A stretch of DNA of 63,869 nucleotides from an uncultured Methylococcaceae bacterium. Its GTDB lineage: Bacteria; Pseudomonadota; Gammaproteobacteria; Methylococcales; Methylomonadaceae. The position numbers and the translations under genes were made by a program. The notes under the pieces were generated by a model. That model was not told the DNA's origin, ran no database searches, and saw nothing but the letters and a program-made list of their open reading frames with translations. The stretch covers positions 1-63,869 of the forward strand of contig CAIYRS010000017.1 in the NCBI GenBank assembly GCA_903928685.1. The letters run 5' to 3'. Positions 1 through 63,869 of the stretch are shown here, in pieces; within the stretch, counting starts at the first letter, position 1, and each line of letters opens with the position of its first letter.

Positions 1-58
1 CGGGTAAAAAATCTTTTATACGTTCCCATTGGTCATCCCTTAAAACAGTTCGATCCAT
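1..58 (-). CDS. N-terminal tip of an IS5-type transposase, cut by the window edge
   Basis: Read on the minus strand from an ATG at 58, the frame is open to the window edge and begins MDRTVLRDDQWERIKDFLP. That opening is typical of the N-terminal domain of IS5/IS1182-like transposases. A purine-rich GGAAA lies about six bases before the ATG. Only 19 residues are visible, so the DDE catalytic core and the second end of the element cannot be judged. The flanking sequence to about 140 probably contains the end of this insertion sequence, but I could not define its inverted repeat. Confidence 0.7.
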   Translation of the reverse strand, partial: MDRTVLRDDQWERIKDFLP

Positions 59-153
59 GATTTTTCCAAGGCAAATGGATATTAGAACACATCAATAGGG
101 CTTATTTGTTTAGAATTGGTTGAGAACGCTCCCTAGTACTCAATATTATTTTC

Positions 154-227
154 GTAGGGGCGAGCGGCTGCTCGCCTGATTGCGCCAGTACGGTTTCTAA
201 AAAAGGCGGACAGCCGTCCGCCCCTAC
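154..227. repeat. GTAGGGGCG palindromic repeat
   Basis: An imperfect inverted repeat opens with GTAGGGGCGAGCGGCTGCTC and closes with a GGCGGACAGCC...CGCCCCTAC arm. It lies between the IS fragment and the lipoprotein gene and has no coding content. A related GTAGGGGCG core recurs near 50022. Confidence 0.6.
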
Positions 228-277
228 AAAATTAGGTTGATCCGAGAAAAATAATTGACTGGATACTGGTGTTAAGG

Positions 278-655
278 CTATTTCGGATCAGCTGCTGACT
301 GGCTGTTTTTCATGCAAGCGGCATAAAGATCATTGGCATTGGCTTTGCCTCGTGCCGTTAAATAACAATTGCGGGATGAATTCAGATAGTCTTGGGTTAA
401 TGAAGATGGCGTGTGGCCGTTACGTGCCATGCAGCTGGCGAAGGCATTGTCATCGTAGTAACTGGGCATGTCCACGATGGTTAAGGCGTTTCCCGTCAGC
501 ACTTTTACAGGCGTAGTGACTAATGCCGTCTGATGGCAACTTAAAGCATCGGCAAAGTAGTTATTATTGCTATCTTCCTGCCGAGTAGCCTGATTACTAC
601 AGCCAAGCAAGGCATTTAAACCCCATACTAAAGCCAGTAATTTAAAAGTTTTCAT
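278..655 (-). CDS. small putative lipoprotein
   Basis: A 125-residue protein that starts with Lys-rich MKTFK, continues with a hydrophobic stretch and ends the signal with a lipobox LLGC (Cys19). It is therefore probably lipid-anchored after cleavage by signal peptidase II. The mature part contains several cysteines (DALSCHQTA, FASCMARNG, RNCYLTA, AACMKN) that could form disulfides in the periplasm. I recognise no domain. It stands alone between repeats, with no partner gene in an operon. Function unknown; the lipoprotein call is the supported part. Confidence 0.65.
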   Translation of the reverse strand: MKTFKLLALVWGLNALLGCSNQATRQEDSNNNYFADALSCHQTALVTTPVKVLTGNALTIVDMPSYYDDNAFASCMARNGHTPSSLTQDYLNSSRNCYLTARGKANANDLYAACMKNSQSAADPK

Positions 656-1015
656 TTTTAGCCCTACTAAAGTTTGGTTGATTGGAAAAATATGCTGTCC
701 ACGAAAGGCACGAAAAAATACGAAAATAAATCAATGAAATAAGGCAGTGGCTTGATTTGTATACTTCAACACTTAAACCAATGCCGTTGGGTTGTAAGCA
801 ACTCAATCGACATCTTAATTTTTCGTGTTTTTTCGTGCCTTTCGTGGACAAATTAAAGACATCAGAAAATCCATATACAAAGCATACTAACACCAATTGA
901 TATGGGCTTATTTGTTATTAATACTCAAGTTTTCGATTTTTTAATGGTGGAGCGCGGGCATCCTGCCCGCCTTTCCGCTTAAGCCAATTCCCGACAACCA
1001 TTGCCAAAAACACCT
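656..1015. other. intergenic region made mainly of repeats
   Basis: This 360-base stretch between the lipoprotein and the symporter holds an inverted pair of the CACGAAA repeat (696-850) and a short GCGGGCA...TGCCCGC hairpin at 954-970. A second copy of that hairpin lies at 11754. Frames open across the repeat are not credible genes. I see no clear promoter. Confidence 0.6.
696..850. repeat. inverted pair of CACGAAA repeats
   Basis: The left arm begins TGTCCACGAAAGGCACGAAA at 696 and the right arm is its reverse complement, ending TTTCGTGGACA at 849. About 90 bases separate the two arms of roughly 32 bases. Other pairs with the same outward ends lie at 44529-44837 and 48875-49249, and a half copy at 62077-62110. 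The layout resembles a miniature inverted-repeat element. Confidence 0.7.
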
Positions 1016-2263
1016 ATGCGCCTGTCTTTAAATGTACAAATTTTTCTAGGGGTTATTGTTGGCGTGGTATTAGGTTTATTTTTAAATCACGCTGGCAATG
1101 ATTCCCAACTGAGCAAACAAGGCTTGTATTTCAGTGGCTTGGTCGGCAATTTGTTTGTCGATTTGTTAAAAATGATTTTAGTGCCGCTGGTATTTACCTC
1201 TATCGCGGTCGGCGTCGCCAATTTGCGGGTGCATCAGCAAATGCACCGGGTATGGCTGTGTACTTTGGGGTTTTTCGTCATCTCGATGATGGCGGCGATT
1301 TTATTGGGTCTCGGTGCGACGCAATTGTTCGAACCCGGCAAAGGGCTGACGCTAGATTTATTTCACGATGCGATGAGCGGTTTTCAAGCCAAACAGATGG
1401 GCTTTGGGGATTTTACCAGCAGTTTCTTACATGCTTTATTCGTCAATCCCTTTGCCGCTTTGGCGCAGGGCAATGTCTTGGCAATCGTCATTTACGCTTT
1501 GTTTCTTGGCATTGCTTTGGTGATGGGCGGCGAGCGTTACCGAAACATCCTGTTGTTATTGCAAGAAGGCTTGGAAATCACCTTACGCATGGTGGGTTGG
1601 ATTATGCGTTTGTCGCCGTTCGGCATCATGGCGTTATTGATGCAATTGGTGATTAAACAAGATGTGGCGGTGTTAACCAGCCTGATAAAATTCATCTTGG
1701 TAGTGCTGGGGACAACTTTAGTGCACGGCTTTCTGGTACTGCCGTTGATGTTGTTTTTAGTGACTAAAATCTCGCCCAGCAAATTTTTCTCCGGTGCGCG
1801 TGAGGCATTAATCACCGCTTTTGCCACCAGTTCCAGCTCCGCGACTTTACCGGTAACTTTGCGTTGCGTAGAACAGCATTTGCATGTCAAACCCGATATA
1901 GCTGGCTTTGTCATCCCACTTGGCGCAACCATCAATATGGATGGCACGGCTTTATATGAAGCCTCGGCGGCGTTATTTATCGCCAATTTAGCGGGCGTAG
2001 AATTAGACATTAGCCAACAGTGCATTGTATTTTTTACCGCGATGATCGCCGCCATGGGCGCACCCGGTATTCCCAGTGCGGGCATGGTGACAATGGTGAT
2101 GGTATTGCAATCGGTTGGTTTGCCCGCAGAAGCAATCGCTATCCTGTTGCCTATTGACCGTTTGTTGGATACAGTCCGCACCATGGTCAACGTGGAAGGC
2201 GATATGATCGGCAGTTTGGTGGTGCAAAAATTAGTTTTTAAAATCAATCAATTGAAAGGTTAA
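1016..2263 (+). CDS. dicarboxylate/amino acid:cation symporter (SDF family)
   Basis: Inner-membrane secondary transporter of the DAACS/SDF family (DctA, GltP, Glt-Ph relatives), importing a C4-dicarboxylate or acidic amino acid with H+ or Na+. About eight hydrophobic segments are visible. The re-entrant hairpin serine motif ATSSSSATLP lies near residue 270, the TM7 NMDGT motif follows in GATINMDGTALYEA, and a second hairpin signature is GAPGIPSAG. These are the substrate- and cation-binding elements of the family. The ~415-residue length is normal. A TTG five codons upstream (1001) is an alternative start. I chose the ATG because MRLSLNVQIFLG matches the usual N-terminus. The gene is alone and convergent with rnhA. 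The substrate cannot be assigned from sequence. Confidence 0.9.
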   Translation: MRLSLNVQIFLGVIVGVVLGLFLNHAGNDSQLSKQGLYFSGLVGNLFVDLLKMILVPLVFTSIAVGVANLRVHQQMHRVWLCTLGFFVISMMAAILLGLGATQLFEPGKGLTLDLFHDAMSGFQAKQMGFGDFTSSFLHALFVNPFAALAQGNVLAIVIYALFLGIALVMGGERYRNILLLLQEGLEITLRMVGWIMRLSPFGIMALLMQLVIKQDVAVLTSLIKFILVVLGTTLVHGFLVLPLMLFLVTKISPSKFFSGAREALITAFATSSSSATLPVTLRCVEQHLHVKPDIAGFVIPLGATINMDGTALYEASAALFIANLAGVELDISQQCIVFFTAMIAAMGAPGIPSAGMVTMVMVLQSVGLPAEAIAILLPIDRLLDTVRTMVNVEGDMIGSLVVQKLVFKINQLKG

Positions 2264-2281
2264 CTGACAATCAGAATTAAC

Positions 2282-2737
2282 TTAAAGTGGACGCATTATA
2301 AGTAAATCAATGCCTTTATTAGCCAGTTCATCTGCTCGGTCGTTGCCTTTATCGCCTGAATGGCCTTTTACCCATTGCCATTGTATTTGATGCTGGCTGA
2401 TCGCGGCATCTAGCCTTCGCCAGAGGTCTTCATTTTTAACGGGTTGCTTGCTGGCAGTTTTCCAGCCGCGTTGCTTCCAGTTTCCTAGCCATTCGGTAAT
2501 GCCTTTTAATACATAGCTGGAATCGCTGTTCAATTGTACGGCACAGGGTTTTGTTAAGGCTTCCAAGGCTTGTATTGCTGCCATTAGCTCCATACGGTTG
2601 TTGGTAGTCATGGCTTCGCCGCCATGTAATTCTTTGGTTTTACCTTTAAAACTTAGCAAAACGCCCCAACCTCCGGGACCTGGGTTACCTCGACAAGCGC
2701 CGTCGGTGTAAATTATGACTGTTTCATTCATGTTCAT
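2282..2737 (-). CDS. rnhA: ribonuclease HI
   Basis: Endonuclease that degrades the RNA strand of RNA-DNA hybrids, acting on R-loops and Okazaki primers in the cytoplasm. The 151-residue protein shows the type 1 RNase H acidic set: Asp12 in [14 protein letters not shown], Glu50 in NNRMELMAA, Asp72 in NSDSSYV, and a C-terminal Asp in [10 protein letters not shown], with the handle region WKQRGWKTA. Its start overlaps the end of the upstream methyltransferase gene by 14 bases, so the two are probably co-transcribed. The yafS-rnhA neighbourhood beside mltD is a conserved gammaproteobacterial arrangement. Confidence 0.96.
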
Positions 2738-3446
2738 GCTTACTTACTTGGGCTGACGCGCTCAGTGCATTGGATAAAACTAATGGGCTGGCAGCGTTTT
2801 TAATGGGTGATAAGGGGATAAGATTGTAGCGGCGTTTTATGGCTTTTACGGCATAGGCGGTTGAAGTCATTGAACCAAAGCTGTTGATGGCTTTGCCTTG
2901 TTTGGATTTGACGGTATCGAGGCCAAATTCTGAGACCGTGATGACTTCAAAATTGAGTAGTCTTAACCAATCTAGGGTTCTGGCGCGGCCTATAAAATGT
3001 CCGCGCCATGAATCTGCCCACTTTAAATCCCATATATATAAGTATCTTACCCATAAACTCCAGGGGTTGAAGTTAATGATGAGTAGCAGTCCTTCGGGTT
3101 TTAAGACTCTTTCTATTTCGCGCATGGTGCGGAAACGGTAGGCGTCAAATTCCAAGAGATGCGGGACAATAATCATGTCTACACTATCGGTTTTCAGTGG
3201 CAAACTATAGGCCTTGGCTTGTATTTTTCTGGCTTCTGGAAAGCCTAATTTTTTTGCGTCAAGTATCGTATAATTTTTGTACAGGGTGCAGTCGACTATT
3301 TCATTTTCCCACCCTAAGCCGCCAATTTGTAAAATCGTTTGTTGGCAACTTACCGTTATGGCGCGTTGCAAATACGCGGCTTCAAGCTCTCTTAAAAGCT
3401 TGCCTCTTGGCGTCTGATACCAGTCGAACAAAAAATTACGTTTCAT
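2724..3446 (-). CDS. yafS: class I SAM-dependent methyltransferase, YafS-like
   Basis: A 240-residue protein of the methyltransferase type 11 fold. The SAM-binding motif I region is degenerate ([14 protein letters not shown]), followed by an acidic strand, then [13 protein letters not shown] and the post-motif [22 protein letters not shown]. Glycine-poor motif I is common in YafS-type proteins. The substrate is unknown. It precedes and overlaps rnhA and is divergent from mltD, as in the Escherichia coli mltD-gloB-yafS-rnhA neighbourhood, but gloB is missing between them here. The family call is firm; the name rests on synteny plus similarity. Confidence 0.8.
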
Positions 3447-3540
3447 TAAAACAAACTCAAATTTCTCAGGTTAATGATTTTCAAGAAAAACACGTTATAC
3501 TACCAACCTTGTATTATTAAACTACTCTCTTAGGCTTAAG

Positions 3541-5214
3541 ATGATGAATGTTAATTTTAACAGGCTGCATAATTATTTATTAATTTTGCTCTGCTTAATC
3601 ACCGCAGGCTGTACGAGCACTTCAAAAGAGCCAGTCAATTTGGCTGATCTCGCTACCAATACGGCGGAAGCCGAAAACAGCGATGAACAAAATCAAAATG
3701 CCCGTAACCGCCTAAAATTCAACAAATCTAAAACTCCAACCAGCCACCACAATACGGTTTGGGATCGGCTGCTTTCATTGTATTCGCTTCCAGAAATGGA
3801 TAACGCACGGATTAATGAAGAGATTGAGTGGTATTTAGACCATCCGGCAACACTTGCCATTATCCAACAACGCGCCGAACCTTATCTTCACCATATCCTT
3901 GATGAAGTTGAAGCCAAAAATATTCCCGGTGAATTGGCGTTGTTACCAGTTGTTGAAAGTGCGTTTGTGCCTGATGCTTATTCCAAAGCCGATGCTTCTG
4001 GTTTATGGCAATTTGTGCCATCCACTGGCGAAGAATACGGCTTAGAGCAAAATGCTTGGTATGACGGTCGCCGCGACGTGTACGCATCAACCCAAGCAGC
4101 AACCACTTATCTAAAAGAGCTGAGCGAAACCTTTGATGGCGATTGGTTATTGGCATTAGCTTCATACAATTGTGGTAAAGGCCGAGTCAGAAAATCCATT
4201 GAGTACAATGAAAACCATAATCTGCCTACCGATTATTGGTCGTTAAATTTGCCACAAGAAACCTTGGATTATGTGCCGAAGTTACTTGCTGTCGCCAAAA
4301 TTTTCGCTAATGCTGAAGAATACAATCTGCATTTGCAACACATTCCGAACAAACCATACTTTGAGCCTGTTAACGTCAATGGCCCGCTGGATTTACATAA
4401 AGCCGCGCAATTGGCTAACACCCCTTACGATAAGTTTGTAAAGTTAAATCCAGGATTTAGCCGATCGTGTACTGCACCACAGGGTTCAAACCGTTTATTA
4501 ATTCCTATCGCGCAAGTGCAGTCTTTTAAGAAAAACTTAGCCGAACTGCCTTACGATGAACGTTATGACGAACAGCAGTTACATCCAATTAATAGACCGA
4601 TCCATAACCGCCCTACTGAAAGCAAAGTAGCGGAAGCAAAACCAGATTACTCTCGTCAAGTTACCTTCAATAGCTATAAAGTCAAACACGGTGAAAGTCT
4701 GTCTTCTATTGCAGAAAGAACGCATACCACCATTGTGACATTGAAAGCCGCCAACCATTTGAAAGGTAACACTGTTAAATACGGTGAAATGCTGCAAATT
4801 CCAGGAACAAGTAACAAAGCAATAAACACCCTATTGGTAACAAAAAGCAAAGCCGCCCCTATCGGCAACCAAGTTTATGCCATCAAAAAAGGCGATACTT
4901 TTTGGAATATTTCCCAGCGGTTTTCAGTTAGCCCCAATGATATTGCCGAGTGGAATAAAATCACCCTTAAAACCGCCTTGGTTCCTGGTCGTAAGCTGAC
5001 TATAAAATCCAACAACCAACAAATTGCATCTAGCTCACCTTCCATACGTTTGGTGCAATACACTGTTGGCAAAGGCGATTCGCTGGTTAAAATTGCCAAA
5101 CGCTTTAATGTCTCCGTTGATGATTTGCGTAAATCAAATCCAACCATTAGGACTAAAGCGATTGTGAGCGGACAGAAATTAAAGGTTGTGGTTGATAACC
5201 AACCTTCAACTTAA
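3541..5214 (+). CDS. mltD: membrane-bound lytic murein transglycosylase D
   Basis: Lipoprotein that cleaves the MurNAc-GlcNAc glycosidic bond of peptidoglycan with formation of 1,6-anhydro ends. The N-terminal signal ends in lipobox ITAGC (Cys24). The SLT domain spans roughly residues 110-260, with catalytic Glu139 in LPVVESAF and the downstream SGLWQFVPSTG and ASYNCGKGRV motifs. Three C-terminal LysM repeats bind glycan: YKVKHGESLSSIAERT (about 378), YAIKKGDTFWNISQRF (about 444) and YTVGKGDSLVKIAKRF (about 505). At 557 residues it is a normal MltD. Two adjacent ATGs are possible starts. It faces yafS divergently and zapE convergently. Confidence 0.95.
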   Translation: MMNVNFNRLHNYLLILLCLITAGCTSTSKEPVNLADLATNTAEAENSDEQNQNARNRLKFNKSKTPTSHHNTVWDRLLSLYSLPEMDNARINEEIEWYLDHPATLAIIQQRAEPYLHHILDEVEAKNIPGELALLPVVESAFVPDAYSKADASGLWQFVPSTGEEYGLEQNAWYDGRRDVYASTQAATTYLKELSETFDGDWLLALASYNCGKGRVRKSIEYNENHNLPTDYWSLNLPQETLDYVPKLLAVAKIFANAEEYNLHLQHIPNKPYFEPVNVNGPLDLHKAAQLANTPYDKFVKLNPGFSRSCTAPQGSNRLLIPIAQVQSFKKNLAELPYDERYDEQQLHPINRPIHNRPTESKVAEAKPDYSRQVTFNSYKVKHGESLSSIAERTHTTIVTLKAANHLKGNTVKYGEMLQIPGTSNKAINTLLVTKSKAAPIGNQVYAIKKGDTFWNISQRFSVSPNDIAEWNKITLKTALVPGRKLTIKSNNQQIASSSPSIRLVQYTVGKGDSLVKIAKRFNVSVDDLRKSNPTIRTKAIVSGQKLKVVVDNQPST

Positions 5215-5227
5215 AGAAGCTTTAAAT

Positions 5228-5265
5228 AACGGCTAAAGGGTGTGCTGCCCTATTAGCCGTTTTAG
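5228..5265. terminator. bidirectional intrinsic terminator between mltD and zapE
   Basis: AACGGCTAA (5228-5236) pairs with TTAGCCGTT (5253-5261). An inner AGGG/CCCT extension leaves a seven-base loop, and TTT follows the stem. It sits between two converging genes, and its right edge touches the zapE stop codon. It could serve both strands, because mirrored A residues occur on the other side. Confidence 0.75.
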
Positions 5266-6404
5266 TTAAAGTATGCTGCGGATTGCATTTCAAGTAATCG
5301 TGAAACCGTACGTCTAAACTCAAATACACCATCACCCTCGATATATAAGTCTTGCGCCACCACTTCTGCACTACAAATCAGTTTTATTTTATGCTCATAA
5401 AGCACATCAATTAGCGTAACAAAGCGCTTGGCTTCGTTGCGTTTTTCGGCAGTCATTTTCGGAATTTTTCTTAAAATCAAAATATTAAATCGCTGTGCCA
5501 ACAACAAATAATCACCGCCACCCAATGGTTGTCCACACAATTCATCAAAAGAAATCATGGCAAGATTTTGATAGGCAAAAGGGATATATATTTGCCGCCC
5601 TAAATTTTCCAAAACAACGGGTTTCAATAAACTTGGCGCAATTAGACTATTTATGCGGCTTTCAATAAATGCCGCTTCTTGCCCATCTAAAGGGAAATAA
5701 TAGTTATCAGATTGGGCTTGAAAAGCTAAGCGATAATCGATTTTTGCCACCAACTCAACAATCTTAGCGGAACTATGCAATACCGTAATGAAGAACAAAA
5801 ATTGCTCCCGTTGCAGCCCACCTTGATACAAATCATTGGGATGGCGATTGGAAGTAATAACGACAACAACGCCTAACTCAAACAATTTTTGAAACAAACG
5901 CCCTAAAATCATCGCATCGGCTATATCGGTTACATGAAATTCATCAAAACACAACAACCAAACTGATTCCCGAATGTTTTTTGCTAAAGCAAAAATCGCA
6001 TCAGGATGTTTATGTTGACGGCATTGGTGGATAAACTGATGAACTTCTTCCATAAACGTATTAAAGTGTACCCTACGTTTGGCAGCGAACGGACAAGCCT
6101 CATAAAACAAGGCCATCAGCATGGATTTACCGCGACCTACATCACCAAAAATATAAAGGCTTTGGCACTTTTCTGGCTCTGGACGCAACAATTTCGCCCA
6201 AGCAGAATATCTCTGGTAATGTAAGTTTTTGATTAAATTATCCAATAAATCCTGCAAATGAGTTAATACCGCAAATTGGGCTTCATCATATTGAATTTTT
6301 TTATTCCCTATCAATTCGTTGAATTGTCTCTCAAGTAAATTTGAGTAATCCAAGCCATCTTCATTAGACATCACCACTACTTGGTGCGAACGTTTCTTTA
6401 TCAT
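5262..6404 (-). CDS. zapE: cell division protein ZapE (AFG1-like ATPase)
   Basis: ATPase of the AFG1/LACE1 family; in E. coli ZapE associates with the FtsZ ring under stress and low oxygen. The 380-residue sequence has Walker A GDVGRGKSML, Walker B LLCFDEFHVTDIADAMIL and a sensor/arginine region VVITSNRHPNDLYQGGLQR, all diagnostic of the family. An internal Met (MSNEDGLDYSNLLERQ) at residue 12 is an alternative start that agrees better with the usual N-terminus. It is divergent from lpxC and convergent with mltD. Confidence 0.93.
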   Translation of the reverse strand: MIKKRSHQVVVMSNEDGLDYSNLLERQFNELIGNKKIQYDEAQFAVLTHLQDLLDNLIKNLHYQRYSAWAKLLRPEPEKCQSLYIFGDVGRGKSMLMALFYEACPFAAKRRVHFNTFMEEVHQFIHQCRQHKHPDAIFALAKNIRESVWLLCFDEFHVTDIADAMILGRLFQKLFELGVVVVITSNRHPNDLYQGGLQREQFLFFITVLHSSAKIVELVAKIDYRLAFQAQSDNYYFPLDGQEAAFIESRINSLIAPSLLKPVVLENLGRQIYIPFAYQNLAMISFDELCGQPLGGGDYLLLAQRFNILILRKIPKMTAEKRNEAKRFVTLIDVLYEHKIKLICSAEVVAQDLYIEGDGVFEFRRTVSRLLEMQSAAYFN

Positions 6405-6571
6405 GTAAACAATATTGACGAATAAAAATTAGATTTATATTAAACCATTACCAACAAATTACTTTATCCAATCTAGCCATTTAGGTTTTATCAATCGATT
6501 AAGCCGTTTTACCCAAGCTACTATGGTAGAAACGCGTCGATTTGCACCTTTCAATCGGAGTTTTCCAATTT

Positions 6572-7495
6572 ATGATTAAACAGCGGACTTTAAAAAACAC
6601 TATCAGGGCAACTGGCGTTGGTTTACATACGGGCGAAAAAGTCTATCTGACTTTACGCCCCGCCGAACCAAACACCGGCATTTGCTTCCGTAGAGTGGAT
6701 TTAGCGGAACCCATTACCATCAAAGCAACGCCTAAAAACGTTGGCGAAACCACCTTATCAACCACATTGGTTTCCGGCAATGTAAAAATATCAACCATTG
6801 AACATTTACTTTCTGCCTTTGCTGGTTTAGGCATTGATAACGCCGTAATCGACGTCAGCGCCCCAGAAGTGCCTATCATGGACGGCAGCGCCGGCCCTTT
6901 TGTATTTTTATTGCAATCTGCTGGCGTTGAAGAGCAAAACAGCCCTAAACACTATATTCGCATTAAACGTAGCGTAAGAGTTGAAGATGGCGACAAATGG
7001 GCGGAATTTAACCCGTTTGAAGGCTTTAAAGTCACGTTTACCATCGATTTTGAACATCCCGCTTTTGGCGAAGACGTTAAAACCGCCACGATGGATTTTT
7101 CCTCAACCACTTTTGTAAAAGAAGTCAGCCGTGCGCGTACTTTCGGCTTTATGAAAGACATTGATATGTTGAGAAAAAACAATCTTGCCTTAGGCGGTAG
7201 TTTAGAAAATGCCATCGTCGTCGACGACCACAAAATCCTTAACGAAGATGGCCTACGCAGCGCTGACGAATTTGTTAAACACAAAATCCTGGATGCCATT
7301 GGCGATTTATACTTGCTAGGCCATAGCCTGATTGGCGAATTTACTGGCTATAAATCAGGCCACGGCTTAAACAACAAATTACTGCGCGCCTTGTTAGACG
7401 ATAAAGATGCGTGGGAAATGGTCACTTTTGAAGAAGAAGCCGAAGCGCCTATTAAATTTATGCGTTCTGCTGAATCGGCAGTTTCCGCAGGCTAA
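6572..7495 (+). CDS. lpxC: UDP-3-O-acyl-N-acetylglucosamine deacetylase
   Basis: Zinc hydrolase for the committed step of lipid A synthesis, removing the N-acetyl group from UDP-3-O-acyl-GlcNAc in the cytoplasm. The 307-residue protein begins [21 protein letters not shown]. It shows the zinc ligands as a His in [10 protein letters not shown] and the pair His237/Asp241 in HKILDAIGD, plus the hydrophobic-tunnel region of the family. I chose the ATG at 6572, with CGGAG eleven bases upstream, over a TTG ten codons earlier. Downstream dciA is convergent, a common lpxC neighbour in gammaproteobacteria. ftsZ is not adjacent here. Confidence 0.97.
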
Positions 7496-7502
7496 ACTCC
7501 AC

Positions 7503-7973
7503 TTACGGCTTGCGGTCTTTTGCTAAGCGCGTCAGCGTCGAAGTCAATTTCTGCAACGATACTTGTAAATGCTTATCCGAAACGTTCAGGCTATCGTTTT
7601 GGATAACATTTATAGTTGCCATGGAAGGAATTTTTACTGGCACTTGTGGCTGTAAAGTCACACCTGTTTGTTCAGTGATGATTTTTATCTGCACGGTATC
7701 CACTTTGCTGGATACCACATTATTGGTGCTAGCCAATATATTGGCCTGATAAAAACGTAATTGCGTCGCCCACACTGCCGCATCGGTATAAACCAGCAAG
7801 CGTTTATCGTTCACCAAACAATGTAAAGTATGTTTTGCCAAAGCCTCCGGCAACACCGATTTCACTTGTTGCAAAATACGGTTGTGATACTCCAACTGAC
7901 CGAAAAATCCCGCCAAAACCCGATTTTGATAAAACAGCGGCGTTTTAAATAGTAGTTTTTTCTTTTTCATCAA
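7503..7973 (-). CDS. dciA: DciA-like DUF721 protein (replicative helicase loader family)
   Basis: A 156-residue protein with a DUF721 domain, seen as VLPEALAKHTLHCLVNDKRLLVYTDAAVWATQLRFYQANIL. DciA is the ancestral bacterial DnaB loader, so the expected role is delivery of the replicative helicase to the chromosome. The basic N-terminus MMKKKKLLFKTP is consistent with DNA contact. Its ATG overlaps the TGA of tesA by the ATGA arrangement, so the two genes are translationally coupled. Position next to lpxC matches the Pseudomonas-type synteny. The family call rests on the central motif. Confidence 0.85.
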   Translation of the reverse strand: MMKKKKLLFKTPLFYQNRVLAGFFGQLEYHNRILQQVKSVLPEALAKHTLHCLVNDKRLLVYTDAAVWATQLRFYQANILASTNNVVSSKVDTVQIKIITEQTGVTLQPQVPVKIPSMATINVIQNDSLNVSDKHLQVSLQKLTSTLTRLAKDRKP

Positions 7974-8563
7974 TGCGCCAACAGCGGTATTAGATAAGGC
8001 AAGATTTTAGCCGTTATACGCGGCTGGGCTTGGGCATTGGGATGTAAACCGTCTGCTTGCATTAAATCGCTCACCAATACCACATCTTCCAAAATAAACG
8101 GCACAAACGGCAGTTGTAATTGCTCCGCTAACTGCGGATAGATGTTATAAAACATTTCCACATATTGTTTGCCATAGTTTGGCGGAATTTTCATACCCAA
8201 AATCACCACCTTCGCGCCAATTTTTTGGCTGCGCCGGATAATCTCCATCAGGTTTGCCTTCATCAAGGCAGGCGATAAGCCGCGCAAGCCATCATTCGCA
8301 CCCAACTCCAACAATAATACATCGGGTTTATGGTCGGCTAAGGCCTTATCTAAGCGCGCCAAACCGCCACCACTGGTTTCGCCACTAATACTCACGTTAT
8401 AGATTTGATGCTCCGGCAATTGCTTTTGCAGCAACGCCACCCAACCGTCCTCAACCGCCATGCCATAAGCGGCACTGATACTATCGCCCAAAACAACTAT
8501 TGACTTAGCTTGGCTAGACATGGACAGTAAAGCCATCAACATAGCAATTACACATCTGGACAT
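7970..8563 (-). CDS. tesA: GDSL-type esterase, TesA family
   Basis: Periplasmic multifunctional thioesterase/arylesterase/lysophospholipase of the SGNH fold. A signal peptide (MSRCVIAMLMALLSMSSQA) precedes block I VVLGDSISAAYG with nucleophile Ser28. Block III is LGANDGLRG, and block V DGLHPNAQAQ supplies the Asp/His of the triad. The 197-residue length is usual. It runs divergently from ybbA with only one base between the two ATG codons, and overlaps dciA downstream. This tesA/ybbA-ybbP arrangement is conserved in gammaproteobacteria. Confidence 0.93.
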   Translation of the reverse strand: MSRCVIAMLMALLSMSSQAKSIVVLGDSISAAYGMAVEDGWVALLQKQLPEHQIYNVSISGETSGGGLARLDKALADHKPDVLLLELGANDGLRGLSPALMKANLMEIIRRSQKIGAKVVILGMKIPPNYGKQYVEMFYNIYPQLAEQLQLPFVPFILEDVVLVSDLMQADGLHPNAQAQPRITAKILPYLIPLLAH

Positions 8564-8564
8564 T

Positions 8565-9251
8565 ATGCACTCTCATTCAAACGGATCATCCGCAGTCATT
8601 ATTGCTGAAAACCTCGGCAAAGCGGTAAGCACCGCCGAAGGCACTTTACATATCTTGTCAGCTATAAACCTGATAATCAAATCCGGCGAAAGCCTTGCCA
8701 TTATTGGCGAGTCCGGATCGGGAAAATCAACCCTGATTGGCTTGCTGGCTGGTTTAGATACCCCCAGTAGTGGCACTATCCTTTTAAACGGCCAAGACTT
8801 AACCGCCATGAATGAAGATGGCCGCGCCGCCGTCCGTAAACAACTCATCGGCTTCGTCTTCCAAGCATTCCAATTATTGCCTGCATTAACGGCACTGGAA
8901 AACGTCATGCTGCCATTGGAATTAAACGGCGACAAAAACGCCAAGGCCATCGCCTTAAGCCTATTAGACCGCGTTGGCCTAGAAAAACGCGTTAAACACA
9001 CGCCGAAACAATTATCCGGCGGTGAACAACAACGGGTCGCCATTGCCAGAGCCTTCGCTAGCCAGCCTGCGATTTTATTCGCCGACGAACCCACTGGAAA
9101 TTTAGATAGCAAAACCGGCGCGCAAATTATCGAGCTATTGTTTGAGCTCAATCAAGAACACCAAACCACCCTCATTTTAGTGACCCATGACAACGCCCTA
9201 GCCGCGCGTTGCCAACGTACCATCCGCGTAGCTTCCGGTAAATTGGTATGA
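8565..9251 (+). CDS. ybbA: ABC transporter ATP-binding protein YbbA
   Basis: ATPase of the LolD/MacB-type mechanotransmission ABC superfamily, pairing with the YbbP permease encoded next. Walker A GESGSGKST is near residue 48, the Q-loop is VFQAFQLLPALT, the signature is [14 protein letters not shown], and Walker B is [13 protein letters not shown] with the D-loop and H-loop following (LVTHD). I took the ATG at 8565. An earlier ATG at 8520 would run 44 bases into tesA. The product is about 228 residues. It overlaps ybbP by ATGA. Confidence 0.93.
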   Translation: MHSHSNGSSAVIIAENLGKAVSTAEGTLHILSAINLIIKSGESLAIIGESGSGKSTLIGLLAGLDTPSSGTILLNGQDLTAMNEDGRAAVRKQLIGFVFQAFQLLPALTALENVMLPLELNGDKNAKAIALSLLDRVGLEKRVKHTPKQLSGGEQQRVAIARAFASQPAILFADEPTGNLDSKTGAQIIELLFELNQEHQTTLILVTHDNALAARCQRTIRVASGKLV

Positions 9252-11731
9252 AAATCTTCCTGTTTGCCTTACGGCTATTATGGCGCGATCAACGCTCTGG
9301 TGAATTGGCGCTATTAATCTGCGCCTTACTGATTGCCGTCACCAGTGCTTCCGCCATCGGTTTGTTTTCAGACCGCCTACAACGCACCATGAACTTGCAA
9401 GCCGCCGAATTTCTCGCCGCCGATTTAGTTATCTCTAGTCCGCAACCCATTCCGCAAAGCTGGCTAGATAAAGCCGCACAACTGGGATTAAGCCGCGCGC
9501 AAACGGTAGAATTTCCCAGCGTTATCATCAACCAAGAAAACCTTTTATTAGCGGGCATTAAAGCCGTCAGCCAAGCGTACCCGTTACGCGGGCAATTAAA
9601 AATCACCGATAGCGACTACCACAACGAAACCACCAGCCAGCAAGGCCCAGAGCTTGGTTCGGTATGGGTAGAAAAACGCGTGCTGTCGTCTTTAAATCTC
9701 AAACTTGGCGATAGCCTGACGGTTGGTGAAAAAGCCTTAAAAATAACCCGCATCATCACCTATGAACCCGACAAACAAGGCGATTTTTTCAGCTTTTCGC
9801 CCAGAGCCATGATTAACGATGCCGATCTTGCCGCCACAGGCAGTATCCAAGCAGGCAGCCATGTGCATTATTATTTCCAATTCATTGGCGACAGCCCTGC
9901 CCTACAAACCTTCAATAGCTGGATAAAACCACAACTATCTGCATCGCAACGCTTGCTCGACATCCAAAACGACCGCCCAGAATTAGGCTCAGCCTTAGCA
10001 AGGGCGCAGCGTTATATAGGCTTATCCAGCATCTTAGTCATCGTCATCGCGGGCGTCGCCATCGCCATGGCAACCCGCCGTTACAGCGAACGCCATTTGG
10101 ATAATATCGCTTTACTGCGTTGCTTGGGCTGCAAGCAAATGGAAATCTTGCAAATCTATAGTTACCAATTTTTCGTTTTGGGCTTAATCGCCAGCGGTAT
10201 CGGCTGCTTTTTAGGTTGGCTCGCCCAGTTTGGCTTATTCCAATTATTAACTGGCTTATTACCACAACGGCTAGCTGATCCCAGTATTCCGGCCTTACTG
10301 TTCGGCATGGTTATCGGCATGGCGATGTTATTAGGCTTTGCCTTACCGCCATTGCTAAGCCTGCAACATATTTCGCCATTACGGGTATTGCGCCGCGACA
10401 CCCAAAGCTTATCGGTGAATGCTTGGCTAGTGTATGGCTTATCACTGAGCGTTATCGGCGTTTTGATCTGGCAACACACCAACGATACCAAAATGACCGC
10501 CACCTTACTGATTGCAGGCCTGCTGGGTTTGGCGATATTGGCGCTGCTGGTATATGGCTTGCTCAGCCTAGGCCAACGCTTACTGCCAAAACTAAACTTA
10601 AGCTGGCGATTGGGATTACAAGGTATGCTGAGAAACCGCCGTGCCAGTGTGCAGCAAATTTTGGCATTCAGCATCACCTTAACGGCAATGCTATTAAGTT
10701 TCAGCGTCCGCAACGATTTAATCGACAACTGGCAACAACAATTGCCGGAAAACGCACCCAACCATTTCGCCTTAAATATCTTTCCCGAACAACTGGCGGA
10801 ATTCCAAAACAGCTTGCAACAACAAGCCATCAAAAATAGCCGCTTTTACCCGGTAGTGCGTGGGCGCTTAGTTGCCATCAACAGCATCCCAGTACAAAAA
10901 ATCGTCAGCAAAGATAGCCAAGGCGAAAGCGCCACCCAGCGCGAACTCAGCCTTACTTGGTCGCCAGAATTGCCAGAAGCCAACAAAATTAGCAGCGGCA
11001 ATTGGTGGCAGGATCAGCGCAGTAACTTGGTGTCGGTAGAGGAAAAACTCGCCAAAAATCTCAACATCCATCTAGGCGACCAACTCAGCTTCACCATAGG
11101 CAGCCAGCAATTGCTTGCCGAAGTTGCCAGTATCCGCAGCTTACGCTGGGACACCATGACACCGAATTTTTATATGATTTTTTCACCCGGCACGCTGGAG
11201 CAATTCCCTTACACCTATTTAACCAGCTTCTACCTCAGCAAACAGCAAAAAGACCAACTAAATACCTTAGTAAAAAGCTTTCCCAACACCACCATTTTGG
11301 AAGTGGATTTAATCTTGCAACAATTCAAAACCATACTGCTGCAACTTACCCAAGCCATTAATTACCTGCTGTATTTCGCCATCGCCGCTGGCTTTACCGT
11401 GCTATTCGCCGCTGTATTGACCACCTTAGATGCCCGCATCCAAGAAGGCGCATTAATGCGGACAATGGGAGCAAATCGCCGCTTACTAAGAACCGCGCAT
11501 AGCATTGAGTTTTGCAGCCTAGGTTTTATCGCTGGCCTGCTGTCAGTCCTGCTCGCCCAAGCCATCACCTTCGGCTTGTATACCCGTGTCATGGATATGG
11601 CATTCCAGCCCAATTATTGGCTATTACTGCTAGTGCCAATCGCCAGTGCAGTGACAATTGGTTTCGTCGGCAGCTGGGGATTACGCGGCGTGCTGGATAA
11701 AGCACCATTGCAGGTTTTGCGGGAAATGTGA
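9248..11731 (+). CDS. ybbP: FtsX-like permease YbbP
   Basis: An 827-residue inner-membrane protein with two FtsX repeats, the architecture of YbbP. An N-terminal helix precedes a large periplasmic domain, then three helices (about residues 260-375), a paired set about 395-440, a second periplasmic domain and three C-terminal helices (about 700-820). It forms an ABC complex with YbbA. The biological substrate is unknown, and proposals for relatives involve envelope lipids or proteins. Translational coupling to ybbA is evident from the shared ATGA. Confidence 0.92.
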   Translation: MKIFLFALRLLWRDQRSGELALLICALLIAVTSASAIGLFSDRLQRTMNLQAAEFLAADLVISSPQPIPQSWLDKAAQLGLSRAQTVEFPSVIINQENLLLAGIKAVSQAYPLRGQLKITDSDYHNETTSQQGPELGSVWVEKRVLSSLNLKLGDSLTVGEKALKITRIITYEPDKQGDFFSFSPRAMINDADLAATGSIQAGSHVHYYFQFIGDSPALQTFNSWIKPQLSASQRLLDIQNDRPELGSALARAQRYIGLSSILVIVIAGVAIAMATRRYSERHLDNIALLRCLGCKQMEILQIYSYQFFVLGLIASGIGCFLGWLAQFGLFQLLTGLLPQRLADPSIPALLFGMVIGMAMLLGFALPPLLSLQHISPLRVLRRDTQSLSVNAWLVYGLSLSVIGVLIWQHTNDTKMTATLLIAGLLGLAILALLVYGLLSLGQRLLPKLNLSWRLGLQGMLRNRRASVQQILAFSITLTAMLLSFSVRNDLIDNWQQQLPENAPNHFALNIFPEQLAEFQNSLQQQAIKNSRFYPVVRGRLVAINSIPVQKIVSKDSQGESATQRELSLTWSPELPEANKISSGNWWQDQRSNLVSVEEKLAKNLNIHLGDQLSFTIGSQQLLAEVASIRSLRWDTMTPNFYMIFSPGTLEQFPYTYLTSFYLSKQQKDQLNTLVKSFPNTTILEVDLILQQFKTILLQLTQAINYLLYFAIAAGFTVLFAAVLTTLDARIQEGALMRTMGANRRLLRTAHSIEFCSLGFIAGLLSVLLAQAITFGLYTRVMDMAFQPNYWLLLLVPIASAVTIGFVGSWGLRGVLDKAPLQVLREM

Positions 11732-11753
11732 TGCTTGGTTTAAATACAGGAGC

Positions 11754-11883
11754 GCGGGCATCTTGCCCGCTTTTATTTAGCCAATAGTAAGGTAGGGTGG
11801 GCAACGCTTTTCTGCCCACCGTTTTTATCGATAAATGCTGTACCCAAGGGTATATAGGCAAACGATAAAGCTGTTTACCCGCG
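11754..11883. repeat. cluster of hairpin repeats after ybbP
   Basis: A short GCGGGCA-TCT-TGCCCGC hairpin (11754-11770) is followed by the GTAGGGTGGGCA...TGCCCACC repeat (from about 11791). A diverged second arm around 11849-11883 carries AGGCAAACGATAAAGCTGTTTACC. The same second arm occurs at 27880-27949. The cluster lies between the convergent ybbP and comEC and may also end transcription. Confidence 0.6.
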
Positions 11884-11909
11884 CAAAAAACCACCTCAAC
11901 AGCCACACC

Positions 11910-14165
11910 CTACTCAACCTGCCAATACTTACCCGCAATCTGCCGCCAAGTCTGTACGCTAACACCGTTGGGCTCACTGGTGACGATAATCGCACCACTA
12001 TCAGCCGTATTCAGCCAATTTGCGCCGTGGTCATGGTAACGGCGTAAAACCTTGGCGTGCGGATGCCCGAACGGATTGCGATAACCTGCGGGAATTAATA
12101 CAGTAGTCGGTTTAACAGCTTGTAAAAAGCTGGTAGATGACGAGGTTTTGCTGCCGTGATGCGGGGCGAGCAAAATATCTGCGCGTAATGCCTCGCCGTA
12201 AGATGACACCAACGCCATTTCCGCTTGCCGTTCGATATCGCCCGTCAGTAAGACTGAAGCGTGGTTATTGTCAATTTTTAACACGCAGGATTTGTCATTA
12301 TCTGATGCCATTGGTGCTGATCCCGGCGAGAGTACCGTAAACCGCACCCCATCCCAAAACCACGACTGCCCTGCCCGGCAAGCACTGGCCTGATAATCAC
12401 TGAGTTGTTGCGGCACACTGGTGAATATTTCACTCACAGGCATAGCCTGCAATAACGATGCAGCCCCGCCAATATGGTCATTATCGCCGTGGCTCACCAT
12501 CAAAGTATCGACTTTATCGACGCCATGCCAATGTAAAAACGGCAGCAATACCGTCAAGCCGCTATCGTTTTTTGCCGAAAATTTGCCGCCAGTATCGTAA
12601 ATCAACCAATGGTTAGCGGTTTGCACCGCAACTGCCAAGCCTTGCCCGACATCCAATAAAGTCAGTTGCCATTCGCCATCATTGGGTTTTTCTGGCTTGT
12701 TGATGGCTAATGGCACTAGCAGAAACAATCCCAGCCAGCGGTTTGGCATCCCGCGCGGGGCTAACAACAGCAACACGCCAAGCCCCGCAAACAGCAAGGC
12801 CGACCACGAAGGCTGGGCTAAATTTACCGAAGCCACAGGTAAAGCCGCCATCTGCGTCATCAGCCAGACAAATGCCTGCAACACATAATCCAAAGCCATC
12901 AATAATAAAATCGCCACATCCGGCAATAAGAACAGCAACGCCACCGCCACTAACGCCAACGGTACAACCAACAAACCAATAATTGGAATGGCGATAAAAT
13001 TGGCAAATGGCGCGCATAACGACACTTGCTGAAAAAATCCCAGCAATAACGGCGATAAACCCAAAGCAGTCGCCCAATTAATTTGCCAAGCTTGTTGCCA
13101 GTAATTGGCGGGGTGCAAACGCCCGCTAAGGCGGTAAACAATGAGCGCGACGGCGGCAAATGACAGCCAAAAACCTGATGACAACACCGCCAAGGGATCG
13201 TAAATCAGTACCGCGAACAACGCGGTTGCCAAGGTATGCAAGGGGCGAAGATGTCGTTGCCGGATGATTGCCAGCATATACACCAATAACATCACCACAG
13301 CGCGTTGGCAGGGAATGGTAAAACCCGCCAGCATGGCATAAGCAATGCCGATAACAATAGCCGCCAGCGCGGCAACGGTTGGCGGCGAGTAACGTAACAG
13401 CCCTGTCCACGCCCAAAACTTCAATACCAAAAAATACGCTGCACTGGCAATTAAACCGATATGCGAGCCGGAAATCACCATTAAATGCAGTGTGCCAGTT
13501 TTTCGGAACACGTCCCATTGTGCCTGGCTGATGCCGCTGCCATCGCCAATTGTTAGGGCTTTAATTAAGCTGCTATCGGGCATGGCTGCCGCCAAACGGT
13601 CACTAATCCGCTGCCTGATTACTTGCAGATTTCGCCAAGGCGCATCTTCAGCGACTAACTCAGCGAGCGGATAATTACGGACGCTGCCCGTTGCGCCAAT
13701 GTTTTCAGTAAATAACCAGCGTTGGTAATCAAAGCCACCTGGATTTAAGCTGCCGTGCGGCGGTTTTAGCCTAACGCTAAAACGCCAGTGCTGTCCGGCT
13801 TTCAGCTTTGCTTCCGGCTGATACCAACTTAGCCTTAGCTTGCTTGGCAAGGCTTGCGGCGCTTGTTCAACCAAAAAATCAAAGCGGGCTTGGCGCTCAT
13901 CTTGCTCTGGCAAATCGGCGATAACACCAGAGATGGGCAACTCCAGCCCAGCTAAATTTTCCGGTAAACGATCCGCTAAGCGGCTTTCGGCAACAGCAAT
14001 CGCCCAAAGCGTGCCAGCGATTACCAACAAGCCGCGCCAGTATCGCCGCCATGCCAACAACAATGCAGCAAGCCCAATGGCAACCAGCCAACGGTTATCT
14101 GGCAACGCCGATAATTGTTGGATCAACAAAATACCTGACAGGAATAATAAAGCGCAAAAAATCAT
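11910..14165 (-). CDS. comEC: ComEC/Rec2-family DNA uptake channel
   Basis: Inner-membrane protein that takes single-stranded DNA into the cytoplasm during natural transformation. The 751-residue protein has N-terminal helices and a DUF4131-type soluble region (residues about 60-190). The central Competence domain contains many helices (about 200-470; KTGTLHLMVISGSHIGLIAS is its usual entry). The C-terminal metallo-beta-lactamase-like domain carries LLDVGQGLAVAV and SHGDNDHIGG and later LLAPHHGSKTSSS. All three family parts are present and uninterrupted. It is divergent from the DUF2062 gene. Confidence 0.95.
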   Translation of the reverse strand: MIFCALLFLSGILLIQQLSALPDNRWLVAIGLAALLLAWRRYWRGLLVIAGTLWAIAVAESRLADRLPENLAGLELPISGVIADLPEQDERQARFDFLVEQAPQALPSKLRLSWYQPEAKLKAGQHWRFSVRLKPPHGSLNPGGFDYQRWLFTENIGATGSVRNYPLAELVAEDAPWRNLQVIRQRISDRLAAAMPDSSLIKALTIGDGSGISQAQWDVFRKTGTLHLMVISGSHIGLIASAAYFLVLKFWAWTGLLRYSPPTVAALAAIVIGIAYAMLAGFTIPCQRAVVMLLVYMLAIIRQRHLRPLHTLATALFAVLIYDPLAVLSSGFWLSFAAVALIVYRLSGRLHPANYWQQAWQINWATALGLSPLLLGFFQQVSLCAPFANFIAIPIIGLLVVPLALVAVALLFLLPDVAILLLMALDYVLQAFVWLMTQMAALPVASVNLAQPSWSALLFAGLGVLLLLAPRGMPNRWLGLFLLVPLAINKPEKPNDGEWQLTLLDVGQGLAVAVQTANHWLIYDTGGKFSAKNDSGLTVLLPFLHWHGVDKVDTLMVSHGDNDHIGGAASLLQAMPVSEIFTSVPQQLSDYQASACRAGQSWFWDGVRFTVLSPGSAPMASDNDKSCVLKIDNNHASVLLTGDIERQAEMALVSSYGEALRADILLAPHHGSKTSSSTSFLQAVKPTTVLIPAGYRNPFGHPHAKVLRRYHDHGANWLNTADSGAIIVTSEPNGVSVQTWRQIAGKYWQVE

Positions 14166-14237
14166 TTTGTCTCGATGGGTTTTACGGTAACAAAAAACTG
14201 CTAGACTCTAAAATGTCTTCCATCATTTGAAATAACG

Positions 14238-14759
14238 ATGCCAAAACACTTGTTGACCAAATTTATGCCGGATCATGAACGCATAAAAAACCACAAACAC
14301 CTGCAATTTCTGGGTGACAAATTACATGATCCCAATTATTGGTATTTAAGCAGACGCTCCATTTCAGCGGCCTTTGCGGTCGGTTTGTTCATCACCTGGT
14401 TGCCAATTCCCGGACAAATGATGTTAGCGGCGCTGGCGGCGTTTTATTTCCGCGCTAACTTGCCGATTTCATTAGCGTTGGTATGGATTGCCAACCCACT
14501 GACGATTCCGCCGATGTTGTATTTTGCGTATCGGATTGGTCTGAATTTCCTGCACAAACCCCTGCCCGCGACAAATTTTGAATTCACCGTAGACGGGATG
14601 TTATCTGGTTTAGGCGATGCGTGGCAACCTATGTTGTTAGGTTGTGTATTGATGGCGACATTGAGTTCTTATTCAGGCCACTTCGCCATCAATTATCTTT
14701 GGCGGCGATTTGTCATAAACCAATGGCTAGCGAGAAAGCAACGGCGTTTGGGTAGGTAA
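14238..14759 (+). CDS. DUF2062 membrane protein
   Basis: A 173-residue protein with the DUF2062 pattern RRSISAAFAVGLFITWLPIPGQMMLAA followed by NLPISLALVWIANPLTIPPMLYFAYRIG and a further C-terminal helix. Three or four membrane segments are expected and the C-terminus is strongly basic. DUF2062 genes commonly sit beside comEC in gammaproteobacteria, as here in divergent orientation. The function of the family is not established. Confidence 0.88.
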   Translation: MPKHLLTKFMPDHERIKNHKHLQFLGDKLHDPNYWYLSRRSISAAFAVGLFITWLPIPGQMMLAALAAFYFRANLPISLALVWIANPLTIPPMLYFAYRIGLNFLHKPLPATNFEFTVDGMLSGLGDAWQPMLLGCVLMATLSSYSGHFAINYLWRRFVINQWLARKQRRLGR

Positions 14760-14795
14760 AATCAGTGCAGCAGCAGTTTAACCACCAAGCAAGTG

Positions 14796-15068
14796 CTAGC
14801 CATGCTCAATAAGACGCCCTTCCGCATATTTGTGCAAAAGGCTAGAAATAAGCGTTTGGTACGGCAAGCCTTCGCTTAAAGCCCGTTTTTGGATTAAACG
14901 CAAGTCTTTGGATGAAAGGCGAATATTGATACGGGCATCTTTTTGAAATGTCGCCTTAGCAAATTCTTTATGCTGTTTAAGCTCAGAATCAATATTTTCA
15001 ACTTGGGTGAGGACACCAGAATCAAAGGCATCCAAAAGTTCTTGTTCTTCAGGGTCAAATTGTATCAT
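14796..15068 (-). CDS. BrnA-type antitoxin with ribbon-helix-helix fold
   Basis: A 90-residue protein whose second half, ARINIRLSSKDLRLIQKRAL, is the RHH pattern of CopG/BrnA antitoxins. It is followed by EGLPYQTLISSLLHKYAEGR. The acidic N-terminus is probably the toxin-binding arm. It lies five bases downstream of the BrnT-like toxin gene, the usual toxin-first order of brnTA. As a DNA-binding antitoxin it should repress its own operon. Confidence 0.82.
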   Translation of the reverse strand: MIQFDPEEQELLDAFDSGVLTQVENIDSELKQHKEFAKATFQKDARINIRLSSKDLRLIQKRALSEGLPYQTLISSLLHKYAEGRLIEHG

Positions 15069-15073
15069 TCGAG

Positions 15074-15343
15074 TTACCTTGTATAACGTTTTGTCGCTTT
15101 ACGGCTGGGGATGATAGTTTTTAGAAACACTTCCCCATCCAATTCAACGAACGGTACTAGATGCGCGTAACCTTCAATAAGGACAACGGATATTTTTTGA
15201 TTCGGGTAACGTTCTTTATTGGGATGTTCCAAAATATCAACTTCATTACCCGCCTCAATATGAAACACCACATCCTCGAAGCTAACGCCCCGCTCCTTTT
15301 TGAGAATGTTGTTCTTTTCAGGATTCCAAGTGTAATGTTTCAT
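15074..15343 (-). CDS. brnT: BrnT-family ribonuclease toxin
   Basis: The family start MKHYTWNPEKNNILKKERG, then VSFEDVVFHIEAGNEV and C-terminal VFLKTIIPSRKATKRYTR, match BrnT (DUF497), a RelE-like mRNase. I selected the internal ATG at 15343, four codons after an earlier Met, because MKHYTWNPEK is the conserved family opening. The partner antitoxin follows directly. The 89-residue length is normal. Activity is inferred from family only. Confidence 0.85.
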   Translation of the reverse strand: MKHYTWNPEKNNILKKERGVSFEDVVFHIEAGNEVDILEHPNKERYPNQKISVVLIEGYAHLVPFVELDGEVFLKTIIPSRKATKRYTR

Positions 15344-15552
15344 GCTGCACAACATAACATATAAGATGCGTTTTCTGTATCCAGAGTACCCAAAATATAC
15401 CCCGCGTTACGGTAAGAGGACGATGCGGCACTCCACTATATTGTTGGGCTAATAGATTAAACAAAAGGTCGTCATTTATAAACTCACCTAAATGAAAACC
15501 TAAGCCTTAAAATCGGATTGCTAGAGGGAATCTGACTTGCGGAAGTTAAAGT

Positions 15553-15579
15553 TGGGCAGAAAAGCCTGCCCACCCTACC
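15553..15579. repeat. TGGGCAG...CTGCCCA hairpin repeat
   Basis: A TGGGCAG/CTGCCCA stem followed by CCCTAC belongs to the GTAGGGTGGGCA family, here reading toward the minus strand. It lies in the 249-base gap between the toxin gene and the hypothetical gene at 15605. I see nothing else recognisable in that gap. Confidence 0.55.
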
Positions 15580-15604
15580 AGAATAGTATGTATCCAAATT
15601 CAGA

Positions 15605-15931
15605 TTAAATTTTGAAGCTATCGACGAAACGTCCAGCACTTATTGGGCCATTAAGTGAAGCGTTTGCACAGAAATCATGAGCACTAATCATAACAGCTAG
15701 AAATTCTTTTTTTGTAAGACCTTCATATTCGAAATCACTTGCTAAAGACATGATTGTATCAGTTGCAGACTTGCCAGTGAGATATTGCGCCGCTGAGGTT
15801 AAAGACCAACCTATACCTAAATGTTTTTTTAAAAATTGCTTGCTATCTTCTTCACTGAAGTTTTTAACTGAGAATTCGTACAAAACTTTCGCTGAGACTA
15901 ATATTTTTTTATCTATAAATTCTATTTGCAT
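15605..15931 (-). CDS. hypothetical protein, 108 residues
   Basis: A compact, apparently soluble protein (MQIEFIDKKILVSAKVLYEF to VDSFKI) rich in alpha-helical pattern, with two regularly spaced Ala/Ser helices after residue 45. It has no signal peptide or membrane segment, and I recognise no family. Base composition is AT-richer than the housekeeping genes, and it sits among toxin-antitoxin genes and repeats, so it is likely accessory. No clear ribosome binding site precedes the ATG. Confidence 0.5.
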   Translation of the reverse strand: MQIEFIDKKILVSAKVLYEFSVKNFSEEDSKQFLKKHLGIGWSLTSAAQYLTGKSATDTIMSLASDFEYEGLTKKEFLAVMISAHDFCANASLNGPISAGRFVDSFKI

Positions 15932-15959
15932 TTATTAAGGATGCCTTATTGAAATATAA

Positions 15960-16026
15960 AAAAAAGGAAAACGTGATTTTTGAATCCTCTTTCAAGCAAT
16001 CACTTAATTTTTTATCACTACTAACA
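15960..16026. repeat. partial copy of the TTAATTTTTTA repeat
   Basis: The core GAATCCTCTTTCAAGCAATC followed by ACTTAATTTTTTA matches segments at 60288-60325 (same strand) and 59449-59491 (opposite strand). Only about 60 bases of the longer ~105-base repeat are present. It fills the space between two small genes. Confidence 0.55.
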
Positions 16027-16028
16027 AT

Positions 16029-16253
16029 TTAAGTTCGAGCATGAAAAACATGCTCGATAACTTGAGCTGGGAGGGTAATACGATCAAATAACGCTGCTGG
16101 ATACAAATAATCTTCGCCAGATTCGTCTATTACCCGAATTTGATTATATTTTTCTGCATCAGCATCAGCCAAAATCTCATAGAGCTTGCGAGTTTCTAGT
16201 GAAACTTCATAGCCACGGTTATTAATACAGATGACAAATTCGTGTTTGTTCAT
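16029..16253 (-). CDS. small conserved-type hypothetical protein, downstream member of a coupled pair
   Basis: 74 residues, beginning MNKHEFVICINNRGYEVSLE and continuing RKLYEILADADAEKYNQIRVIDESGEDYLYP. The layout (short beta strands, one acidic helix, a second strand pair) resembles a small single-domain protein. Its ATG overlaps the stop of the preceding gene by ATGA, so the two are translated together. I know similar two-gene cassettes from other bacteria as unannotated pairs, but I cannot give a function. Confidence 0.6.
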   Translation of the reverse strand: MNKHEFVICINNRGYEVSLETRKLYEILADADAEKYNQIRVIDESGEDYLYPAALFDRITLPAQVIEHVFHART

Positions 16254-16492
16254 AGTGGTATATCAATGTAACGTTTAATTTTAAATTCCCGTTTGCCAAT
16301 CCCTGCTGCTTCGTACCAATGAATTTCTGCTTCACGAAGCGTTCCATCTTGCAATCGAATTGTGGCAAAGCCCTTACGCTTACGCCACAAACCTTGCCCA
16401 TGAATTTTACGAAGCCTCGGCAGCTCTCTGATGCCTGAGCCACGAGCAAAAGTTTCGGGATGTCTGATGTTGCCAATAATTTCAAATTCCAT
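16250..16492 (-). CDS. small basic hypothetical protein, upstream member of a coupled pair
   Basis: About 80 residues from the chosen ATG: MEFEIIGNIRHPETFARGSG, then IRELPRLRKIHGQGLWRKRK and AEIHWYEAAGIGKREFKIKR. The centre is strongly basic and suggests nucleic-acid contact. A Met twelve codons earlier (16528) is possible, but the conserved-looking sequence begins at MEFEI. The coupling and small size suggest a toxin-antitoxin-like or regulatory pair. That is inference only. Confidence 0.6.
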   Translation of the reverse strand: MEFEIIGNIRHPETFARGSGIRELPRLRKIHGQGLWRKRKGFATIRLQDGTLREAEIHWYEAAGIGKREFKIKRYIDIPL

Positions 16493-16572
16493 TTTCGGAT
16501 TGTAGCGTAGTCCACCAAAAACACCCAACGACTAATCAGTAACATCAACCCCAAAACAAACCCACAAAAAAA

Positions 16573-17253
16573 TCACCCCCGAATCAAGCCATCTTCCATA
16601 TACAACACTTTACCTATGCGGCTTGCTAGTTCGTGGTCGTGGGTGACTACCAGAAAGCTCACTTGCAGTTCATGGTTCAATTCCAACATCAATTGATAGA
16701 CTTGCTCGGCGGTTTTGCTGTCCAGATTGCCGGTTGGTTCATCCGCTAGGATAACCGCTGGTTTGTTGATTAATGCCCGCGCGATTGCCGCACGTTGGCG
16801 TTCGCCGCCGGATAATTCGCCGGGTTTATGGGCTAAGCGATGCCCTAGTCCTACCCGCGCCAATAAATCTGTAGCTCGTTGCTTGGCTTCGCTAACGGAG
16901 CGGTTGGCGATTAATAACGGCATTGCCGCATTTTCCAACACGGTAAATTCATCTAATAAATGGTGTGATTGGTAGATGAATCCTAAAGATTTATTTCGCA
17001 ACGCCGCCATTTTGCTGGCACTGACTTTGTTTAAGTTAACGCCGTCCAAAATCACTTCGCCGCTGCTTGGTTTATCCAAGCCGCCCAACAAATGTAATAA
17101 GGTGCTTTTACCAGAACCGGACGCGCCCATGATGGCGACGCGTTCGCCGACGCTGATGGTTAAATCTACGCCTCTTAGGACATCGACATCCAATTCGCCC
17201 TGCTGATAACGTTTAGTGAGCTGATGGCATTGCAAAATGATGGGCTTATTCAT
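16573..17253 (-). CDS. lolD: lipoprotein-releasing ABC transporter ATPase LolD
   Basis: Cytoplasmic ATPase of the Lol system, powering release of outer-membrane lipoproteins from the inner membrane to LolA. The 226-residue sequence has Walker A GASGSGKST, the Q-loop IYQSHHLLDEFT typical of LolD, signature LSGGERQRAAIARA, Walker [13 protein letters not shown] and the H-loop VVTHDHE. It overlaps the permease gene upstream by eight bases, giving an operon lolC-lolD. Confidence 0.94.
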   Translation of the reverse strand: MNKPIILQCHQLTKRYQQGELDVDVLRGVDLTISVGERVAIMGASGSGKSTLLHLLGGLDKPSSGEVILDGVNLNKVSASKMAALRNKSLGFIYQSHHLLDEFTVLENAAMPLLIANRSVSEAKQRATDLLARVGLGHRLAHKPGELSGGERQRAAIARALINKPAVILADEPTGNLDSKTAEQVYQLMLELNHELQVSFLVVTHDHELASRIGKVLYMEDGLIRG

Positions 17254-18493
17254 AACGTAACACCTCGGCTGGGTTAATTTTTGCCGCTTGCCACGCTGGG
17301 TAAATGGTGGCTAATAATGACAATAAAAACGCCATGCCAGCAATGGCATAAACGTCGCTCCAGATCAGTTCCGAGGGCAAATCGCTGATGTAATACTGTT
17401 GCGCGGATAAAAATTTAAAGTGGAATAAATCTTCGACGGCTTTGACTAACGCAGAAATATTTAACGCTAATAACACGCCGCCGACAGTGCCTAATATCGT
17501 GCCAAAAACCCCAATGATAGTGCCTAACACCATAAATATGCCCATGACCGAAGCGGAAGTCAGGCCTTGGGTTTTTAAGATGGCGATGTCGCCGCGCTTA
17601 TCGGTGACCACCATAATTAAGGTGGAGATAATGTTGAAGGCGGCAATGGCGACCATCAGCAACAAAATAATCGACATCACCCGTTTTTCCATTTTAATGG
17701 CTTGGAAAAAATTATCGTGGGCTTTGGTCCAATCGCTGACCAAATAATCGTCGTAAAACTCGGTCGCCAAGTTATGGGTGATTTGCGGGGCATTGAGCAA
17801 GTCATCCAACCTTATCCGCAGCGCAGAAACGGCGTTGTCCATCCGAAACAGCTTGGCAGCATCGTCAATATGGATTAAAGCCATGTTGCGGTCGTAATCG
17901 TACATACCGACTTGGAAAATCCCGGCGACGGTAAAACGCCGCATTCTTGGCACCACGCCAGCGGGGGTGGAATTGACTTGGGGACTGATGACGGTGATTT
18001 TATCGCCCATCATGACGCCCAAATAATCCGCCAATTCTTTGCCCAGCACGATGTTGTATTGCCCGGCGATCAAATCGGATAACTGCCCAGCTTTCATATT
18101 GGCAGCCACTTCCGAAACCATGCTTTCCGCTTCCGGCAAAATGCCGCTGAGCATAGTGCCACTGACGCGGCGGTCGGCATTAATCATCACCTGACCATCA
18201 ATAAAGGGCGCACTGCCCAGCACATGCGGGTAATCAACCAGCTTATCGGCTAATGTTTGCCAGTTATCCAACTGACCATAACGTCCGGTGATGGTGGCGT
18301 GGGCGGTCATGCTCAACATACGTCCGCTGATTTCTTTAACGAAACCGTTCATCACCGACAGCACGGTAATCAAAGCAGTAACGCTTAAGGCAATCCCTAA
18401 TACGGATGCGAGGGTGACAAAGGATATGAATTGGGTGCGGCGTTTTGCCCGCGTATAACGCAGGCCGATGTAAAAAATTAAGGGTTTGAACAT
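17246..18493 (-). CDS. lolC: lipoprotein-releasing ABC permease LolC/LolE
   Basis: A 415-residue MacB/FtsX-type permease. It has an N-terminal helix after FYIGLRYTRAKRRTQFISF and a periplasmic domain to about residue 260. Three C-terminal helices follow, starting at MSIILLLMVAIAAFNIISTL, and the sequence ends PAEVLRYE. The entry motif IGLRYTRAKRR is the usual LolC/LolE opening. Only one permease gene is present, so the complex may be a homodimer (LolF-like), or a second gene may lie elsewhere. It is co-transcribed with lolD. Confidence 0.92.
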   Translation of the reverse strand: MFKPLIFYIGLRYTRAKRRTQFISFVTLASVLGIALSVTALITVLSVMNGFVKEISGRMLSMTAHATITGRYGQLDNWQTLADKLVDYPHVLGSAPFIDGQVMINADRRVSGTMLSGILPEAESMVSEVAANMKAGQLSDLIAGQYNIVLGKELADYLGVMMGDKITVISPQVNSTPAGVVPRMRRFTVAGIFQVGMYDYDRNMALIHIDDAAKLFRMDNAVSALRIRLDDLLNAPQITHNLATEFYDDYLVSDWTKAHDNFFQAIKMEKRVMSIILLLMVAIAAFNIISTLIMVVTDKRGDIAILKTQGLTSASVMGIFMVLGTIIGVFGTILGTVGGVLLALNISALVKAVEDLFHFKFLSAQQYYISDLPSELIWSDVYAIAGMAFLLSLLATIYPAWQAAKINPAEVLRYE

Positions 18494-18509
18494 GCAATAG
18501 GTAGGTAGA

Positions 18510-18950
18510 TTAAGCGGGAGTGGTTTTGCACTTTGGGCAAAAGCCGTATAGATACAGGGCGTGATCGGTTAGTTCATAGTCTAACGACTGGGCTATTTGC
18601 TTTTGTCGGCTCTCGATGATGTCATCGGTAAATTCATCCACCTTGCCACATTTAATGCACATGATGTGGTCGTGGTGATCGCCCCTATCCAATTCAAACA
18701 CCGAATTGCCGCCCTCAAAATGGTGACGGGTCACCAAACCAGCGGCTTCAAATTGGGTCAGCACCCGGTACACCGTCGCCAAACCAATATCTTCATCTTC
18801 GCTTAGCAAGATTTTATAGACTTTTTCAGCGGTCAAATGCCGCTCCGCAGTCTGTTTTTCTAAAATTTGCAGAATCTTAACCCGGGGCGTGGTTACTTTA
18901 AGGCCCGCGTTTCTGATGTCATGTGTTTCCAATGGTAAACTCCGGTACAT
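18510..18950 (-). CDS. fur: ferric uptake regulator Fur
   Basis: A 146-residue Fe(II)-responsive repressor. The winged-helix region NAGLKVTTPRVKILQILE...LATVYRVLTQFEAAGLV is followed by the metal-binding segment GDHHDHIMCIKCGKVDEF and the C-terminal FCPKCK zinc site. It is divergent from bamE, the classical gammaproteobacterial fur/omlA arrangement. I looked for a Fur box in the intergenic region and saw none that I trust. Confidence 0.94.
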   Translation of the reverse strand: MYRSLPLETHDIRNAGLKVTTPRVKILQILEKQTAERHLTAEKVYKILLSEDEDIGLATVYRVLTQFEAAGLVTRHHFEGGNSVFELDRGDHHDHIMCIKCGKVDEFTDDIIESRQKQIAQSLDYELTDHALYLYGFCPKCKTTPA

Positions 18951-19006
18951 GGCAGTTAACGAATAGGGTGCATTGTAGCTTGTTTAAGCCGTCTGGGCAT
19001 GAGAAC

Positions 19007-19038
19007 GTGTTTTAAAAGCTGCTGCGCTTTTAAAACAC
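19007..19038. repeat. GTGTTTTAAAAGC palindrome, short form of a larger element
   Basis: A perfect 13-base inverted repeat, GTGTTTTAAAAGC and GCTTTTAAAACAC, with a six-base loop lies between fur and bamE. The same outer arms, preceded by GAAC, bound the 141-bp element at 42009-42149, so this looks like an internally deleted copy. As RNA it would form a very stable hairpin in the bamE leader. Confidence 0.75.
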
Positions 19039-19110
19039 CTTCTGACACTTTATAGGATTATCCATTAACATCCTGTATCATTTTGGTTTTTTTCCCCATT
19101 GCCATCGCCC

Positions 19111-19548
19111 ATGAGTAAACAGCTTTTCCCTGTGGTTATCTTAACCAGCCTCTCACTATTAGGCTGCTCAACCGTTGTCAGCCATCTGCCTGGCGTTTAT
19201 ACCTTAGAAATCCAACAAGGTAATATTATCGACCAAGCCATGATAAACCAGCTAAAACCTGGGATGAACAAACGCCAAGTGCTATACATTATGGGTTCAC
19301 CCATGCTCACCGATTTTTTCCACCAAAAACGCTGGGATTACCTGTATTACGACAAAAAAGCTGGCGAAGATAAAATTCAAAAACGCGTAGTTTTGTATTT
19401 TAACAACGACCAAATCGTCGGTATCCAAGGCGATTTAAAACCCGGCGACCTAGCCGAAGTAAAAACCGCCGAACAAACCACCTTAGATTTACCCAAACGT
19501 GATCTGGATAAAACCTTGTGGGATAAGATTACTGGTTGGTTTAGCTAG
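19111..19548 (+). CDS. bamE: outer membrane protein assembly factor BamE
   Basis: Lipoprotein of the BAM complex that inserts beta-barrel proteins into the outer membrane. A signal peptide ending in LSLLGC supplies the lipidated Cys. The SmpA/OmlA domain is visible as GNIIDQAMINQLKPGMNKRQ, VLYIMGSPMLTDFFHQKRWD and YLYYDKK. I chose the ATG at 19111 over a TTG four codons earlier, because it gives the standard lipoprotein N-terminus. The ~145-residue length is normal. Divergent fur supports the assignment. Confidence 0.93.
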   Translation: MSKQLFPVVILTSLSLLGCSTVVSHLPGVYTLEIQQGNIIDQAMINQLKPGMNKRQVLYIMGSPMLTDFFHQKRWDYLYYDKKAGEDKIQKRVVLYFNNDQIVGIQGDLKPGDLAEVKTAEQTTLDLPKRDLDKTLWDKITGWFS

Positions 19549-19583
19549 GTTATTTACCTGCAATAACCTCATCAAATAGTATC

Positions 19584-19650
19584 GTAGGGTGGGCAGGCGG
19601 TTTTGCCCACCGATTACCCGCAAATGGTGAGCAAAAAAGCGTTGCTCACC
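19584..19650. repeat. GTAGGGTGGGCA hairpin repeat
   Basis: GTAGGGTGGGCAGGCGG-TTTTGCCCACC followed by a second arm GGTGAGC...GCTCACC. It sits between the convergent bamE and peptidase genes and could double as a terminator. Confidence 0.6.
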
Positions 19651-19663
19651 CCAAAAGCTTGAG

Positions 19664-20917
19664 TTATTTGACTTTAGGCACGCCTAGTCCGGTACATTTG
19701 TCCCAGCCAACATTAGTGCTTAGTCCAGAATAATAGCCGCACCAACCGGATTTGATGTCACGTAGAAGAAACGATCCGATGCCTGCATAAAAATCGCTTA
19801 ATAAGGATTGGGATGAGTCATAAAAACTATTGGTGGCGTTCATGATGCCAGCTAAGGTCGGAGCAGCCCAACTTGTACCGCCAGCGATATACCAGCCCGC
19901 TTTTCCGGTGTTGGATGGGGTGTAAAGTAACCAGGCGCCAGTGTTTGAATCGGAAGCCAGCGAAATATCAGGGACGCCCCGAAAATTGCCGACCAAGTTC
20001 GCTATGGGGTCTTGGAAACTGGGTCTGCTATAAATAGTGCTTAAGCCACTTCCCGCATCGGCCCAGGCAACTTCTGCGATCAACTTGCGGTTGTCTGGAT
20101 TGCGGCGCAAAGTTGTGCCGCCGACGCAAACAACATTGGGTGAGGTGCAAGGATACCCGGTGCCTGCCGCGTCGCCACTAGAGGCTAAATAGGTGATGCC
20201 TGGGGTGGTGAAATGATCATCAAAGGCAGTCTGTCCTGAAAACTCAGAGCCGCCCCAGCTCATGGAAACCTGCCCCCCTCCGGCTGCTGATACTAGGGTG
20301 CTGGCGATGTCTACGGCATCGAACATGTCATTGTCATTGGATGAGGCCGCCTCTACCAAAAATTGCTGTGCGTTGGGTGCCATGGCATGTGACCATTGCA
20401 AATCCAAAGCCGCCTCCGTTTCCCAGCCGTTTGGATCGTTGGCGGGCTGACTGTTATTGGCAAACACAACGGTCAGATTGGGGGTGGGCAGGCCAAATTG
20501 CATGGAAAATTTTTGCAAGTCACTCAAAGCATGAGGGTAGTGATAAGCAGTGACTAAGGCGATAGCCTTGCTGCCACCTTTAGATACAGTGGTGACACTG
20601 TTGGGCTCGCAACCTTTAACAGCAGTGACTAAGTTGTAGATGCAAGCTAAAGAAGCCGGAGTTTCATATCCCAGCCCAAGGTATGGGGGTTTGCCATAAG
20701 GGATGATTTGGCTGGCGATGCGGGCGTTAAAGGCCACATGGCCTTCTTCGGGAACTTGGACGCGAAAGTGAGTGCGGACTTTTTTGCCCAACTGTTCCGA
20801 TTTTAAGACACCGGAGTGAGGGATGTACTCTTGTTCGGGTCGAGCAAAGACCGTTAACGTATTTACTGCCAAAAGCGCGGCGGTTAATCTTAGTTGCCAT
20901 AGTTTGTTTTTGTTCAT
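19664..20917 (-). CDS. sedolisin-like serine-carboxyl peptidase (S53)
   Basis: A 417-residue exported protein with a signal peptide (ending near VFARP). The S53 catalytic residues are visible: Glu and Asp four apart in WETEAALDLQW, the oxyanion Asp in ASSGDAAG, and the nucleophile Ser in GGTSWAAP. The C-terminal GWDKCTGLGVP resembles the calcium site. The catalytic domain begins near YETPASLACIYNLV, leaving only about 50-60 residues after the signal instead of the usual ~180-residue activation domain. Sedolisins are acid peptidases. The physiological substrate is unknown. It is monocistronic. Confidence 0.85.
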   Translation of the reverse strand: MNKNKLWQLRLTAALLAVNTLTVFARPEQEYIPHSGVLKSEQLGKKVRTHFRVQVPEEGHVAFNARIASQIIPYGKPPYLGLGYETPASLACIYNLVTAVKGCEPNSVTTVSKGGSKAIALVTAYHYPHALSDLQKFSMQFGLPTPNLTVVFANNSQPANDPNGWETEAALDLQWSHAMAPNAQQFLVEAASSNDNDMFDAVDIASTLVSAAGGGQVSMSWGGSEFSGQTAFDDHFTTPGITYLASSGDAAGTGYPCTSPNVVCVGGTTLRRNPDNRKLIAEVAWADAGSGLSTIYSRPSFQDPIANLVGNFRGVPDISLASDSNTGAWLLYTPSNTGKAGWYIAGGTSWAAPTLAGIMNATNSFYDSSQSLLSDFYAGIGSFLLRDIKSGWCGYYSGLSTNVGWDKCTGLGVPKVK

Positions 20918-20985
20918 GCGATTTACCTTTTGGTTTGCAGAAGTAGGGTTTTAAGAAAATGGTTGGAGCAGTGTCGTCAACCGCA

Positions 20986-22098
20986 CTAGGTCAAGCACTG
21001 CACTATAGTTTTAAACGGTATTTCAATCGCCACATGCAAACCGCCTTCAGGTCGGTTATGGGCGCGGATTTGTCCGCCGTGGGCGGTGATGGCGCTATGG
21101 GCGATGGTCAATCCTAAACCCACGCTATCGTTTTTAGCCTGTTGCGGATTGCGGAAAAAGGCTTGGAAAATCAATGCCAAATATTGTTCATCAACACCAG
21201 GACCATCATCTAGGATGCTGATAGACAGCTGCTCTGTGGTCTTATCAAAACTCACTTTTAGCGCAACGACGCCACCTCTTTTCGCGTGCTGCACGGCATT
21301 GCGTAAGACATTTTCTACCGCGCGGTGCAGCAACTCGCCGTAACCTTGCACCAGCAAACTATCAAAACCGTAATACTGAATGCAGACATGCTTACGTTCC
21401 GCTTCAAAACGGGCATCATCGACAATATCTGCCAGCAATTCGGCAAGCTCAATTTCGTCTTTATCAGCTTTCAACACGCCCGCTTCCAAGCGTGACAACA
21501 CCAGTAATTCGCCCACCAAATCACTGATGCGCTGCGAATCGCGTTCGATACGTACCAAGGTACTGGGGATTTTGTCAGGTTGTTGTTGCGCCAAACCAAT
21601 GGCTAACTGCATACGCGCCAACGGTGAGCGTAATTCATGCGAGACATCGTGCAGCAAGCGTTGTTGGGCGGTGATTAATCCGCCCAGCTGCACCGCCATG
21701 TGGTCAAAATCGCGGCCTAAATTCGCTAATTCATCGTTACGTCCGCCCATTGCCGTGGCTATGCGGGTATCCAATTTGCCATCCGCCAAATCTGCAAAAG
21801 CGTTTTGTAAGGTGCGGATGGGTTTGGCGAAATACCAGGCCAGCACAGCGCTAAACAGGAAGCTGAAGAGTGTGCCGACGATAATCGGCAATAAGGGGGT
21901 TGGACGGCTATGCGGCTTAAGCCCGTGTTCGGAAGGCGGTATAAAATCCGGTGGCGGCTCAAAATTCGGCTCCAACATGACAACATTAGGCCGCCAAAAA
22001 CCGTGGTGCGTAAGCTCAATAACCGTACCCACCACCGCAACCGTCGTCATTAAGGTCAGCCAGAGCACAAAAAAGAATTTCCAATACAATCTGCCCAT
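20986..22098 (-). CDS. cpxA: CpxA-like sensor histidine kinase
   Basis: Membrane kinase of about 370 residues. It has a first helix (FFFVLWLTLMTTVAVVG), a short proline-rich periplasmic loop (LEPNFEPPPDFIPPSEHG), a second helix and a HAMP segment beginning AKPIRTLQNAFADL. The H-box is LHDVSHELRSPLARMQLA and the ATPase domain has LDDGPGVDEQY and VGLGLTIAHSA. I chose the ATG at 22098, which has AAGGGG about eight bases upstream, instead of a Met 17 codons earlier inside the regulator gene. It is two bases downstream of the regulator gene. The Cpx label is by family resemblance; the signal is unknown. Confidence 0.85.
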   Translation of the reverse strand: MGRLYWKFFFVLWLTLMTTVAVVGTVIELTHHGFWRPNVVMLEPNFEPPPDFIPPSEHGLKPHSRPTPLLPIIVGTLFSFLFSAVLAWYFAKPIRTLQNAFADLADGKLDTRIATAMGGRNDELANLGRDFDHMAVQLGGLITAQQRLLHDVSHELRSPLARMQLAIGLAQQQPDKIPSTLVRIERDSQRISDLVGELLVLSRLEAGVLKADKDEIELAELLADIVDDARFEAERKHVCIQYYGFDSLLVQGYGELLHRAVENVLRNAVQHAKRGGVVALKVSFDKTTEQLSISILDDGPGVDEQYLALIFQAFFRNPQQAKNDSVGLGLTIAHSAITAHGGQIRAHNRPEGGLHVAIEIPFKTIVQCLT

Positions 22099-22100
22099 GC

Positions 22101-22787
22101 TCAGCCCCTTACCAGTTGATAGCCCTTGCCGCGTACGGTTTGGATGCAAGAACGACCATCCGCTTGCTGGCCTAGCTTTTGGCGGATGCTGCTGACATGG
22201 ACGTCAATACTGCGGTCAAAACGCGCTAAAGGTCTGCCTAAAGCTTTTTCCGACAATTCTTCTTTGCTAACGATGCGCCCAGCGTTGTCTGCCAAGGTTT
22301 CCAGCACATTAAACTCGGTGCTGGTCAATTCCAACTCGATTTCAAACCACTGGACTTTACGTTGCCAAGGCCAGATTTTTAATGCGCCCACGATAATGCT
22401 ATCGCTACCATTTAGGTTTTGGCTAGCGGCGGTGCGGCGCAGAATCGCCCGTATCCGCGCCACCAATTCGCGTGGCGTACAGGGTTTGGGGACATAATCA
22501 TCCGCGCCCAATTCCAAACCAATGATACGGTCAACATCATCACCTCTGGCGGTAAACATCAAAACGGGCACGCTGCTATCGCGGCGTATTTTCGCCAAGA
22601 TTTCCGTGCCGCTCATGTCCGGCAACATAATGTCCAAAACCACTAAGTGATAGTCACCGGATAATGCCAATGCCAATCCTGCCATTCCCGTGTGTACGGC
22701 TTTGGCAGCAAAGCCATCTTGAGCGAGATAGTCGCCAAACATCTCCGCCAATTCCACGTCATCATCAATAATTAAAATGTTCTTCAT
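22101..22787 (-). CDS. cpxR: CpxR-like response regulator
   Basis: OmpR-family regulator of about 228 residues. The receiver has acidic pocket Asp8-Asp10 and phospho-acceptor Asp52 in VVLDIMLPDMSG, with Lys in YVPKPCTPRELVARI. The winged-helix C-terminus shows LTSTEFNVLETLADNAGRIV, RSIDVHVSSIRQKLG and VRGKGYQLV. I started at MKNILIIDDD rather than eleven codons upstream, because the motif begins there and CAGGG precedes it. It is co-transcribed with the kinase and divergent from the efflux operon at 23095, its likeliest target. Confidence 0.88.
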   Translation of the reverse strand: MKNILIIDDDVELAEMFGDYLAQDGFAAKAVHTGMAGLALALSGDYHLVVLDIMLPDMSGTEILAKIRRDSSVPVLMFTARGDDVDRIIGLELGADDYVPKPCTPRELVARIRAILRRTAASQNLNGSDSIIVGALKIWPWQRKVQWFEIELELTSTEFNVLETLADNAGRIVSKEELSEKALGRPLARFDRSIDVHVSSIRQKLGQQADGRSCIQTVRGKGYQLVRG

Positions 22788-23094
22788 AACCCTGCCTGAA
22801 CTTGCTTGATGACGCATCATAGTCGCGCGGTTAAGGCTTGAACAGATAATGGGCTTGAGTTTTACCTAAATTTACATTTATTTACGGGGGTTATTTGGTC
22901 GATTGCATTGAGATTTTGGGAGTGAAAAATCATGATTTTTCATTCCAATTAATTACATACCTTGGAATCCAACCAAAATCCATTTCCCCCGCCACAAACG
23001 CTCACCCAGCTTTACATATCTTTACCTTCCACCAACCCCTCTTTACACAGCACTTGGGCATACTAAAGCCAACTGCATAACGAGGTGTTTCCGC

Positions 23095-24522
23095 ATGAAC
23101 CCATCACCATTTCCCACTTTACTATTTAGCGCGGTTTGTTTGTCGGCCTGCATGGTCGGGCCGGATTATCAAAAACCCGACACCGCCACGCCCGCTCAAT
23201 GGCAAACGCCTGTCGCCAATACCGTAACCGCAAAGCCAGTTGCGCTTAAGCATTGGTGGCAAACCTTTAATGATCCTATCCTGACGTCGCTTATCCAACA
23301 AGCGCAAACGGGTAATCGTGATTTGTTCCAAGCCGAAGCGCGGATACGGGAAGCACGCGCCAGACGGCAACTGGCGGTTGCCAATTTGCTACCCACCTCA
23401 TCCATCAACGCGTCTGCCAGCCAAAGTGGCAGCAGCGAGGCTGCCAATAATATAAACGTCCCCGGTTTTGATTTAACCAACGACTTGTACAGCAACACCT
23501 TAGATGCCAGTTGGGAGTTAGATATTTTTGGCAAACGGCGGCGCTCGCTGGAATCTTCCGCCGCCAGCTTGCAAGCGTCTGAAGAAGACTTGCGCGATGT
23601 GTTGGTCAGCCTGTGTGCGGAAGTGGCGTTGAATTATGTCGATGTGCGCGGCTATCAACAGCGTTTGGCGATCACCGAAGCCAATTTGGCGGCGCAACAA
23701 GAAACGTTTGACATCACCTATTGGCGTGAACAAGCGGGCTTAGTCAGTGGTTTGGATTTGGTGCAAGCCAAACTGACCTTGGAAAACACCCGCGCCAGCC
23801 TGCCCAGCTTACGCAGCTCGCTTGAACAAGCCAAACATCGGCTGGCAGCTTTGTTAGGCAATCCACCAGCGGCCTTGCAAACCCTGCTCGATAAATCCGC
23901 CGCCATTCCGGTCGCCACCGCGCAAATCATGACGGGCATCCCTGCCGATGTGTTGCGGCAACGCCCCGACATACGCCGCAGCGAGCGCAAACTGGCGGCG
24001 CAAACCGCACAAATCGGCGTTGCCGAAGCGGCGCGTTATCCCAGTTTTAATTTATCCGGTTCGATTGGTGTGGAATCTTTGCTGACCAGCAATCTGTACA
24101 CCGCCAGCGCGAAAACGTTTCAAATGGCTGCCAGTTCGGCGTGGGTGTTGTTTGATTCCGGTCGCATCCGCAGTAATGTCGCCATCCAAACCGCTTTGCA
24201 GGAACAAGCCTTGGGAGCGTACCAAGCCACGGTGTTGACGGCCTTGCGCGATGTCGAAAACGCCCTGACCGCGTACACGCAAGAACAGCAACGCCGCACC
24301 GCTTTGCAAGCGTCGGTACAAGCGGGCATCAGCGCCATGGCCTTGGCAAATGAGCAATACCAAAGCGGCACGGTCGATTTTCAGCGCGTGTTGGACAGCC
24401 AACGGTCTTTATTGAGCGCACAAACCCAATTGGCGACCAGCGAAGCGGAAATTGCTGCAAATGTTGTTCGGCTTTACAAAGCCTTAGGTGGCGGTTGGCA
24501 AACGGAGCAAGCGCATGGCTAA
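23095..24522 (+). CDS. outer membrane efflux lipoprotein (NodT/OprM family)
   Basis: TolC-like channel of 475 residues. The signal ends with lipobox LSACMVGPDYQKP, the standard opening of NodT-family lipoproteins. Two outer-membrane efflux repeats follow, with the landmarks ANLLPTSSINASASQSG, LDASWELDIFGKRRR, LRQRPDIRRSERKLAA and YPSFNLSGSIG. It begins a four-gene operon whose other products are a periplasmic adaptor, an ABC ATPase and an ABC permease. A GAGGTG lies eleven bases before the ATG. Confidence 0.92.
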   Translation: MNPSPFPTLLFSAVCLSACMVGPDYQKPDTATPAQWQTPVANTVTAKPVALKHWWQTFNDPILTSLIQQAQTGNRDLFQAEARIREARARRQLAVANLLPTSSINASASQSGSSEAANNINVPGFDLTNDLYSNTLDASWELDIFGKRRRSLESSAASLQASEEDLRDVLVSLCAEVALNYVDVRGYQQRLAITEANLAAQQETFDITYWREQAGLVSGLDLVQAKLTLENTRASLPSLRSSLEQAKHRLAALLGNPPAALQTLLDKSAAIPVATAQIMTGIPADVLRQRPDIRRSERKLAAQTAQIGVAEAARYPSFNLSGSIGVESLLTSNLYTASAKTFQMAASSAWVLFDSGRIRSNVAIQTALQEQALGAYQATVLTALRDVENALTAYTQEQQRRTALQASVQAGISAMALANEQYQSGTVDFQRVLDSQRSLLSAQTQLATSEAEIAANVVRLYKALGGGWQTEQAHG

Positions 24523-25780
24523 ACCTTCCAGCACATTTAATCCTGATGTTTTGGAATTGAATAAACCCGCAAAATCGGCTTGGCAACGCTATTTTTGGTG
24601 GGGCGCGAGCTTGCTGTTGTGCGGTGGCGTTGGGTTGGCGCTGTCTGGCAAATCCGACCCGCGCGTCCATTATTTAACCAAACCCGTGACCTTGGGCGAT
24701 TTGTCCGTCACCGTCAGCGCCACAGGAACGCTAGCGCCGCTGAAAGAAGTCGAAGTCGGTATTGAGGTGTCTGGCACGGTTGAAAGCGTCGCCGCCAGCT
24801 ATAACGATGTGGTCAAGACCGGACAAGTCTTGGCGAAATTGGATACCACGCGCTTGGCGGCACAAGCTTCGCAAGCGCAAGCGGCTTTGGCATCGGCACA
24901 GGCAAAAATCCAACAAACCCACGCCACGGTTTTGGAAGCCGAGGCGCAAATGGCGAGGCTGCTGCACGTTAAAGCACTCAGTGGCGGTAAAGTGCCGTCG
25001 CAATACGATTTGACTACCGCCACCGCCGTACTCACTCGTGCTAAAGCCGATGAAGCTGCCGCAAAAGCGTCTGCCGAACAGGCTAAGGCAACACTGGTAG
25101 TCAACCGTACCGATTTGGGCAAAGCCACGGTCAAATCGCCCATCAACGGCGTGGTGCTGAAACGTTCGGTAGAACCCGGACAAACCGTTGCCGCGCAATT
25201 TACAGCGCCCGTGCTGTTCACCTTGGCGGAAGATTTGACGCAGATGGAATTGCAAGTCGATGTCGATGAAGCCGATGTGGGGCAGGTGCAAGCCGGACAA
25301 CAAGCCAGTTTTACCGTCGATGCCTATCCAGACCGCCATTTTCCCGCGCAAATCACTCAAGTGCGCTTTGGCTCGGAAACCGTGGATGGCGTGGTGACTT
25401 ACAAAACTGTGTTACGGGTCGACAATGCCGAGTTGGCGTTGCGCCCAGGCATGACCGCCACCGCCACCATCACCGTTAATCAACGCCACGCCGTGCGCTT
25501 GGTTGACAACAGCGTATTGAACTTCATGCCGCCGCCTGAAGCGTCGGAAAAACACGGCAGTTTTATCGACAGCATATTGCCGCATCCGCCCAAGCCTGCA
25601 AGCACACCGACCCATCCGGCGACCAACAGCCCCAGCCAATCCGTTTGGCGCATCCAAGATGGCAAGCTGCAAGCCATTACCATCACCAAAGGCGCAAGCA
25701 ATGGCTTGGTCACTGAAATACTCGACGACGATCTGGCGGTTGGCAGCGAACTGGTATTCGCACAGGAGGTCGCGCCATGA
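24515..25780 (+). CDS. MacA-like periplasmic adaptor (membrane fusion protein)
   Basis: About 421 residues with an N-terminal membrane anchor (residues about 28-46). The lipoyl half-motifs are VTVSATGTLAPLKEVEVGIEVSGTV and VKSPINGVVLKRSVEPGQTVA, separated by an Ala/Gln-rich coiled-coil hairpin. Beta-barrel strands follow. A proline-rich insertion (EASEKHGSFIDSILPHPPKP) lies near the C-terminus. I started at 24515, with GGAG nine bases upstream and an eight-base overlap with the channel gene. It would link the inner-membrane ABC pump to the outer-membrane channel. Confidence 0.9.
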   Translation: MAKPSSTFNPDVLELNKPAKSAWQRYFWWGASLLLCGGVGLALSGKSDPRVHYLTKPVTLGDLSVTVSATGTLAPLKEVEVGIEVSGTVESVAASYNDVVKTGQVLAKLDTTRLAAQASQAQAALASAQAKIQQTHATVLEAEAQMARLLHVKALSGGKVPSQYDLTTATAVLTRAKADEAAAKASAEQAKATLVVNRTDLGKATVKSPINGVVLKRSVEPGQTVAAQFTAPVLFTLAEDLTQMELQVDVDEADVGQVQAGQQASFTVDAYPDRHFPAQITQVRFGSETVDGVVTYKTVLRVDNAELALRPGMTATATITVNQRHAVRLVDNSVLNFMPPPEASEKHGSFIDSILPHPPKPASTPTHPATNSPSQSVWRIQDGKLQAITITKGASNGLVTEILDDDLAVGSELVFAQEVAP

Positions 25781-26469
25781 CCAGCGACACCTTACTGAAA
25801 CTGCAAGCCATCACCAAAGTGTACGGCATGGGCGAAGCACAAATGTTTGCCTTGCGCGGCATCAGCTTAACCATCAACCAAGGCGAGTTTGTTGCGGTGA
25901 TGGGGCCGAGCGGGTCGGGCAAAAGCACTTGCATGAATATTCTCGGCTGCATGGACCAGCCCAGTGACGGGCATTACTGGTTTCGTGATGTCAATGTCGG
26001 CGCATTGTCGCGCAACCAACGCACGCTGTTACGGCGGCATTATCTGGGCTTTGTCTTCCAAGGCTTTAACCTGCTGAACCGTACCTCGGCCTTGGAAAAT
26101 GTCGAGCTGCCCTTGCTGTATCGCGGTGTCGGCAGCAATGAACGCCGCGCCGCCGCCCGACTAGCCTTAGCGACCGTGGGATTAAGCGGCTGGGAAACAC
26201 ATAAATCCAACGAGCTGTCCGGCGGACAACAACAGCGGGTAGCAATCGCCCGCGCCATCGTCACCGAACCGTTGCTGTTGTTGGCGGACGAGCCGACCGG
26301 GAATCTCGACTCGCAGCGTAGCGAAGAAATCATGGCATTGCTGGTGCAGCTTAACCGCGAGCGGGGCATTACCGTAGTGATGGTCACCCATGAACCTGAA
26401 ATGGCGGCCTATGCCCAGCGCATTGTCCAATTTCGTGATGGTTTGATTGAGCGTGATCAAAAATCGTAG
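25777..26469 (+). CDS. MacB-type ABC transporter ATPase
   Basis: A 230-residue ATPase with Walker [11 protein letters not shown]-loop [12 protein letters not shown], signature [14 protein letters not shown], Walker [13 protein letters not shown] and H-loop MVTHEPEMA. It shares the LolD/MacB subtype hallmarks. The ATG overlaps the adaptor stop (ATGA). In E. coli MacB the ATPase and permease are fused; here they are separate, as in YknYZ-type systems. A palindromic repeat separates it from the permease gene. Confidence 0.92.
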
Positions 26470-26545
26470 GATGGGCTGACGTTAAGGAAGCCCATCAATT
26501 TTGTTTTATCCCATGGTGGGCTTCCTTAACGTCAGCCCATCCTAC
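26466..26545. repeat. GTAGGATGGGCTGACG palindromic repeat inside the efflux operon
   Basis: A near-perfect inverted repeat: the left arm GTAGGATGGGCTGACGTTAA pairs with the right arm TTAACGTCAGCCCATCCTAC around an AT-rich loop. It overlaps the ATPase stop codon and lies 24 bases before the permease ATG. Related copies occur at 34456, 35640, 45552 and 49129. Confidence 0.8.
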
Positions 26546-26569
26546 ATCCCCATTAATCAACACTAAACC

Positions 26570-27787
26570 ATGATAAGCAACCTACTCACCAGCACTTTAC
26601 CTATCGCCGTGCGGGAAATGCAGCGTAATTTGCTGCGCTCGGTGCTGACCATGCTCGGCATTATCATCGGGGTGGCGGCGGTGATTGTGTTGATGACACT
26701 GGGCAGCGGCACAACCCGCCATGTCACCGAACAAATCGCCAGCTTGGGCAGTAATTTGTTGATGATAAGCACGGGCAAAAGCATGGGGCCGATGCAATCC
26801 TCGACTGCGCCAAAATTCAAATTGGCGGATGCCGAAGCCATTGCCCGTGAAGTGACCAGTTTAGTTGCCGTTGCCCCGCAAGCCTCCAGCAACGCCACCG
26901 CCATTTTTGCCAACCAAAATTGGCAAACCAATATCACGGGCAGTAGCGAGCGGTATTTTTCCGTCAACAACCGCCAATTGGCTGCTGGACGGATTTTTAC
27001 CACCAGTGAAGTGCGTTCGGGCGCAATGGTTTGTGTGATTGGCGAAACCTTGCGCGGCAAGTTGTTCGGAACTAGCAACCCGATTGGCGCACGAATGCGT
27101 TTGCAAAAACTGTCCTGCGAAGTGATTGGTTTGTTGGAAGCCAAAGGTCAATCGAGCATGGGCAGCGATCAGGACGATATAGTGATTTTACCGCTCCGTA
27201 CTTTCCAGCGGCGCATTGCGGGCAACGATGAAGTAGCGATGATTCAAGTCTCTGCCAAAGACGGCGTGACCACCAACGAAGTCAAGCAAGCGATCCAGCA
27301 AGTGCTGCGCCGCCAACGGCATTTGTCCGCCGCTGATGAAGATGATTTTAATGTTGTCGATATGAAGGAAATTGCGGGGATTTTATCTGGCACGACGCAA
27401 TTGATGACCAGCTTGCTGAGTGCGGTGGCAGGCATCAGCTTATTGGTCGGCGGGGTTGGCATTATGAATATCATGCTGGTGTCGGTGACCGAACGCACCC
27501 GCGAAATCGGCATACGCTTGGCGATTGGCGCATTGGAGCGGGAAATCCTCGCGCAATTTTTGGTGGAAGCGGTGGTGTTGTCGACCACTGGCGGCGGCAT
27601 CGGCATTCTCTTGGCGTTGACCATTGCCAGTGTTTTGGCAGCTGTTTTGCAGATTCCGCTGGCCTTTAGCCCGCTGGTTATCGTCAGCGCATTTGTCTTT
27701 TCGGCAACGGTTGGCGTGGTATTTGGCTACACGCCTGCGCGGAAAGCGGCGCGGTTAAATCCGATTGAGGCATTGCGGCATGAGTAA
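26570..27787 (+). CDS. MacB-type ABC transporter permease
   Basis: A 405-residue membrane protein. The N-terminal region is VREMQRNLLRSVLTMLGIIIGVAAVI, followed by a periplasmic MacB_PCD domain (about residues 50-240). Three C-terminal helices begin at LLSAVAGISLLVGGVGIMNIMLVSVTERTREIGIRLAIGA. It ends GYTPARKAARLNPIEALRHE, the canonical MacB/FtsX tail. It completes a tripartite efflux system with the three upstream genes. Substrates of MacAB-type pumps include macrolides, peptides and lipids; none can be chosen here. Confidence 0.92.
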   Translation: MISNLLTSTLPIAVREMQRNLLRSVLTMLGIIIGVAAVIVLMTLGSGTTRHVTEQIASLGSNLLMISTGKSMGPMQSSTAPKFKLADAEAIAREVTSLVAVAPQASSNATAIFANQNWQTNITGSSERYFSVNNRQLAAGRIFTTSEVRSGAMVCVIGETLRGKLFGTSNPIGARMRLQKLSCEVIGLLEAKGQSSMGSDQDDIVILPLRTFQRRIAGNDEVAMIQVSAKDGVTTNEVKQAIQQVLRRQRHLSAADEDDFNVVDMKEIAGILSGTTQLMTSLLSAVAGISLLVGGVGIMNIMLVSVTERTREIGIRLAIGALEREILAQFLVEAVVLSTTGGGIGILLALTIASVLAAVLQIPLAFSPLVIVSAFVFSATVGVVFGYTPARKAARLNPIEALRHE

Positions 27788-28258
27788 GCTAGGGTAAGTT
27801 TTGTTTTCCGAGTTTCACCACAAAACGCTGCGAGGATAGGTCTTAGGTAGGGTGGGCAGCGCTTTTCTGCCCACCGATTTTATCGGCAAAGGTGGGCAAA
27901 CGATAAAGCTGTTTGCCCACCCTACATGACTGTTTGCCCACCCTACATTACTCAGCATCCAAAATGTCGGGTTACGCTATCGCTAACCCGACCTACATAA
28001 ATGCAAAACACTGATTTTTAATATTTAAAACATTAACTTAATAGCAGTGGCGCTAGAGCTTGGGCACGAGCAAATGCGGATTTTTGAGGGGTGAGGCAGC
28101 AAAGGTAAAAAGATTGTTAACAGAAAACTAATTTGTTATGGTCTTGATTCAAATAATTGCAGGTTAAAATTTTGCGTTTTCTATGACACCTAAAAAGGTG
28201 TTTACTTAACGTTGTGCATATAAATCAACCAAACGACATTAATCAAGGAATACCTTTT
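27788..28258. other. 471-base intergenic region with several repeats
   Basis: It contains a GTAGGGTGGGCA repeat with two arms (27847-27949) and the TCGGGTTACGC...GCTAACCCGAC hairpin (about 27967-27993). At 28032-28063 there is a diverged copy of the terminal repeat of the IS4-family element found at 60.6 kb (TTAACTTAATAGCAGTGGCG). I find no gene in it. Confidence 0.6.
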
Positions 28259-28492
28259 ATGACAAAACCATTCATTCAAAAACTGGATATTATGGAAGCA
28301 GGAAATTTTATAGATGAACTGCTAACTATTGCCTATAACATAGAAGAATCATTGCTTCATTCAGGTGCAGAACCCGGTAAAGATTATACGCGTCTTGATC
28401 TGTTTAAAATGGCTGAACCTTATATGTTGTTCATGTTGAACGACGGTAAAAAAATGGAATACGCCTATCCGTCAAAAAAGGTATATGACTAA
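28259..28492 (+). CDS. hypothetical protein, 77 residues
   Basis: Small soluble protein, MTKPFIQKLDIMEAGNFIDE to YAYPSKKVYD, mostly helical by pattern, with no signal or membrane segment. I chose the ATG at 28259 because AAGGA lies ten bases upstream; an earlier ATG at 28214 would add 15 residues without a ribosome binding site. No family recognised. It precedes nrdJ by about 400 bases, with no sign of co-transcription. Confidence 0.55.
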   Translation: MTKPFIQKLDIMEAGNFIDELLTIAYNIEESLLHSGAEPGKDYTRLDLFKMAEPYMLFMLNDGKKMEYAYPSKKVYD

Positions 28493-28888
28493 TTTATTTG
28501 CTTTTCTGAAACATACAAACAAACTGAACCTGCTCAACTTTTTCACTTTTAAAACGCGGTAAGCTCTAATCCATAAGGCGCAATAACCAACGGGCATTGC
28601 GCCGCATGATTCCCCGATACCACAAAAATCCGCAAACTACATCATTATTGGTGTATCGAAAATGGCGTAATACGCTCCGCTATTAAGCCTTACACCTCTG
28701 CCAAGCCTGTTGGCATCCGTCTATAAATATTTTTGTCGATAATTTTGCTTTTCACCACTATATATCGTGGTAACATAAACAAAAACCAACTACATATAGA
28801 CGAACTCAAAGTTAGCTATTACACGCTAATTTACTGAATTCTTAGCCAATTTCTTCTCCACACCGCCATTTCCAAGGAATCACGCCAC
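28493..28888. other. intergenic region upstream of nrdJ
   Basis: The left half carries a TAATACGCTCCGCTATTA-like hairpin repeat near 28670-28690. The right half carries two NrdR-box-like palindromes (28755-28802). I searched for a B12-riboswitch core upstream of nrdJ and found none. Confidence 0.55.
28755..28802 (+). promoter_or_regulatory. tandem NrdR boxes
   Basis: Box 1 is CCACTATATATCGTGG (28755-28770) and box 2 is CAACTACATATAGACG (28787-28802). Both fit the NrdR consensus acaCwAtATaTwGtgt in the core. Their centres are 32 bases apart, about three helical turns, the pairing normally seen for NrdR. The nrdJ start lies 87 bases downstream. I infer repression of nrdJ by NrdR when (d)ATP is high. 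Confidence 0.75.
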
Positions 28889-31039
28889 ATGACTGCCCAA
28901 CGCCAAGCCCTTAGCCTTCCTATTCCTGAAATCCCTTTCCAAGATGCGTCGATTGATATTTGGGACACCAAATACCGCCTAAAAACCAAAGAAGGCGAGG
29001 CTTTAGATGCCAACATGGATGAAACCTACCAACGGGTTGCCCGTGCGCTTTCGCAAGTGGAAACAGGCAAAGCCAAGCAAGAACTTCATTATCAAGAATT
29101 CTTATGGGCTTTACGCCAAGGCGCAATCCCTGCTGGGCGTATCGTCTCCAACGCTGGCGCATTGGCACATAAACCTGCCACTTCGACTATTAACTGCACC
29201 GTTTCCGGCATTGTTGCCGACTCGATGGACGACATTCTCCATAAAGTCCATGAAGCAGGCCTTACCTTAAAAGCGGGTTGTGGTATCGGTTACGAATTTT
29301 CTACCTTGCGCCCTAAAGATGCCTATGTGTCTGGCGCAGGCGCGTACACCTCTGGGCCGCTGTCGTTTATGGATATTTACGACAAAATGTGTTTTACCGT
29401 CTCGTCTGCTGGCGGTCGGCGCGGCGCACAAATGGGCACGTTTGATGTCGCGCATCCAGACGTGATTGAATTTATCCGCGCCAAACGTGAAGACGGGCGC
29501 TTACGGCAATTTAACTTATCGTTACTGATTACCAGCGAGTTTGTGGAAGCGGTAAAAAATGATTTGCCTTGGCACTTATCCTTTCCGGTTACTGAAAAAG
29601 AAGCCAAAATCGACCAATTAGATTTAGCCGATACCAGCAAAATTCTCTGGCGGGAATTCCCTTGCACAGACAACTACATCGTCAACAACGACGGCCTGGT
29701 CGCTTGCCGAATCAGCAAAACCCTGCCTGCCCGCCGCTTGTGGGACATCATCATGAGTTCTACTTATGATTACGCAGAACCCGGTTTTATCTTGATTGAT
29801 AAAGTCAACGAAATGAACAACAACTGGTTTTGCGAAAAAATCCGCGCCACCAATCCTTGCGGCGAACAACCATTGCCACCTTACGGCAGCTGCTTGCTAG
29901 GCTCCATCAACCTGACCCGTTTTGTCAGCGCACCGTTTACCGAAGCCGCGCGTTTTGATTGGGATGCCTACCGCAAAACCATCCGCATCTTTACCCGCAT
30001 GTTGGATAACGTGGTGGAACTCAACGGCTTGCCGCTGCAAAAACAACGTGACGAAATCACCAGCAAACGCCGCCACGGCATGGGCTATCTGGGCTTAGGT
30101 TCCACCATCACCATGTTGGGCATGAAATACGGCAATCAAGCTTCCTTGGAATTTACCGAAGAAGTCACCAAAGTCTTAGCGGTTGAAGGCTGGCATGAAG
30201 CTTTGAATTTAGCCAAAGAAAAAGGCCCGGCGCCGATTATGGAACAACTGTTCACCGTCACGGGTGAAATGCTGCACAAGCGCCCAGAAATGCTCGCCGA
30301 TGGCTATAAAGTCGGCGACCAAATCGCAGGCAAAATCCTGCACGCCAAATACAGCCGTTACATGCAAAAAATCGCCAAAATTGAACCGGAATTAGTCCAG
30401 CAATTGGCAGAAACAGGCGCGCGCTTCACCCATCACAGCTCCATCGCGCCAACAGGTACGATCTCATTATCGCTTGCCAATAACGCCAGCAACGGCATTG
30501 AACCCAGCTTTGCCCACCATTACTCGCGTAACGTCATTCGTGCCGGGAAAAAATCCAAAGAAAAAGTGGATGTTTATTCTTATGAATTGCTCGCCTACCG
30601 CCACACCATCAACCCCGAAGCCATGCCTTACAGCGCCGATCCAAACCAGCAATTGCCGGATTATTTCATCGCCGCCGACGACATAACCCCCAAGCAACAC
30701 GTAGACATCCAAGCCGCCGCGCAATTGTGGATAGATTCCTCCATCAGCAAAACCGCCAACGTGCCGACCGATTACCCGTATGAAGATTTCAAATCCATCT
30801 ACCAATACGCCTACGAACAAGGCCTAAAAGGCTGCACCACCTTCCGTTTTAACCCGGAAGTATTCCAAGGCGTGTTAGTAAAAGAATCCGATTTGGAAAA
30901 CACCACTTACCAATTCACGCTAGAAGACGGCTCGGTTGTGGAATTAAAAGGTAACGAAGAGGTGGAATACGACGGCGAAATCCACTCAGCAGCGAATTTG
31001 TTTGATGCTTTGAAGGAAGGGTATTACGGGAAGTTTTGA
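28889..31039 (+). CDS. nrdJ: adenosylcobalamin-dependent ribonucleoside-diphosphate reductase (class II)
   Basis: B12-dependent reductase converting ribonucleotides to deoxyribonucleotides with or without oxygen. The 716-residue chain begins with a short N-terminal region. The substrate and barrel motifs include STINCTVSGI (first redox Cys), GCGIGYEFSTLRP, SSAGGRRGAQMG and the active-site loop NPCGEQPLPPYGSC, where Asn322, Cys324 (thiyl radical) and Glu326 lie. Late motifs are GCTTFRFNPEVFQG and a short acidic tail. No C-terminal CxxC pair is visible at the end, so the re-reducing cysteines may differ from the longest class II forms. NrdR boxes lie upstream and an intrinsic terminator follows. 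The distant cobQ fits a B12 requirement. Confidence 0.93.
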   Translation: MTAQRQALSLPIPEIPFQDASIDIWDTKYRLKTKEGEALDANMDETYQRVARALSQVETGKAKQELHYQEFLWALRQGAIPAGRIVSNAGALAHKPATSTINCTVSGIVADSMDDILHKVHEAGLTLKAGCGIGYEFSTLRPKDAYVSGAGAYTSGPLSFMDIYDKMCFTVSSAGGRRGAQMGTFDVAHPDVIEFIRAKREDGRLRQFNLSLLITSEFVEAVKNDLPWHLSFPVTEKEAKIDQLDLADTSKILWREFPCTDNYIVNNDGLVACRISKTLPARRLWDIIMSSTYDYAEPGFILIDKVNEMNNNWFCEKIRATNPCGEQPLPPYGSCLLGSINLTRFVSAPFTEAARFDWDAYRKTIRIFTRMLDNVVELNGLPLQKQRDEITSKRRHGMGYLGLGSTITMLGMKYGNQASLEFTEEVTKVLAVEGWHEALNLAKEKGPAPIMEQLFTVTGEMLHKRPEMLADGYKVGDQIAGKILHAKYSRYMQKIAKIEPELVQQLAETGARFTHHSSIAPTGTISLSLANNASNGIEPSFAHHYSRNVIRAGKKSKEKVDVYSYELLAYRHTINPEAMPYSADPNQQLPDYFIAADDITPKQHVDIQAAAQLWIDSSISKTANVPTDYPYEDFKSIYQYAYEQGLKGCTTFRFNPEVFQGVLVKESDLENTTYQFTLEDGSVVELKGNEEVEYDGEIHSAANLFDALKEGYYGKF

Positions 31040-31050
31040 TTCACCAAAAA

Positions 31051-31086
31051 GCAAAAAGCCCCAGTAGTTCTACTGAGGCTTTTTGC
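31051..31086 (+). terminator. intrinsic terminator after nrdJ
   Basis: GCAAAAAGCCCCAGTAG pairs with CTACTGAGGCTTTTTGC, leaving a tight loop; the descending arm provides the T tract. It begins twelve bases after the nrdJ stop. The stem is almost symmetrical, so it may also act on the opposite strand. Confidence 0.85.
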
Positions 31087-31175
31087 CGACCGGGAGCCCC
31101 CAATCCTTAGGATTATTGTGTAGCGGCTCTGATTATAAATCAACCCAGAAAGCTTATTCCTTCATCGGCCTAATC

Positions 31176-31457
31176 ATGCGAATCATAAGCAACAAAGCAT
31201 TACGCGATTTTGCAATATTGCATCCTCAATCAGAAACGGCATTACAAGAATGGCGAAAAAGAATGGAAGCAACAACTAGCAATTCGTACTCTGAATTAAA
31301 AACGGCTTTTAATTCAGTGGATAAGGTAGGAAACTACTATATATTCAATATTGCAGGTAACCATTACCGATTGATTGCTGCAATCCATTTTAATACCCAG
31401 ACCGTTTACATTCGCGACGTGTTAACCCACAAAGAGTACGACTTATGGAAACCTTGA
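31176..31457 (+). CDS. higB: HigB-family mRNA interferase toxin
   Basis: 93 residues from the chosen ATG: MRIISNKALRDFAILHPQSE, then ALQEWRKRMEATTSNSYSEL, then VGNYYIFNIAGNHYRLIAAI and VYIRDVLTHKEYD. This is the HigB_toxin pattern, including the conserved RLIAAIHF strand and the THKEYD end. HigB toxins cleave ribosome-bound mRNA. An earlier in-frame Met at 31083 lies in the nrdJ terminator region and is unlikely. The antitoxin frame overlaps the last 13 bases. Confidence 0.88.
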   Translation: MRIISNKALRDFAILHPQSETALQEWRKRMEATTSNSYSELKTAFNSVDKVGNYYIFNIAGNHYRLIAAIHFNTQTVYIRDVLTHKEYDLWKP

Positions 31458-31678
31458 CCGCCAGCATTACCCCGCAAGTTATCAACCATTACGCATTGTT
31501 ATGCGAAACAATCCCGTTGTATCCCATAGAAAATGAACACGACTATGAAGTCGCTATCAGCGTTCTAAACAACCTGTTGGATTTGGGCGGAGCAGATGAA
31601 AATCATCCGTTGGCGCGGTTGGTAACAGCTTTGGGGGTATTTATTGAGAATTATGAGCAGCATTTGCCCAGTCATTAA
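31445..31678 (+). pseudogene. higA: HigA antitoxin truncated before its HTH domain
   Basis: 77 residues, METLTASITPQVINHYALLC to IENYEQHLPSH, match the N-terminal half of the COG5499-type HigA. The stop codon falls where the family continues into a helix-turn-helix domain of about 40-60 residues. Downstream sequence in the same frame is repeat-like and shows no HTH. The remaining part may still bind HigB, so it may not be functionally dead, but autoregulation through DNA binding should be lost. Confidence 0.7.
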
Positions 31679-31762
31679 CCCGTAAGGCAGATTCGGCATA
31701 GCTTTCGGATGTGGAGGCGGTTTGCTTCTCGAAACCACCTTGGGTTTGGGTGAATGGATAAT

Positions 31763-31842
31763 GTAGGTTGGGGTGAGGTACGAACCCCAACATTGCCGTA
31801 CCTTCAAGCCAGTTGTTGGGGTTCGTACCTCACCCCAACCTA
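31763..31842. repeat. GTAGGTTGGGGTGAGG palindromic repeat
   Basis: Left arm GTAGGTTGGGGTGAGGTACG and right arm CGTACCTCACCCCAACCTAA face each other across about 35 bases. It lies just after the truncated higA and may mark the event that shortened it. Confidence 0.7.
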
Positions 31843-31895
31843 AGATACTGGGAATATGAACAAGAAATAGTAGCGTGTTTGAATGCTGATACTTA

Positions 31896-32012
31896 TCTTT
31901 ACGCTGGTTACCAAGCCCCGGCTTAGTAACCCAAGTCCTAGAAGCTCAAACTTCGAGAACTCTGGAAGCTTGAGCTTTCAGAACCCCATTCCCAAGCGGG
32001 GCTTGGAAAGAG
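31896..32012. repeat. multi-hairpin CCAAGC repeat
   Basis: A ~115-base cluster of short stems (GGTTACCAAGCC, AGCTCAAACTTCGAG, GGAAGCTTGAGCTTTC, TTCCCAAGCGGGGCTTGG). It is inverted relative to clusters at 44664, 48989, 60495 and 63762. Together with the preceding repeat it fills the 354-base gap between higA and the AlbA_2 gene. Confidence 0.65.
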
Positions 32013-32032
32013 CCACATAAACGAGAACTCAA

Positions 32033-33397
32033 ATGCTTAACTATTCATATAACCCATTCAAAAACGCCCTAGAAGAAATTGATGGTTCTGATTTGCTCTT
32101 ATTGAGAGACGTTGCAGAAGGCTGGTATGTTGACTACAAATCCCTAGGGCTAAAAATTGATGACTATGGAAAACACTTGGCTGCTTTTGCAAATCAATAC
32201 GGCGGCTGGCTTATTATTGGAGTTACTGAGAAAAATGATGGTTCTCGGACTGCGGACAAGTTTGTTGGAATACACAATGCGGACGTAGAAAAAATTTCTC
32301 TTCAACTAAGGGAAGCTGCGGCAAGCCATGTCAACCCAACAGTTTTATATGAAGAAAAAATAATAAAAGGGCCAATTGAAGAAATCGAATTAGAAAATGA
32401 TAAGTCTATTATCATCGTAGGCATACCTAGAAGCCTTAATACGCCTCATATACATTCATCAGGGCGAATTTATCGGCGACTTGCTGACCAATCTAAGCCA
32501 AAAGAAGAGACAGATAGATTTATCCTTGATGAGTTGTGGAAACGTGGAAATGAACATCAAAAGAATGTAACCCAGTTCCTTACTCAAATACCACGATTAC
32601 CAGAAAAACAATCAAATTCAACATGGGCGCATATATTTTTTAAGCCTAGCGAAAGCCAATTACCACCTAAAAAAGATTTAGAATTTAACCAGTTTTTAGA
32701 CATTGTAACTAATGCGAACGATTGCGTGACCAGCCCTTATGCACCGATGCAAGCAATACATACAACTGCAAAAGGTTATGTGGCTAGACAAATTGAAAAT
32801 AATGACCCTAGCTTAGCAGCATTAGCAATAAACTGGTTTAATGATGGAAGTGTTAGGCTCGACATACCATTGAACTGTTACGATATGCCTAATTTTTTAG
32901 AAACCCATGACAAAAATCAATTTGCTGAAGAATATTGCCGGATAGCATATGAAGCTGGTTATCGAAACATGGAAATTGTGGATTTTTCGATATTTGTTAA
33001 GATTCTAGCGGCACTTTCAAATTGCTACCTTCACATGTTGGAGGCTATTGACGATAAACGTGACATTTATTCCTGCTTTACTCTACGTAATGTATTTTAT
33101 ACTTCTCCTTATGTGGATTCAGCGAAGTTTATTGAAAGGATAAAAAAATTTTCACTACCATTAACGACGGAACAAGAAATTGTATTTCCTCAAGAACCAA
33201 CAGATGAAAATATGTTTTTGCATGGAATAGAAAGACCAAGCAGTTATGAAGAAATTTTCCCCTTACCTATCATGTTTGTATTGCCCATTGTTTTCAAGGT
33301 GTTCAATTCGGTTGGCATTGTTCAAGATATAGAAACTTTTGCAAGCGATATAGACGCATGGGGATTTGGCAAGAGTAACGATGAGGCCAACCGATAG
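32033..33397 (+). CDS. AlbA_2 (Schlafen-type) domain protein
   Basis: A 454-residue protein whose first 150 residues match the AlbA_2 nucleic-acid-binding domain (formerly AAA_4). The family core YVDYKSLGLK is followed by GKHLAAFANQYGGWLIIGVTEKNDG and IIIVGIPRSLNTPHIHSSGRIYRR. The remainder has no domain I recognise, no membrane segment and no obvious catalytic motif. Codon use is AT-richer than in adjacent genes, and the gene is flanked by repeats on both sides, so horizontal acquisition is likely. AlbA_2 proteins include transcription regulators and some anti-phage components. A role cannot be chosen from sequence. Confidence 0.75.
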   Translation: MLNYSYNPFKNALEEIDGSDLLLLRDVAEGWYVDYKSLGLKIDDYGKHLAAFANQYGGWLIIGVTEKNDGSRTADKFVGIHNADVEKISLQLREAAASHVNPTVLYEEKIIKGPIEEIELENDKSIIIVGIPRSLNTPHIHSSGRIYRRLADQSKPKEETDRFILDELWKRGNEHQKNVTQFLTQIPRLPEKQSNSTWAHIFFKPSESQLPPKKDLEFNQFLDIVTNANDCVTSPYAPMQAIHTTAKGYVARQIENNDPSLAALAINWFNDGSVRLDIPLNCYDMPNFLETHDKNQFAEEYCRIAYEAGYRNMEIVDFSIFVKILAALSNCYLHMLEAIDDKRDIYSCFTLRNVFYTSPYVDSAKFIERIKKFSLPLTTEQEIVFPQEPTDENMFLHGIERPSSYEEIFPLPIMFVLPIVFKVFNSVGIVQDIETFASDIDAWGFGKSNDEANR

Positions 33398-33463
33398 CTT
33401 TGGCAGTCAAGTAGGGTGGGCAACGCTTTTCTGCCCACCTTTTACAACAGATAAAAAGCTAAT

Positions 33464-33479
33464 TGTCATAAAACCAACA
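33464..33479 (+). promoter_or_regulatory. NifA upstream activating sequence (TGT-N10-ACA)
   Basis: TGT at 33464-33466 and ACA at 33477-33479 are separated by exactly ten bases, the NifA operator pattern. Its centre lies 63.5 bases upstream of the first G of the -24 element at 33535. A near-match to the IHF consensus (AATCAAACAGATA, one mismatch, 33506-33518) lies between the two, where DNA bending is needed. Confidence 0.75.
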
Positions 33480-33533
33480 AAACACCTTCCTTTAAATCCC
33501 ATATAAATCAAACAGATAATTTATTAAAAAACT

Positions 33534-33549
33534 TGGATTACTTCTTGCT
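33534..33549 (+). promoter_or_regulatory. sigma-54 promoter of the SIR2-SagB operon
   Basis: TGGATTACTTCTTGCT contains GG and GC dinucleotides separated by ten bases and a perfect TTGCT -12 element. The -24 element departs from TGGCA at two positions. The expected start site is near 33560, about 26 bases before the first ATG. An AAGGAG ribosome binding site follows at 33574. Confidence 0.75.
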
Positions 33550-33585
33550 TAAAGCCTTACTATTTAAGCCTTCAAGGAGTTTTCC

Positions 33586-34449
33586 ATGACATCCGCGCTG
33601 TTTTCCCAAATCTTAGACGGTCTTTACGACAACAAAATCGTTCCCTACCTTGGCGCTGGCGTATTGTTTGATGCCAGTAATAAAGCTACCGGACAAGCCA
33701 TGCCCGCCACCAGCGACAGCTTGATTTTGGCGATGAACAACGGGCAACCGATGGCACCCAAATTAATGTACGAATTCCCCCGTGCGGCGATGAACTTGGA
33801 GCTGAAACGCGGGCGCAATTTCCTCAGCCAATTTCTCACCAAAACCTACGGCGAAACCGAATGGACACGCGCCGCCATCCACGAATGGCTAGCCAATTGG
33901 AAGCCCGCGTATGTGATTGATGTCAACCGTGACACGCAATTGCAAGACAGCTATGCCGATGAAGAACATACCTTAATCGTCGGCGTTGCCCGCATCACCG
34001 CCAGCCAATTCCGCTATCGGATTTATCATTTTGATGGCAACCATTATTTTGAAATCACCCAAGACCAAGTCGATCCGCGTCTGCCTGTGTTGTTTAAACC
34101 AATGGGAACGCCGAAACCGGAAGCCAATTTTGTCGCCTCCGATGCCGATTATGTCGATTACATCACCGAACTGATGGGCGGTTTTGCCATCCCCGAATTT
34201 TTGAAAAATTACCGCAAAGACAAGCAATACCTGTTTATAGGTTTGCGCCTGAACCGCGATTCCGAGCGCATGGTGATGGCGGACATTATCCGCGATGGTG
34301 GCGAACCGAAAGGCTGGGCGTTGATTAAAAACCCAACCGATAAGGAAATCCGTTATTGCAAAAAAATCGGCTTGGAAATTGTTGATGCCGATGTCGCGGA
34401 TTGGTTGGACGTAGTGGGTTTTGCTTGTGAGCAGAAGCTGACAGCCTAA
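33586..34449 (+). CDS. SIR2-like domain protein, first gene of a NifA-type operon
   Basis: A 287-residue protein with the SIR2_2-type Rossmann opening NKIVPYLGAGVLFDA near residue 15. Later segments are typical of the SIR2-like family: LPVLFKPMGTPKPEANFVAS, DADYVDYITELMGG and KQYLFIGLRLNRDSERMVM. Where sirtuins have the catalytic His in a KLHG-like motif, this protein reads KPMG, so deacylase or NADase activity by the usual mechanism is doubtful. The strong AAGGAG site supports the start. It follows a sigma-54 promoter with a NifA site, so I infer expression under nitrogen-fixing conditions. Confidence 0.78.
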   Translation: MTSALFSQILDGLYDNKIVPYLGAGVLFDASNKATGQAMPATSDSLILAMNNGQPMAPKLMYEFPRAAMNLELKRGRNFLSQFLTKTYGETEWTRAAIHEWLANWKPAYVIDVNRDTQLQDSYADEEHTLIVGVARITASQFRYRIYHFDGNHYFEITQDQVDPRLPVLFKPMGTPKPEANFVASDADYVDYITELMGGFAIPEFLKNYRKDKQYLFIGLRLNRDSERMVMADIIRDGGEPKGWALIKNPTDKEIRYCKKIGLEIVDADVADWLDVVGFACEQKLTA

Positions 34450-34455
34450 GTTTTT

Positions 34456-34543
34456 GTAGGATGGGCTGAACGAAGGGAAGCCCATCAATACGCCCAATCG
34501 ATGGGGTTCGCTCGGTGGGCAGAACAGCGTTGCCCACCCTACC
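34456..34543. repeat. two abutting palindromic repeats in the SIR2-SagB operon
   Basis: GTAGGATGGGCTGAACGAAG with its partial partner is joined to a GGTGGGCAGAACAGCG...TTGCCCACCCTAC repeat. It occupies half of the 181-base gap between the SIR2-like and DUF364 genes. No second promoter is evident. Confidence 0.65.
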
Positions 34544-34630
34544 TTGGTTTTCTATCGGTATCGTCACCCAACATGGACTTTTCAGGTTTTAAAAATCTAA
34601 ACGGCCTTTTTAACGCTTGATGGATAAATT

Positions 34631-35587
34631 ATGACCAACCCCAATCACCTCTACGAACTCCTACTCGATTCCTGTAGCAGCCAAACCCAAGCCGACCGTA
34701 TCTTAATCGGCTTGGTGTGGACGCTTTGCCAAGATGACCAGCAAGGCACGACGGGATTGGCGATGAGTCCGGCTATCGCCACCCGCACCTTGCCGTGGTC
34801 TGGCACGTTAACAGGCAAACCGATCACCGACTTAGCAGCGTGGATTGTCGATTGGGAGCCTTACAAATCCACAGTGGCGATGGCGGCGATCAATTGTTGC
34901 CTAAATGCTCGTGCCTTACCGGAATCGGTGTTATTGCCTAGCCATTCTGAACACCCGAATCTGACGGTTTTCGAACATTTTCTGCCGCAAATCCAAGGCA
35001 AAAATGTGGTTGTGGTTGGGCATTATCCCGGCATCGAGCGTTATCAAAAGCAAATGCAATTGACGGTGTTGGAAAGGCAGCCCCAACCTGGCGATTTGCC
35101 CGATGCCGCCGCAGAATTTCTGTTGCCCAAAGCCGATTGGGTGTTTCTCACCGCCAGCTCGATTCCCAACAAAACTTTTCCGCGCTTGGCGGAATTGGCA
35201 AGCAACGCCAAAACCGTGTTGATGGGGCCGACTGTGCCGTGGTTGCCGCAATTGCATGAATTTGGCATTGATTATCTGGCAGGTGTGGAAGTGGTCGATG
35301 CCCATGCCTTGTACCATACCGCCGCGCAAGGTGGCGGGGTGCGAATTTTTGCCGACGGTGTGCGTTACCGCGTCGCCGAACTTACGCCAACACACAGCAT
35401 GGCTTGGCTGAAACAACAGATCGCCGACTGCGCCGCCGACAAACAGCGCTTAACAGCAGAGATGGAAACGTGGTATGGCGCGGGTAATAGCCGTCGTTTT
35501 CCGTCGTATCGGTTATTGGAAGAATGCAATACCCGATTGTCGCGTTTGGATAGTAGTTATAAATTGTTGTGGGATCAACGCGATTGA
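34631..35587 (+). CDS. DUF364/DUF4213 Rossmann-like protein
   Basis: A 318-residue cytoplasmic protein. The N-terminal part (LIGLVWTLCQDDQQGTTGLA, DLAAWIVDWEPYKSTVAMAA) matches DUF4213. The C-terminal part (GKNVVVVGHYPGIERYQ, ADWVFLTASSIPNKTFPRLA, KTVLMGPTVPWLPQLHEFGI, DYLAGVEVVD) matches DUF364, annotated as a putative heavy-metal chelation domain. A C-terminal helical tail is extra. Metal or cofactor handling is a family-level guess, but it is attractive in an operon with NifA control and an Fe-S protein. Confidence 0.8.
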   Translation: MTNPNHLYELLLDSCSSQTQADRILIGLVWTLCQDDQQGTTGLAMSPAIATRTLPWSGTLTGKPITDLAAWIVDWEPYKSTVAMAAINCCLNARALPESVLLPSHSEHPNLTVFEHFLPQIQGKNVVVVGHYPGIERYQKQMQLTVLERQPQPGDLPDAAAEFLLPKADWVFLTASSIPNKTFPRLAELASNAKTVLMGPTVPWLPQLHEFGIDYLAGVEVVDAHALYHTAAQGGGVRIFADGVRYRVAELTPTHSMAWLKQQIADCAADKQRLTAEMETWYGAGNSRRFPSYRLLEECNTRLSRLDSSYKLLWDQRD

Positions 35588-35639
35588 TGCGCCTCCTGTC
35601 GTCGGCACATCCTATAACGACCGCAAATTTAATTCCGAT

Positions 35640-35716
35640 GTAGGATGGGCTGACGGCAGGAAGCCCATCATTAATTCGCCTAGTTTGATGGGCTTCCTAT
35701 CGTCAGCCCATCCTAC
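35640..35716. repeat. GTAGGATGGGCTGACG palindromic repeat
   Basis: Left arm GTAGGATGGGCTGACGGCAG and right arm ATCGTCAGCCCATCCTAC, in the 158-base gap between the DUF364 gene and the next gene. Same family as 26466 and 45552. Confidence 0.75.
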
Positions 35717-35745
35717 GATGCTAAATTTTGGAAATAAGAGCTCAG

Positions 35746-36189
35746 ATGAATACCAATAATCTATTCCAAAACCACCGCTTACTGCTTTATTACAAAGGCG
35801 ACATCAGCGCCTTGATGCTGTTTGCCCAACAAGCCAACGGCAGCGTGTGTTTTCCAACCGCTTTACCTTTGCTATCCAGTGCTTTAGAGCAGGAAGCATT
35901 TGAAAACAGCAAAGTCAGTCTGCATCCGTCAGTGTTGGTCAATGCTATCAACCAACATTTCCAACTCGATAATGACTTGCTTCAAGTCGAAGCGGGCTTT
36001 AGCGAGCAAATCGACACACCCAGTGGCATCATTACCGTCCACATGGCGCGGTTTAAGTTGCTAGACCCACCGCATCAATTGTTGCAAAGCCGTGAGTGTT
36101 CACTGAAAACCTTACCCGAATTGCGCGGCAGACCGCCCGCTGAAATGGAATTGTTGCGCCGCGCTTATGTGCAAGTGATGGAGGGTTGA
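35746..36189 (+). CDS. hypothetical protein, 147 residues
   Basis: Soluble protein with no signal peptide. The N-terminal half reads LLLYYKGDISALMLFAQQAN, and the conserved-looking C-terminus is KTLPELRGRPPAEMELLRRAYVQVMEG. The middle (FSEQIDTPSGIITVHMARFK) suggests beta strands. I do not recognise a family; a degenerate Nudix-like fold is conceivable but no Nudix box is present. Its stop is one base from the ATG of the Fe-S protein gene, whose GGAGGG ribosome binding site lies inside this gene, so the two are tightly coupled. Confidence 0.7.
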   Translation: MNTNNLFQNHRLLLYYKGDISALMLFAQQANGSVCFPTALPLLSSALEQEAFENSKVSLHPSVLVNAINQHFQLDNDLLQVEAGFSEQIDTPSGIITVHMARFKLLDPPHQLLQSRECSLKTLPELRGRPPAEMELLRRAYVQVMEG

Positions 36190-36190
36190 T

Positions 36191-37423
36191 ATGTTTGATT
36201 TTATGGACATGGATTTTAACGGCAGCACACCCACGCCATCTGCCGGGACCTACATTCCCGAAGCCAGCGATTGTATGCGTTGTGGGGTATGCGTGAACAT
36301 CTGCCCGACTTACCAACTTTTCCAAACCGCCGAAGAAACCCCGCGCAACCGCATCCGCACCATCAACAAAATCTTGCTGGAAAACCAAACCATTTCCGGT
36401 GACGAACAAAAACATTTGGACAATTGCCTGCAATGCCGCGCCTGTGAAACCGTTTGCCCCAGCAAAATGGCTTACGGGGAATTGATCGATCTAACTCAAG
36501 CGCAATTGCCAAACACACCCAATTGGCTAGGCAAACTGGCGTTTGGATTAATCGCCAACAAACGCTGGCGGCAACGTTTAATGCCTTTACTAACGTTGTA
36601 TCTGGCATCGGGTTTGCGGAAACCTTTGCGCTGGACGGGCTGGTTGAAAAAGTTACATTTAGCTGAGGTCGAAGCTTTGTTAACCAAGCCGTCATTACAA
36701 AGTTTGGCGCGGCAATATCCCGCCACCCGTACAACGCGCGGACAAGTCGCCTTGTTCACAGGCTGTATAGCCGAACAGTTCGACCAAGACACTTTGCAAG
36801 CGGCAATCAAATTGCTCAACGCCATGGGTTACGATGTGATTGTTCCGCCTGAACAAGGCTGTTGCGGCGCAATCCACCAACATAACGGACAATCCGCCGC
36901 TGCGTTGATTGCCAATAATGTCAACGTATTCAATGCTCTGGATGTCGATGCCGTACTCCATGCCGCAACGGGCTGCGGTGCGATGTTAAGCGAGTATCAA
37001 CAGGAAGATAACGATGCCGTGGCAACCTTTAAGACACGTTTGCAGGACATCAACGCCTTTGTGCTGGAGCATTGGCCTGAGGATTTACACTTGCAGCCGT
37101 TGCCGGAAACCGTTGCTGTCCATGAGCCATGTAGCCAACGCAATATCTTAAAAAACCAGCAAACCGTTTACGATTTGTTAGCAAAAATCCCGCAACTGCA
37201 CATCATTGCGTTAGCTGATAACGCCCAGTGTTGTGGTGCAGGCGGCAGTTATATGCTCACCCATCCTGAAAACGCTCAACGGTTACGCGAGCTAAAACAC
37301 CAAACGATTGCCGCCGCCCAAGCCGATTGGCTAGTCAGCAGCAATTTTGGTTGTGCGGTTTTTTTGCAAATAAACGGCGTAAAATTTGTGCATCCATTGC
37401 AGTTAGTTGCGCGGCAATTGTAG
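36191..37423 (+). CDS. GlcF-like Fe-S protein with two CCG domains
   Basis: A 410-residue protein of the glycolate-oxidase/heterodisulfide-reductase Fe-S family. Two 4Fe-4S ferredoxin motifs (CMRCGVCVNICPTYQL and CLQCRACETVCPSKMAYGEL) are followed by two cysteine-rich CCG domains (FTGCIAEQ...EQGCCGAIHQHNG and VHEPCSQRN...NAQCCGAGGSYML). It is close in length to GlcF (~407), but no glcD or glcE flavin subunit is nearby. It may instead transfer electrons to or from the SagB-like flavoprotein or the products upstream. The GGAGGG site is strong. Confidence 0.88.
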   Translation: MFDFMDMDFNGSTPTPSAGTYIPEASDCMRCGVCVNICPTYQLFQTAEETPRNRIRTINKILLENQTISGDEQKHLDNCLQCRACETVCPSKMAYGELIDLTQAQLPNTPNWLGKLAFGLIANKRWRQRLMPLLTLYLASGLRKPLRWTGWLKKLHLAEVEALLTKPSLQSLARQYPATRTTRGQVALFTGCIAEQFDQDTLQAAIKLLNAMGYDVIVPPEQGCCGAIHQHNGQSAAALIANNVNVFNALDVDAVLHAATGCGAMLSEYQQEDNDAVATFKTRLQDINAFVLEHWPEDLHLQPLPETVAVHEPCSQRNILKNQQTVYDLLAKIPQLHIIALADNAQCCGAGGSYMLTHPENAQRLRELKHQTIAAAQADWLVSSNFGCAVFLQINGVKFVHPLQLVARQL

Positions 37424-37481
37424 GGTACGCTGTGCGTACCTTTTCCATCGATATTTAAAAGGTACGCACAGCGTACCCTAC
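37420..37481. repeat. GTAGGGTACGCTGTGCGTACC palindromic repeat
   Basis: The arms GTAGGGTACGCTGTGCGTAC and GTACGCACAGCGTACCCTAC are perfectly complementary and enclose about 22 AT-rich bases. It begins at the stop codon of the Fe-S gene and ends 14 bases before the SagB-like ATG. A second copy is at 46725-46800 between rnfD and rnfC. Confidence 0.8.
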
Positions 37482-37495
37482 CAATCGGCACAATC

Positions 37496-39091
37496 ATGAA
37501 CCCACAATCCACAACGCTACTAAATTACCATCAACGCACCAAGCACACCCTGCAACGCTACGCCAAAGGCCCGGAAACCATTGATTGGGAAGACCAACCC
37601 GATCAATTCCGACGATTTCCCGGTTGCCAGCCTGTGCCATTACCCGCACCGGGACAAGATTTGCCAGTGCGTTTTGCTGATCTTGACCAGCCACAAAACA
37701 TCCCCGCGCAAGCGTTATCCATAACCAGCATTGGCCTATTGTTAGAATTGGCGTTCGGTTTGTCGGCATGGAAACAATACGGCCCCAGCCGTTGGGCGTT
37801 GCGCTGTAACCCCTCCAGCGGCAACTTGCACCCGACCGAAGCCTATCTAATAGCCTCCGATAACCACATTGTCCCCGCTGGCGTTTACCATTATTTAAGC
37901 CATGACCACCTGTTGGAACAACGCGCCTGTTTTGTTGATACGACTACCGAATCCGCGGTTTTCATCGGCTTATCGTCAGTACATTGGCGGGAAGCGTGGA
38001 AGTACGGCGAACGCGCGTTCCGTTATTGCCAGCACGACATCGGTCATGCTGTGGCGGCGCTACGTTATGCGGCAGCTTGTTTGGGCTGGTCTATTGATAT
38101 TTTGTTCGAAGCCGCTGATGCCGACCTCGCCGCCCTGCTTGGTTTAGTCAGGCACGAGGATTTCAAGCACAACGAGCAAGAATCGCCCGATGTGTTATGC
38201 CGTATTCAAATTAGCGGACAAGCGGCGATTAGCTATCAACATTTATTCGCCTTGTCTGCTTCCGCGACATGGTTCGGCAAGGCGGAGAGTTTAAAAGCCT
38301 ACCATTTATATCATTGGCCTATCATTGACGAAGCCGCCGCAGCCGCGCACAAACCTGAAACGCAAGAAAGCCCTTGGCAAGCTGCCTTGCAACCGCCCTT
38401 ACCTACCGCTTGTGGCAAAACCACCAGCCAAATCATCCGCCAACGCCGGAGTGCACAACAATTCGATGGCAAAATGCCCGACCTTCCCGCTGCGGATTTT
38501 TACCGGATGCTCAGCGCGGTCATGCCGGATGCGCCTGCTTTTGGCTGCTGGCAAACCGCGCCCAAAGTGCATTTGTTTGTGTTCGTGCATCGGGTCGCAG
38601 GTTTAACGCCGGGCTTGTATGTGTTGCTGAGGGATACGGCTAGTTTGGCGGCTTTGCAATCTGCAACGGCAAACGCGTTTGACTGGCAAAAACAGCATGA
38701 GTCGCTGCCGTTTTATCATTTGCATTCGGGCGATCTCAAACAAATCGCCAAAACCTTATCCTGTCATCAGCCCATCGCCAGCGACAGCGCCTTCAGCCTA
38801 GGCATGGTCGCGGAATTCAGTACCACCGTACAAGCCGCGCCCTGGCAATATCGGCGGCTATTTTGGGAATGCGGTTTTATCGGGCAAGTGCTGTATCTGG
38901 AAGCGGAAGCAGCAGGCGTGCGTGGCACGGGAATCGGTTGTTATTTTGATGACAGCGTCCATGAAATTTTGGGCATTACCGATGATACTTGGCAAAGCCT
39001 ATACCATTTCACCATCGGCAAACCGCTGGAAGACAGCCGATTACAAACCTTGCCGCCTTACAGCCATTTAGAAGCTTACGTTACTGCGTAA
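37496..39091 (+). CDS. SagB/ThcOx-type dehydrogenase with two nitroreductase domains
   Basis: A 531-residue flavoprotein. The N-terminal nitroreductase-like domain shows RWALRCNPSSGNLHPTEAYL and FRYCQHDIGHAVAALRYAAA. The C-terminal copy shows IIRQRRSAQQFDGKMP, WQYRRLFWECGFIGQVLYLE and GVRGTGIGCYFDD. Both fit the FMN-dependent SagB family, whose known members oxidise azolines to azoles in peptide toxins. No YcaO cyclodehydratase or precursor peptide is nearby, so the substrate here is probably different. It is the last gene of the operon. No strong ribosome binding site is visible, and the preceding hairpin may affect translation. Confidence 0.83.
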   Translation: MNPQSTTLLNYHQRTKHTLQRYAKGPETIDWEDQPDQFRRFPGCQPVPLPAPGQDLPVRFADLDQPQNIPAQALSITSIGLLLELAFGLSAWKQYGPSRWALRCNPSSGNLHPTEAYLIASDNHIVPAGVYHYLSHDHLLEQRACFVDTTTESAVFIGLSSVHWREAWKYGERAFRYCQHDIGHAVAALRYAAACLGWSIDILFEAADADLAALLGLVRHEDFKHNEQESPDVLCRIQISGQAAISYQHLFALSASATWFGKAESLKAYHLYHWPIIDEAAAAAHKPETQESPWQAALQPPLPTACGKTTSQIIRQRRSAQQFDGKMPDLPAADFYRMLSAVMPDAPAFGCWQTAPKVHLFVFVHRVAGLTPGLYVLLRDTASLAALQSATANAFDWQKQHESLPFYHLHSGDLKQIAKTLSCHQPIASDSAFSLGMVAEFSTTVQAAPWQYRRLFWECGFIGQVLYLEAEAAGVRGTGIGCYFDDSVHEILGITDDTWQSLYHFTIGKPLEDSRLQTLPPYSHLEAYVTA

Positions 39092-39093
39092 CG

Positions 39094-39921
39094 TCAGTTA
39101 ACCATTACCCCAAAAAGAATGAAGAAACGGGCTTTAATGCCGTGGCTGTTTTTTAATTCTGCGGCAATGCGTAGCCATTCATGCAAGGCAATTTTGATCG
39201 GATTGTAAGAATGGATGGCGGGTAAAACGCCATAGTTTTGGATGGGATTTTTTTCATCTTCGGCTTGGTAAGTGCCAAAGCAATGGTCAAACAACATTAA
39301 GATGCCACCAAAGTTTTTATCCAGATACTGGGCGTCAGTAGCATGGTGGACGCGGTGATTGGCGGGCGAATTAAACAGCCAATCAAATATAGGTAAACGT
39401 CCAATTAATTCGGTATGCAACCAATATTGGTACAGCAGATTAATGCCGATCACCAAAAACACATCTTTAGGATGAAAGCCTATTAAAAACAAGGGTGTAA
39501 AAAAGATAAAACTGCCCGTGATCGCACCTGTCCAACCCAAACGGTAAGCGCCTGATAAATAAAATTTTGTTGGCGAATGATGCACGGCATGGGTCGCCCA
39601 AAACCAGCGGCAGGTATGGCTCAGCCGATGAAACCCGTAATACAACAATTCTTCTAAGATAAACAGCAAAGGCCAGTAGGCGACATGTCCCGATGGCAGA
39701 GTGAACAATCGATATTGCCAAGCACTATACGCAAAACTGCCGACCAACCCGACAGTGGCAAAACGCAGCAAATGCCCGCCTATCGCCACACCTAAAGATG
39801 CCAAACTTTCGCGCCAATCATAGCTTTGTTTCTTGATGAAAATGAGTACACACGCTTCCGTTAACGCAAACAGCACTAAGAGCGGAAAAGCGAGCAATAG
39901 GGTTTCGCGGTTGGTTTCCAT
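39094..39921 (-). CDS. fatty acid hydroxylase/sterol desaturase family protein
   Basis: A 275-residue membrane di-iron enzyme. The histidine clusters are present in order: HRLSH (in LLYYGFHRLSHTCRWFWATH), HAVHH and HRVHH (NHRVHHATDAQYL). At least four hydrophobic helices surround them. Such enzymes hydroxylate or desaturate sterols, hopanoids, carotenoids or fatty acids using O2; the substrate is unknown. It ends two bases from the SagB-like gene in convergent orientation. A second family member is at 57761. Confidence 0.88.
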   Translation of the reverse strand: METNRETLLLAFPLLVLFALTEACVLIFIKKQSYDWRESLASLGVAIGGHLLRFATVGLVGSFAYSAWQYRLFTLPSGHVAYWPLLFILEELLYYGFHRLSHTCRWFWATHAVHHSPTKFYLSGAYRLGWTGAITGSFIFFTPLFLIGFHPKDVFLVIGINLLYQYWLHTELIGRLPIFDWLFNSPANHRVHHATDAQYLDKNFGGILMLFDHCFGTYQAEDEKNPIQNYGVLPAIHSYNPIKIALHEWLRIAAELKNSHGIKARFFILFGVMVN

Positions 39922-39941
39922 GGATGATCTCTATTTGGAAT

Positions 39942-39967
39942 GGAGTCCAAAACATGTTTTGGACTCC
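39942..39967. repeat. GGAGTCCAAAACATG palindrome
   Basis: A perfect 26-base palindrome, GGAGTCCAAAACA and its complement, with no loop. Diverged copies lie at 54681-54706 and around 63557-63582. It lies upstream of the hydroxylase ATG and might be a hairpin or a protein-binding site. Confidence 0.7.
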
Positions 39968-40021
39968 TAGGTAAAGCGACTCAGTATTGGCTAATGGTGG
40001 ATTTTTCCCTCAAGCAACCCA

Positions 40022-40714
40022 CTAAAACTCACCGGATTTTTTGGTCACCGCATAGGTTTTGTTGGTAGTAAACTTAGTAACTTTATTACCTTTGAACCAG
40101 CTGGCATTGGCTATGGAAGTACTGGTAAAGCCTAGTTTCAGCACGGAGTAATCCAACATGGAAATGCCCGAAAAACTGGTGTTGCCATTGTCGTTAGTGA
40201 TTGCCGGAACGCCCATGAACAAGTTGTAAGCGACGGTTTTATCTGCGTTGAAAGAAAAATACGGCACGATGACTGTAGCCGCGCCTTTGACTTTAAAGCT
40301 GGCATACAACAGATACTCTTCCTTGCCATCAGTTTTCCACACGCCATCGTAACTGCTACCGCTGTAGGCAAAATACAGCTTTGCGCTCATATCTTGCGGT
40401 GCTTGGCTTGTGGGTGTGATGACACCTGTCAAGGTATCGCCAGCGACGGTGGCATCCAAAGTGGTTAAGCCATCGCGGGTTGCTAAATTTAATTGGTCGC
40501 CTGTCATCGTACCCGTGAAGACATAGCGCAGTTTTTTCTCAGCGGTCACATCTAAGGCCATGACGGTGCCTTTGTTGGATTTGACCATAAAAATCAAATC
40601 ACCGTTACTGCCTAGCCAGCCGCCGTTTATGGAATCGGCATAGGCATTGGTAAAAGCGCTGGTGAAAAAAAGTACCAGCAGGAAGAGGCTTGTTTTAAAA
40701 AAATGCTGAATCAT
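40022..40714 (-). CDS. hypothetical secreted protein
   Basis: About 230 residues from the chosen ATG. A signal peptide (MIQHFFKTSLFLLVLFFTSA to NAYADS) is followed by a beta-rich mature part of regular Gly/Asn/Thr strands (SINGGWLGSNGDLIFMVKSN, FTGTMTGDQLNLATRDG). I moved the start 24 codons downstream of the longest frame, because GGAG lies ten bases before this ATG and the signal peptide begins here. No domain recognised. It is probably periplasmic or extracellular. Confidence 0.65.
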   Translation of the reverse strand: MIQHFFKTSLFLLVLFFTSAFTNAYADSINGGWLGSNGDLIFMVKSNKGTVMALDVTAEKKLRYVFTGTMTGDQLNLATRDGLTTLDATVAGDTLTGVITPTSQAPQDMSAKLYFAYSGSSYDGVWKTDGKEEYLLYASFKVKGAATVIVPYFSFNADKTVAYNLFMGVPAITNDNGNTSFSGISMLDYSVLKLGFTSTSIANASWFKGNKVTKFTTNKTYAVTKKSGEF

Positions 40715-40763
40715 AGTGAAGCTCCAAAAAGTAATAAGGGTTTGATGGTTAAATGAGTGAAAC

Positions 40764-41012
40764 CTAATTAAAACAAAGGCATTCACGCTCTTGGTTGATT
40801 ATCTTTACGGTTCTATTAAAAAACAGGGCATTCATGGCAAACACAAAACCGTTATCCCACAACACCGTTGCCACAAAATTGCTTGTATTTTGATTGTCCT
40901 GCTTGATGTCAATGATTTCGCCGAGCGTTTCTACCAAATTATTCGTGTCTGGAGATTCAAACCAAGCCAGTACGGAGGTGCCGACTTCAATGTTTATGTG
41001 GTGGGTCATCAT
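40764..41012 (-). CDS. hypothetical protein, 82 residues
   Basis: Starts MMTHHINIEVGTSVLAWFES, with GGAGAAAC directly upstream on the minus strand. It is a soluble, small, beta-patterned protein with NFVATVLWDNGFVFAMNALF in the second half. No family recognised. It is 49 bases upstream of the secreted protein gene in the same direction, so they may be co-transcribed. Confidence 0.55.
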   Translation of the reverse strand: MMTHHINIEVGTSVLAWFESPDTNNLVETLGEIIDIKQDNQNTSNFVATVLWDNGFVFAMNALFFNRTVKIINQERECLCFN

Positions 41013-41288
41013 GTTTCTCCAGTTAATGTTACGAATGTCAAATCGTTGGTAAAGGTGTCCATGGACAGGCCGAATAGCCACTGCTTGCCAAGTAATCGTG
41101 AAAACACCGTATTGTTTTCACGATGCTAGTTTGCCGCTAAGGTGTGGCAAAAGAATGAGCCAAAATCAGGCTTTTATGAGCAAATGTGACAACTAGGGAG
41201 TTTTGTCATAATTTGTAACAAACGCGCTACAAACGGCGGTTTCTTGCTGGTAAGCTGATTCCAAATTCCACCACAAACACAAAAAATT

Positions 41289-42002
41289 ATGGCTGACCGG
41301 ATATTGATTGTTGATGATGACTTAGAAATTCGCACCCTGCTGACCCGCTATCTGACCGAGCAGGGCTTAACAGTTAGGGCAGTAGAAAATGGCGTGGCGA
41401 TGCGGCGCTTGTTGGAGCGGGAAAGTTTTGACGTGTTGATTTTGGACATTATGCTGCCTGGCGAAGATGGCTTGAGCTTATGCGCCAAACTACGGGCGGA
41501 TAGTTTTTATTTGCCGATTCTGATGCTGACCGCCAAAGGCCAAGATATTGACCGGATTATCGGTATTGAAGTCGGCGCAGATGATTATTTATCCAAACCG
41601 TTTAACCCGCGAGAATTGTACGCCCGCATCAAAAGCCTGATGCGTCGGCAGGCGTATGCAAAAATCCCAGGTAGCCCGGAGCAAGCCGAATTAATCACTA
41701 TTGGCAACTTCCAGCTTGATTGCCAACAGCGCAGCTTAAACAATGCCGACACCACCGTGGTGCTGACCACGGGCGAATTTGCCCTGCTCAACGCGTTGGT
41801 CAGCCATCCTTTAAAAGCCCTCTCGCGGGAACGCTTGTTGGAGCTATCGCGTAGCCGTGACAGCGAAGTGTCCGACCGAAGCATTGATGTGCAAGTGCGG
41901 CGCTTGCGGAAAATTCTTGAAGACAACCCCGCCGATCCTAAATTTATCCAAACCGTGTGGGGCTTTGGCTATGTGTTTGTGCCAAGCGGGGAGAAGCGAT
42001 GA
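41289..42002 (+). CDS. ompR: OmpR-family response regulator
   Basis: 237 residues. The receiver has Asp9-Asp11, phospho-acceptor Asp53 in LILDIMLPGEDG and Lys in YLSKPFNPREL. The effector domain has LTTGEFALLNALVSHPLKALS, RSIDVQVRRLRKILEDNP and VWGFGYVFVP. The close match to the OmpR motif order (YARIKSLMRRQ linker, WGFGYVFVP end) supports the name over other OmpR-family members. It overlaps the kinase gene by ATGA. Confidence 0.87.
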   Translation: MADRILIVDDDLEIRTLLTRYLTEQGLTVRAVENGVAMRRLLERESFDVLILDIMLPGEDGLSLCAKLRADSFYLPILMLTAKGQDIDRIIGIEVGADDYLSKPFNPRELYARIKSLMRRQAYAKIPGSPEQAELITIGNFQLDCQQRSLNNADTTVVLTTGEFALLNALVSHPLKALSRERLLELSRSRDSEVSDRSIDVQVRRLRKILEDNPADPKFIQTVWGFGYVFVPSGEKR

Positions 42003-43459
42003 GGCTGAGAACGTGTTTTAAAAGCTGCTACGCGGTTCGATTGCTGCGTTGCGCGGTGCTCGAAATCCTCATGTACTTCAGTACACTCCGGTTTCTCCGC
42101 TCCGTGCGCCTTGCACTCGAACCGCTCGCGACGCTTTTAAAACACGTTCGGAAGCCGCAATCGTTACTGACCCGTAGCACTTTGCTGATTGCGGGCTTAA
42201 TCATTACCGGACAACTGATAACCGCCGTATTGTTTGTGTTTCTGGTACAGCGTCCGCGTTTGCAAGTGATGGTGGAATTGGCAGACGGACATTTGCATAC
42301 CGTGCGGGTGGCGATGGCCTTGTTGCCGCCCGAAAAACGCGGGCAATATCTCAGCCAAGCCGGACACGATTTTGGAGTGCATTTGCAGGAACAGCCGCCC
42401 ACCTTAGACCCGTCTGCGCCGGAGCCGCCGTTTGTTATCCGCAAATTTATGGAAGCATTTGCCAAAAAACTGCAACCACATGAACAAATCCGTTATCAAT
42501 CTGCGCCCGATCAGGCTATCTGGGTACAAATCGTTATCGACCAACAAGCTTATTGGGTGAAGTTCTCCGCCACGCCGTTCAGCACCGACATTGGCGACCA
42601 TTGGCTAGGCTTATTGCTATTGATAGTAATGTTGGCGTTTTTGGGTGGTTTCATCATCCACCGCAGCTTAAATCGGCCTTTGCAACGTTTGGCGGCTGCC
42701 GTCAGCCGCATCGGCAAAGGCGAGCGCACCGAAGCGATTAAGGAAGAAGGACCGAAAGAAATTGTCACTTTTATCCATGCCCTGAACCGTATGAACGCCG
42801 ATTTAAAACAAATGGAAGCCGACCGCACCTTAATGTTGGCGGGAATTTCCCACGATTTACGCACCCCCATCACCCGCATCCAACTGGCTTTGGAAATGAT
42901 TGGTGGGGATTTTGATAAAGACTTAAAAAACCGCATCGTCGCTAATCTTGCCGAAATTGAAGGCGGATTAAGGCAATGCTTGGATTTTGCCAGAGACAGT
43001 GCCGACGAACCCTGCCAAATCGCCGATCTGAATGATTTGGCAAGGCTGTGCGCCGCCAGCTATAAAACCAATGGCTATCACATCAGTTTGGATTTATGCG
43101 AAGAAGCGGAAGCGGAGATACGTCCGTTTGGTATAGAGCGTTTGCTGAAAAACTTATTGGACAATGCCATCAAATACGCCAACAACGGCATCACCATCGC
43201 CACCCGCCATGACAACGGGCAATTGCATTTAAGCGTGTTAGATCGCGGCGAGGGTTTGTCGGAAAGTGACATTGAAAAGCTGCGCCGCCCCTTCGCCCGT
43301 GCTGATACCGCACGGGGTTCGGTGGGTTATGGTTTGGGGCTGGCGATTGTCGACAATATTGTCCAAGCCCATCAGGCTAAGATAGATTTCTTGGCGCGAG
43401 AGGGCGGTGGGTTGGAAGTGCGGGTGAGTTTTAAGCCGTTTGAGGAAACGCTGGAGTAA
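41999..43459 (+). CDS. envZ: EnvZ-like sensor histidine kinase carrying an in-frame repeat insertion
   Basis: 486 residues from the ATG that overlaps the ompR stop. Residues about 4-50 are encoded by a 141-bp palindromic repeat and are absent from ordinary EnvZ proteins. After them come TM1 (STLLIAGLIITGQLITAVLF), a periplasmic domain, TM2 (LLLLIVMLAFLGGFIIH), HAMP, H-box GISHDLRTPITRIQLALEM and the ATPase motifs NLLDNAIKYANN, LDRGEGL and GYGLGLAIV. All catalytic motifs are intact, so the kinase may still work, with an added basic N-terminal tail. It forms a two-component system with OmpR; the signal is probably osmotic or envelope-related by analogy. Confidence 0.87.
   Translation: MRLRTCFKSCYAVRLLRCAVLEILMYFSTLRFLRSVRLALEPLATLLKHVRKPQSLLTRSTLLIAGLIITGQLITAVLFVFLVQRPRLQVMVELADGHLHTVRVAMALLPPEKRGQYLSQAGHDFGVHLQEQPPTLDPSAPEPPFVIRKFMEAFAKKLQPHEQIRYQSAPDQAIWVQIVIDQQAYWVKFSATPFSTDIGDHWLGLLLLIVMLAFLGGFIIHRSLNRPLQRLAAAVSRIGKGERTEAIKEEGPKEIVTFIHALNRMNADLKQMEADRTLMLAGISHDLRTPITRIQLALEMIGGDFDKDLKNRIVANLAEIEGGLRQCLDFARDSADEPCQIADLNDLARLCAASYKTNGYHISLDLCEEAEAEIRPFGIERLLKNLLDNAIKYANNGITIATRHDNGQLHLSVLDRGEGLSESDIEKLRRPFARADTARGSVGYGLGLAIVDNIVQAHQAKIDFLAREGGGLEVRVSFKPFEETLE
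42009..42149. repeat. 141-bp GAACGTGTTTTAAAAGC element inside envZ
   Basis: Bounded by perfect 17-base inverted repeats, GAACGTGTTTTAAAAGC (42009-42025) and GCTTTTAAAACACGTTC (42133-42149). Its interior has further nested symmetry (TGTACTTCAGTACA). The length is exactly 47 codons with no stop, so the host reading frame is kept. A short derivative lies at 19007-19038. Confidence 0.85.
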
Positions 43460-43464
43460 GTTTT

Positions 43465-43492
43465 GTAGGGTGGGCAAGCGGTTCTGCCCACC
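43465..43492. repeat. GTAGGGTGGGCA hairpin
   Basis: GTAGGGTGGGCAAGCGGTTC followed by TGCCCACC, six bases after the envZ stop and between it and the convergent rnfH. It could act as a terminator for envZ, though no T tract follows. Confidence 0.55.
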
Positions 43493-43519
43493 ATTGGCAT
43501 CAGTTGACCATTAAAACCC

Positions 43520-43780
43520 TTAACGTCTTCGCCGTTGCACCGTTTGTGGATCAACCGTAATCGGGCGATAAATTTCCACGCGGTCACCGTCTTTTACGGG
43601 AGTTTCTAAAGTCGCGATTTTGCCGAAAATCCCGACTTTTTGGGTGGTGAGATTGATTTCAGGGTATAGCTTCAACACCCCCGATAACTGGATGGCTTGC
43701 TCCACCGTGCTGTCGTCCGGCACTTCCAAGCGCATCCACAATTGTCTGTCCAATTCTGCATAACATACACCGACGTTCAT
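43520..43780 (-). CDS. rnfH: RnfH-family (UPF0125) protein
   Basis: 86 residues from MNVGVCYAELDRQLWMRLEV. It has a ubiquitin-like beta-grasp pattern with VGIFGKIATLETPVKDGDRV and EIYRPITVDPQTVQRRRR, the standard UPF0125 tail. GGAGG five bases before this ATG decides the start against an upstream Met. It is the last gene of the rnf operon. RnfH is typical of rnf clusters associated with nitrogen fixation. Its biochemical role is not settled. Confidence 0.9.
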   Translation of the reverse strand: MNVGVCYAELDRQLWMRLEVPDDSTVEQAIQLSGVLKLYPEINLTTQKVGIFGKIATLETPVKDGDRVEIYRPITVDPQTVQRRRR

Positions 43781-43795
43781 AAGACCTCCATTGAT

Positions 43796-43824
43796 GTAGA
43801 GACGTTGCATTGCAACGTCTCTAC
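43796..43824. repeat. GTAGAGACGTTGCA palindrome between rnfE and rnfH
   Basis: Perfect arms GTAGAGACGTTGCA and TGCAACGTCTCTAC around a single central base. It lies between the rnfE stop and the rnfH ribosome binding site. Confidence 0.8.
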
Positions 43825-43825
43825 C

Positions 43826-44509
43826 CTATTCCACCGAAACTGGTGCCAAAACTATTGCGGGTTTACGTTTTGCCATGCTTTGGTCAATCATCCGCTTACC
43901 AACAATTAAAAATCCCGTCATGATAAAACCGCCCGGCGGCAAAGCCATCAGTAGAAAGCCTTTGTAATTCGGGATAACCGTCACTTCCAAAAACCGGAAC
44001 GACTCGCCCAGTAACAATGACGCATTGGCGAACAACGTACCTGTCGAGCTGATTTCCCGCGCCGCGCCCAAAGCCACCAACACCAGCAAAAAACCCATGC
44101 CCATCATAAAACCATCCCACAGGGCCTCCTTAACAGGTTGCTTGGAAGCAAAAGCTTCGGCACGACCGAGTAAAGCGCAGTTGGTAACGATCAAAGCGAT
44201 GAACAACCCCAACACTTTGTAAAGCTCATGCGCCCAAGCGTTCATCAGAATATCAACCAGCGTCACCAAGGCGGCGATCAGCAAAACAAAAATCGGGATG
44301 CGGATTTCACTGGGGATTAAATTGCGGGCTAAGGAAATCAAACCGTTCGAGGCAGTGATAACCACCAAAGTTGCCAAGCCCATGCCTAAGCCGTTGGTCG
44401 CTGTACCTGTAACGGCTAGCAAAGGGCATAAGGCCAAATTTTGCCCGAAGACGATGTTATTGTTCCAAATGCCATCGGCGGCGATTTTTCGGTAAGTGTC
44501 GGGTAGCAT
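43826..44509 (-). CDS. rnfE: electron transport complex subunit RnfE
   Basis: Integral membrane subunit of the Rnf complex, 227 residues with about six helices. Family landmarks are NNNIVFGQNLALCPLLAVTG (including the conserved Cys), NALGMGLATL-like NGLGMGLATLVVI, VTNCALLGRAEAFA and WDGFMMGMGF. Together with RnfA it forms the central membrane pair that carries the buried Fe-S site. AGGAG precedes the ATG. A composite repeat lies between it and rnfG. Confidence 0.95.
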   Translation of the reverse strand: MLPDTYRKIAADGIWNNNIVFGQNLALCPLLAVTGTATNGLGMGLATLVVITASNGLISLARNLIPSEIRIPIFVLLIAALVTLVDILMNAWAHELYKVLGLFIALIVTNCALLGRAEAFASKQPVKEALWDGFMMGMGFLLVLVALGAAREISSTGTLFANASLLLGESFRFLEVTVIPNYKGFLLMALPPGGFIMTGFLIVGKRMIDQSMAKRKPAIVLAPVSVE

Positions 44510-44528
44510 GGTTTGCTCCTGTGTAAGA

Positions 44529-44837
44529 TTTTTTGTCCACGAAAAACACGAAAAGACACGAAAGATATTTGTCTCTGTAATTTAAAGTCTTTGTCTAATC
44601 AGACCTTTTAGGTTTTAAAAATATGAAAAGTCTTCAATTAAGTAGTCGCGTATATGTTGTTACGCTCGTTCCCAAGCTCTGGCTTACCCTCAGGGGCATA
44701 AATGGGAATGCAGTGAGGGGGAAGCACTAGCTTCCCCTCTTTCTCGAAGCTAGAGCTTCTGGGACTTGGGTTACTAAGCAGGAGCTTAGTAACCAGCGTT
44801 AATTTTCGTGCCTTTTCGTGTTTTTCGTGGACAAAAT
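44529..44837. repeat. composite repeat between rnfG and rnfE
   Basis: The outer arms are CACGAAA repeats (TTTTTTGTCCACGAAAAACA at 44529, reverse complement ending at 44837). They enclose a multi-hairpin CCAAGC cluster at about 44664-44799 (GTTCCCAAGCTC, GGGGAAGC...GCTTCCCC, CTCGAAGCTAGAGCTTC, TTACTAAGC...GCTTAGTAA). The 327-base gap contains no gene. The same nesting recurs at 48875-49249. Confidence 0.75.
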
Positions 44838-45547
44838 CAAGGTTTAATCAACTCCGCCTGATACGCCTTAAACAACTGCAAGCCCCGATAAATCGCCTGT
44901 ACCGATTTGCGCGGTGTAATCGTCGCCCCTGCGAATTGGTCAAACTCGCCACCGTCTTTTTTTACCGCCCATTGCGTTGGCGTTAAATTTTCCAACGAAC
45001 GACCGACAAAATCTAAAATCCAATTTGATTTGGCGACTTCGATTTTATCGCCCAAACCAGGTGTTTCTTTATGGCTTAACACCCGCACACCTAACAGTTT
45101 GCCGTCGCGATCAACACCCATAATCATATTAATTGCACCGGAATAACCATCAGGCGCTATAAATTTGAAACACACGGCGGTGACTAGGCCAGCTTTTTTA
45201 GCAAGATAAACAACCGTTTCATCGGCGGCGATGTTGTATTCGGCAGACGGGATAATGCGTGTGTCTTGCAGCATGTCGTTATCATGCAATTCGGCTGGCA
45301 CGACTTCCGCCAAGGAGTTTTGCAAGTCTTCCGCCAAGCGTTGTTGGATAGTGCCTTCGGTACTGCAATTGGTCACGCCAAGCAAGACACTGGCGATGAG
45401 TGCGAAACCAGCTAATATGCCGGTTTGGAATTCCAATTTTGGGCGCAATCCGGCGAGGTTTGCTGGGTCTAGCCAACGTTTTAGCCAGTCCAGATAATGG
45501 GCTGCTTGGGATTTTAGTGTTTCGCTGTCAAATTTCATGGTAGACAT
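44837..45547 (-). CDS. rnfG: electron transport complex subunit RnfG
   Basis: A membrane-anchored flavoprotein subunit of about 236 residues. A transmembrane helix (LAGFALIASVLLGVTNC) is followed by a periplasmic FMN domain with GVRVLSHKETPGLGDKIE and the flavinylation region FDQFAGATITPRKSV, where FMN would be linked to the Thr of GAT by ApbE. The ATG at 45547 follows a TTG; a Met three codons later is also possible. It has a longer cytoplasmic N-terminus than many RnfG proteins. Confidence 0.93.
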   Translation of the reverse strand: MSTMKFDSETLKSQAAHYLDWLKRWLDPANLAGLRPKLEFQTGILAGFALIASVLLGVTNCSTEGTIQQRLAEDLQNSLAEVVPAELHDNDMLQDTRIIPSAEYNIAADETVVYLAKKAGLVTAVCFKFIAPDGYSGAINMIMGVDRDGKLLGVRVLSHKETPGLGDKIEVAKSNWILDFVGRSLENLTPTQWAVKKDGGEFDQFAGATITPRKSVQAIYRGLQLFKAYQAELIKP

Positions 45548-45551
45548 CAAA

Positions 45552-45630
45552 GTAGGATGGGTTGAACGAAGGGAAGCCCATCGTTGGTTTATAGGTTTCG
45601 ATGGGCTTCCCTTCGTTCAGCCCATCCTAC
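45552..45630. repeat. GTAGGATGGGTTGAACG palindromic repeat between rnfD and rnfG
   Basis: Left arm GTAGGATGGGTTGAACGAAG and right arm CTTCGTTCAGCCCATCCTAC enclose about 35 bases. It fills the gap between the two genes almost completely. Confidence 0.8.
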
Positions 45631-45640
45631 GACTACGAAA

Positions 45641-46714
45641 TTACGGTTTTGGAATTTCCAACGGCTTACCCTTACGGTCACGCCCATAAATCCTTGGTTT
45701 GATGTAATAATCAATCAACGGCGTCGCCGAATTCATCAACAACACCGCAAAGCCCGCACCTTCGGGATACGCGCCCCAGGTTCTAATGACGAAAATCAAC
45801 AAGCCACAGCCCGCACCAAACACCCATTGTCCCGTTGGTGTATTCGGCGACGTGACATAATCGGTGGCGATATAAAATGCCACACACAAAATCGCACCGG
45901 AATTCAGGTACAAAAACGGGCTGACATAATGGTCGCTGTCCAACACATGGAACACGCTGGACATCAGCACCACGGTTCCTAGCAAAGACACGGGGATTTG
46001 CCATTGGATGATGTTTTGCCGGATCAGCCAGACGCCACCCAAGCCCATCAAGATTGAAGAGGTTTCGCCTAAACTGCCGCGTGTCCAGCCGATGAAATTC
46101 AGCGTGGGTGAATAATCTTTCAGAATGTCTGGCAAGATGTGGTGTTGCGAGAATTCAGTTTTGATGTAGCCCAGCGTGGTCGCGCCCGTGTAAGCATCCA
46201 AATTTTGCAAGCCAGATAAAGTGATATGTAAGCCTTCAATAAACCCCGGCGAATCGCTGAAAAACAGCGGTGAAACATTCGCCCAAGTGGTCATTTCAAT
46301 TGGGAAAGAAATCAACAACGCCACCCGCGCCAACATTGCCGGGTTGAACAAGTTTTGCCCTAAGCCGCCATAGACTTGCTTACCTAAGATAATGGCAATA
46401 CCCGATCCGACCACGCCTATCCACCACGGTGCCCATGGCGGCAAGGTAATTGCCACCAGCCAACCCGTTAGCAAGGCCGAGCCGTCCATAATGACGGGCT
46501 TGGCTGGGCGACCTTTGAGGCGTATGCAGAACGCTTCAAACAAAATGGCTGATGTGACGGTAATGATGAACAAAAAAATCGCGGGCCACCCGAACAGCCA
46601 CAAGCCAAAAGCCGTGGCGGGTGTTAAGGCCAACACCACGCGCCACATGATTTGGCTGACGCTTAAATTCGCACCGACATGGGCGCCGCTGGCGGGTTTA
46701 TGATGAGCAATCAT
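45641..46714 (-). CDS. rnfD: electron transport complex subunit RnfD
   Basis: Membrane subunit of about 357 residues with eight to ten helices and a covalent FMN site in LQNLDAYTGATTLG (Thr of GAT). Other landmarks are KPVIMDGSALLTGWLVAITL, GKQVYGGLGQNLFNPAMLAR and the tail AGFAVLLMNSATPLIDYYIK. A GTG three codons upstream (46723) is an alternative start; GGTGG lies just before the ATG. It passes electrons between RnfC/B and the periplasmic flavin of RnfG. Confidence 0.94.
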   Translation of the reverse strand: MIAHHKPASGAHVGANLSVSQIMWRVVLALTPATAFGLWLFGWPAIFLFIITVTSAILFEAFCIRLKGRPAKPVIMDGSALLTGWLVAITLPPWAPWWIGVVGSGIAIILGKQVYGGLGQNLFNPAMLARVALLISFPIEMTTWANVSPLFFSDSPGFIEGLHITLSGLQNLDAYTGATTLGYIKTEFSQHHILPDILKDYSPTLNFIGWTRGSLGETSSILMGLGGVWLIRQNIIQWQIPVSLLGTVVLMSSVFHVLDSDHYVSPFLYLNSGAILCVAFYIATDYVTSPNTPTGQWVFGAGCGLLIFVIRTWGAYPEGAGFAVLLMNSATPLIDYYIKPRIYGRDRKGKPLEIPKP

Positions 46715-46724
46715 TTTGTCCACC

Positions 46725-46800
46725 GTAGGGTATGCTGTGCGTACCTTCTGCCCATTGCCAACACGATCGACTGCAAAATGGTACGCACAGCGTACCCTAC
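46725..46800. repeat. GTAGGGTATGCTGTGCGTACC palindromic repeat between rnfC and rnfD
   Basis: The arms GTAGGGTATGCTGTGCGTAC and GTACGCACAGCGTACCCTAC differ from perfect pairing by one base. The same family as 37420-37481. Nothing else fits in the gap. Confidence 0.8.
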
Positions 46801-46808
46801 GCCTAGTT

Positions 46809-48305
46809 TCATACAGCCGCCTCCTGTTCCGCTTTCAAACGCTCGCGTTCTTTCTTCGCGGCAATCCGTGCTTCCTCTTCCAAACGCTGTTGTTCGGCGA
46901 TCCTATCCAAACGCGCTTGCCGCGCTTCCATCAATTTTTTGGTCTGTTCGGATTTATGCTGTGCTTGCTGCCGCGCCGCGACTTCACCGGACGCATATTT
47001 GAAATACTGCACTAGTGGAATATTCGATGGGCAGATATAAGAGCAACAACCGCAACTGATGCAATCTTTCAACCCAATATCGACTGCCGTATCGAGCTGG
47101 TTCGCTTTGATATTGTTTGCCATATCCAAAGGCCGTAAACCTGCCGGACACACGGTCACGCAACTCGCACAACGGATGCAAGGCTGTTCGTCGGTGCTTT
47201 TCAGCTCGCTTTGTGTCAATGCCAACACGCCGCTGGTGGCCTTCACAGTCGGCAAACCCGTGTGTGGCAAGGAATCACCCATCATCGGCCCGCCCATGAC
47301 GATACGGGCTATTTGCGTCAAATCAACCTCGCAAAACGCGAACACTTCCGAAATTAGCGTACCCAACGGCACTTCGACATTCATTGGTTTGCCGACCGCA
47401 CCGCCAGATACGGTAATGACTCGACTCACCAGCGGTTGCCCGTGGCGTATCGCTTTGTGGGTGGCGTACGCCGTGCCGACATTGTGGATGGTCACGCCGA
47501 TTTCTGATGATCGGCAACCGACTGGCACTTCGCGGCCTGTGACATAGCGGATCAACTGCCTATCCCAGCCCATTGGGTAACGGGTGGGGATTTGTATGAC
47601 TTTGATTTCAGGGAAATGCCGTGCTGCCGCCGCCATCGCATAAAAAGCGTTGGGCTTGTTGTCTTCAATTGCCACCAAGGCATGATGGGTTTCCATCCCA
47701 TGCAACATAAGGCGCACACCGTCGATAATCTGCTCGCTACGCTCTTGCATTTGCCTATCGTCGCAGCTTAAGTAGGGTTCACATTCCGCGCCGTTGATAA
47801 TTAATGTGTCGATATGGTTTTCCCTACCCATATTCAGCTTAACGGCAGTTGGAAAGGTCGCGCCACCCAAACCGACAATACCCGCCGCGCCGACGCGCAA
47901 ACTAATATCTTCTGGGCTGAGTTGGAACGGGTCGCCAATTTCCGGTGTTTTTACCCATTCATCTTTGCCATCGGTTTCCAAAACAATCATGCGAATGGGC
48001 AAAGCTGACGGATGTGGCGCGGGGTAATCGTTGACATCGACAATCACACCAGAACTAGGTGCGTGGACAGGAGCAGAAATCATGCCTTGGCTGTAGGCGA
48101 GCAATTGGCCTTTCAACACCGTTTCGCCGACGCGGATCAATGGCTCGGCGGGTTTGCCGACGTGTTGTTGTAGCGGTATGTACAATTTTTTTGGCAAGGG
48201 AAAATCGGTGACGATGGCTTGTGTTGCGGTGCTGGCTTTACGCTCTTCGGCATGGACACCGCCACGGATGCGCGGCGGTTTTAACCAATCTAGCAAATTC
48301 AACAT
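46809..48305 (-). CDS. rnfC: electron transport complex subunit RnfC
   Basis: A 498-residue peripheral subunit that accepts electrons from or donates them to NADH. The sequence opens MLNLLDWLKPPRIRGGVHAE and has the NADH/flavin-binding Rossmann region (VGAAGIVGLGGATFPTAVKL). Two 4Fe-4S motifs (CIRCASCVTVCP, CISCGCCSYICP) are followed by a charged coiled-coil tail rich in Lys, Arg and Glu (ARLDRIAEQQRLEEEARIAA). I started at 48305, overlapping the rnfB stop by seven bases. Upstream in-frame codons lie inside rnfB. Confidence 0.95.
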   Translation of the reverse strand: MLNLLDWLKPPRIRGGVHAEERKASTATQAIVTDFPLPKKLYIPLQQHVGKPAEPLIRVGETVLKGQLLAYSQGMISAPVHAPSSGVIVDVNDYPAPHPSALPIRMIVLETDGKDEWVKTPEIGDPFQLSPEDISLRVGAAGIVGLGGATFPTAVKLNMGRENHIDTLIINGAECEPYLSCDDRQMQERSEQIIDGVRLMLHGMETHHALVAIEDNKPNAFYAMAAAARHFPEIKVIQIPTRYPMGWDRQLIRYVTGREVPVGCRSSEIGVTIHNVGTAYATHKAIRHGQPLVSRVITVSGGAVGKPMNVEVPLGTLISEVFAFCEVDLTQIARIVMGGPMMGDSLPHTGLPTVKATSGVLALTQSELKSTDEQPCIRCASCVTVCPAGLRPLDMANNIKANQLDTAVDIGLKDCISCGCCSYICPSNIPLVQYFKYASGEVAARQQAQHKSEQTKKLMEARQARLDRIAEQQRLEEEARIAAKKERERLKAEQEAAV

Positions 48306-48853
48306 GACATACCCTCCGCTACCGGAACGCGCGGTTTCGCCCAACGCCAATTCCGTAAGGTGACTTCTATCGGGTGCATTTGCAGGCATTCGGTTGGGCA
48401 GACTTCCACGCAACGTTTGCAGGCGATACAGGCATCGGCGACGACGGCATGAATTTGTTTGGGAGCGCCGACGATGGCATCGGTGGGGCAAACTTTAAAG
48501 CAACGCGTACAACCTGTGCAGGTGGCTTCGCTGACTCTTGCCACTAACGCTTCGGGTTCTTGTACGTCTTTCAAATCCAAATCCAAGCCTAATAACATAG
48601 CGATTTGTTCGGCTAAGGCACTACCGCCAGGTGGGCATAAAGTCGCGGGGGCTTTGCCTTCCACCAAGGCTTCCACCGCCGGGCGGCAACCCGGAAATCC
48701 GCATTGTCCGCATTGTGAACCGGGCATCAAGGCTTCGATTTCATCGATTATTGGGCTGGATTCTACTTTGAGATACTTCCCGGCAATGCCAAGCAACAAG
48801 CCTAATAACAAGCCCAATCCGGTCAAACTGATGATTGCGTAGAAAACGTACAT
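48299..48853 (-). CDS. rnfB: electron transport complex subunit RnfB
   Basis: A ferredoxin-like subunit of 184 residues. An N-terminal membrane helix (AIISLTGLGLLLGLLLGIAG) precedes a 4Fe-4S domain with CGQCGFPGCRPAVEAL. Two 4Fe-4S ferredoxin repeats (CTGCTRCFKVCPTDAI and CIACKRCVEVCPTECL) follow. I chose MYVFYAII as the start because CAGGAAACACC precedes it; the longer frame runs into a repeat. It overlaps rnfC. Confidence 0.95.
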   Translation of the reverse strand: MYVFYAIISLTGLGLLLGLLLGIAGKYLKVESSPIIDEIEALMPGSQCGQCGFPGCRPAVEALVEGKAPATLCPPGGSALAEQIAMLLGLDLDLKDVQEPEALVARVSEATCTGCTRCFKVCPTDAIVGAPKQIHAVVADACIACKRCVEVCPTECLQMHPIEVTLRNWRWAKPRVPVAEGMSC

Positions 48854-48874
48854 GGTGTTTCCTGATTTATATGA

Positions 48875-49249
48875 ATTTTTTTGTCCACGAAAAGCACGAA
48901 AAAACACGAAAACATTAATTTCGGTGGCTTATAGGATGTGCCGACGATAGGAGGCGCATCTGTCGAGTTGCTCGAACGATGCGTTTCGATACCCTCGTTC
49001 CCAAGCTCTAGCTTGGGAATGCCGTCTAGGAAGCTCTTGCTTCCTGTCATTCTCGAAGCTAGAGCTTCTGAAACTTGGGTTATCAAGCCAGAGCTTGGTA
49101 ACCAGCAAAGCCGTTATTTAGTTTATTTGTAGGATGGGCTGACGTAAGAAAGCCCATCGAACCTATAACCACCGATGGGCTTCCCTTCGTTCAGCTCATC
49201 CTACTTTCAAATTTTTTTCGTGTCTTTTCGTGTCTTTCGTGGACAAAAA
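48875..49249. repeat. composite nested repeat between rnfA and rnfB
   Basis: Outer CACGAAA arms (48875-48912 and 49211-49249) enclose a multi-hairpin CCAAGC cluster (about 48989-49106) and a GTAGGATGGGCTGACG palindrome (49129-49204). No gene lies in this 396-base gap. It ends at the base before the rnfA stop codon. Confidence 0.78.
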
Positions 49250-49831
49250 CTATTTACTAGAAAGCCCCGCAAAGCCCATAAATGCCAGCGACAATATCCC
49301 CGCAGTGATAAACGCTATCGGCGTACCAGCAAACAAGACAGGCACAGCCATTAACGCCAAACGTTCGCGCAAACCCGCAAACAACACCATCACCAAAGTA
49401 AAGCCTACCGCCGAGCCAAAGCCAAAAATCAGGCTTTGCATAAACCCATATTTTTCCTGCACGTTTAGCAGGGCCACGCCCAAAACCGCGCAGTTGGTGG
49501 TAATCAGCGGCAGGAAGATGCCTAAAATTTGGTACAGCACGGGTGAGGTTTTATGCACGACCATTTCGGTAAACTGCACCACGGCGGCGATCACCAAAAT
49601 AAACGCCAAAATGCGTAAGAATTCGATATGCAACGGCGCAAGGATGAAATGTTCCAATAGCCAACTGGTCGCTGCCGCCAAAGTCAGCACAAACGTGGTG
49701 GCAAGCCCCATGCTTAAGGCCGAGTCTAGCTTTTTCGACACACCCATAAACGGGCAAAGGCCTAGGAATTTCACCAGCACCACGTTGTTGACCAAGGCGG
49801 TGCCTAGTAACAGCAACAGATATTCACTCAC
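49250..49831 (-). CDS. rnfA: electron transport complex subunit RnfA
   Basis: First gene of the rnf operon. It encodes a 193-residue membrane protein with six helices, homologous to RnfE. Landmarks are [20 protein letters not shown] (with the conserved Cys), [14 protein letters not shown] and [20 protein letters not shown]. In diazotrophs Rnf uses ion-motive force to push electrons from NADH to ferredoxin or flavodoxin for nitrogenase. It is preceded by a sigma-54 promoter and two NifA sites and is divergent from nifLA. Confidence 0.95.
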
Positions 49832-49871
49832 GATTCTTTTCCTGACAAAGGCTAGGGCTTTGCTTGGCTTG

Positions 49872-49887
49872 AGCAGTAACTATGCCA
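49872..49887 (-). promoter_or_regulatory. sigma-54 promoter of the rnf operon
   Basis: On the minus strand it reads TGGCATAGTTACTGCT. The -24 TGGCA is perfect, the -12 is CTGCT (one mismatch to TTGCT), and GG and GC are ten bases apart. Expected transcription starts near 49861, about 30 bases before the rnfA ATG. Confidence 0.82.
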
Positions 49888-49941
49888 AATGGCAAAAACG
49901 CGTCAGTGCTGGCTTGGCGGCAAAAATGCGGCGCATAGTGC

Positions 49942-49957
49942 TGTGGTGAATCAGACA
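49942..49957 (-). promoter_or_regulatory. NifA upstream activating sequence, proximal
   Basis: TGT and ACA are separated by exactly ten bases (TGTGGTGAATCAGACA). The centre is 63.5 bases upstream of the -24 GG of the rnf promoter, or about -89 from the expected start. This is the same spacing as at the SIR2-SagB operon. Confidence 0.8.
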
Positions 49958-49982
49958 GCAAAGCTAAATCGGCAAAAGTTTT

Positions 49983-49998
49983 TGTAGGAAACCCGACA
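49983..49998 (-). promoter_or_regulatory. NifA upstream activating sequence, distal
   Basis: A second TGT-N10-ACA (TGTAGGAAACCCGACA) lies 41 bases beyond the first, close to four helical turns, so both NifA oligomers would bind the same face. It is about 130 bases upstream of the expected start of rnf transcription. Confidence 0.72.
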
Positions 49999-50166
49999 AA
50001 ATATCAACAAAGCAGTTAGCATGTAGGGGCGATTTTCCGCGCCTGTTTTCGGTAAACGGTCGTGGCTACGGCATTTTTCGCCGACGCGACGAGGATTTTC
50101 TTGCTGGCGTTAATTTTGCATAGCCCATTACATAGCGATGATTCCACCCATTCCCCAGGCCGTGAT

Positions 50167-51852
50167 ATGAAAAAATCTTCCCTGCAATTCTTACAAGAAC
50201 ACACCGCAATGGTGACCATGATGGATGAACTGGCTCCTACAGTTTTTGGCGGTGCGGCGCTTGCACAAGGCCCGATGCCTTACCACCTGTTTGTGGAAAC
50301 GGTTGAGCAAGTGCCTATTGCCATTTCCATTACCGACAAAAAAGCTAAAATCCTCTACGTTAATCAAGAATTTACCCGTGTTACCGGGTATGAGCCGGAA
50401 GATATTTTGGGCGAGAATGAATCGGTGCTGTCCGACAAACGCACACCACGCGCCGTCTATTACGATTTATGGCACACCATCCGCAACAAAAAAGTTTGGC
50501 GCGGTACGCTGTGCAACCGCCATAAGGAAGGCCGCCGTTATATCGCCGATTTGACCATTGCGCCGATGCTCGACGAACAAGGCACCATCACCCATTACAT
50601 TGGTATGCACCGCGACATTACCCAAGCCCACGAGGCCGACCAGCGCGTCATCAACCAGAAATTGTTGATTGAGTCGGTCATCAATTCTTCACCCATGGCG
50701 ATGGTGGTGGTGGATGATGAAGATAAAGTCATTCTCGATAACCACAATTACAAAACACTGGTCAGTGATCTCGACAAAGGCGAACCCGCCGCTTATTTTT
50801 TGCAGCTATTGCGGGAAGAAATGGGCGAAGAATGGGCGCAATTGCAAAGCCACGAACAAGGTTTCAACAACCGCGAATTCCGTATCGAAGGCAAACCAGG
50901 CCGCAGAGCGCGTTGGTTTTCTTGCGCGGGTAATTGGTTTAAGGAAAAAGAAGCCCATGCTGATGCGTTTTTCGACAACACCGCCAAACCCTATTTGGTA
51001 TTGACCATTACCGACATCACCCGGCAACGGCGGCAAATGGAAGAGCTGCACATCCAAACCCTAAAAACCATCATGTCTGAAGACGAACGCGTGCGCGGCA
51101 TTCGGGAAACGCTGTTGGGTGCAATTCATCAAATCCACATGCCGATGAACCAGATCAAGGCGGCGGAACAAATCCTCAAACATAAAAACGACGCCAATAC
51201 CGCAGGCCTGCTGCAAATCCTGCAACAAATCCAGCAGTCCGGCGAAGAAGCCATCGCCACCATGCAAAACTGTGTGCCTGAGGTGTCGCAATCCACCTTG
51301 GTTGCAGTCAACCTCAACCAAATTTTGCACGAAGTGTTGTTGCTTAACGACCAACGCATTTGGAGCCAAGGCATTGACGTGCATTGGCGGCCTTTGGCAG
51401 AACTGCCCAATATTTTAGGTTCGGAAAACCGCTTGCGAGTGTTGTTCAACCAATTGCTGGACAACGCCATCGACGCAGTCAGCGATTCGTTAACAGGCGA
51501 GCATCGTATCCGTATCAGCACCGATGCCGATAGTGAATTGCTTTACGTCAGCATTGAAGATTCTGGGCCAGGCATTCCGGAAGAAAAACGTAGCCGCGTG
51601 TTCGAACCGTTTTACACCACCCGCGCCAATGGCGGGCAAAAAGCGGGCATGGGCTTGGTGATTGCTAAAGAAATCGTCACACAACATCATGGTTTTATTG
51701 ATATTGACCCTAATTTTGACCCAGGTTGCCGGATTAAAATCAGTTTTCCTTTATTGCGCGATGTTGGTAGTAATCAATTTATCATTCGCGAAAGCTGCCG
51801 TTATCAGCCCATCAATGCCAGTAATAAACAGGCGTTGGAAGGGGGCGGCTGA
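50167..51852 (+). CDS. nifL: nitrogen fixation negative regulator NifL
   Basis: Redox- and nitrogen-sensing anti-activator that inhibits NifA by direct contact. The 561-residue protein has PAS1 (about residues 40-150), the FAD-binding sensor, with VEQVPIAISITDKKAKILYV and YEPEDILGENESVLS. PAS2 (about 165-290) contains PMAMVVVDDEDKVILDN. A kinase-like part follows, with the H-region IHQIHMPMNQIKAAEQI, NQLLDNAIDAVSD, EDSGPGIPEEKRSRVFEPF and GMGLVIAKEIV. NifL binds adenine nucleotide but does not phosphorylate NifA. I favour the ATG at 50167; later Mets at 50209-50221 are possible. Its stop overlaps the nifA ATG (TGATG). Confidence 0.93.
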   Translation: MKKSSLQFLQEHTAMVTMMDELAPTVFGGAALAQGPMPYHLFVETVEQVPIAISITDKKAKILYVNQEFTRVTGYEPEDILGENESVLSDKRTPRAVYYDLWHTIRNKKVWRGTLCNRHKEGRRYIADLTIAPMLDEQGTITHYIGMHRDITQAHEADQRVINQKLLIESVINSSPMAMVVVDDEDKVILDNHNYKTLVSDLDKGEPAAYFLQLLREEMGEEWAQLQSHEQGFNNREFRIEGKPGRRARWFSCAGNWFKEKEAHADAFFDNTAKPYLVLTITDITRQRRQMEELHIQTLKTIMSEDERVRGIRETLLGAIHQIHMPMNQIKAAEQILKHKNDANTAGLLQILQQIQQSGEEAIATMQNCVPEVSQSTLVAVNLNQILHEVLLLNDQRIWSQGIDVHWRPLAELPNILGSENRLRVLFNQLLDNAIDAVSDSLTGEHRIRISTDADSELLYVSIEDSGPGIPEEKRSRVFEPFYTTRANGGQKAGMGLVIAKEIVTQHHGFIDIDPNFDPGCRIKISFPLLRDVGSNQFIIRESCRYQPINASNKQALEGGG

Positions 51853-53396
51853 TGCGCGAACGAACCGAACTGATCGAAGCTGAACTGGACACGCTCTACC
51901 TGATTAGCCAAGTGCTGAACAGCACCCACGACTTGCACACCAAATTGCAGGCGGTGCTGGAAGTGCTGCACAAACGCTCAGGGATGCGTTCCGGCATGAT
52001 TACCCTAAAAGAAATCGAAAACGACAGCCTGATTGTCAGCGCCGTGCACGCCAACGCCGACAGCCAATTGCAACAGCCGATTCGCTACCATCCCGGTGAA
52101 GGCGTGATGGGCGCGATTTTGGACGCAGGCAGTACCATTGTCGTGGAAAAAGTGGCGGAAGAACCGCGCTTTTTGGGGCGTATGGGCTTGTATGATCCCG
52201 AATTGCCGTTTATCGGTTCGCCCATTTACATCGAACAAGGCGACACCATCGGCGTGTTGGCGGCGCAACCCGACGACAACTTGTTTCTTGGCGAACGCGC
52301 GCGTTTTTTGGAAATGATCGCCAATTTGATCGCGCAAAGCGTGAAAATGCTGCGGGTTATCGAACGCAAACAACGGCATTTGCAAAGCGAGCGCGACCAA
52401 CTTAAACAGGCGTTAATCAAAAATTACCGCTTTGAAAACATCATCGGGCATTCCGCGCCGATGCTGAAAGTCTTCGAAACTATCCGCCAAGTTGCCAAAT
52501 GGAACACCACGGTATTGATACGCGGGGAATCCGGTACGGGTAAAGAAGTGGTCGCCAATGCCATCCACTTTAATTCCGGTTGCGCCAGTGGGCCGTTTTT
52601 AAAACTCAACTGCGCGGCTTTACCGGACACTTTGCTGGAATCGGAATTGTTCGGGCATGAAAAAGGCGCGTTCAGCGGCGCAATCAACCAACGTAAAGGC
52701 CGTTTTGAATTGGCGAATAACGGCACTTTATTTTTGGATGAAATCGGCGAAATCTCCGCGTCATTTCAAGCCAAACTGCTGCGCGTCTTGCAAGAAGGTG
52801 AGTTTGAACGCGTCGGTGGCACGCAAACCATTAAGGTTAACGTCCGCATCATCGCCGCCACCAACCGCAATCTGGAAGAAGAAGTCACCGAAGGCAAATT
52901 CCGTGAGGATTTGTATTATCGTCTTAACGTTATGCCCATCAACATGCCGCCGCTACGCGACCGTAGCGAAGATATTCCGGCACTTTCAGAATTTTTGCTA
53001 AGCCGCATTTCCGAACAACAAGGCGGACGGCCTTTGGAAATTAAAGAAAGCGCGATCCGTATCCTGATGAAACACGACTGGCCCGGCAATGTACGCGAAT
53101 TGGCAAACTGTCTGGAACGCGCAGCGATTATGAGCCCTAACGGCAGCATAGACCGCGATGTGATGGTCAACACGGGTTTGGAAAGTGTTGTTTCGCAAGC
53201 CGGACTCATCAGCAAACCGCAAAAACTGCAATCGGTGGATTTTAGTGATGAAAATTTAGATGACCGCGAACGCGTGATTGCCGCCTTAGAACAAAGCGGT
53301 TGGGTGCAAGCGAAAGCGGCAAGGTTGTTGAATATGACGCCACGGCAAATCGCTTATCGGATAGCGACTTTGGAAATTACTATGAAGCAGATTTAG
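51852..53396 (+). CDS. nifA: Nif-specific transcriptional activator NifA
   Basis: 514-residue sigma-54 activator. A GAF domain (about 25-170) is followed by the AAA+ domain with Walker A GESGTGKE (Gly225-Lys231), the sigma-54 contact loop GAFSGA (272-277, Ser replacing the usual Thr), Walker B TLFLDEIGE and RLNVMPINMPPLRDR. A C-terminal Fis-type HTH reads VQAKAARLLNMTPRQIAYRI. The linker has no Cys-rich motif, as expected for NifA proteins controlled by NifL rather than by oxygen directly. Two operons in this window carry its TGT-N10-ACA sites. Confidence 0.95.
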   Translation: MRERTELIEAELDTLYLISQVLNSTHDLHTKLQAVLEVLHKRSGMRSGMITLKEIENDSLIVSAVHANADSQLQQPIRYHPGEGVMGAILDAGSTIVVEKVAEEPRFLGRMGLYDPELPFIGSPIYIEQGDTIGVLAAQPDDNLFLGERARFLEMIANLIAQSVKMLRVIERKQRHLQSERDQLKQALIKNYRFENIIGHSAPMLKVFETIRQVAKWNTTVLIRGESGTGKEVVANAIHFNSGCASGPFLKLNCAALPDTLLESELFGHEKGAFSGAINQRKGRFELANNGTLFLDEIGEISASFQAKLLRVLQEGEFERVGGTQTIKVNVRIIAATNRNLEEEVTEGKFREDLYYRLNVMPINMPPLRDRSEDIPALSEFLLSRISEQQGGRPLEIKESAIRILMKHDWPGNVRELANCLERAAIMSPNGSIDRDVMVNTGLESVVSQAGLISKPQKLQSVDFSDENLDDRERVIAALEQSGWVQAKAARLLNMTPRQIAYRIATLEITMKQI

Positions 53397-53503
53397 GGCT
53401 GGATGCACTGCCATTGCTAAGTTGTAAAGGTGTAATCGGTAAGCGCAAATAGGCGTGCACTGCAAACCGTTCCGCAGAATACACCATCACCATTCTGCCA
53501 CAG

Positions 53504-53917
53504 CTATTTCCCCTGCAATTTATGCACTTGCCGAAAACGATTTTTACCAGCAATACGCAGCAAGCGTAGAAATTTTGGGCATTCAAAATGGCTGGTAGCT
53601 TTGCAGACCGCTGCGTGACGTAGGCCATCACGCATAGCGGTCAACTCTTTGATTTTACTATCCAGCTCATCAGCTTTTGCTAAGAGTAACGTCCTGTTGA
53701 TCTCAGGCTTTCCTGTGGCAAACATGTCAGCAATTTCATCCAGCGAAAACCCCGCATTTCGCGCCAACGAGATCAACGCCAGCCGCTCTAAAACATTGGC
53801 ACTAAACAATCGCCGTAAACCGCTGCGGCCTATGGATTGGATCAGGCCTTTTTCTTCATAAAAACGTAAGGTTGATGCAGGTAATCCTGAGGCCTTGGCA
53901 ACTTCTGCTATATCCAT
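53504..53917 (-). CDS. MerR-family transcriptional regulator
   Basis: 137 residues from MDIAEVAKASGLPASTLRFY. The winged-helix motif is followed by EEKGLIQSIGRSGLRRLFSA, a dimerisation helix (LLAKADELDSKIKELTAMRD) and a C-terminal AAVCKATSHFECPKFLRLLR with two cysteines that could sense metal or oxidant. I placed the start 27 codons after the first Met, at the point where homology begins. It is divergent from the methyltransferase gene, whose promoter has the 19-base spacer typical of MerR control. Confidence 0.85.
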   Translation of the reverse strand: MDIAEVAKASGLPASTLRFYEEKGLIQSIGRSGLRRLFSANVLERLALISLARNAGFSLDEIADMFATGKPEINRTLLLAKADELDSKIKELTAMRDGLRHAAVCKATSHFECPKFLRLLRIAGKNRFRQVHKLQGK

Positions 53918-53940
53918 GTTTTTATGCTCTGCAATACTGG

Positions 53941-53971
53941 TTGACTTAAAGTCGGCTTGAGCTTGTATGCT
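53941..53971 (+). promoter_or_regulatory. MerR-type promoter with 19-base spacer, toward tpm
   Basis: TTGACT (53941-53946) and TATGCT (53966-53971) are good -35 and -10 elements separated by 19 bases, two longer than optimal. That is the hallmark of MerR-activated promoters. The spacer contains an imperfect dyad (CTTAA...TTGAG). It directs transcription to the methyltransferase gene. Confidence 0.65.
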
Positions 53972-54030
53972 AGTCTGGCATGTCATTTCAGACAACACTT
54001 AAACCGTATTAACAACAGTAAGGAGCGACT

Positions 54031-54669
54031 ATGGAAGCTAATTTTTGGCATCAAAAATGGGAACGCGGTGAAATTGCTTTTCATCAATCTGAAGCAAACC
54101 CGTTTTTGGTGGCTCATGTTCAACAATTACAGCTGCCGCAAGCTAGCCGGGTGTTTTTACCTTTGTGCGGTAAAACACTGGATTTTGCTTGGTTACTAAC
54201 CAATGGCTATCAGGTGGTTGGCGCAGAATTGAGCGCCATCGCTATTAAGGAGTTATTTGACGACTTAGGTTTAACGCCAACGATAACCACGGCTGGCAAA
54301 ATGCACCACTATCATGCTGAAAATATCGACATTTTCGTGGGTGATATTTTTGATTTGTCTGCGGAAATGCTCGGCACAGTCAACGCCATTTACGACCGCG
54401 CTGCTTTAGTCGCCTTACCTGCTGATTTGCGTAAGCAATACACCGCCCATTTGCTGGACATCAGCAATACCGCCGCACAGTTGTTGATTACCTTTATCTA
54501 CGACCAAACACAGATGGATGGCCCGCCATTTTCAATTAATGAAGCTGAAGTAAATCATCATTATGCGGCTAGCTACCAAATAGAACGGCTGGAAAACAAA
54601 GCGCTTGAAGGCGGTTTAAAAGGTGTAGCGACAATTGAAAATGTTTGGTTGTTACAAAAAACGCACTAA
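54031..54669 (+). CDS. tpm: thiopurine S-methyltransferase (TPMT family)
   Basis: 212 residues, MEANFWHQKWERGEIAFHQS with the family motif VFLPLCGKTLDFAWLLTNGY, then QVVGAELSAIAIKELF, IFVGDIFDLSAEM and IYDRAALVALPADLRKQYT. Bacterial TPMTs use SAM to methylate thiols, selenium or tellurium compounds and contribute to metalloid resistance. AAGGAG lies six bases upstream of the ATG. The adjacent divergent MerR regulator is likely to control it. Confidence 0.93.
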   Translation: MEANFWHQKWERGEIAFHQSEANPFLVAHVQQLQLPQASRVFLPLCGKTLDFAWLLTNGYQVVGAELSAIAIKELFDDLGLTPTITTAGKMHHYHAENIDIFVGDIFDLSAEMLGTVNAIYDRAALVALPADLRKQYTAHLLDISNTAAQLLITFIYDQTQMDGPPFSINEAEVNHHYAASYQIERLENKALEGGLKGVATIENVWLLQKTH

Positions 54670-54680
54670 ATGATTGGTTA

Positions 54681-54706
54681 GGAATCCAAAACATGTTTTG
54701 GACACC
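54681..54706. repeat. GGAATCCAAAACATG palindrome
   Basis: GGAATCCAAAACA pairs imperfectly with TGTTTTGGACACC. It is a diverged copy of the perfect palindrome at 39942-39967. It lies just after tpm and might end that transcript. Confidence 0.55.
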
Positions 54707-54797
54707 AAAATGTTAAACAGCTTATGTGCTACGATTGCCTAGAACCTAGCCAATGTTGAATCGCCACATTTCTTCCATCCTCTACCTCGGAGCAACT

Positions 54798-57479
54798 ATG
54801 GGCCCGCATTATTTAAGCCAGTTTTTTACCCCTAAAAGCGTCGCTATTGTGGGCGCATCGGAACGCGAGGACAGTGTTGGTTATCGCTTATTGCTGAATA
54901 TGCAGCAAGCGGGGTTTGCTGGCAATTTGTATCCGGTCAACAACAAGCGCGAGTCTTTATTAGGCTTAAAAGCGTATCCGGATTTAATTGCCATCCCAGA
55001 AGTGGTGGAATTGGTGGTGATTGCCACGCCTGCCGCTACTGTGCCGGGCATTGTCCGCCAGTGCGGTGAGAAAGGCGTAACGTCGGTAATTATCATCTCC
55101 GCTGGCTTTGGTGAGCTGGGCGAGGAAGGTAAACGCCTGCAACAGGAAGTGCTCGCGATTGCCCACCATTACAACATCCGCTTTATTGGCCCGAACTGTT
55201 TGGGGGTTATCCGCCCTAGCGGCAACTTGAATGCCACTTTTGCTGATGGCATTGTTAAAGACGGCAATCTTGCCTTGCTGTCGCAGTCTGGCGCTATCTG
55301 CACCGCCATCCTCGACTGGGCAGAATCCCAAGACATCGGCTTTTCCACCGTGGTATCCATGGGCGGTGCGGCAGATATTGATTTCGGCGAAGTTTTGGAT
55401 TATCTGGCGACCGACAACCAAACCACGGGCATTTTAATGTATGTGGAAGGCATTCAAGATGCGCGGCGATTTTTAAGCGGCCTGAAAGCCGCTGCCCGTT
55501 TAAAGCCTGTCATCTTAATTAAATCTGGTCGCCATGAAGCGGGTTGTAAAGCGGCTATGTCGCATACGGGTGCGATGGTCGGCGGGGATAGCGTTTTTGA
55601 TGCCGCCATAGCCCGTGCAGGTGTGGTGCGGGTTTACAGCATTAATGAATTGTTTTCTGCTGCGCGGGTGTTGGCGAACAATTATGTGGTCAACAATGAC
55701 CGCCTGGCGATTATTACCAATGCTGGCGGCCCAGGGGTGATGAGTACTGACCGCATTGAAGATGTCGGGGTAAAACTTGCCGAACTCAGCACAGACAGTA
55801 TCGACGCTTTAAATAAGGTGTTGCCCGCCCATTGGTCGCACGCCAATCCGGTGGATATTCTTGGCGATGCCAGCGCAGAACGTTACCAACAAGCTTTAGA
55901 GATTTGCCTGAACGATGAGCAAATTGACGGCATTCTGGTGATTTTGACACCGCAGGCGATGACCCATCCTGAGCGGGTTGCCCAGTGCATTATTGACGGC
56001 GCACAAACCACCAACAAGCCTGTGCTGGCTTCGTGGACGGGCGGCGTGCGTGTCTTAGCAGGACGAAAGCTATTTGCCAACAGTAAAGTCGCGCACTTTA
56101 GTACCCCGGAAGTCGCTGTTGATGCCTTCTCGTTTCTGGCGAAATATCACCAAAACCAAATCCTGCTCAAACAAATCCCCTCACCTGTTGATGCCCAAGC
56201 CGTCGCCGACGTGGCAGGTGCGCGGCTTACCATCGAAACCGTGCTGGCAGAAGCTCGGCAGATTTTAACGGCGCAAGAATCCAAAGCTATCCTCGCCGCA
56301 TTCCACATACCGACCAACCCCACCATTAAAGTCGCCAGCGCGATGGATGCCATGATTGCGGCGGAAACCTTAGGTTTTCCGGTGGTGTTAAAAATCAATA
56401 TGACCGAATTCAGCCACAAATCCGATATTGGCGGGGTGCGCTTAAACATCAAAAGCGTACAAGAGGTTTCCCGGCATTTTCTGGAAATGGAAACCGCCAT
56501 CAAACAAAGCTATCCCGACATTAAAACCGTAGGCATGACGGTTGAGCCGATGTTCCACTCCAGCAGTGGCAGGGAAATACTGATTGGCGTGGTCAGGGAT
56601 CCGGTATTTGGGCCGGCGATTAGTGTTGGCCTTGGTGGCACGATGGTGGAGATATTAAAAGACAATGCCGTCGCACTGCCGCCATTGAACGCCTACATGG
56701 TTGAACAAATGCTCGCCAAAACCAAGGCCGCCAAATACCTGCAACGCTTTCGGCAAATGCCTGCCGCCAACAACCAAGCGTTAACGGATGTGCTGCTGAA
56801 AATATCCAACTTGGTCAGTGAATTGCCGGAAATTCTGGAACTGGACATCAACCCGCTGATTGTTGATGAACACGGCGCGATTGCCGTTGATGCCCGCATT
56901 AAAGTAGAAACCTCGCATCAACTAATCCGCTACCAACACATGGCGATCCATCCTTACCCGCACGAATTAACCGAGCAATACCAACTAAGCAACGGCGGTG
57001 GCATTACCATTCGGCCTATCCGTCCTGAAGATGCCTTTATGGAAAAGCATTTTATTAGCCGATTATCCGAACAAACCAAATACTTCCGCTTTATGCAGGC
57101 CATGTACGAGCTGACGCCAGAAATGCTAGTGCGTTTTACCCAAATCGATTACGACCGGGAAATGGCTTTTGTGGCGGTTAGTGAAGACGGCAATTTACCC
57201 AATGAACTCGGCGTGGCCCGCTATATCAGCAATCCCGACGGTAATTCCGCCGACTTCGCCGTCGTCGTCGCGGATGATTGCCAACGTTTGGGCATCGGCT
57301 CAAAACTGCTGAAAACCCTGATAAAAACCGCCAAACAAAAAGGCTTGATGTATTTTGAAGGTGAAGTTTTGGCAAATAATATTGCCATGCTGTCGCTGGT
57401 TAAAGCCCTGGGGTTTAGTGTGGAAAGCAAAGCGGGCAACACCGAGGTTTTGCGGGTGGTTAAGGATTTAAGGGTTTAA
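54798..57479 (+). CDS. PatZ-like bifunctional acyl-CoA ligase/GNAT acetyltransferase
   Basis: 893 residues from MGPHYLSQFFTPKSVAIVGA. A CoA-binding Rossmann domain (to about 130) and succinyl-CoA-ligase-like domains come first. The latter carry KSGRHEAGCKAAMSHTGAMVGG, which keeps the His of the ADP-forming acetyl-CoA synthetase phosphotransfer motif. An ATP-grasp domain follows (about 470-700; KINMTEFSHKSDIGGVRLNI). The C-terminal GNAT domain (about 735-890) has VADDCQRLGIGSKLLKTL. In enterobacteria such proteins (Pat, PatZ/YfiQ) acetylate lysines of acetyl-CoA synthetase. GGAGCAAC before the ATG decides the start. Monocistronic. Confidence 0.9.
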   Translation: MGPHYLSQFFTPKSVAIVGASEREDSVGYRLLLNMQQAGFAGNLYPVNNKRESLLGLKAYPDLIAIPEVVELVVIATPAATVPGIVRQCGEKGVTSVIIISAGFGELGEEGKRLQQEVLAIAHHYNIRFIGPNCLGVIRPSGNLNATFADGIVKDGNLALLSQSGAICTAILDWAESQDIGFSTVVSMGGAADIDFGEVLDYLATDNQTTGILMYVEGIQDARRFLSGLKAAARLKPVILIKSGRHEAGCKAAMSHTGAMVGGDSVFDAAIARAGVVRVYSINELFSAARVLANNYVVNNDRLAIITNAGGPGVMSTDRIEDVGVKLAELSTDSIDALNKVLPAHWSHANPVDILGDASAERYQQALEICLNDEQIDGILVILTPQAMTHPERVAQCIIDGAQTTNKPVLASWTGGVRVLAGRKLFANSKVAHFSTPEVAVDAFSFLAKYHQNQILLKQIPSPVDAQAVADVAGARLTIETVLAEARQILTAQESKAILAAFHIPTNPTIKVASAMDAMIAAETLGFPVVLKINMTEFSHKSDIGGVRLNIKSVQEVSRHFLEMETAIKQSYPDIKTVGMTVEPMFHSSSGREILIGVVRDPVFGPAISVGLGGTMVEILKDNAVALPPLNAYMVEQMLAKTKAAKYLQRFRQMPAANNQALTDVLLKISNLVSELPEILELDINPLIVDEHGAIAVDARIKVETSHQLIRYQHMAIHPYPHELTEQYQLSNGGGITIRPIRPEDAFMEKHFISRLSEQTKYFRFMQAMYELTPEMLVRFTQIDYDREMAFVAVSEDGNLPNELGVARYISNPDGNSADFAVVVADDCQRLGIGSKLLKTLIKTAKQKGLMYFEGEVLANNIAMLSLVKALGFSVESKAGNTEVLRVVKDLRV

Positions 57480-57760
57480 ATCGGCGAGATGATTATTGTA
57501 TGGCTTTTGCGCTTTTGATTTATATATTGTAATGGTCTATTAATTTTGGACATGGACAAAAAACCCATAAGCACGCCAACAATGCAGGATTGCTGAACGC
57601 TTGTTTATGGCGCATTTACGGTCACTAAGTTTCATGAAGAATGTCGGCAATCGGCGGCTTCAGGGCTGTTGATGCCCTGACAATACTGTCCCTGCCTGTC
57701 GTAGCGCTGGCAAAGGCGTTGCGGGCTGCCGCTATCGCAATGTGTGCAGGTAACTCTGTT
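57480..57760. other. 281-base gap, no convincing gene
   Basis: Between PatZ-like and the hydroxylase gene. Around 57625-57770 both strands are open and look protein-like (IVRASTALKPPIADILHET on the minus strand, AVDALTILSLPVVALAKALR on the plus strand). I cannot decide whether either is a gene fragment. The left part is AT-rich with no repeat I recognise. Confidence 0.35.
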
Positions 57761-58624
57761 TTAAACGAATGGTTTTCTTTGAAACAAGCAGAAAATTGGG
57801 TAGGCCAATTGTTTGAACAATCCCTTATGCAAGGGTATTGATATGCCGTATTTTGCTGGAAAATGGTTTTTAGGTTGATGCAAGGTATCAAATAGCCTGT
57901 CATATACAGGCAAAAGTGCCGCGTAGTTTTTATTGATAACCAAAGCGCTGTCATTGGCATGATGCCAATGGTGAAAGTGAGGGGTGGAAATAACATGTTC
58001 TAACCAGCCAAAGCGAAACTTAACATTAGCGTGGATAAAAATGCCCCAGAAGTTATTGAAGGACAGTAAAAGAAGCGAGGAAAGGTCGGCTTGATCGCCG
58101 GAAAAGTCCACCAAGCCAAGAGCACACACCGGTATAAAGCTAATGCTTCTGAGAAAAACAACTTCTAAAGGGTGTACACGGGTGGCAACTAGCCAGTCTA
58201 CTTCAGTTGGGCTATGGTGAATACAATGTATGCGCCAAATGAAGGGAATTTCATGCGCCCAGCGGTGTGCCCAGTAAAATCCAAAATCGCCCGCTATAAT
58301 GATTGCTAATATACGGACGCTAACCGGAAAACTCTGTACATAGTTAAACCACTGGGTAGGCAGCGCCACCCGAAAAAACAAAATAATGGCGCTTGTCGTA
58401 ACGACTAATAAAAAAGATGGCAAGATGCCGCTTATAAAAAGATATAACACGTCTGTTATAAAATTTTTTCTGAACAGCTCTTGCCGCCGCATATAAAAAA
58501 TCTTCTCTAGCGGAGAAATTATAAATAGAGCCAGTAAAAACCATGTTGCTAGAGATAATGCTTTTTTATCGACATGTTCGAATAAATATAGCCACTGATT
58601 CAATATGCTTTCCAGAGACATCAA
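57761..58624 (-). CDS. fatty acid hydroxylase/sterol desaturase family protein
   Basis: 287-residue membrane di-iron enzyme with the histidine clusters HRWAH (FGFYWAHRWAHEIPFIWRIH), HCIHHS and HFHHWHH, and four to five helices. It differs from the protein at 39094 in motif context (HHSPTEVDWLVATRVHP), which is closer to the C-5 sterol desaturase-like group of unknown substrate. Two adjacent Met codons are possible starts. It lies beside a PEP-CTERM gene in the same direction, 87 bases downstream, so they could share a transcript. Confidence 0.87.
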   Translation of the reverse strand: MMSLESILNQWLYLFEHVDKKALSLATWFLLALFIISPLEKIFYMRRQELFRKNFITDVLYLFISGILPSFLLVVTTSAIILFFRVALPTQWFNYVQSFPVSVRILAIIIAGDFGFYWAHRWAHEIPFIWRIHCIHHSPTEVDWLVATRVHPLEVVFLRSISFIPVCALGLVDFSGDQADLSSLLLLSFNNFWGIFIHANVKFRFGWLEHVISTPHFHHWHHANDSALVINKNYAALLPVYDRLFDTLHQPKNHFPAKYGISIPLHKGLFKQLAYPIFCLFQRKPFV

Positions 58625-58711
58625 CAGCCCCTGGTTACAATCAACATATTCAACTGGAACGGATTATCCATAAACAATCGGCTAATCCCAAAAACATTGT
58701 GGATATTAAAA

Positions 58712-59413
58712 TCAAGCTGCAGTATTGCGACGATTTAAGCCTACCAGAGAAACCAAAACACCAGAGAATAGCAGCCAAATAATGCTAGGTTCAGGCACAG
58801 TTTTGGTCAGAGAAACATTTCCAAGCAACAAAAGGGGTTCAGGGGAAACACCAAGTGTTGAATTGGCAAGAAATGTCAAAAAGCTGTTTGTTGATCCCGC
58901 AGTGATATTGAGATTTACTTTTGTCCAACTTGTAGCATAGTCTTTGCTAGTATCAATTGATATTTGGGCGCTATTAATTACAGAACCACCGCCTAGTGAA
59001 ATGGCCCAATAGACAAGGGTTGTGACATTAGTTGTGGTGAAACCTGGATTGCCAGAGCCTGCAGGCGTTCTATTAGCAGCTGCTTCATAAAAACTCAGTA
59101 TGTAGGATTGTCCTGCAGTAAGGCCGCTAACGGCTGTTTTTACCCCAGAATGGCTAAGGTTCTTTACACCATCATAAATATCCCAAGTATCCGCCATATT
59201 AACAATGCTGGTATTACCGCCACTGCCGGGAATCGCTTGGATAGGATTGGCCTGAAAAGCTGCACCTTTATCTTGAGCATTGATTCGATCAACTGATGAG
59301 AGTTCAGCGCTTCCTATTGTTGAAAATCCAGAAAGGGTAGTATTAACGAAATCAGCATGAGCTAGGTTGGAAATTACTGCTAAAGCTAAAGTTAGAATAA
59401 TATTAAGTTTCAT
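58712..59413 (-). CDS. PEP-CTERM sorting domain protein
   Basis: 233 residues. The signal peptide is MKLNIILTLALAVISNLAHA. A Ser/Thr/Asn-rich beta domain includes WDIYDGVKNLSHSGVKTAVS and GLTAGQSYILSFYEAAANRT, resembling DUF642/choice-of-anchor folds. The C-terminal tripartite signal VPEPSIIWLLFSGVLVSLVG ends in RRN. Such proteins are processed by exosortase and exported to the surface or matrix. No exosortase gene lies in the window. Confidence 0.88.
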   Translation of the reverse strand: MKLNIILTLALAVISNLAHADFVNTTLSGFSTIGSAELSSVDRINAQDKGAAFQANPIQAIPGSGGNTSIVNMADTWDIYDGVKNLSHSGVKTAVSGLTAGQSYILSFYEAAANRTPAGSGNPGFTTTNVTTLVYWAISLGGGSVINSAQISIDTSKDYATSWTKVNLNITAGSTNSFLTFLANSTLGVSPEPLLLLGNVSLTKTVPEPSIIWLLFSGVLVSLVGLNRRNTAA

Positions 59414-59448
59414 TTTTATAATTAAGTTGATGTTTAACTACCCGATAG

Positions 59449-59553
59449 TGTTAAAAAATTAAGTGATTGCACAAAAGATGAGTCAAAAAAACAGGCATTT
59501 TGATGCCATCTATGAAAACAACATCACGTTGATTTTTACCATTACCAACTACC
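59449..59553 (+). repeat. left arm of a ~105-base inverted repeat
   Basis: From about GTGTTAAAAAATTAAGTGAT to TTTTTACCATTACCAACTA, this segment aligns over its whole length with the reverse complement of 60218-60325, with scattered mismatches. The interval between the arms is about 660 bases. A partial copy is at 15960. Confidence 0.65.
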
Positions 59554-59966
59554 CTAGCACAAATGCTTAAAGTATTACTGGTTCTAATTATACGTTATGC
59601 AGTTTATATTTACAACGAAATAGATAAAAATAACCATATAAATCAATTATATGTGTTAAATAAACTGACAACATAGAGTAGACGACATATTTCTATGATT
59701 TCGTCAGCAGAGGAACAATAAACAGACTTAGCTCACAAACTGGCTACGACAAAGGTTTCGCCATAGCTATTCTCAAAACGACCGTATTAAAGCCACTATT
59801 TTTAAGATTTTGATAATCGGTTTTGCTTGCGATACAGCTAAAAAATCTCAGCAATTAAAGGCCATCAGGTTTTTAGAAAGTTTATTTTTAAGGGTCTTAG
59901 TGGGTCTGGAGTGGCCATTAGGAGACCGTAAATTGGCTGAACCCGCGTCCTTATGAGTCAAGTCAA

Positions 59967-60135
59967 TCATTTAAAACTCACTTTGGTTGTTCTCGTGTCA
60001 ATTTTATAGCTAGCACTTTGCAAATCAGCATACAAACCGCCAAATTCGGCCAAGCTGTCATCAAATGCTTTTATAACCTTCCGTTCTTTCGTTGCTTTTT
60101 CTTCAACTGGCCGGCATTCGGTTTCTTTGTGTTCT
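59967..60135 (-). pseudogene. coding remnant without a start
   Basis: On the minus strand a frame ending at 59967 reads EEKATKERKVIKAFDDSLAE, then FGGLYADLQSASYKIDTRTT and KVSFK before the stop. It looks protein-like but has no start codon in frame and a stop about 12 residues upstream of this stretch. I do not recognise the family. A decayed small accessory gene is the likeliest reading. Confidence 0.3.
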
Positions 60136-60217
60136 TGTTATAGCAAGCGTTTCATCTAAGAGTTCAGTCATCCATTAGGCCTTATGATTGATGGCTAGCG
60201 TTAATAATACGCGGAGA

Positions 60218-60325
60218 ATCATTAATTGGTAGTGATAAAAATCAACTTGATATTGTTTTTCAAAGATGGAATCAAAAAACGTTTTTTTTGATTCCTCTTT
60301 CGAACAATAACTTAATTTTTTAGAA
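60218..60325 (-). repeat. right arm of a ~105-base inverted repeat
   Basis: Reverse-complement partner of 59449-59553. The best-conserved part is TTGATTCCTCTTTCGAACAA followed by TAACTTAATTTTTTAGAA. With the left arm it frames about 0.88 kb. Confidence 0.65.
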
Positions 60326-60401
60326 CTACCAAATTTTGCAGGTATTGATTGAATGTTGGAGTGACGGCTATCCCGCCCAAAACTTTATTGGAGCGTTTAA
60401 C

Positions 60402-60494
60402 ATGAGTGTATTAAGTTTATGGTTGCCGGATTCCATCCATCGGCATCTTAAGGAATTCGCCCAAAAAGCATTAATATTTAGAATATTAGATTGA
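60402..60494 (+). pseudogene. truncated antitoxin-like frame
   Basis: A 30-codon frame, MSVLSLWLPDSIHRHLKEFA then QKALIFRILD. It has TTGGAG ten bases before the ATG and the typical N-terminus of toxin-antitoxin ribbon-helix-helix proteins (LPDSIHRHLKELA). It stops after the first helix and runs directly into a multi-hairpin repeat at 60495. Probably a deletion relic. Confidence 0.5.
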
Positions 60495-60610
60495 CGCTCG
60501 CTCCCAAGCTGCGGCTTGGGAATGCGGGATAGGAAGCTCTACCTTCCTATCATTCTCGAAGCTAGAGCTTCTGAAACTTGGGTTACCAAGCCGGAGCTTG
60601 GTAACCAGCG
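60495..60610. repeat. multi-hairpin CCAAGC repeat
   Basis: Successive stems CTCCCAAGCTGCGGCTTGGG, GGAAGCTCTACCTTCC, CTCGAAGCTAGAGCTTC and TACCAAGCCGGAGCTTGGTA, then ACCAGCG. Nearly the same order as at 48989-49106, so the cluster moves or spreads as a unit. Confidence 0.75.
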
Positions 60611-60628
60611 CCCTATCTTGACTATCAT

Positions 60629-62057
60629 TTCCCACGCTCCGCGTCACTGCCATTAAGTTAAGAAAAAGCCATTCAAAAACAATGCTTTTTCTGCCGCTTA
60701 TGGAAGCTCAACAGCGTCCTCGACGAGGTGTTTTTCCTTGGTGGGTTGCGGTGTCCACGCGCCAGGCAAGGGTTAGTGAGGAACAAGGCTGTCAGTTGTT
60801 CCAATAGTGCGTCAGTTTCAAGCCCGCCACCCAAGATCAAGTCCAAGGCGAGGTTTTTGACCGCGTTGAACGACACCGCCCGGTTTACCGTCTGCGGGTA
60901 CAGGGTGTCCTTGGCATCCAGCATGGCCTGCGCGGTGTCGGTCAGCAGCGATTCTAGGCCGGACAGGTACACGGTGGCATGGAAGTCTTGCCGTACCGCT
61001 TCGGCTCCAGTGCCGGTGAAGTTCTCCAACTCCAGGCGGGTCTTGAGCAGGCCAAAGAAGGTCTCGATCCCCCAACGCAAACGGTACAGTTCCAGAAACC
61101 CGTCGGTGGGGTACAGGTAACTGTCCAGCAGGGAGGTGACCAGCACCTCGTATTCGCCCGTCGTGAGCAATACCCTGACGAACCGGAGGGTGAGCGACAA
61201 GGGTAGGCCCAGCCCTCGGATGGCGGGCAATTGACCCGCGCACGGGGACAGCGTCACCACTTGGCTGTCTTCACCCTCACCCTTGAGCATCCGCCGGGCT
61301 TCGGCAAACGAGGCCGCCGAGCAGCGGATGGCGAAATCACGGCGGTGGCGGCTGAGTTCCGCCAGCATCCGGTAGGACGGGTAATTCCTGTCCATGGTCA
61401 GCAAGTCGCCCGGCCGCGTATGGGGCAGATGGCCAGCTGCCAAGTCAATCTCGTAGGCCTTGGCCTTGCCCAAGGTGGCGTCCAAGGCGACCCGGTTCAG
61501 CGCGTCGTACAGCACCGATGCCAAGGCATAAGGCCGCTCACCTTGGGTTTCCGCCGTTTTGCCGTCCGTACAAGCAATGGTGCCAAACGCATCACGGATG
61601 GACACCGTGTCCGGCAGCACCAGCTTAGAACCATCGACCGCCAGTACCCGAAAGCCCCAGAAGCGTTGGTAATCGCCATCACTGTACAGGTTCTCCACCA
61701 CGGCGGCCTGGTTCAGCTCGATGAACGCCGTGTACTTGAACTTGTACCGCGCCTGCGAATAGGCACTGGCGGTCACGGGCGGCTGCCCCAACCAAGTCAT
61801 TGCTTCGTTGACGACGTTTTGCAGCGATTTCACACTGTTCCTCATGACCAACACCAGCACCAAGGCGAAGGGCAGGCTGCGGCACCGTGTGAAGGCTTTG
61901 GCATTCTCGCGGTGGTGGGATTTGAAGGCATCCGATTCGATCCGTTCTTGGGTAATTTCAACAGTACGTTTTTTTTAGCCATGGTCAACTCTGATTCAAA
62001 TCGGTCTATTATTACAAAAATCGCTTAACTTAATGGCAGTGACGCAGAGCGTGGGAA
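60629..62057 (-). mobile_element. IS4-family insertion sequence
   Basis: The ends form a 34-base inverted repeat with one mismatch (TTCCCACGCTCCGCGTCACT...TTAAG at 60629-60662; its complement at 62024-62057). The inner CACTGCCATTAAGTTAAG is probably the true terminal repeat, giving an element of about 1.4 kb (60645-62041). One transposase gene fills it. The element is markedly GC-richer than its surroundings. A solitary end copy lies at 63693-63728 and a decayed one at 28032-28063. No clear target duplication can be separated from the symmetrical flanks. Confidence 0.8.
60673..61982 (-). CDS. IS4-family transposase, probably needing a -1 frameshift
   Basis: DDE transposase with catalytic motifs VDGSKLVLPD, LTMDRNYPSY and the YREK-type YRLRWGIETFFGLLK. 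The continuous main frame has its first Met at 61863, but homologous-looking sequence (RIESDAFKSHHRENAKAF, TRCRSLPFALVL) extends upstream without a start. An ATG at 61982 begins ATG GCT AAA AAA AAC. A -1 slip on the A AAA AAC heptamer inside the A8 run (61969-61976) joins it exactly to the main frame, giving about 435 residues. Alternatively the A8 run is a simple mutation that inactivated the gene. Confidence 0.82.
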
Positions 62058-62076
62058 CTATAAAATCGCACTATAA

Positions 62077-62110
62077 CTTTCGTGTCTTTTCGTGTTTTTC
62101 GTGGACAACA
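62077..62110 (-). repeat. single CACGAAA repeat arm upstream of cobQ
   Basis: CTTTCGTGTCTTTTCGTGTT then TTTCGTGGACAACA is one arm of the pairs at 696, 44529 and 48875. Its partner is missing, perhaps removed by the IS insertion that lies 20 bases to the left. Confidence 0.7.
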
Positions 62111-62136
62111 TCAACTTACCCAAACCCAATCAACCA

Positions 62137-63549
62137 ATGAAACCACTCGCCGTTTTTGGCACTAGCTCCGATGCAGGCAAAACTACCATCACCATGGCCT
62201 TATGCCGGATTTTTGCCGACCTTGGAATCAAAGTCGCGCCGTTTAAAGCACAAAATTGCTCGAACAATTCTGCCGTCACCAAAGAAAATCTGGAAATCTC
62301 CCGCGCCCAATGTCTGCAAGCTGAAGCGGCGCGGGTTGAGCCTAGCGTTTTGTTCAATCCGGTATTACTGAAAGGCCACGGCGGCCACGGCGGCAACGGC
62401 GTGCAAGTTATCGTCAATGGCAAAGTCTATCAAAACCAATCGGTTGCTGATTATTACGATCACATCGGCAACTTAGAAAACGCGGTCAGCACGGCGTTTT
62501 CTAAGTTGCAACGCGATTACGATTTAGTGATTGCCGAAGGCGCTGGCTCGCCTGTTGAACTCAATCTGCTGGACAAAGATTTATCCAACACCTTCATTGC
62601 CAAAACCTTTAACACGCAAAACATTCTGGTCGCCGATATTGAACGCGGCGGCGTGTTCGCGTCGATTTACGGCACGTTGGCGCTGATGGACCCAGTCATG
62701 CGCGGCAATTTGGTCGGCGTGGTCGTCAACAAATTCCGTGGCGACCGCCGCTTTTTTGCCGATGGCGAAACCATCATCCGCGAACGCTTTGGCGTACCTG
62801 TTCTGGGCGTGATTCCTTACCAGCCGCTGAATATCGACATGGAAGACTCGCAATCTCTGGGCAATTACCAACAACGCTTGGGCGCGGTGAAAATCCGCAT
62901 CGCCGTCATCGCCTACCCTGGCTTGAGCAATTACAACGACTTGGACGTGCTGATGGCAGACGAGGAAATTGAAGTGGTGCTGGTGCAAGCTTTCCGACCG
63001 CTGGACGATTTCGACATGGTGTTATTGCCCGGCAGCAAAACCGTCATCCGCGATTTGCATTGGCTGAAAACGCAAGGGCTGTTTGCTGCTTTGCAACAAT
63101 TCAAGAAACCGATTTTTGGCCTGTGCGGCGGTTATCAACTGCTCTGCCAAACCCTGCACGACCCCGATGCTTTGGAATATCACCAAGCCAGCACGGAAAC
63201 AGGATTAGGATTGATTGCCGACAGCGTCAGTTACCAAAACCCTAAAATCTTGGCGCGTGGCGCGTATCCGCTGTTTGGCTACACGGCAATTCAGGGCTAC
63301 GAAATCCACTGCGGACGCATGGCAAACTACCCGCTGTACTACCAACAAGGCCGTATTGCTGGCACGCATGTGCATGGCGTGTTTGATGATGACGCGTTTC
63401 GAGGCGATTATTTTCGGGCGATTAATCCGGCTTATGGCGGGTATCAATATGGCGAATACCGCAATGCGGAGATTCAGGGCTTTGCGGATATGGTGAGGGA
63501 GAATTTGGATATGGAGAGGATTTTGCAGGCTTTATCAATTCAATCGTAA
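62137..63549 (+). CDS. cobQ: cobyric acid synthase
   Basis: Glutamine-dependent amidase that converts adenosylcobyrinic acid a,c-diamide to adenosylcobyric acid in cobalamin synthesis. The 470-residue protein has the N-terminal ATP-binding motif FGTSSDAGKTTITM and QNCSNNSAVT. The synthetase core includes AEGAGSPVELNLL and VADIERGGVFAS. The C-terminal class I glutamine amidotransferase domain carries nucleophile Cys in FGLCGGYQLL and His in GTHVHGVFDD. I began at MKPLAVFG; earlier codons lie in a repeat. Upstream DNA is a repeat arm and an IS end, so its native promoter may have been displaced. B12 serves NrdJ in this window. Confidence 0.95.
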   Translation: MKPLAVFGTSSDAGKTTITMALCRIFADLGIKVAPFKAQNCSNNSAVTKENLEISRAQCLQAEAARVEPSVLFNPVLLKGHGGHGGNGVQVIVNGKVYQNQSVADYYDHIGNLENAVSTAFSKLQRDYDLVIAEGAGSPVELNLLDKDLSNTFIAKTFNTQNILVADIERGGVFASIYGTLALMDPVMRGNLVGVVVNKFRGDRRFFADGETIIRERFGVPVLGVIPYQPLNIDMEDSQSLGNYQQRLGAVKIRIAVIAYPGLSNYNDLDVLMADEEIEVVLVQAFRPLDDFDMVLLPGSKTVIRDLHWLKTQGLFAALQQFKKPIFGLCGGYQLLCQTLHDPDALEYHQASTETGLGLIADSVSYQNPKILARGAYPLFGYTAIQGYEIHCGRMANYPLYYQQGRIAGTHVHGVFDDDAFRGDYFRAINPAYGGYQYGEYRNAEIQGFADMVRENLDMERILQALSIQS

Positions 63550-63584
63550 GAATTTTGGAGTAAAAACATGTTTTGTATTCCAAA

Positions 63585-63690
63585 AAGACAGAATCGCGTT
63601 TTTCGCGGGCGATGCGGTAGAGGATGCTGAGGTCGGTTGTGATTGCAAAGCTAAGAGCAAGAGTTCGAAGGGTTGCTGGGTGGTTGGCTA
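63585..63690 (-). pseudogene. possible RelE-superfamily toxin remnant
   Basis: Minus-strand reading gives ANHPATLRTLALSFAITTDL followed by SILYRIAREKRDSVFL. The pattern of an HP pair, a strand ending in TTDL and SILYRI resembles the core of RelE/YafQ-like toxins. There is no proper start, and the frame runs on into cobQ antisense. A weak call. Confidence 0.3.
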
Positions 63691-63692
63691 TA

Positions 63693-63728
63693 GTTCCCAC
63701 GCTCCGGCGTCACTGCCATTAAGTTAAG
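63693..63728. repeat. solitary IS4-type terminal repeat
   Basis: GTTCCCACGCTCCGGCGTCA followed by CTGCCATTAAGTTAAG matches the left end of the element at 60629-60662 with one extra G. No transposase follows within the window. Confidence 0.75.
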
Positions 63729-63761
63729 AATTTATATTTTAGTTTCAATAAGATAGGGCGC

Positions 63762-63869
63762 CAGGTCCCAAGCTCCAGCTTGGGAATTCAAGTCCGAGAA
63801 TCTCTAGCTTCGATAATACGGGAAGCTAGAGCTTCCGAAACGGCATTCCCAAGCTGGAGCTTGGGAACG
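63762..63869. repeat. multi-hairpin CCAAGC repeat at the window edge
   Basis: GGTCCCAAGCTCCAGCTTGG, CTAGCTTCGATAA...GGAAGCTAGAGCTTCC and TTCCCAAGCTGGAGCTTGGG, continuing past the end of the sequence. The order of stems differs from the 60495 copy. Confidence 0.65.

Follow-up and report, generated by a model that had tools for sequence, protein, structure and literature searches.

Organization of the locus

The window, a 63,869-nucleotide contig from an uncultured methane-oxidizing Methylococcaceae bacterium, carries five forward-strand open reading frames, all at the places given in the original prediction (Table 1). They encode, in order, a SIR2-like protein, a DUF4213/DUF364 protein, a homologue of the nitrogenase-associated protein NafT, a GlcF-like Fe-S protein, and a two-domain nitroreductase. 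A NifA upstream activator site (UAS), a weak IHF-like site, and a sigma-54 box precede gene 1, and nifA is encoded in the same window, 12.8 kb past the operon end.

We infer that one transcript spans all five genes. The gaps between genes 1 and 2, genes 2 and 3, and genes 4 and 5 contain palindromic or inverted repeats, which might stop transcription early; a terminator scan was uninformative (10 sites versus 9.3 in shuffled sequences). One relative (locus L114) packs the genes tightly, with successive junctions of 16 bases, an overlap, a second overlap, and 44 bases.

Table 1. Features of the operon and comparison features in the window
Feature	Position	Strand	Basis or remark
NifA UAS TGTCATAAAACCAACA	33464..33479	+	TGT-N10-ACA form
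IHF-like site AATCAAACAGATA (weak)	33506..33518	+	
Sigma-54 −24/−12 box TTGGATTACTTCTTGCT	33533..33549	+	
Gene 1, nif-linked SIR2-like protein, 287 aa	33586..34449	+	Pfam SIR2_2 E 1.2e-10; orthologues beside nifH
Gap between genes 1 and 2	34450..34630		palindromic repeat arms 34455-34476 and 34514-34542
Gene 2, DUF4213/DUF364 protein, 318 aa	34631..35587	+	Pfam DUF364 E 1.8e-40; PDB 3l5o E 1.4e-28
Gap between genes 2 and 3	35588..35745		inverted repeat 35640-35670 / 35686-35716
Gene 3, NafT homologue, 147 aa	35746..36189	+	sequence profile and fold
Gene 4, GlcF-like Fe-S protein, 410 aa	36191..37423	+	NCBIfam GlcF E 2.6e-60, below cut-off; Pfam Fer4_8, CCG
Inverted repeat between genes 4 and 5	37420..37481		
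Gene 5, two-domain SagB/ThcOx-type nitroreductase, 531 aa	37496..39091	+	NCBIfam SagB E 1.1e-26; PDB 3eo7 E 6.8e-23
Comparison: rnf −24/−12 box TGGCATAGTTACTGCT	49872..49887	−	with UAS at 49942-49957
nifL, likely modulator of the activator	50062..51852	+	NCBIfam nifL 614 bits; start uncertain
nifA, likely activator of the operon	51852..53396	+	NCBIfam nifA 678 bits

The promoter upstream of gene 1

The predicted TGT-N10-ACA site was found. The predicted −24/−12 box was found as well: the invariant GG and GC are both present in TTGGATTACTTCTTGCT, whereas the −24 half, TGGATT, has three mismatches relative to TGGCAC, and a search of the window at up to two mismatches did not return it. Together, UAS and box correspond to the nif-type arrangement, i.e., TGT-N10-ACA some 60 to 150 bases 5′ of a GG-N10-GC box. 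Singly, neither element is above chance in the window (TGT-N10-ACA, 13 versus 13.9 expected; loose −24/−12 matching, 52 versus 53.6 expected). The joint pattern gave 17 matches in the organism's own genome versus 8 when reversed, and these included the gene 1 site and sites directly 5′ of nifE and nifN; a genome scan of this kind had been suggested with the original prediction.

Of 84 distinct regions upstream of gene 1 in relatives, 83 were used, the gene fragment L101 being left out; these regions stem from genomes related to one another and do not count as independent samples. The UAS-box pair was present in 72 of the 83, versus 0 of 4,150 controls, which rules out a chance promoter. The box alone was present in 77 of the 83. 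No box was found in six regions (L096, L100, L124, L128, L167, and L186), and five more had a box but no in-range UAS (L156, L180, L181, L183, and L192). The promoter is conserved across genera, including where gene 1 lies away from nifH. These sequence data strongly support predicted NifA/sigma-54 control and a link to nitrogen fixation, and to that extent they favor the proposal that the genes are switched on with nitrogenase.

Two further promoter features were dropped as evidence. The IHF-like sequence is present and differs from the IHF consensus at one position, but such sites occurred in 17 of 84 upstream regions (4.5 expected), and we do not regard it as a strong element. The spacing of 63.5 bases from the UAS center to the −24 GG is, as predicted, exact at both the gene 1 and the rnf promoters; it carries little weight, because UAS-to-box distances among relatives range from 70 to 140 (allowed range, 55 to 140). 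In a Methylosinus strain, NifA motifs and −24/−12 boxes are likewise described 5′ of nif operons (PMC12727197); in the accessible part of that report, no mention of the five operon genes was found.

The encoded proteins and their association with nif genes

Gene 3 had been described as an unknown 147-residue protein. It is homologous, both by sequence profile and by fold, to NafT (Avin_01560) of Azotobacter vinelandii, which was identified in 2023 on homocitrate-deficient nitrogenase and binds MoFe protein without homocitrate (PMC9968304 and PMC11612016); the accessible text of these papers calls the function of NafT unknown and the metal role of its His9/His11/His95 cluster speculative. All 11 aligned sequences keep Ser14, a published residue of the MoFe interface, and conservation extends to the C-terminal helix. 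At the His9 position, all 25 rows of the family alignment have Tyr and all 7 homologues from outside the window's family have His; His11 and His95 are absent from all 10 aligned homologues. Because their metal role is called speculative, we did not take these histidines as defining NafT; the pattern makes it doubtful that NafT-like proteins in general share the proposed histidine site.

Gene 2 exceeds the Pfam cut-offs for both DUF4213 and DUF364. A DUF364-NafT pair ends nifE/N/X clusters in genomes G031, G138, G137, G186, G011, G088, and G046 and also in G273 and G277, from another family of the phylum; such cluster ends occur in this further family and in two families that belong to the order. 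In the window's family, gene 4 comes after the pair at the cluster end. The nifE/N/X cluster of the organism itself ends at a 127-residue protein that elsewhere precedes DUF364-NafT, and assembly of the operon by joining a nifE/N/X tail to gene 1 is supported. Plasmid homologues of gene 2 comprised 10 records, 9 from Azospirillum (at ∼30% identity) and 1 from Methylococcus. Searches of the open-licence literature found nothing linking DUF364 or a SIR2-led operon to NafT, nor DUF364 to nitrogen fixation or nif.

The gene 1 product has a SIR2 fold by Pfam and by its model. The AlphaFold model is poor (pLDDT, 60), and structural matches therefore show the SIR2 fold and nothing beyond; the profile had no match among PDB sequences at E values up to 1. 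The protein is well conserved, with a mean column identity of 80% and an invariant Asn114. Of 402 confirmed stretches, 80 were kept as loci. At least 1.5 kb of upstream sequence was available for 62 of the 80, 42 of them with divergent nifH, and at least 1.5 kb downstream for 68, of which 28 continue with gene 2 or 3. In the 37 genomes of the window's family, nifH exceeded the cut-off in 23, all of which carry gene 1, and 12 lack both genes; G010 and G023 have gene 1 (a fragment in G010) with a short nifH match that may itself be a fragment. Contrary to the statement that none of the five is a standard nif gene, gene 1 is recurrent in nif clusters, genes 2 and 3 close nifE/N/X clusters, and gene 3 is a NafT homologue.

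Gene 5 passes the NCBIfam SagB cut-off (93.4 versus 78.4 bits). That it is NifA regulated by itself was considered and dropped, as 0 of 37 copies examined had a NifA promoter of their own; one copy was from a like operon (G009) and eight were from nif clusters of other lineages, and L183, with no usable start, was left out. Its plasmid homologues in Aromatoleum, Paraburkholderia, and Methylocella had no nif genes in the three stretches inspected, out of 12 matched records.

We compared gene presence with nifH in 201 genomes of the order, drawn from a larger group. Presence in many non-diazotrophs had been named beforehand as evidence against the original prediction. Gene 3 was found in 90 of 106 nifH-positive genomes (absent from 16) and only 5 of 95 nifH-negative genomes, at E values up to 0.001, a threshold that takes in distant matches (27 to 43% identity) in the Methylococcus family. 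For gene 5, the separation was weaker, with 100 of 106 and 18 of 95, respectively. The prediction thus withstands this check for gene 3 but only weakly for gene 5. Some of the distant Methylococcus-family matches to gene 3 stand outside recognizable nif clusters. In the phylum sample (398 genomes), 5 of 38 nifH-positive genomes had a strong gene 1 match and 3 of 38 had a gene 3 match; within the sensitivity of the profiles used, the gene set is therefore limited to certain lineages.

Proposed role, alternatives, and relation to known systems

Through the kinship of gene 3 with NafT, the operon has the look of a toolkit for assembling or repairing nitrogenase. We consider it probable, on balance, that this is a NifA/sigma-54-controlled operon of nitrogenase helper genes with a NafT core, serving MoFe-protein assembly or repair. 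The earlier label of a redox or cofactor module was vague; having NafT at its core, the operon points to the maturation or repair of MoFe protein. In the proposed sequence of events, NifA would bind the UAS and open the −24/−12 promoter while nitrogenase is made. NafT would then dock at the Fe-protein surface of MoFe protein whose FeMo-cofactor lacks or has lost homocitrate and keep it out of turnover until the cofactor is inserted or re-set. For the remaining four proteins, we infer biochemical roles: the DUF364 protein may handle a metal-binding small molecule for the NafT step, the GlcF-like protein may supply or remove electrons, perhaps with the flavin nitroreductase, and the SIR2-like protein would be a nucleotide-binding helper, probably a noncatalyzing one.

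In a more specific version, genes 2 to 4 would be a system dedicated to FeMo-cofactor rescue, in which NafT clamps MoFe protein after loss of homocitrate, DUF364 delivers the replacement molybdenum ligand or its carrier, the GlcF-like protein re-reduces the cluster, and a dead SIR2 protein gates the process via NAD(H) or another nucleotide. We think it unlikely that this holds as formulated; if it did, it would constitute a nitrogenase repair pathway, none of which is described in the open-licence literature that we searched.

It is possible, if rather doubtful, that NifA drives only genes 1 to 4, or gene 1 alone, and that gene 5, a flavin enzyme with no relation to them, came to lie downstream. 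At the loci inspected, gene 5 is the immediate next gene in the window, G009, and G018 and nowhere else; none of the examined copies has its own NifA promoter, nifH-negative genomes also carry it, and repeats fill the intergenic gaps of the window. Its presence in nearly all nifH-positive genomes of the order argues against such a chance arrival, as does the fact that other lineages carry it within nif clusters (next to nifZ in G046 and G273; ∼3 to 6 kb from nifH in the Methylococcus family). A general-purpose operon for metal or redox functions, used by diazotrophs without specificity for MoFe protein, would fit the generic GlcF-like and nitroreductase families and the published genomic context of DUF364, metal and chelator transport (PMC2954201, in its accessible text). 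This we regard as improbable, given the NafT homologue, the position of genes 2 and 3 at the ends of nifE/N/X clusters, and the tracking of nifH in the order.

Two further readings concern gene 1. Sirtuins have a catalytic His-Gly stretch. The corresponding stretch, mapped by eye and not by direct alignment with an active sirtuin, is K-P-[M/L]-G with no His in 45 of 45 gene 1 rows, and the sirtuin Asn (Asn114 in gene 1) is missing as well from the copies of Rhizobium etli and Methylococcus. Possibly, then, the nif SIR2 gene is no deacetylase, and that it regulates the acetylation of nitrogenase or NifA, the role suggested for Zymomonas ZMO1821, seems quite improbable despite the SIR2 fold and despite excerpts of the Zymomonas study reporting that the nif-island SIR2 gene is up under N2 fixation and that NifA and nitrogenase are acetylated (PMC8600466). 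That gene 1 is an NAD-consuming anti-phage effector within a defense system is hardly credible: PADLOC models matched none of six proteins at E values up to 0.01, for which we dropped this reading, and the conserved nif location, the promoter, and the high column identity speak against it.

Under the favored reading of a helper operon for MoFe protein, NafT gains partners, namely, a DUF364 protein before it at nifE/N/X cluster ends and a following Fe-S protein in the family of the window. Whether cells repair or re-load MoFe protein thereby becomes experimentally approachable in culturable relatives, such as Methylovulum miyakonense or Methylobacter tundripaludum, the latter with a form of the operon that lacks gene 2.

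Each component can be set against a known system. Gene 4 shares its 4Fe-4S and CCG domains with GlcF, the glycolate oxidase Fe-S subunit and its best equivalog by E value, and its 16 cluster cysteines are invariant among 18 sequences; because its score of 204.5 bits falls short of the 333-bit cut-off and the window has no flavoprotein partner next to it, we call it GlcF-like rather than GlcF. Gene 2 matches the DUF364 protein of PDB entry 3L5O across both domains (residues 7 to 246) but, in place of the published transport context, precedes NafT in nif clusters. Gene 3 has ∼25% identity to A. vinelandii NafT (PDB entries 8ENO and 9CJF), from which it differs in having Tyr for His9, Gly for His11, and no His at the place of His95 and in sitting within a SIR2-led operon. 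For gene 1, published clusters carry SIR2-family annotations beside nifH or nifT or within a nif island, as in Rhodobacter capsulatus Rcc03262, Pseudomonas stutzeri PST_1325, Zymomonas ZMO1821, and R. etli p42d; the R. etli copy has 25.8% identity to gene 1, and the other three are likened to it by published description, not by sequence. According to the accessible portions of these papers, the SIR2 protein is N2 induced in Zymomonas and NifA dependent in R. capsulatus, where the protein of nif cluster A was detected in the wild type and not found in a nifA1-nifA2 mutant (PMC6925177).

Operon promoter and putative transcript

All five genes and the promoter elements of the original prediction were found where it had placed them (see the table). 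The rnf operon lies within the window as well, as does a nifL-nifA pair; nifH of the same genome is on a separate contig (C50), and nifE, nifN, and nifX are on contig C70. The Schlafen AlbA_2 protein encoded directly 5′ of the operon promoter matched no PADLOC model.

Features of the window, of the same genome, and of related loci
Sequence	Coordinates	Feature	Pfam/NCBIfam match or remark
Window	32033-33397	Schlafen AlbA_2 protein gene	
Window	33464-33479	Upstream activator site (UAS)	TGT-N10-ACA
Window	33506-33518	IHF-like site	
Window	33533-33549	−24/−12 box	
Window	33586-34449	Gene 1, SIR2-like	SIR2_2
Window	34631-35587	Gene 2, DUF364	DUF4213+DUF364
Window	35746-36189	Gene 3, NafT homologue	No family match in either
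Window	36191-37423	Gene 4, GlcF-like Fe-S protein	Fer4_8+CCG; under the GlcF cut-off
Window	37496-39091	Gene 5	SagB-type nitroreductase
Window	34455-34542, 35640-35716, 37420-37481	Palindromic intergenic repeats	GTAGGATGGGCTGA..., GTAGGGTACGCTGTGCGTACC...
Window	about 48930-49200	Similar palindromic repeats near rnf	By eye
C50 (L076)	10456-11331	Mrr-like ORF divergent from nifH	By eye
L276; L289	6979-7673; 10909-11613	Two further proteins of the nifE/N/X tail	
L263 (EFPC2 plasmid)	1-48000	nif and rnf genes	

Taken singly, neither the UAS nor the box exceeds chance. The joint pattern has 17 matches in the whole genome, against 8 for the reversed pattern, and 3 of the 17 are the operon site and the sites just 5′ of nifE and nifN. 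Comparison across relatives is the decisive evidence that the operon promoter goes beyond chance: TGGN8TTGCW lies at −75 to −35 in 77 of 83 distinct gene 1 upstream regions, 72 of which also carry TGT-N10-ACA 55 to 140 bases above the box, and first-order random sequences gave the box in 8 of 4,150 cases and both elements in 0 of 4,150. Both elements precede 109 of the 747 ORFs (≥200 residues) at 80 GTDB loci; judged from position and length, nearly all 109 are gene 1 or divergent nifH. The promoter is retained where gene 1 lies away from nifH (the window and genomes G009, G003, and G007). We consider nif-specific control of the operon by NifA very likely.

The equal 63.5-base spacing at the operon and rnf promoters, stressed in the original prediction, is exact but weighs little because UAS-box spacing differs among relatives. 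IHF-like sites occur in a minority of upstream regions (17 of 84; 4.5 expected). As palindromic repeats, which look like REP- or MITE-type elements, occupy three gaps inside the operon, a single five-gene transcript in the source organism is only putative.

Gene 1 at nif loci

Gene 1 orthologues (≥63% identity) were found in 25 of 61 genomes near the window, plus a fragment in G010; four Methylococcus-family genomes among the 61 gave weak matches (26 to 28%). Within the window's family (37 genomes), gene 1 is present in all 23 genomes with nifH over the cut-off, 12 have neither, and G010 and G023 combine gene 1 with a short, possibly fragmentary, nifH match. Upstream sequence of at least 1.5 kb was available at 62 GTDB loci, and 42 of these have a divergent nifH within 4 kb of gene 1. 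The apparently restriction-type ORF on C50 (Mrr-like, by eye) takes the position held by gene 1 in relatives.

In the phylum sample (398 genomes), six genomes had strong gene 1 matches, five with nifH over the cut-off and the sixth (G277) with nifE over the cut-off and nifN and nifX recognized from similarity; just 5 of 38 nifH-positive genomes carry gene 1. The surroundings of weaker matches in G252 and G462 appear nifB-nifZ-nifT-like by eye, and no nifH was found there. A divergent type (∼26% identity) occurs in 71 plasmid records, 70 from rhizobial genera and 1 from Methylococcus. On the two plasmids examined, among 20 matches listed of the 71, it directly follows nifT (R. etli p42d) or lies ∼2 kb past it (Methylococcus sp. 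EFPC2). The EFPC2 plasmid (89.6 kb) bears nifHDK, nifENX, nifB, nifA, and rnf genes and also bacterioferritin, DUF364, a NafT-like gene, and a gene 5 homologue.

These placements agree with published annotations: SIR2 genes adjoin nifT in Rhodovulum and in Rhodobacter, where the protein went undetected in a nifA1-nifA2 mutant (PMC6925177), and nifH in P. stutzeri, and Zymomonas SIR2 is N2 induced, with a proposed deacetylase role (PMC8600466).

Genes 2 to 5

The fullest row, in G137, reads nifE-nifN-nifX-(NifX-associated)-(CCE_0567-like)-fdxB-(2Fe-2S thioredoxin-like)-(TPR)-(127 aa)-DUF364-NafT-GlcF-like. The last three genes likewise follow nifN and nifX or the NifX-associated gene in G031, G138, G186, and G011, and the row ends with NafT in G088 and G046; nifE was unrecognized in the stretches examined for G011 and G046, and no gene 2 was found between nifX and gene 3 in G030 and G197. 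In Methylococcus-family genomes G057, G075, and G113, DUF364 and a NafT-like gene come after rnf genes instead, with bacterioferritin recognized in two. G273 and G277, from another family of the phylum, also have DUF364-NafT at the end of the nifE-nifN-nifX cluster but lack gene 4 there; G210 has a NafT-like gene after nifE-nifN, with no DUF364 found ahead of it. In the source genome, the nifN-nifX cluster ends at the 127-residue protein and genes 2 to 4 sit behind gene 1, and the operon is thus the nifE/N/X tail joined to the SIR2 gene. Of the 68 loci reaching at least 1.5 kb downstream, 28 have gene 2 or 3 next after gene 1.

Two more conserved tail proteins precede DUF364-NafT in relatives (a thioredoxin-like 2Fe-2S protein of 107 residues and another of ∼125 residues without a confident family) and merit study alongside NafT. 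A contig titled as a Geobacteraceae MAG (L130, CAIYDX010000374.1) carries a methanotroph-like block of genes 1, 3, and 4 arranged like that of L131 and is probably misbinned.

Across the order set (201 genomes), gene 3 is present in 90 of 106 nifH-positive genomes versus 5 of 95 nifH-negative ones. Among these five, G172 (L273), in which a search found no nifH, has a normal-size nifE, a nifN shortened to 193 residues, and an in-frame stop in gene 3; it is a nif remnant in which NafT seems to decay along with nif. G124 and G130 hold gene 3 fragments, and no nif genes were recognized in the 17 to 18 kb examined for G146 and G060. NafT-like genes (35 to 48% identity) in stretches from G060 (L272), G094 (L280), and G146 (L274), with no nif genes recognized in them, are possibly paralogues with a different role. 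In the phylum sample, the gene 3 profile matched 4 of 398 genomes, three with nifH (the source genome, G210, and G273) and one with nifE (G277), covering 3 of 38 nifH-positive genomes; gene 3 is either limited to some lineages or too diverged for the profile.

Gene 5 is present in 100 of 106 nifH-positive and 18 of 95 nifH-negative genomes of the order set. Among the loci examined, just three (the window, G009, and G018) have it directly behind the operon. It lies inside nif clusters in the Methylococcus family, G046, and G273, and behind a NifA promoter of its own in 0 of 37 copies examined. It is the operon's least certain member.

Proposed function and known nif accessory operons

The proposed function draws directly on promoter conservation, homologies, and gene order, and on the literature for NafT (Azotobacter vinelandii Avin_01560) binding MoFe protein that lacks homocitrate; we infer all other steps. 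NifA would switch the operon on together with nitrogenase, NafT would hold MoFe protein poor in cofactor, DUF364 and the Fe-S protein may serve cofactor insertion or repair, and the SIR2-like protein may bind a nucleotide and act as a regulator. Asn114-Arg-Asp is invariant across 45 aligned gene 1 sequences. The place of the sirtuin His-Gly, which we take to be the catalytic motif, is occupied by Lys-Pro-Met/Leu-Gly in all 45 (mapping by eye), which leaves catalysis by the gene 1 protein in doubt. Overall, a NifA-controlled nitrogenase helper operon is somewhat favored; a role in MoFe maturation or repair specifically is an even call.

The gene combination, the DUF364-NafT link, and a SIR2-led operon were not found in the open-licence literature searched. 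Gene 3 is a member of the NafT family, and the other four genes are members of known families; we place the operon among the nif accessory operons.
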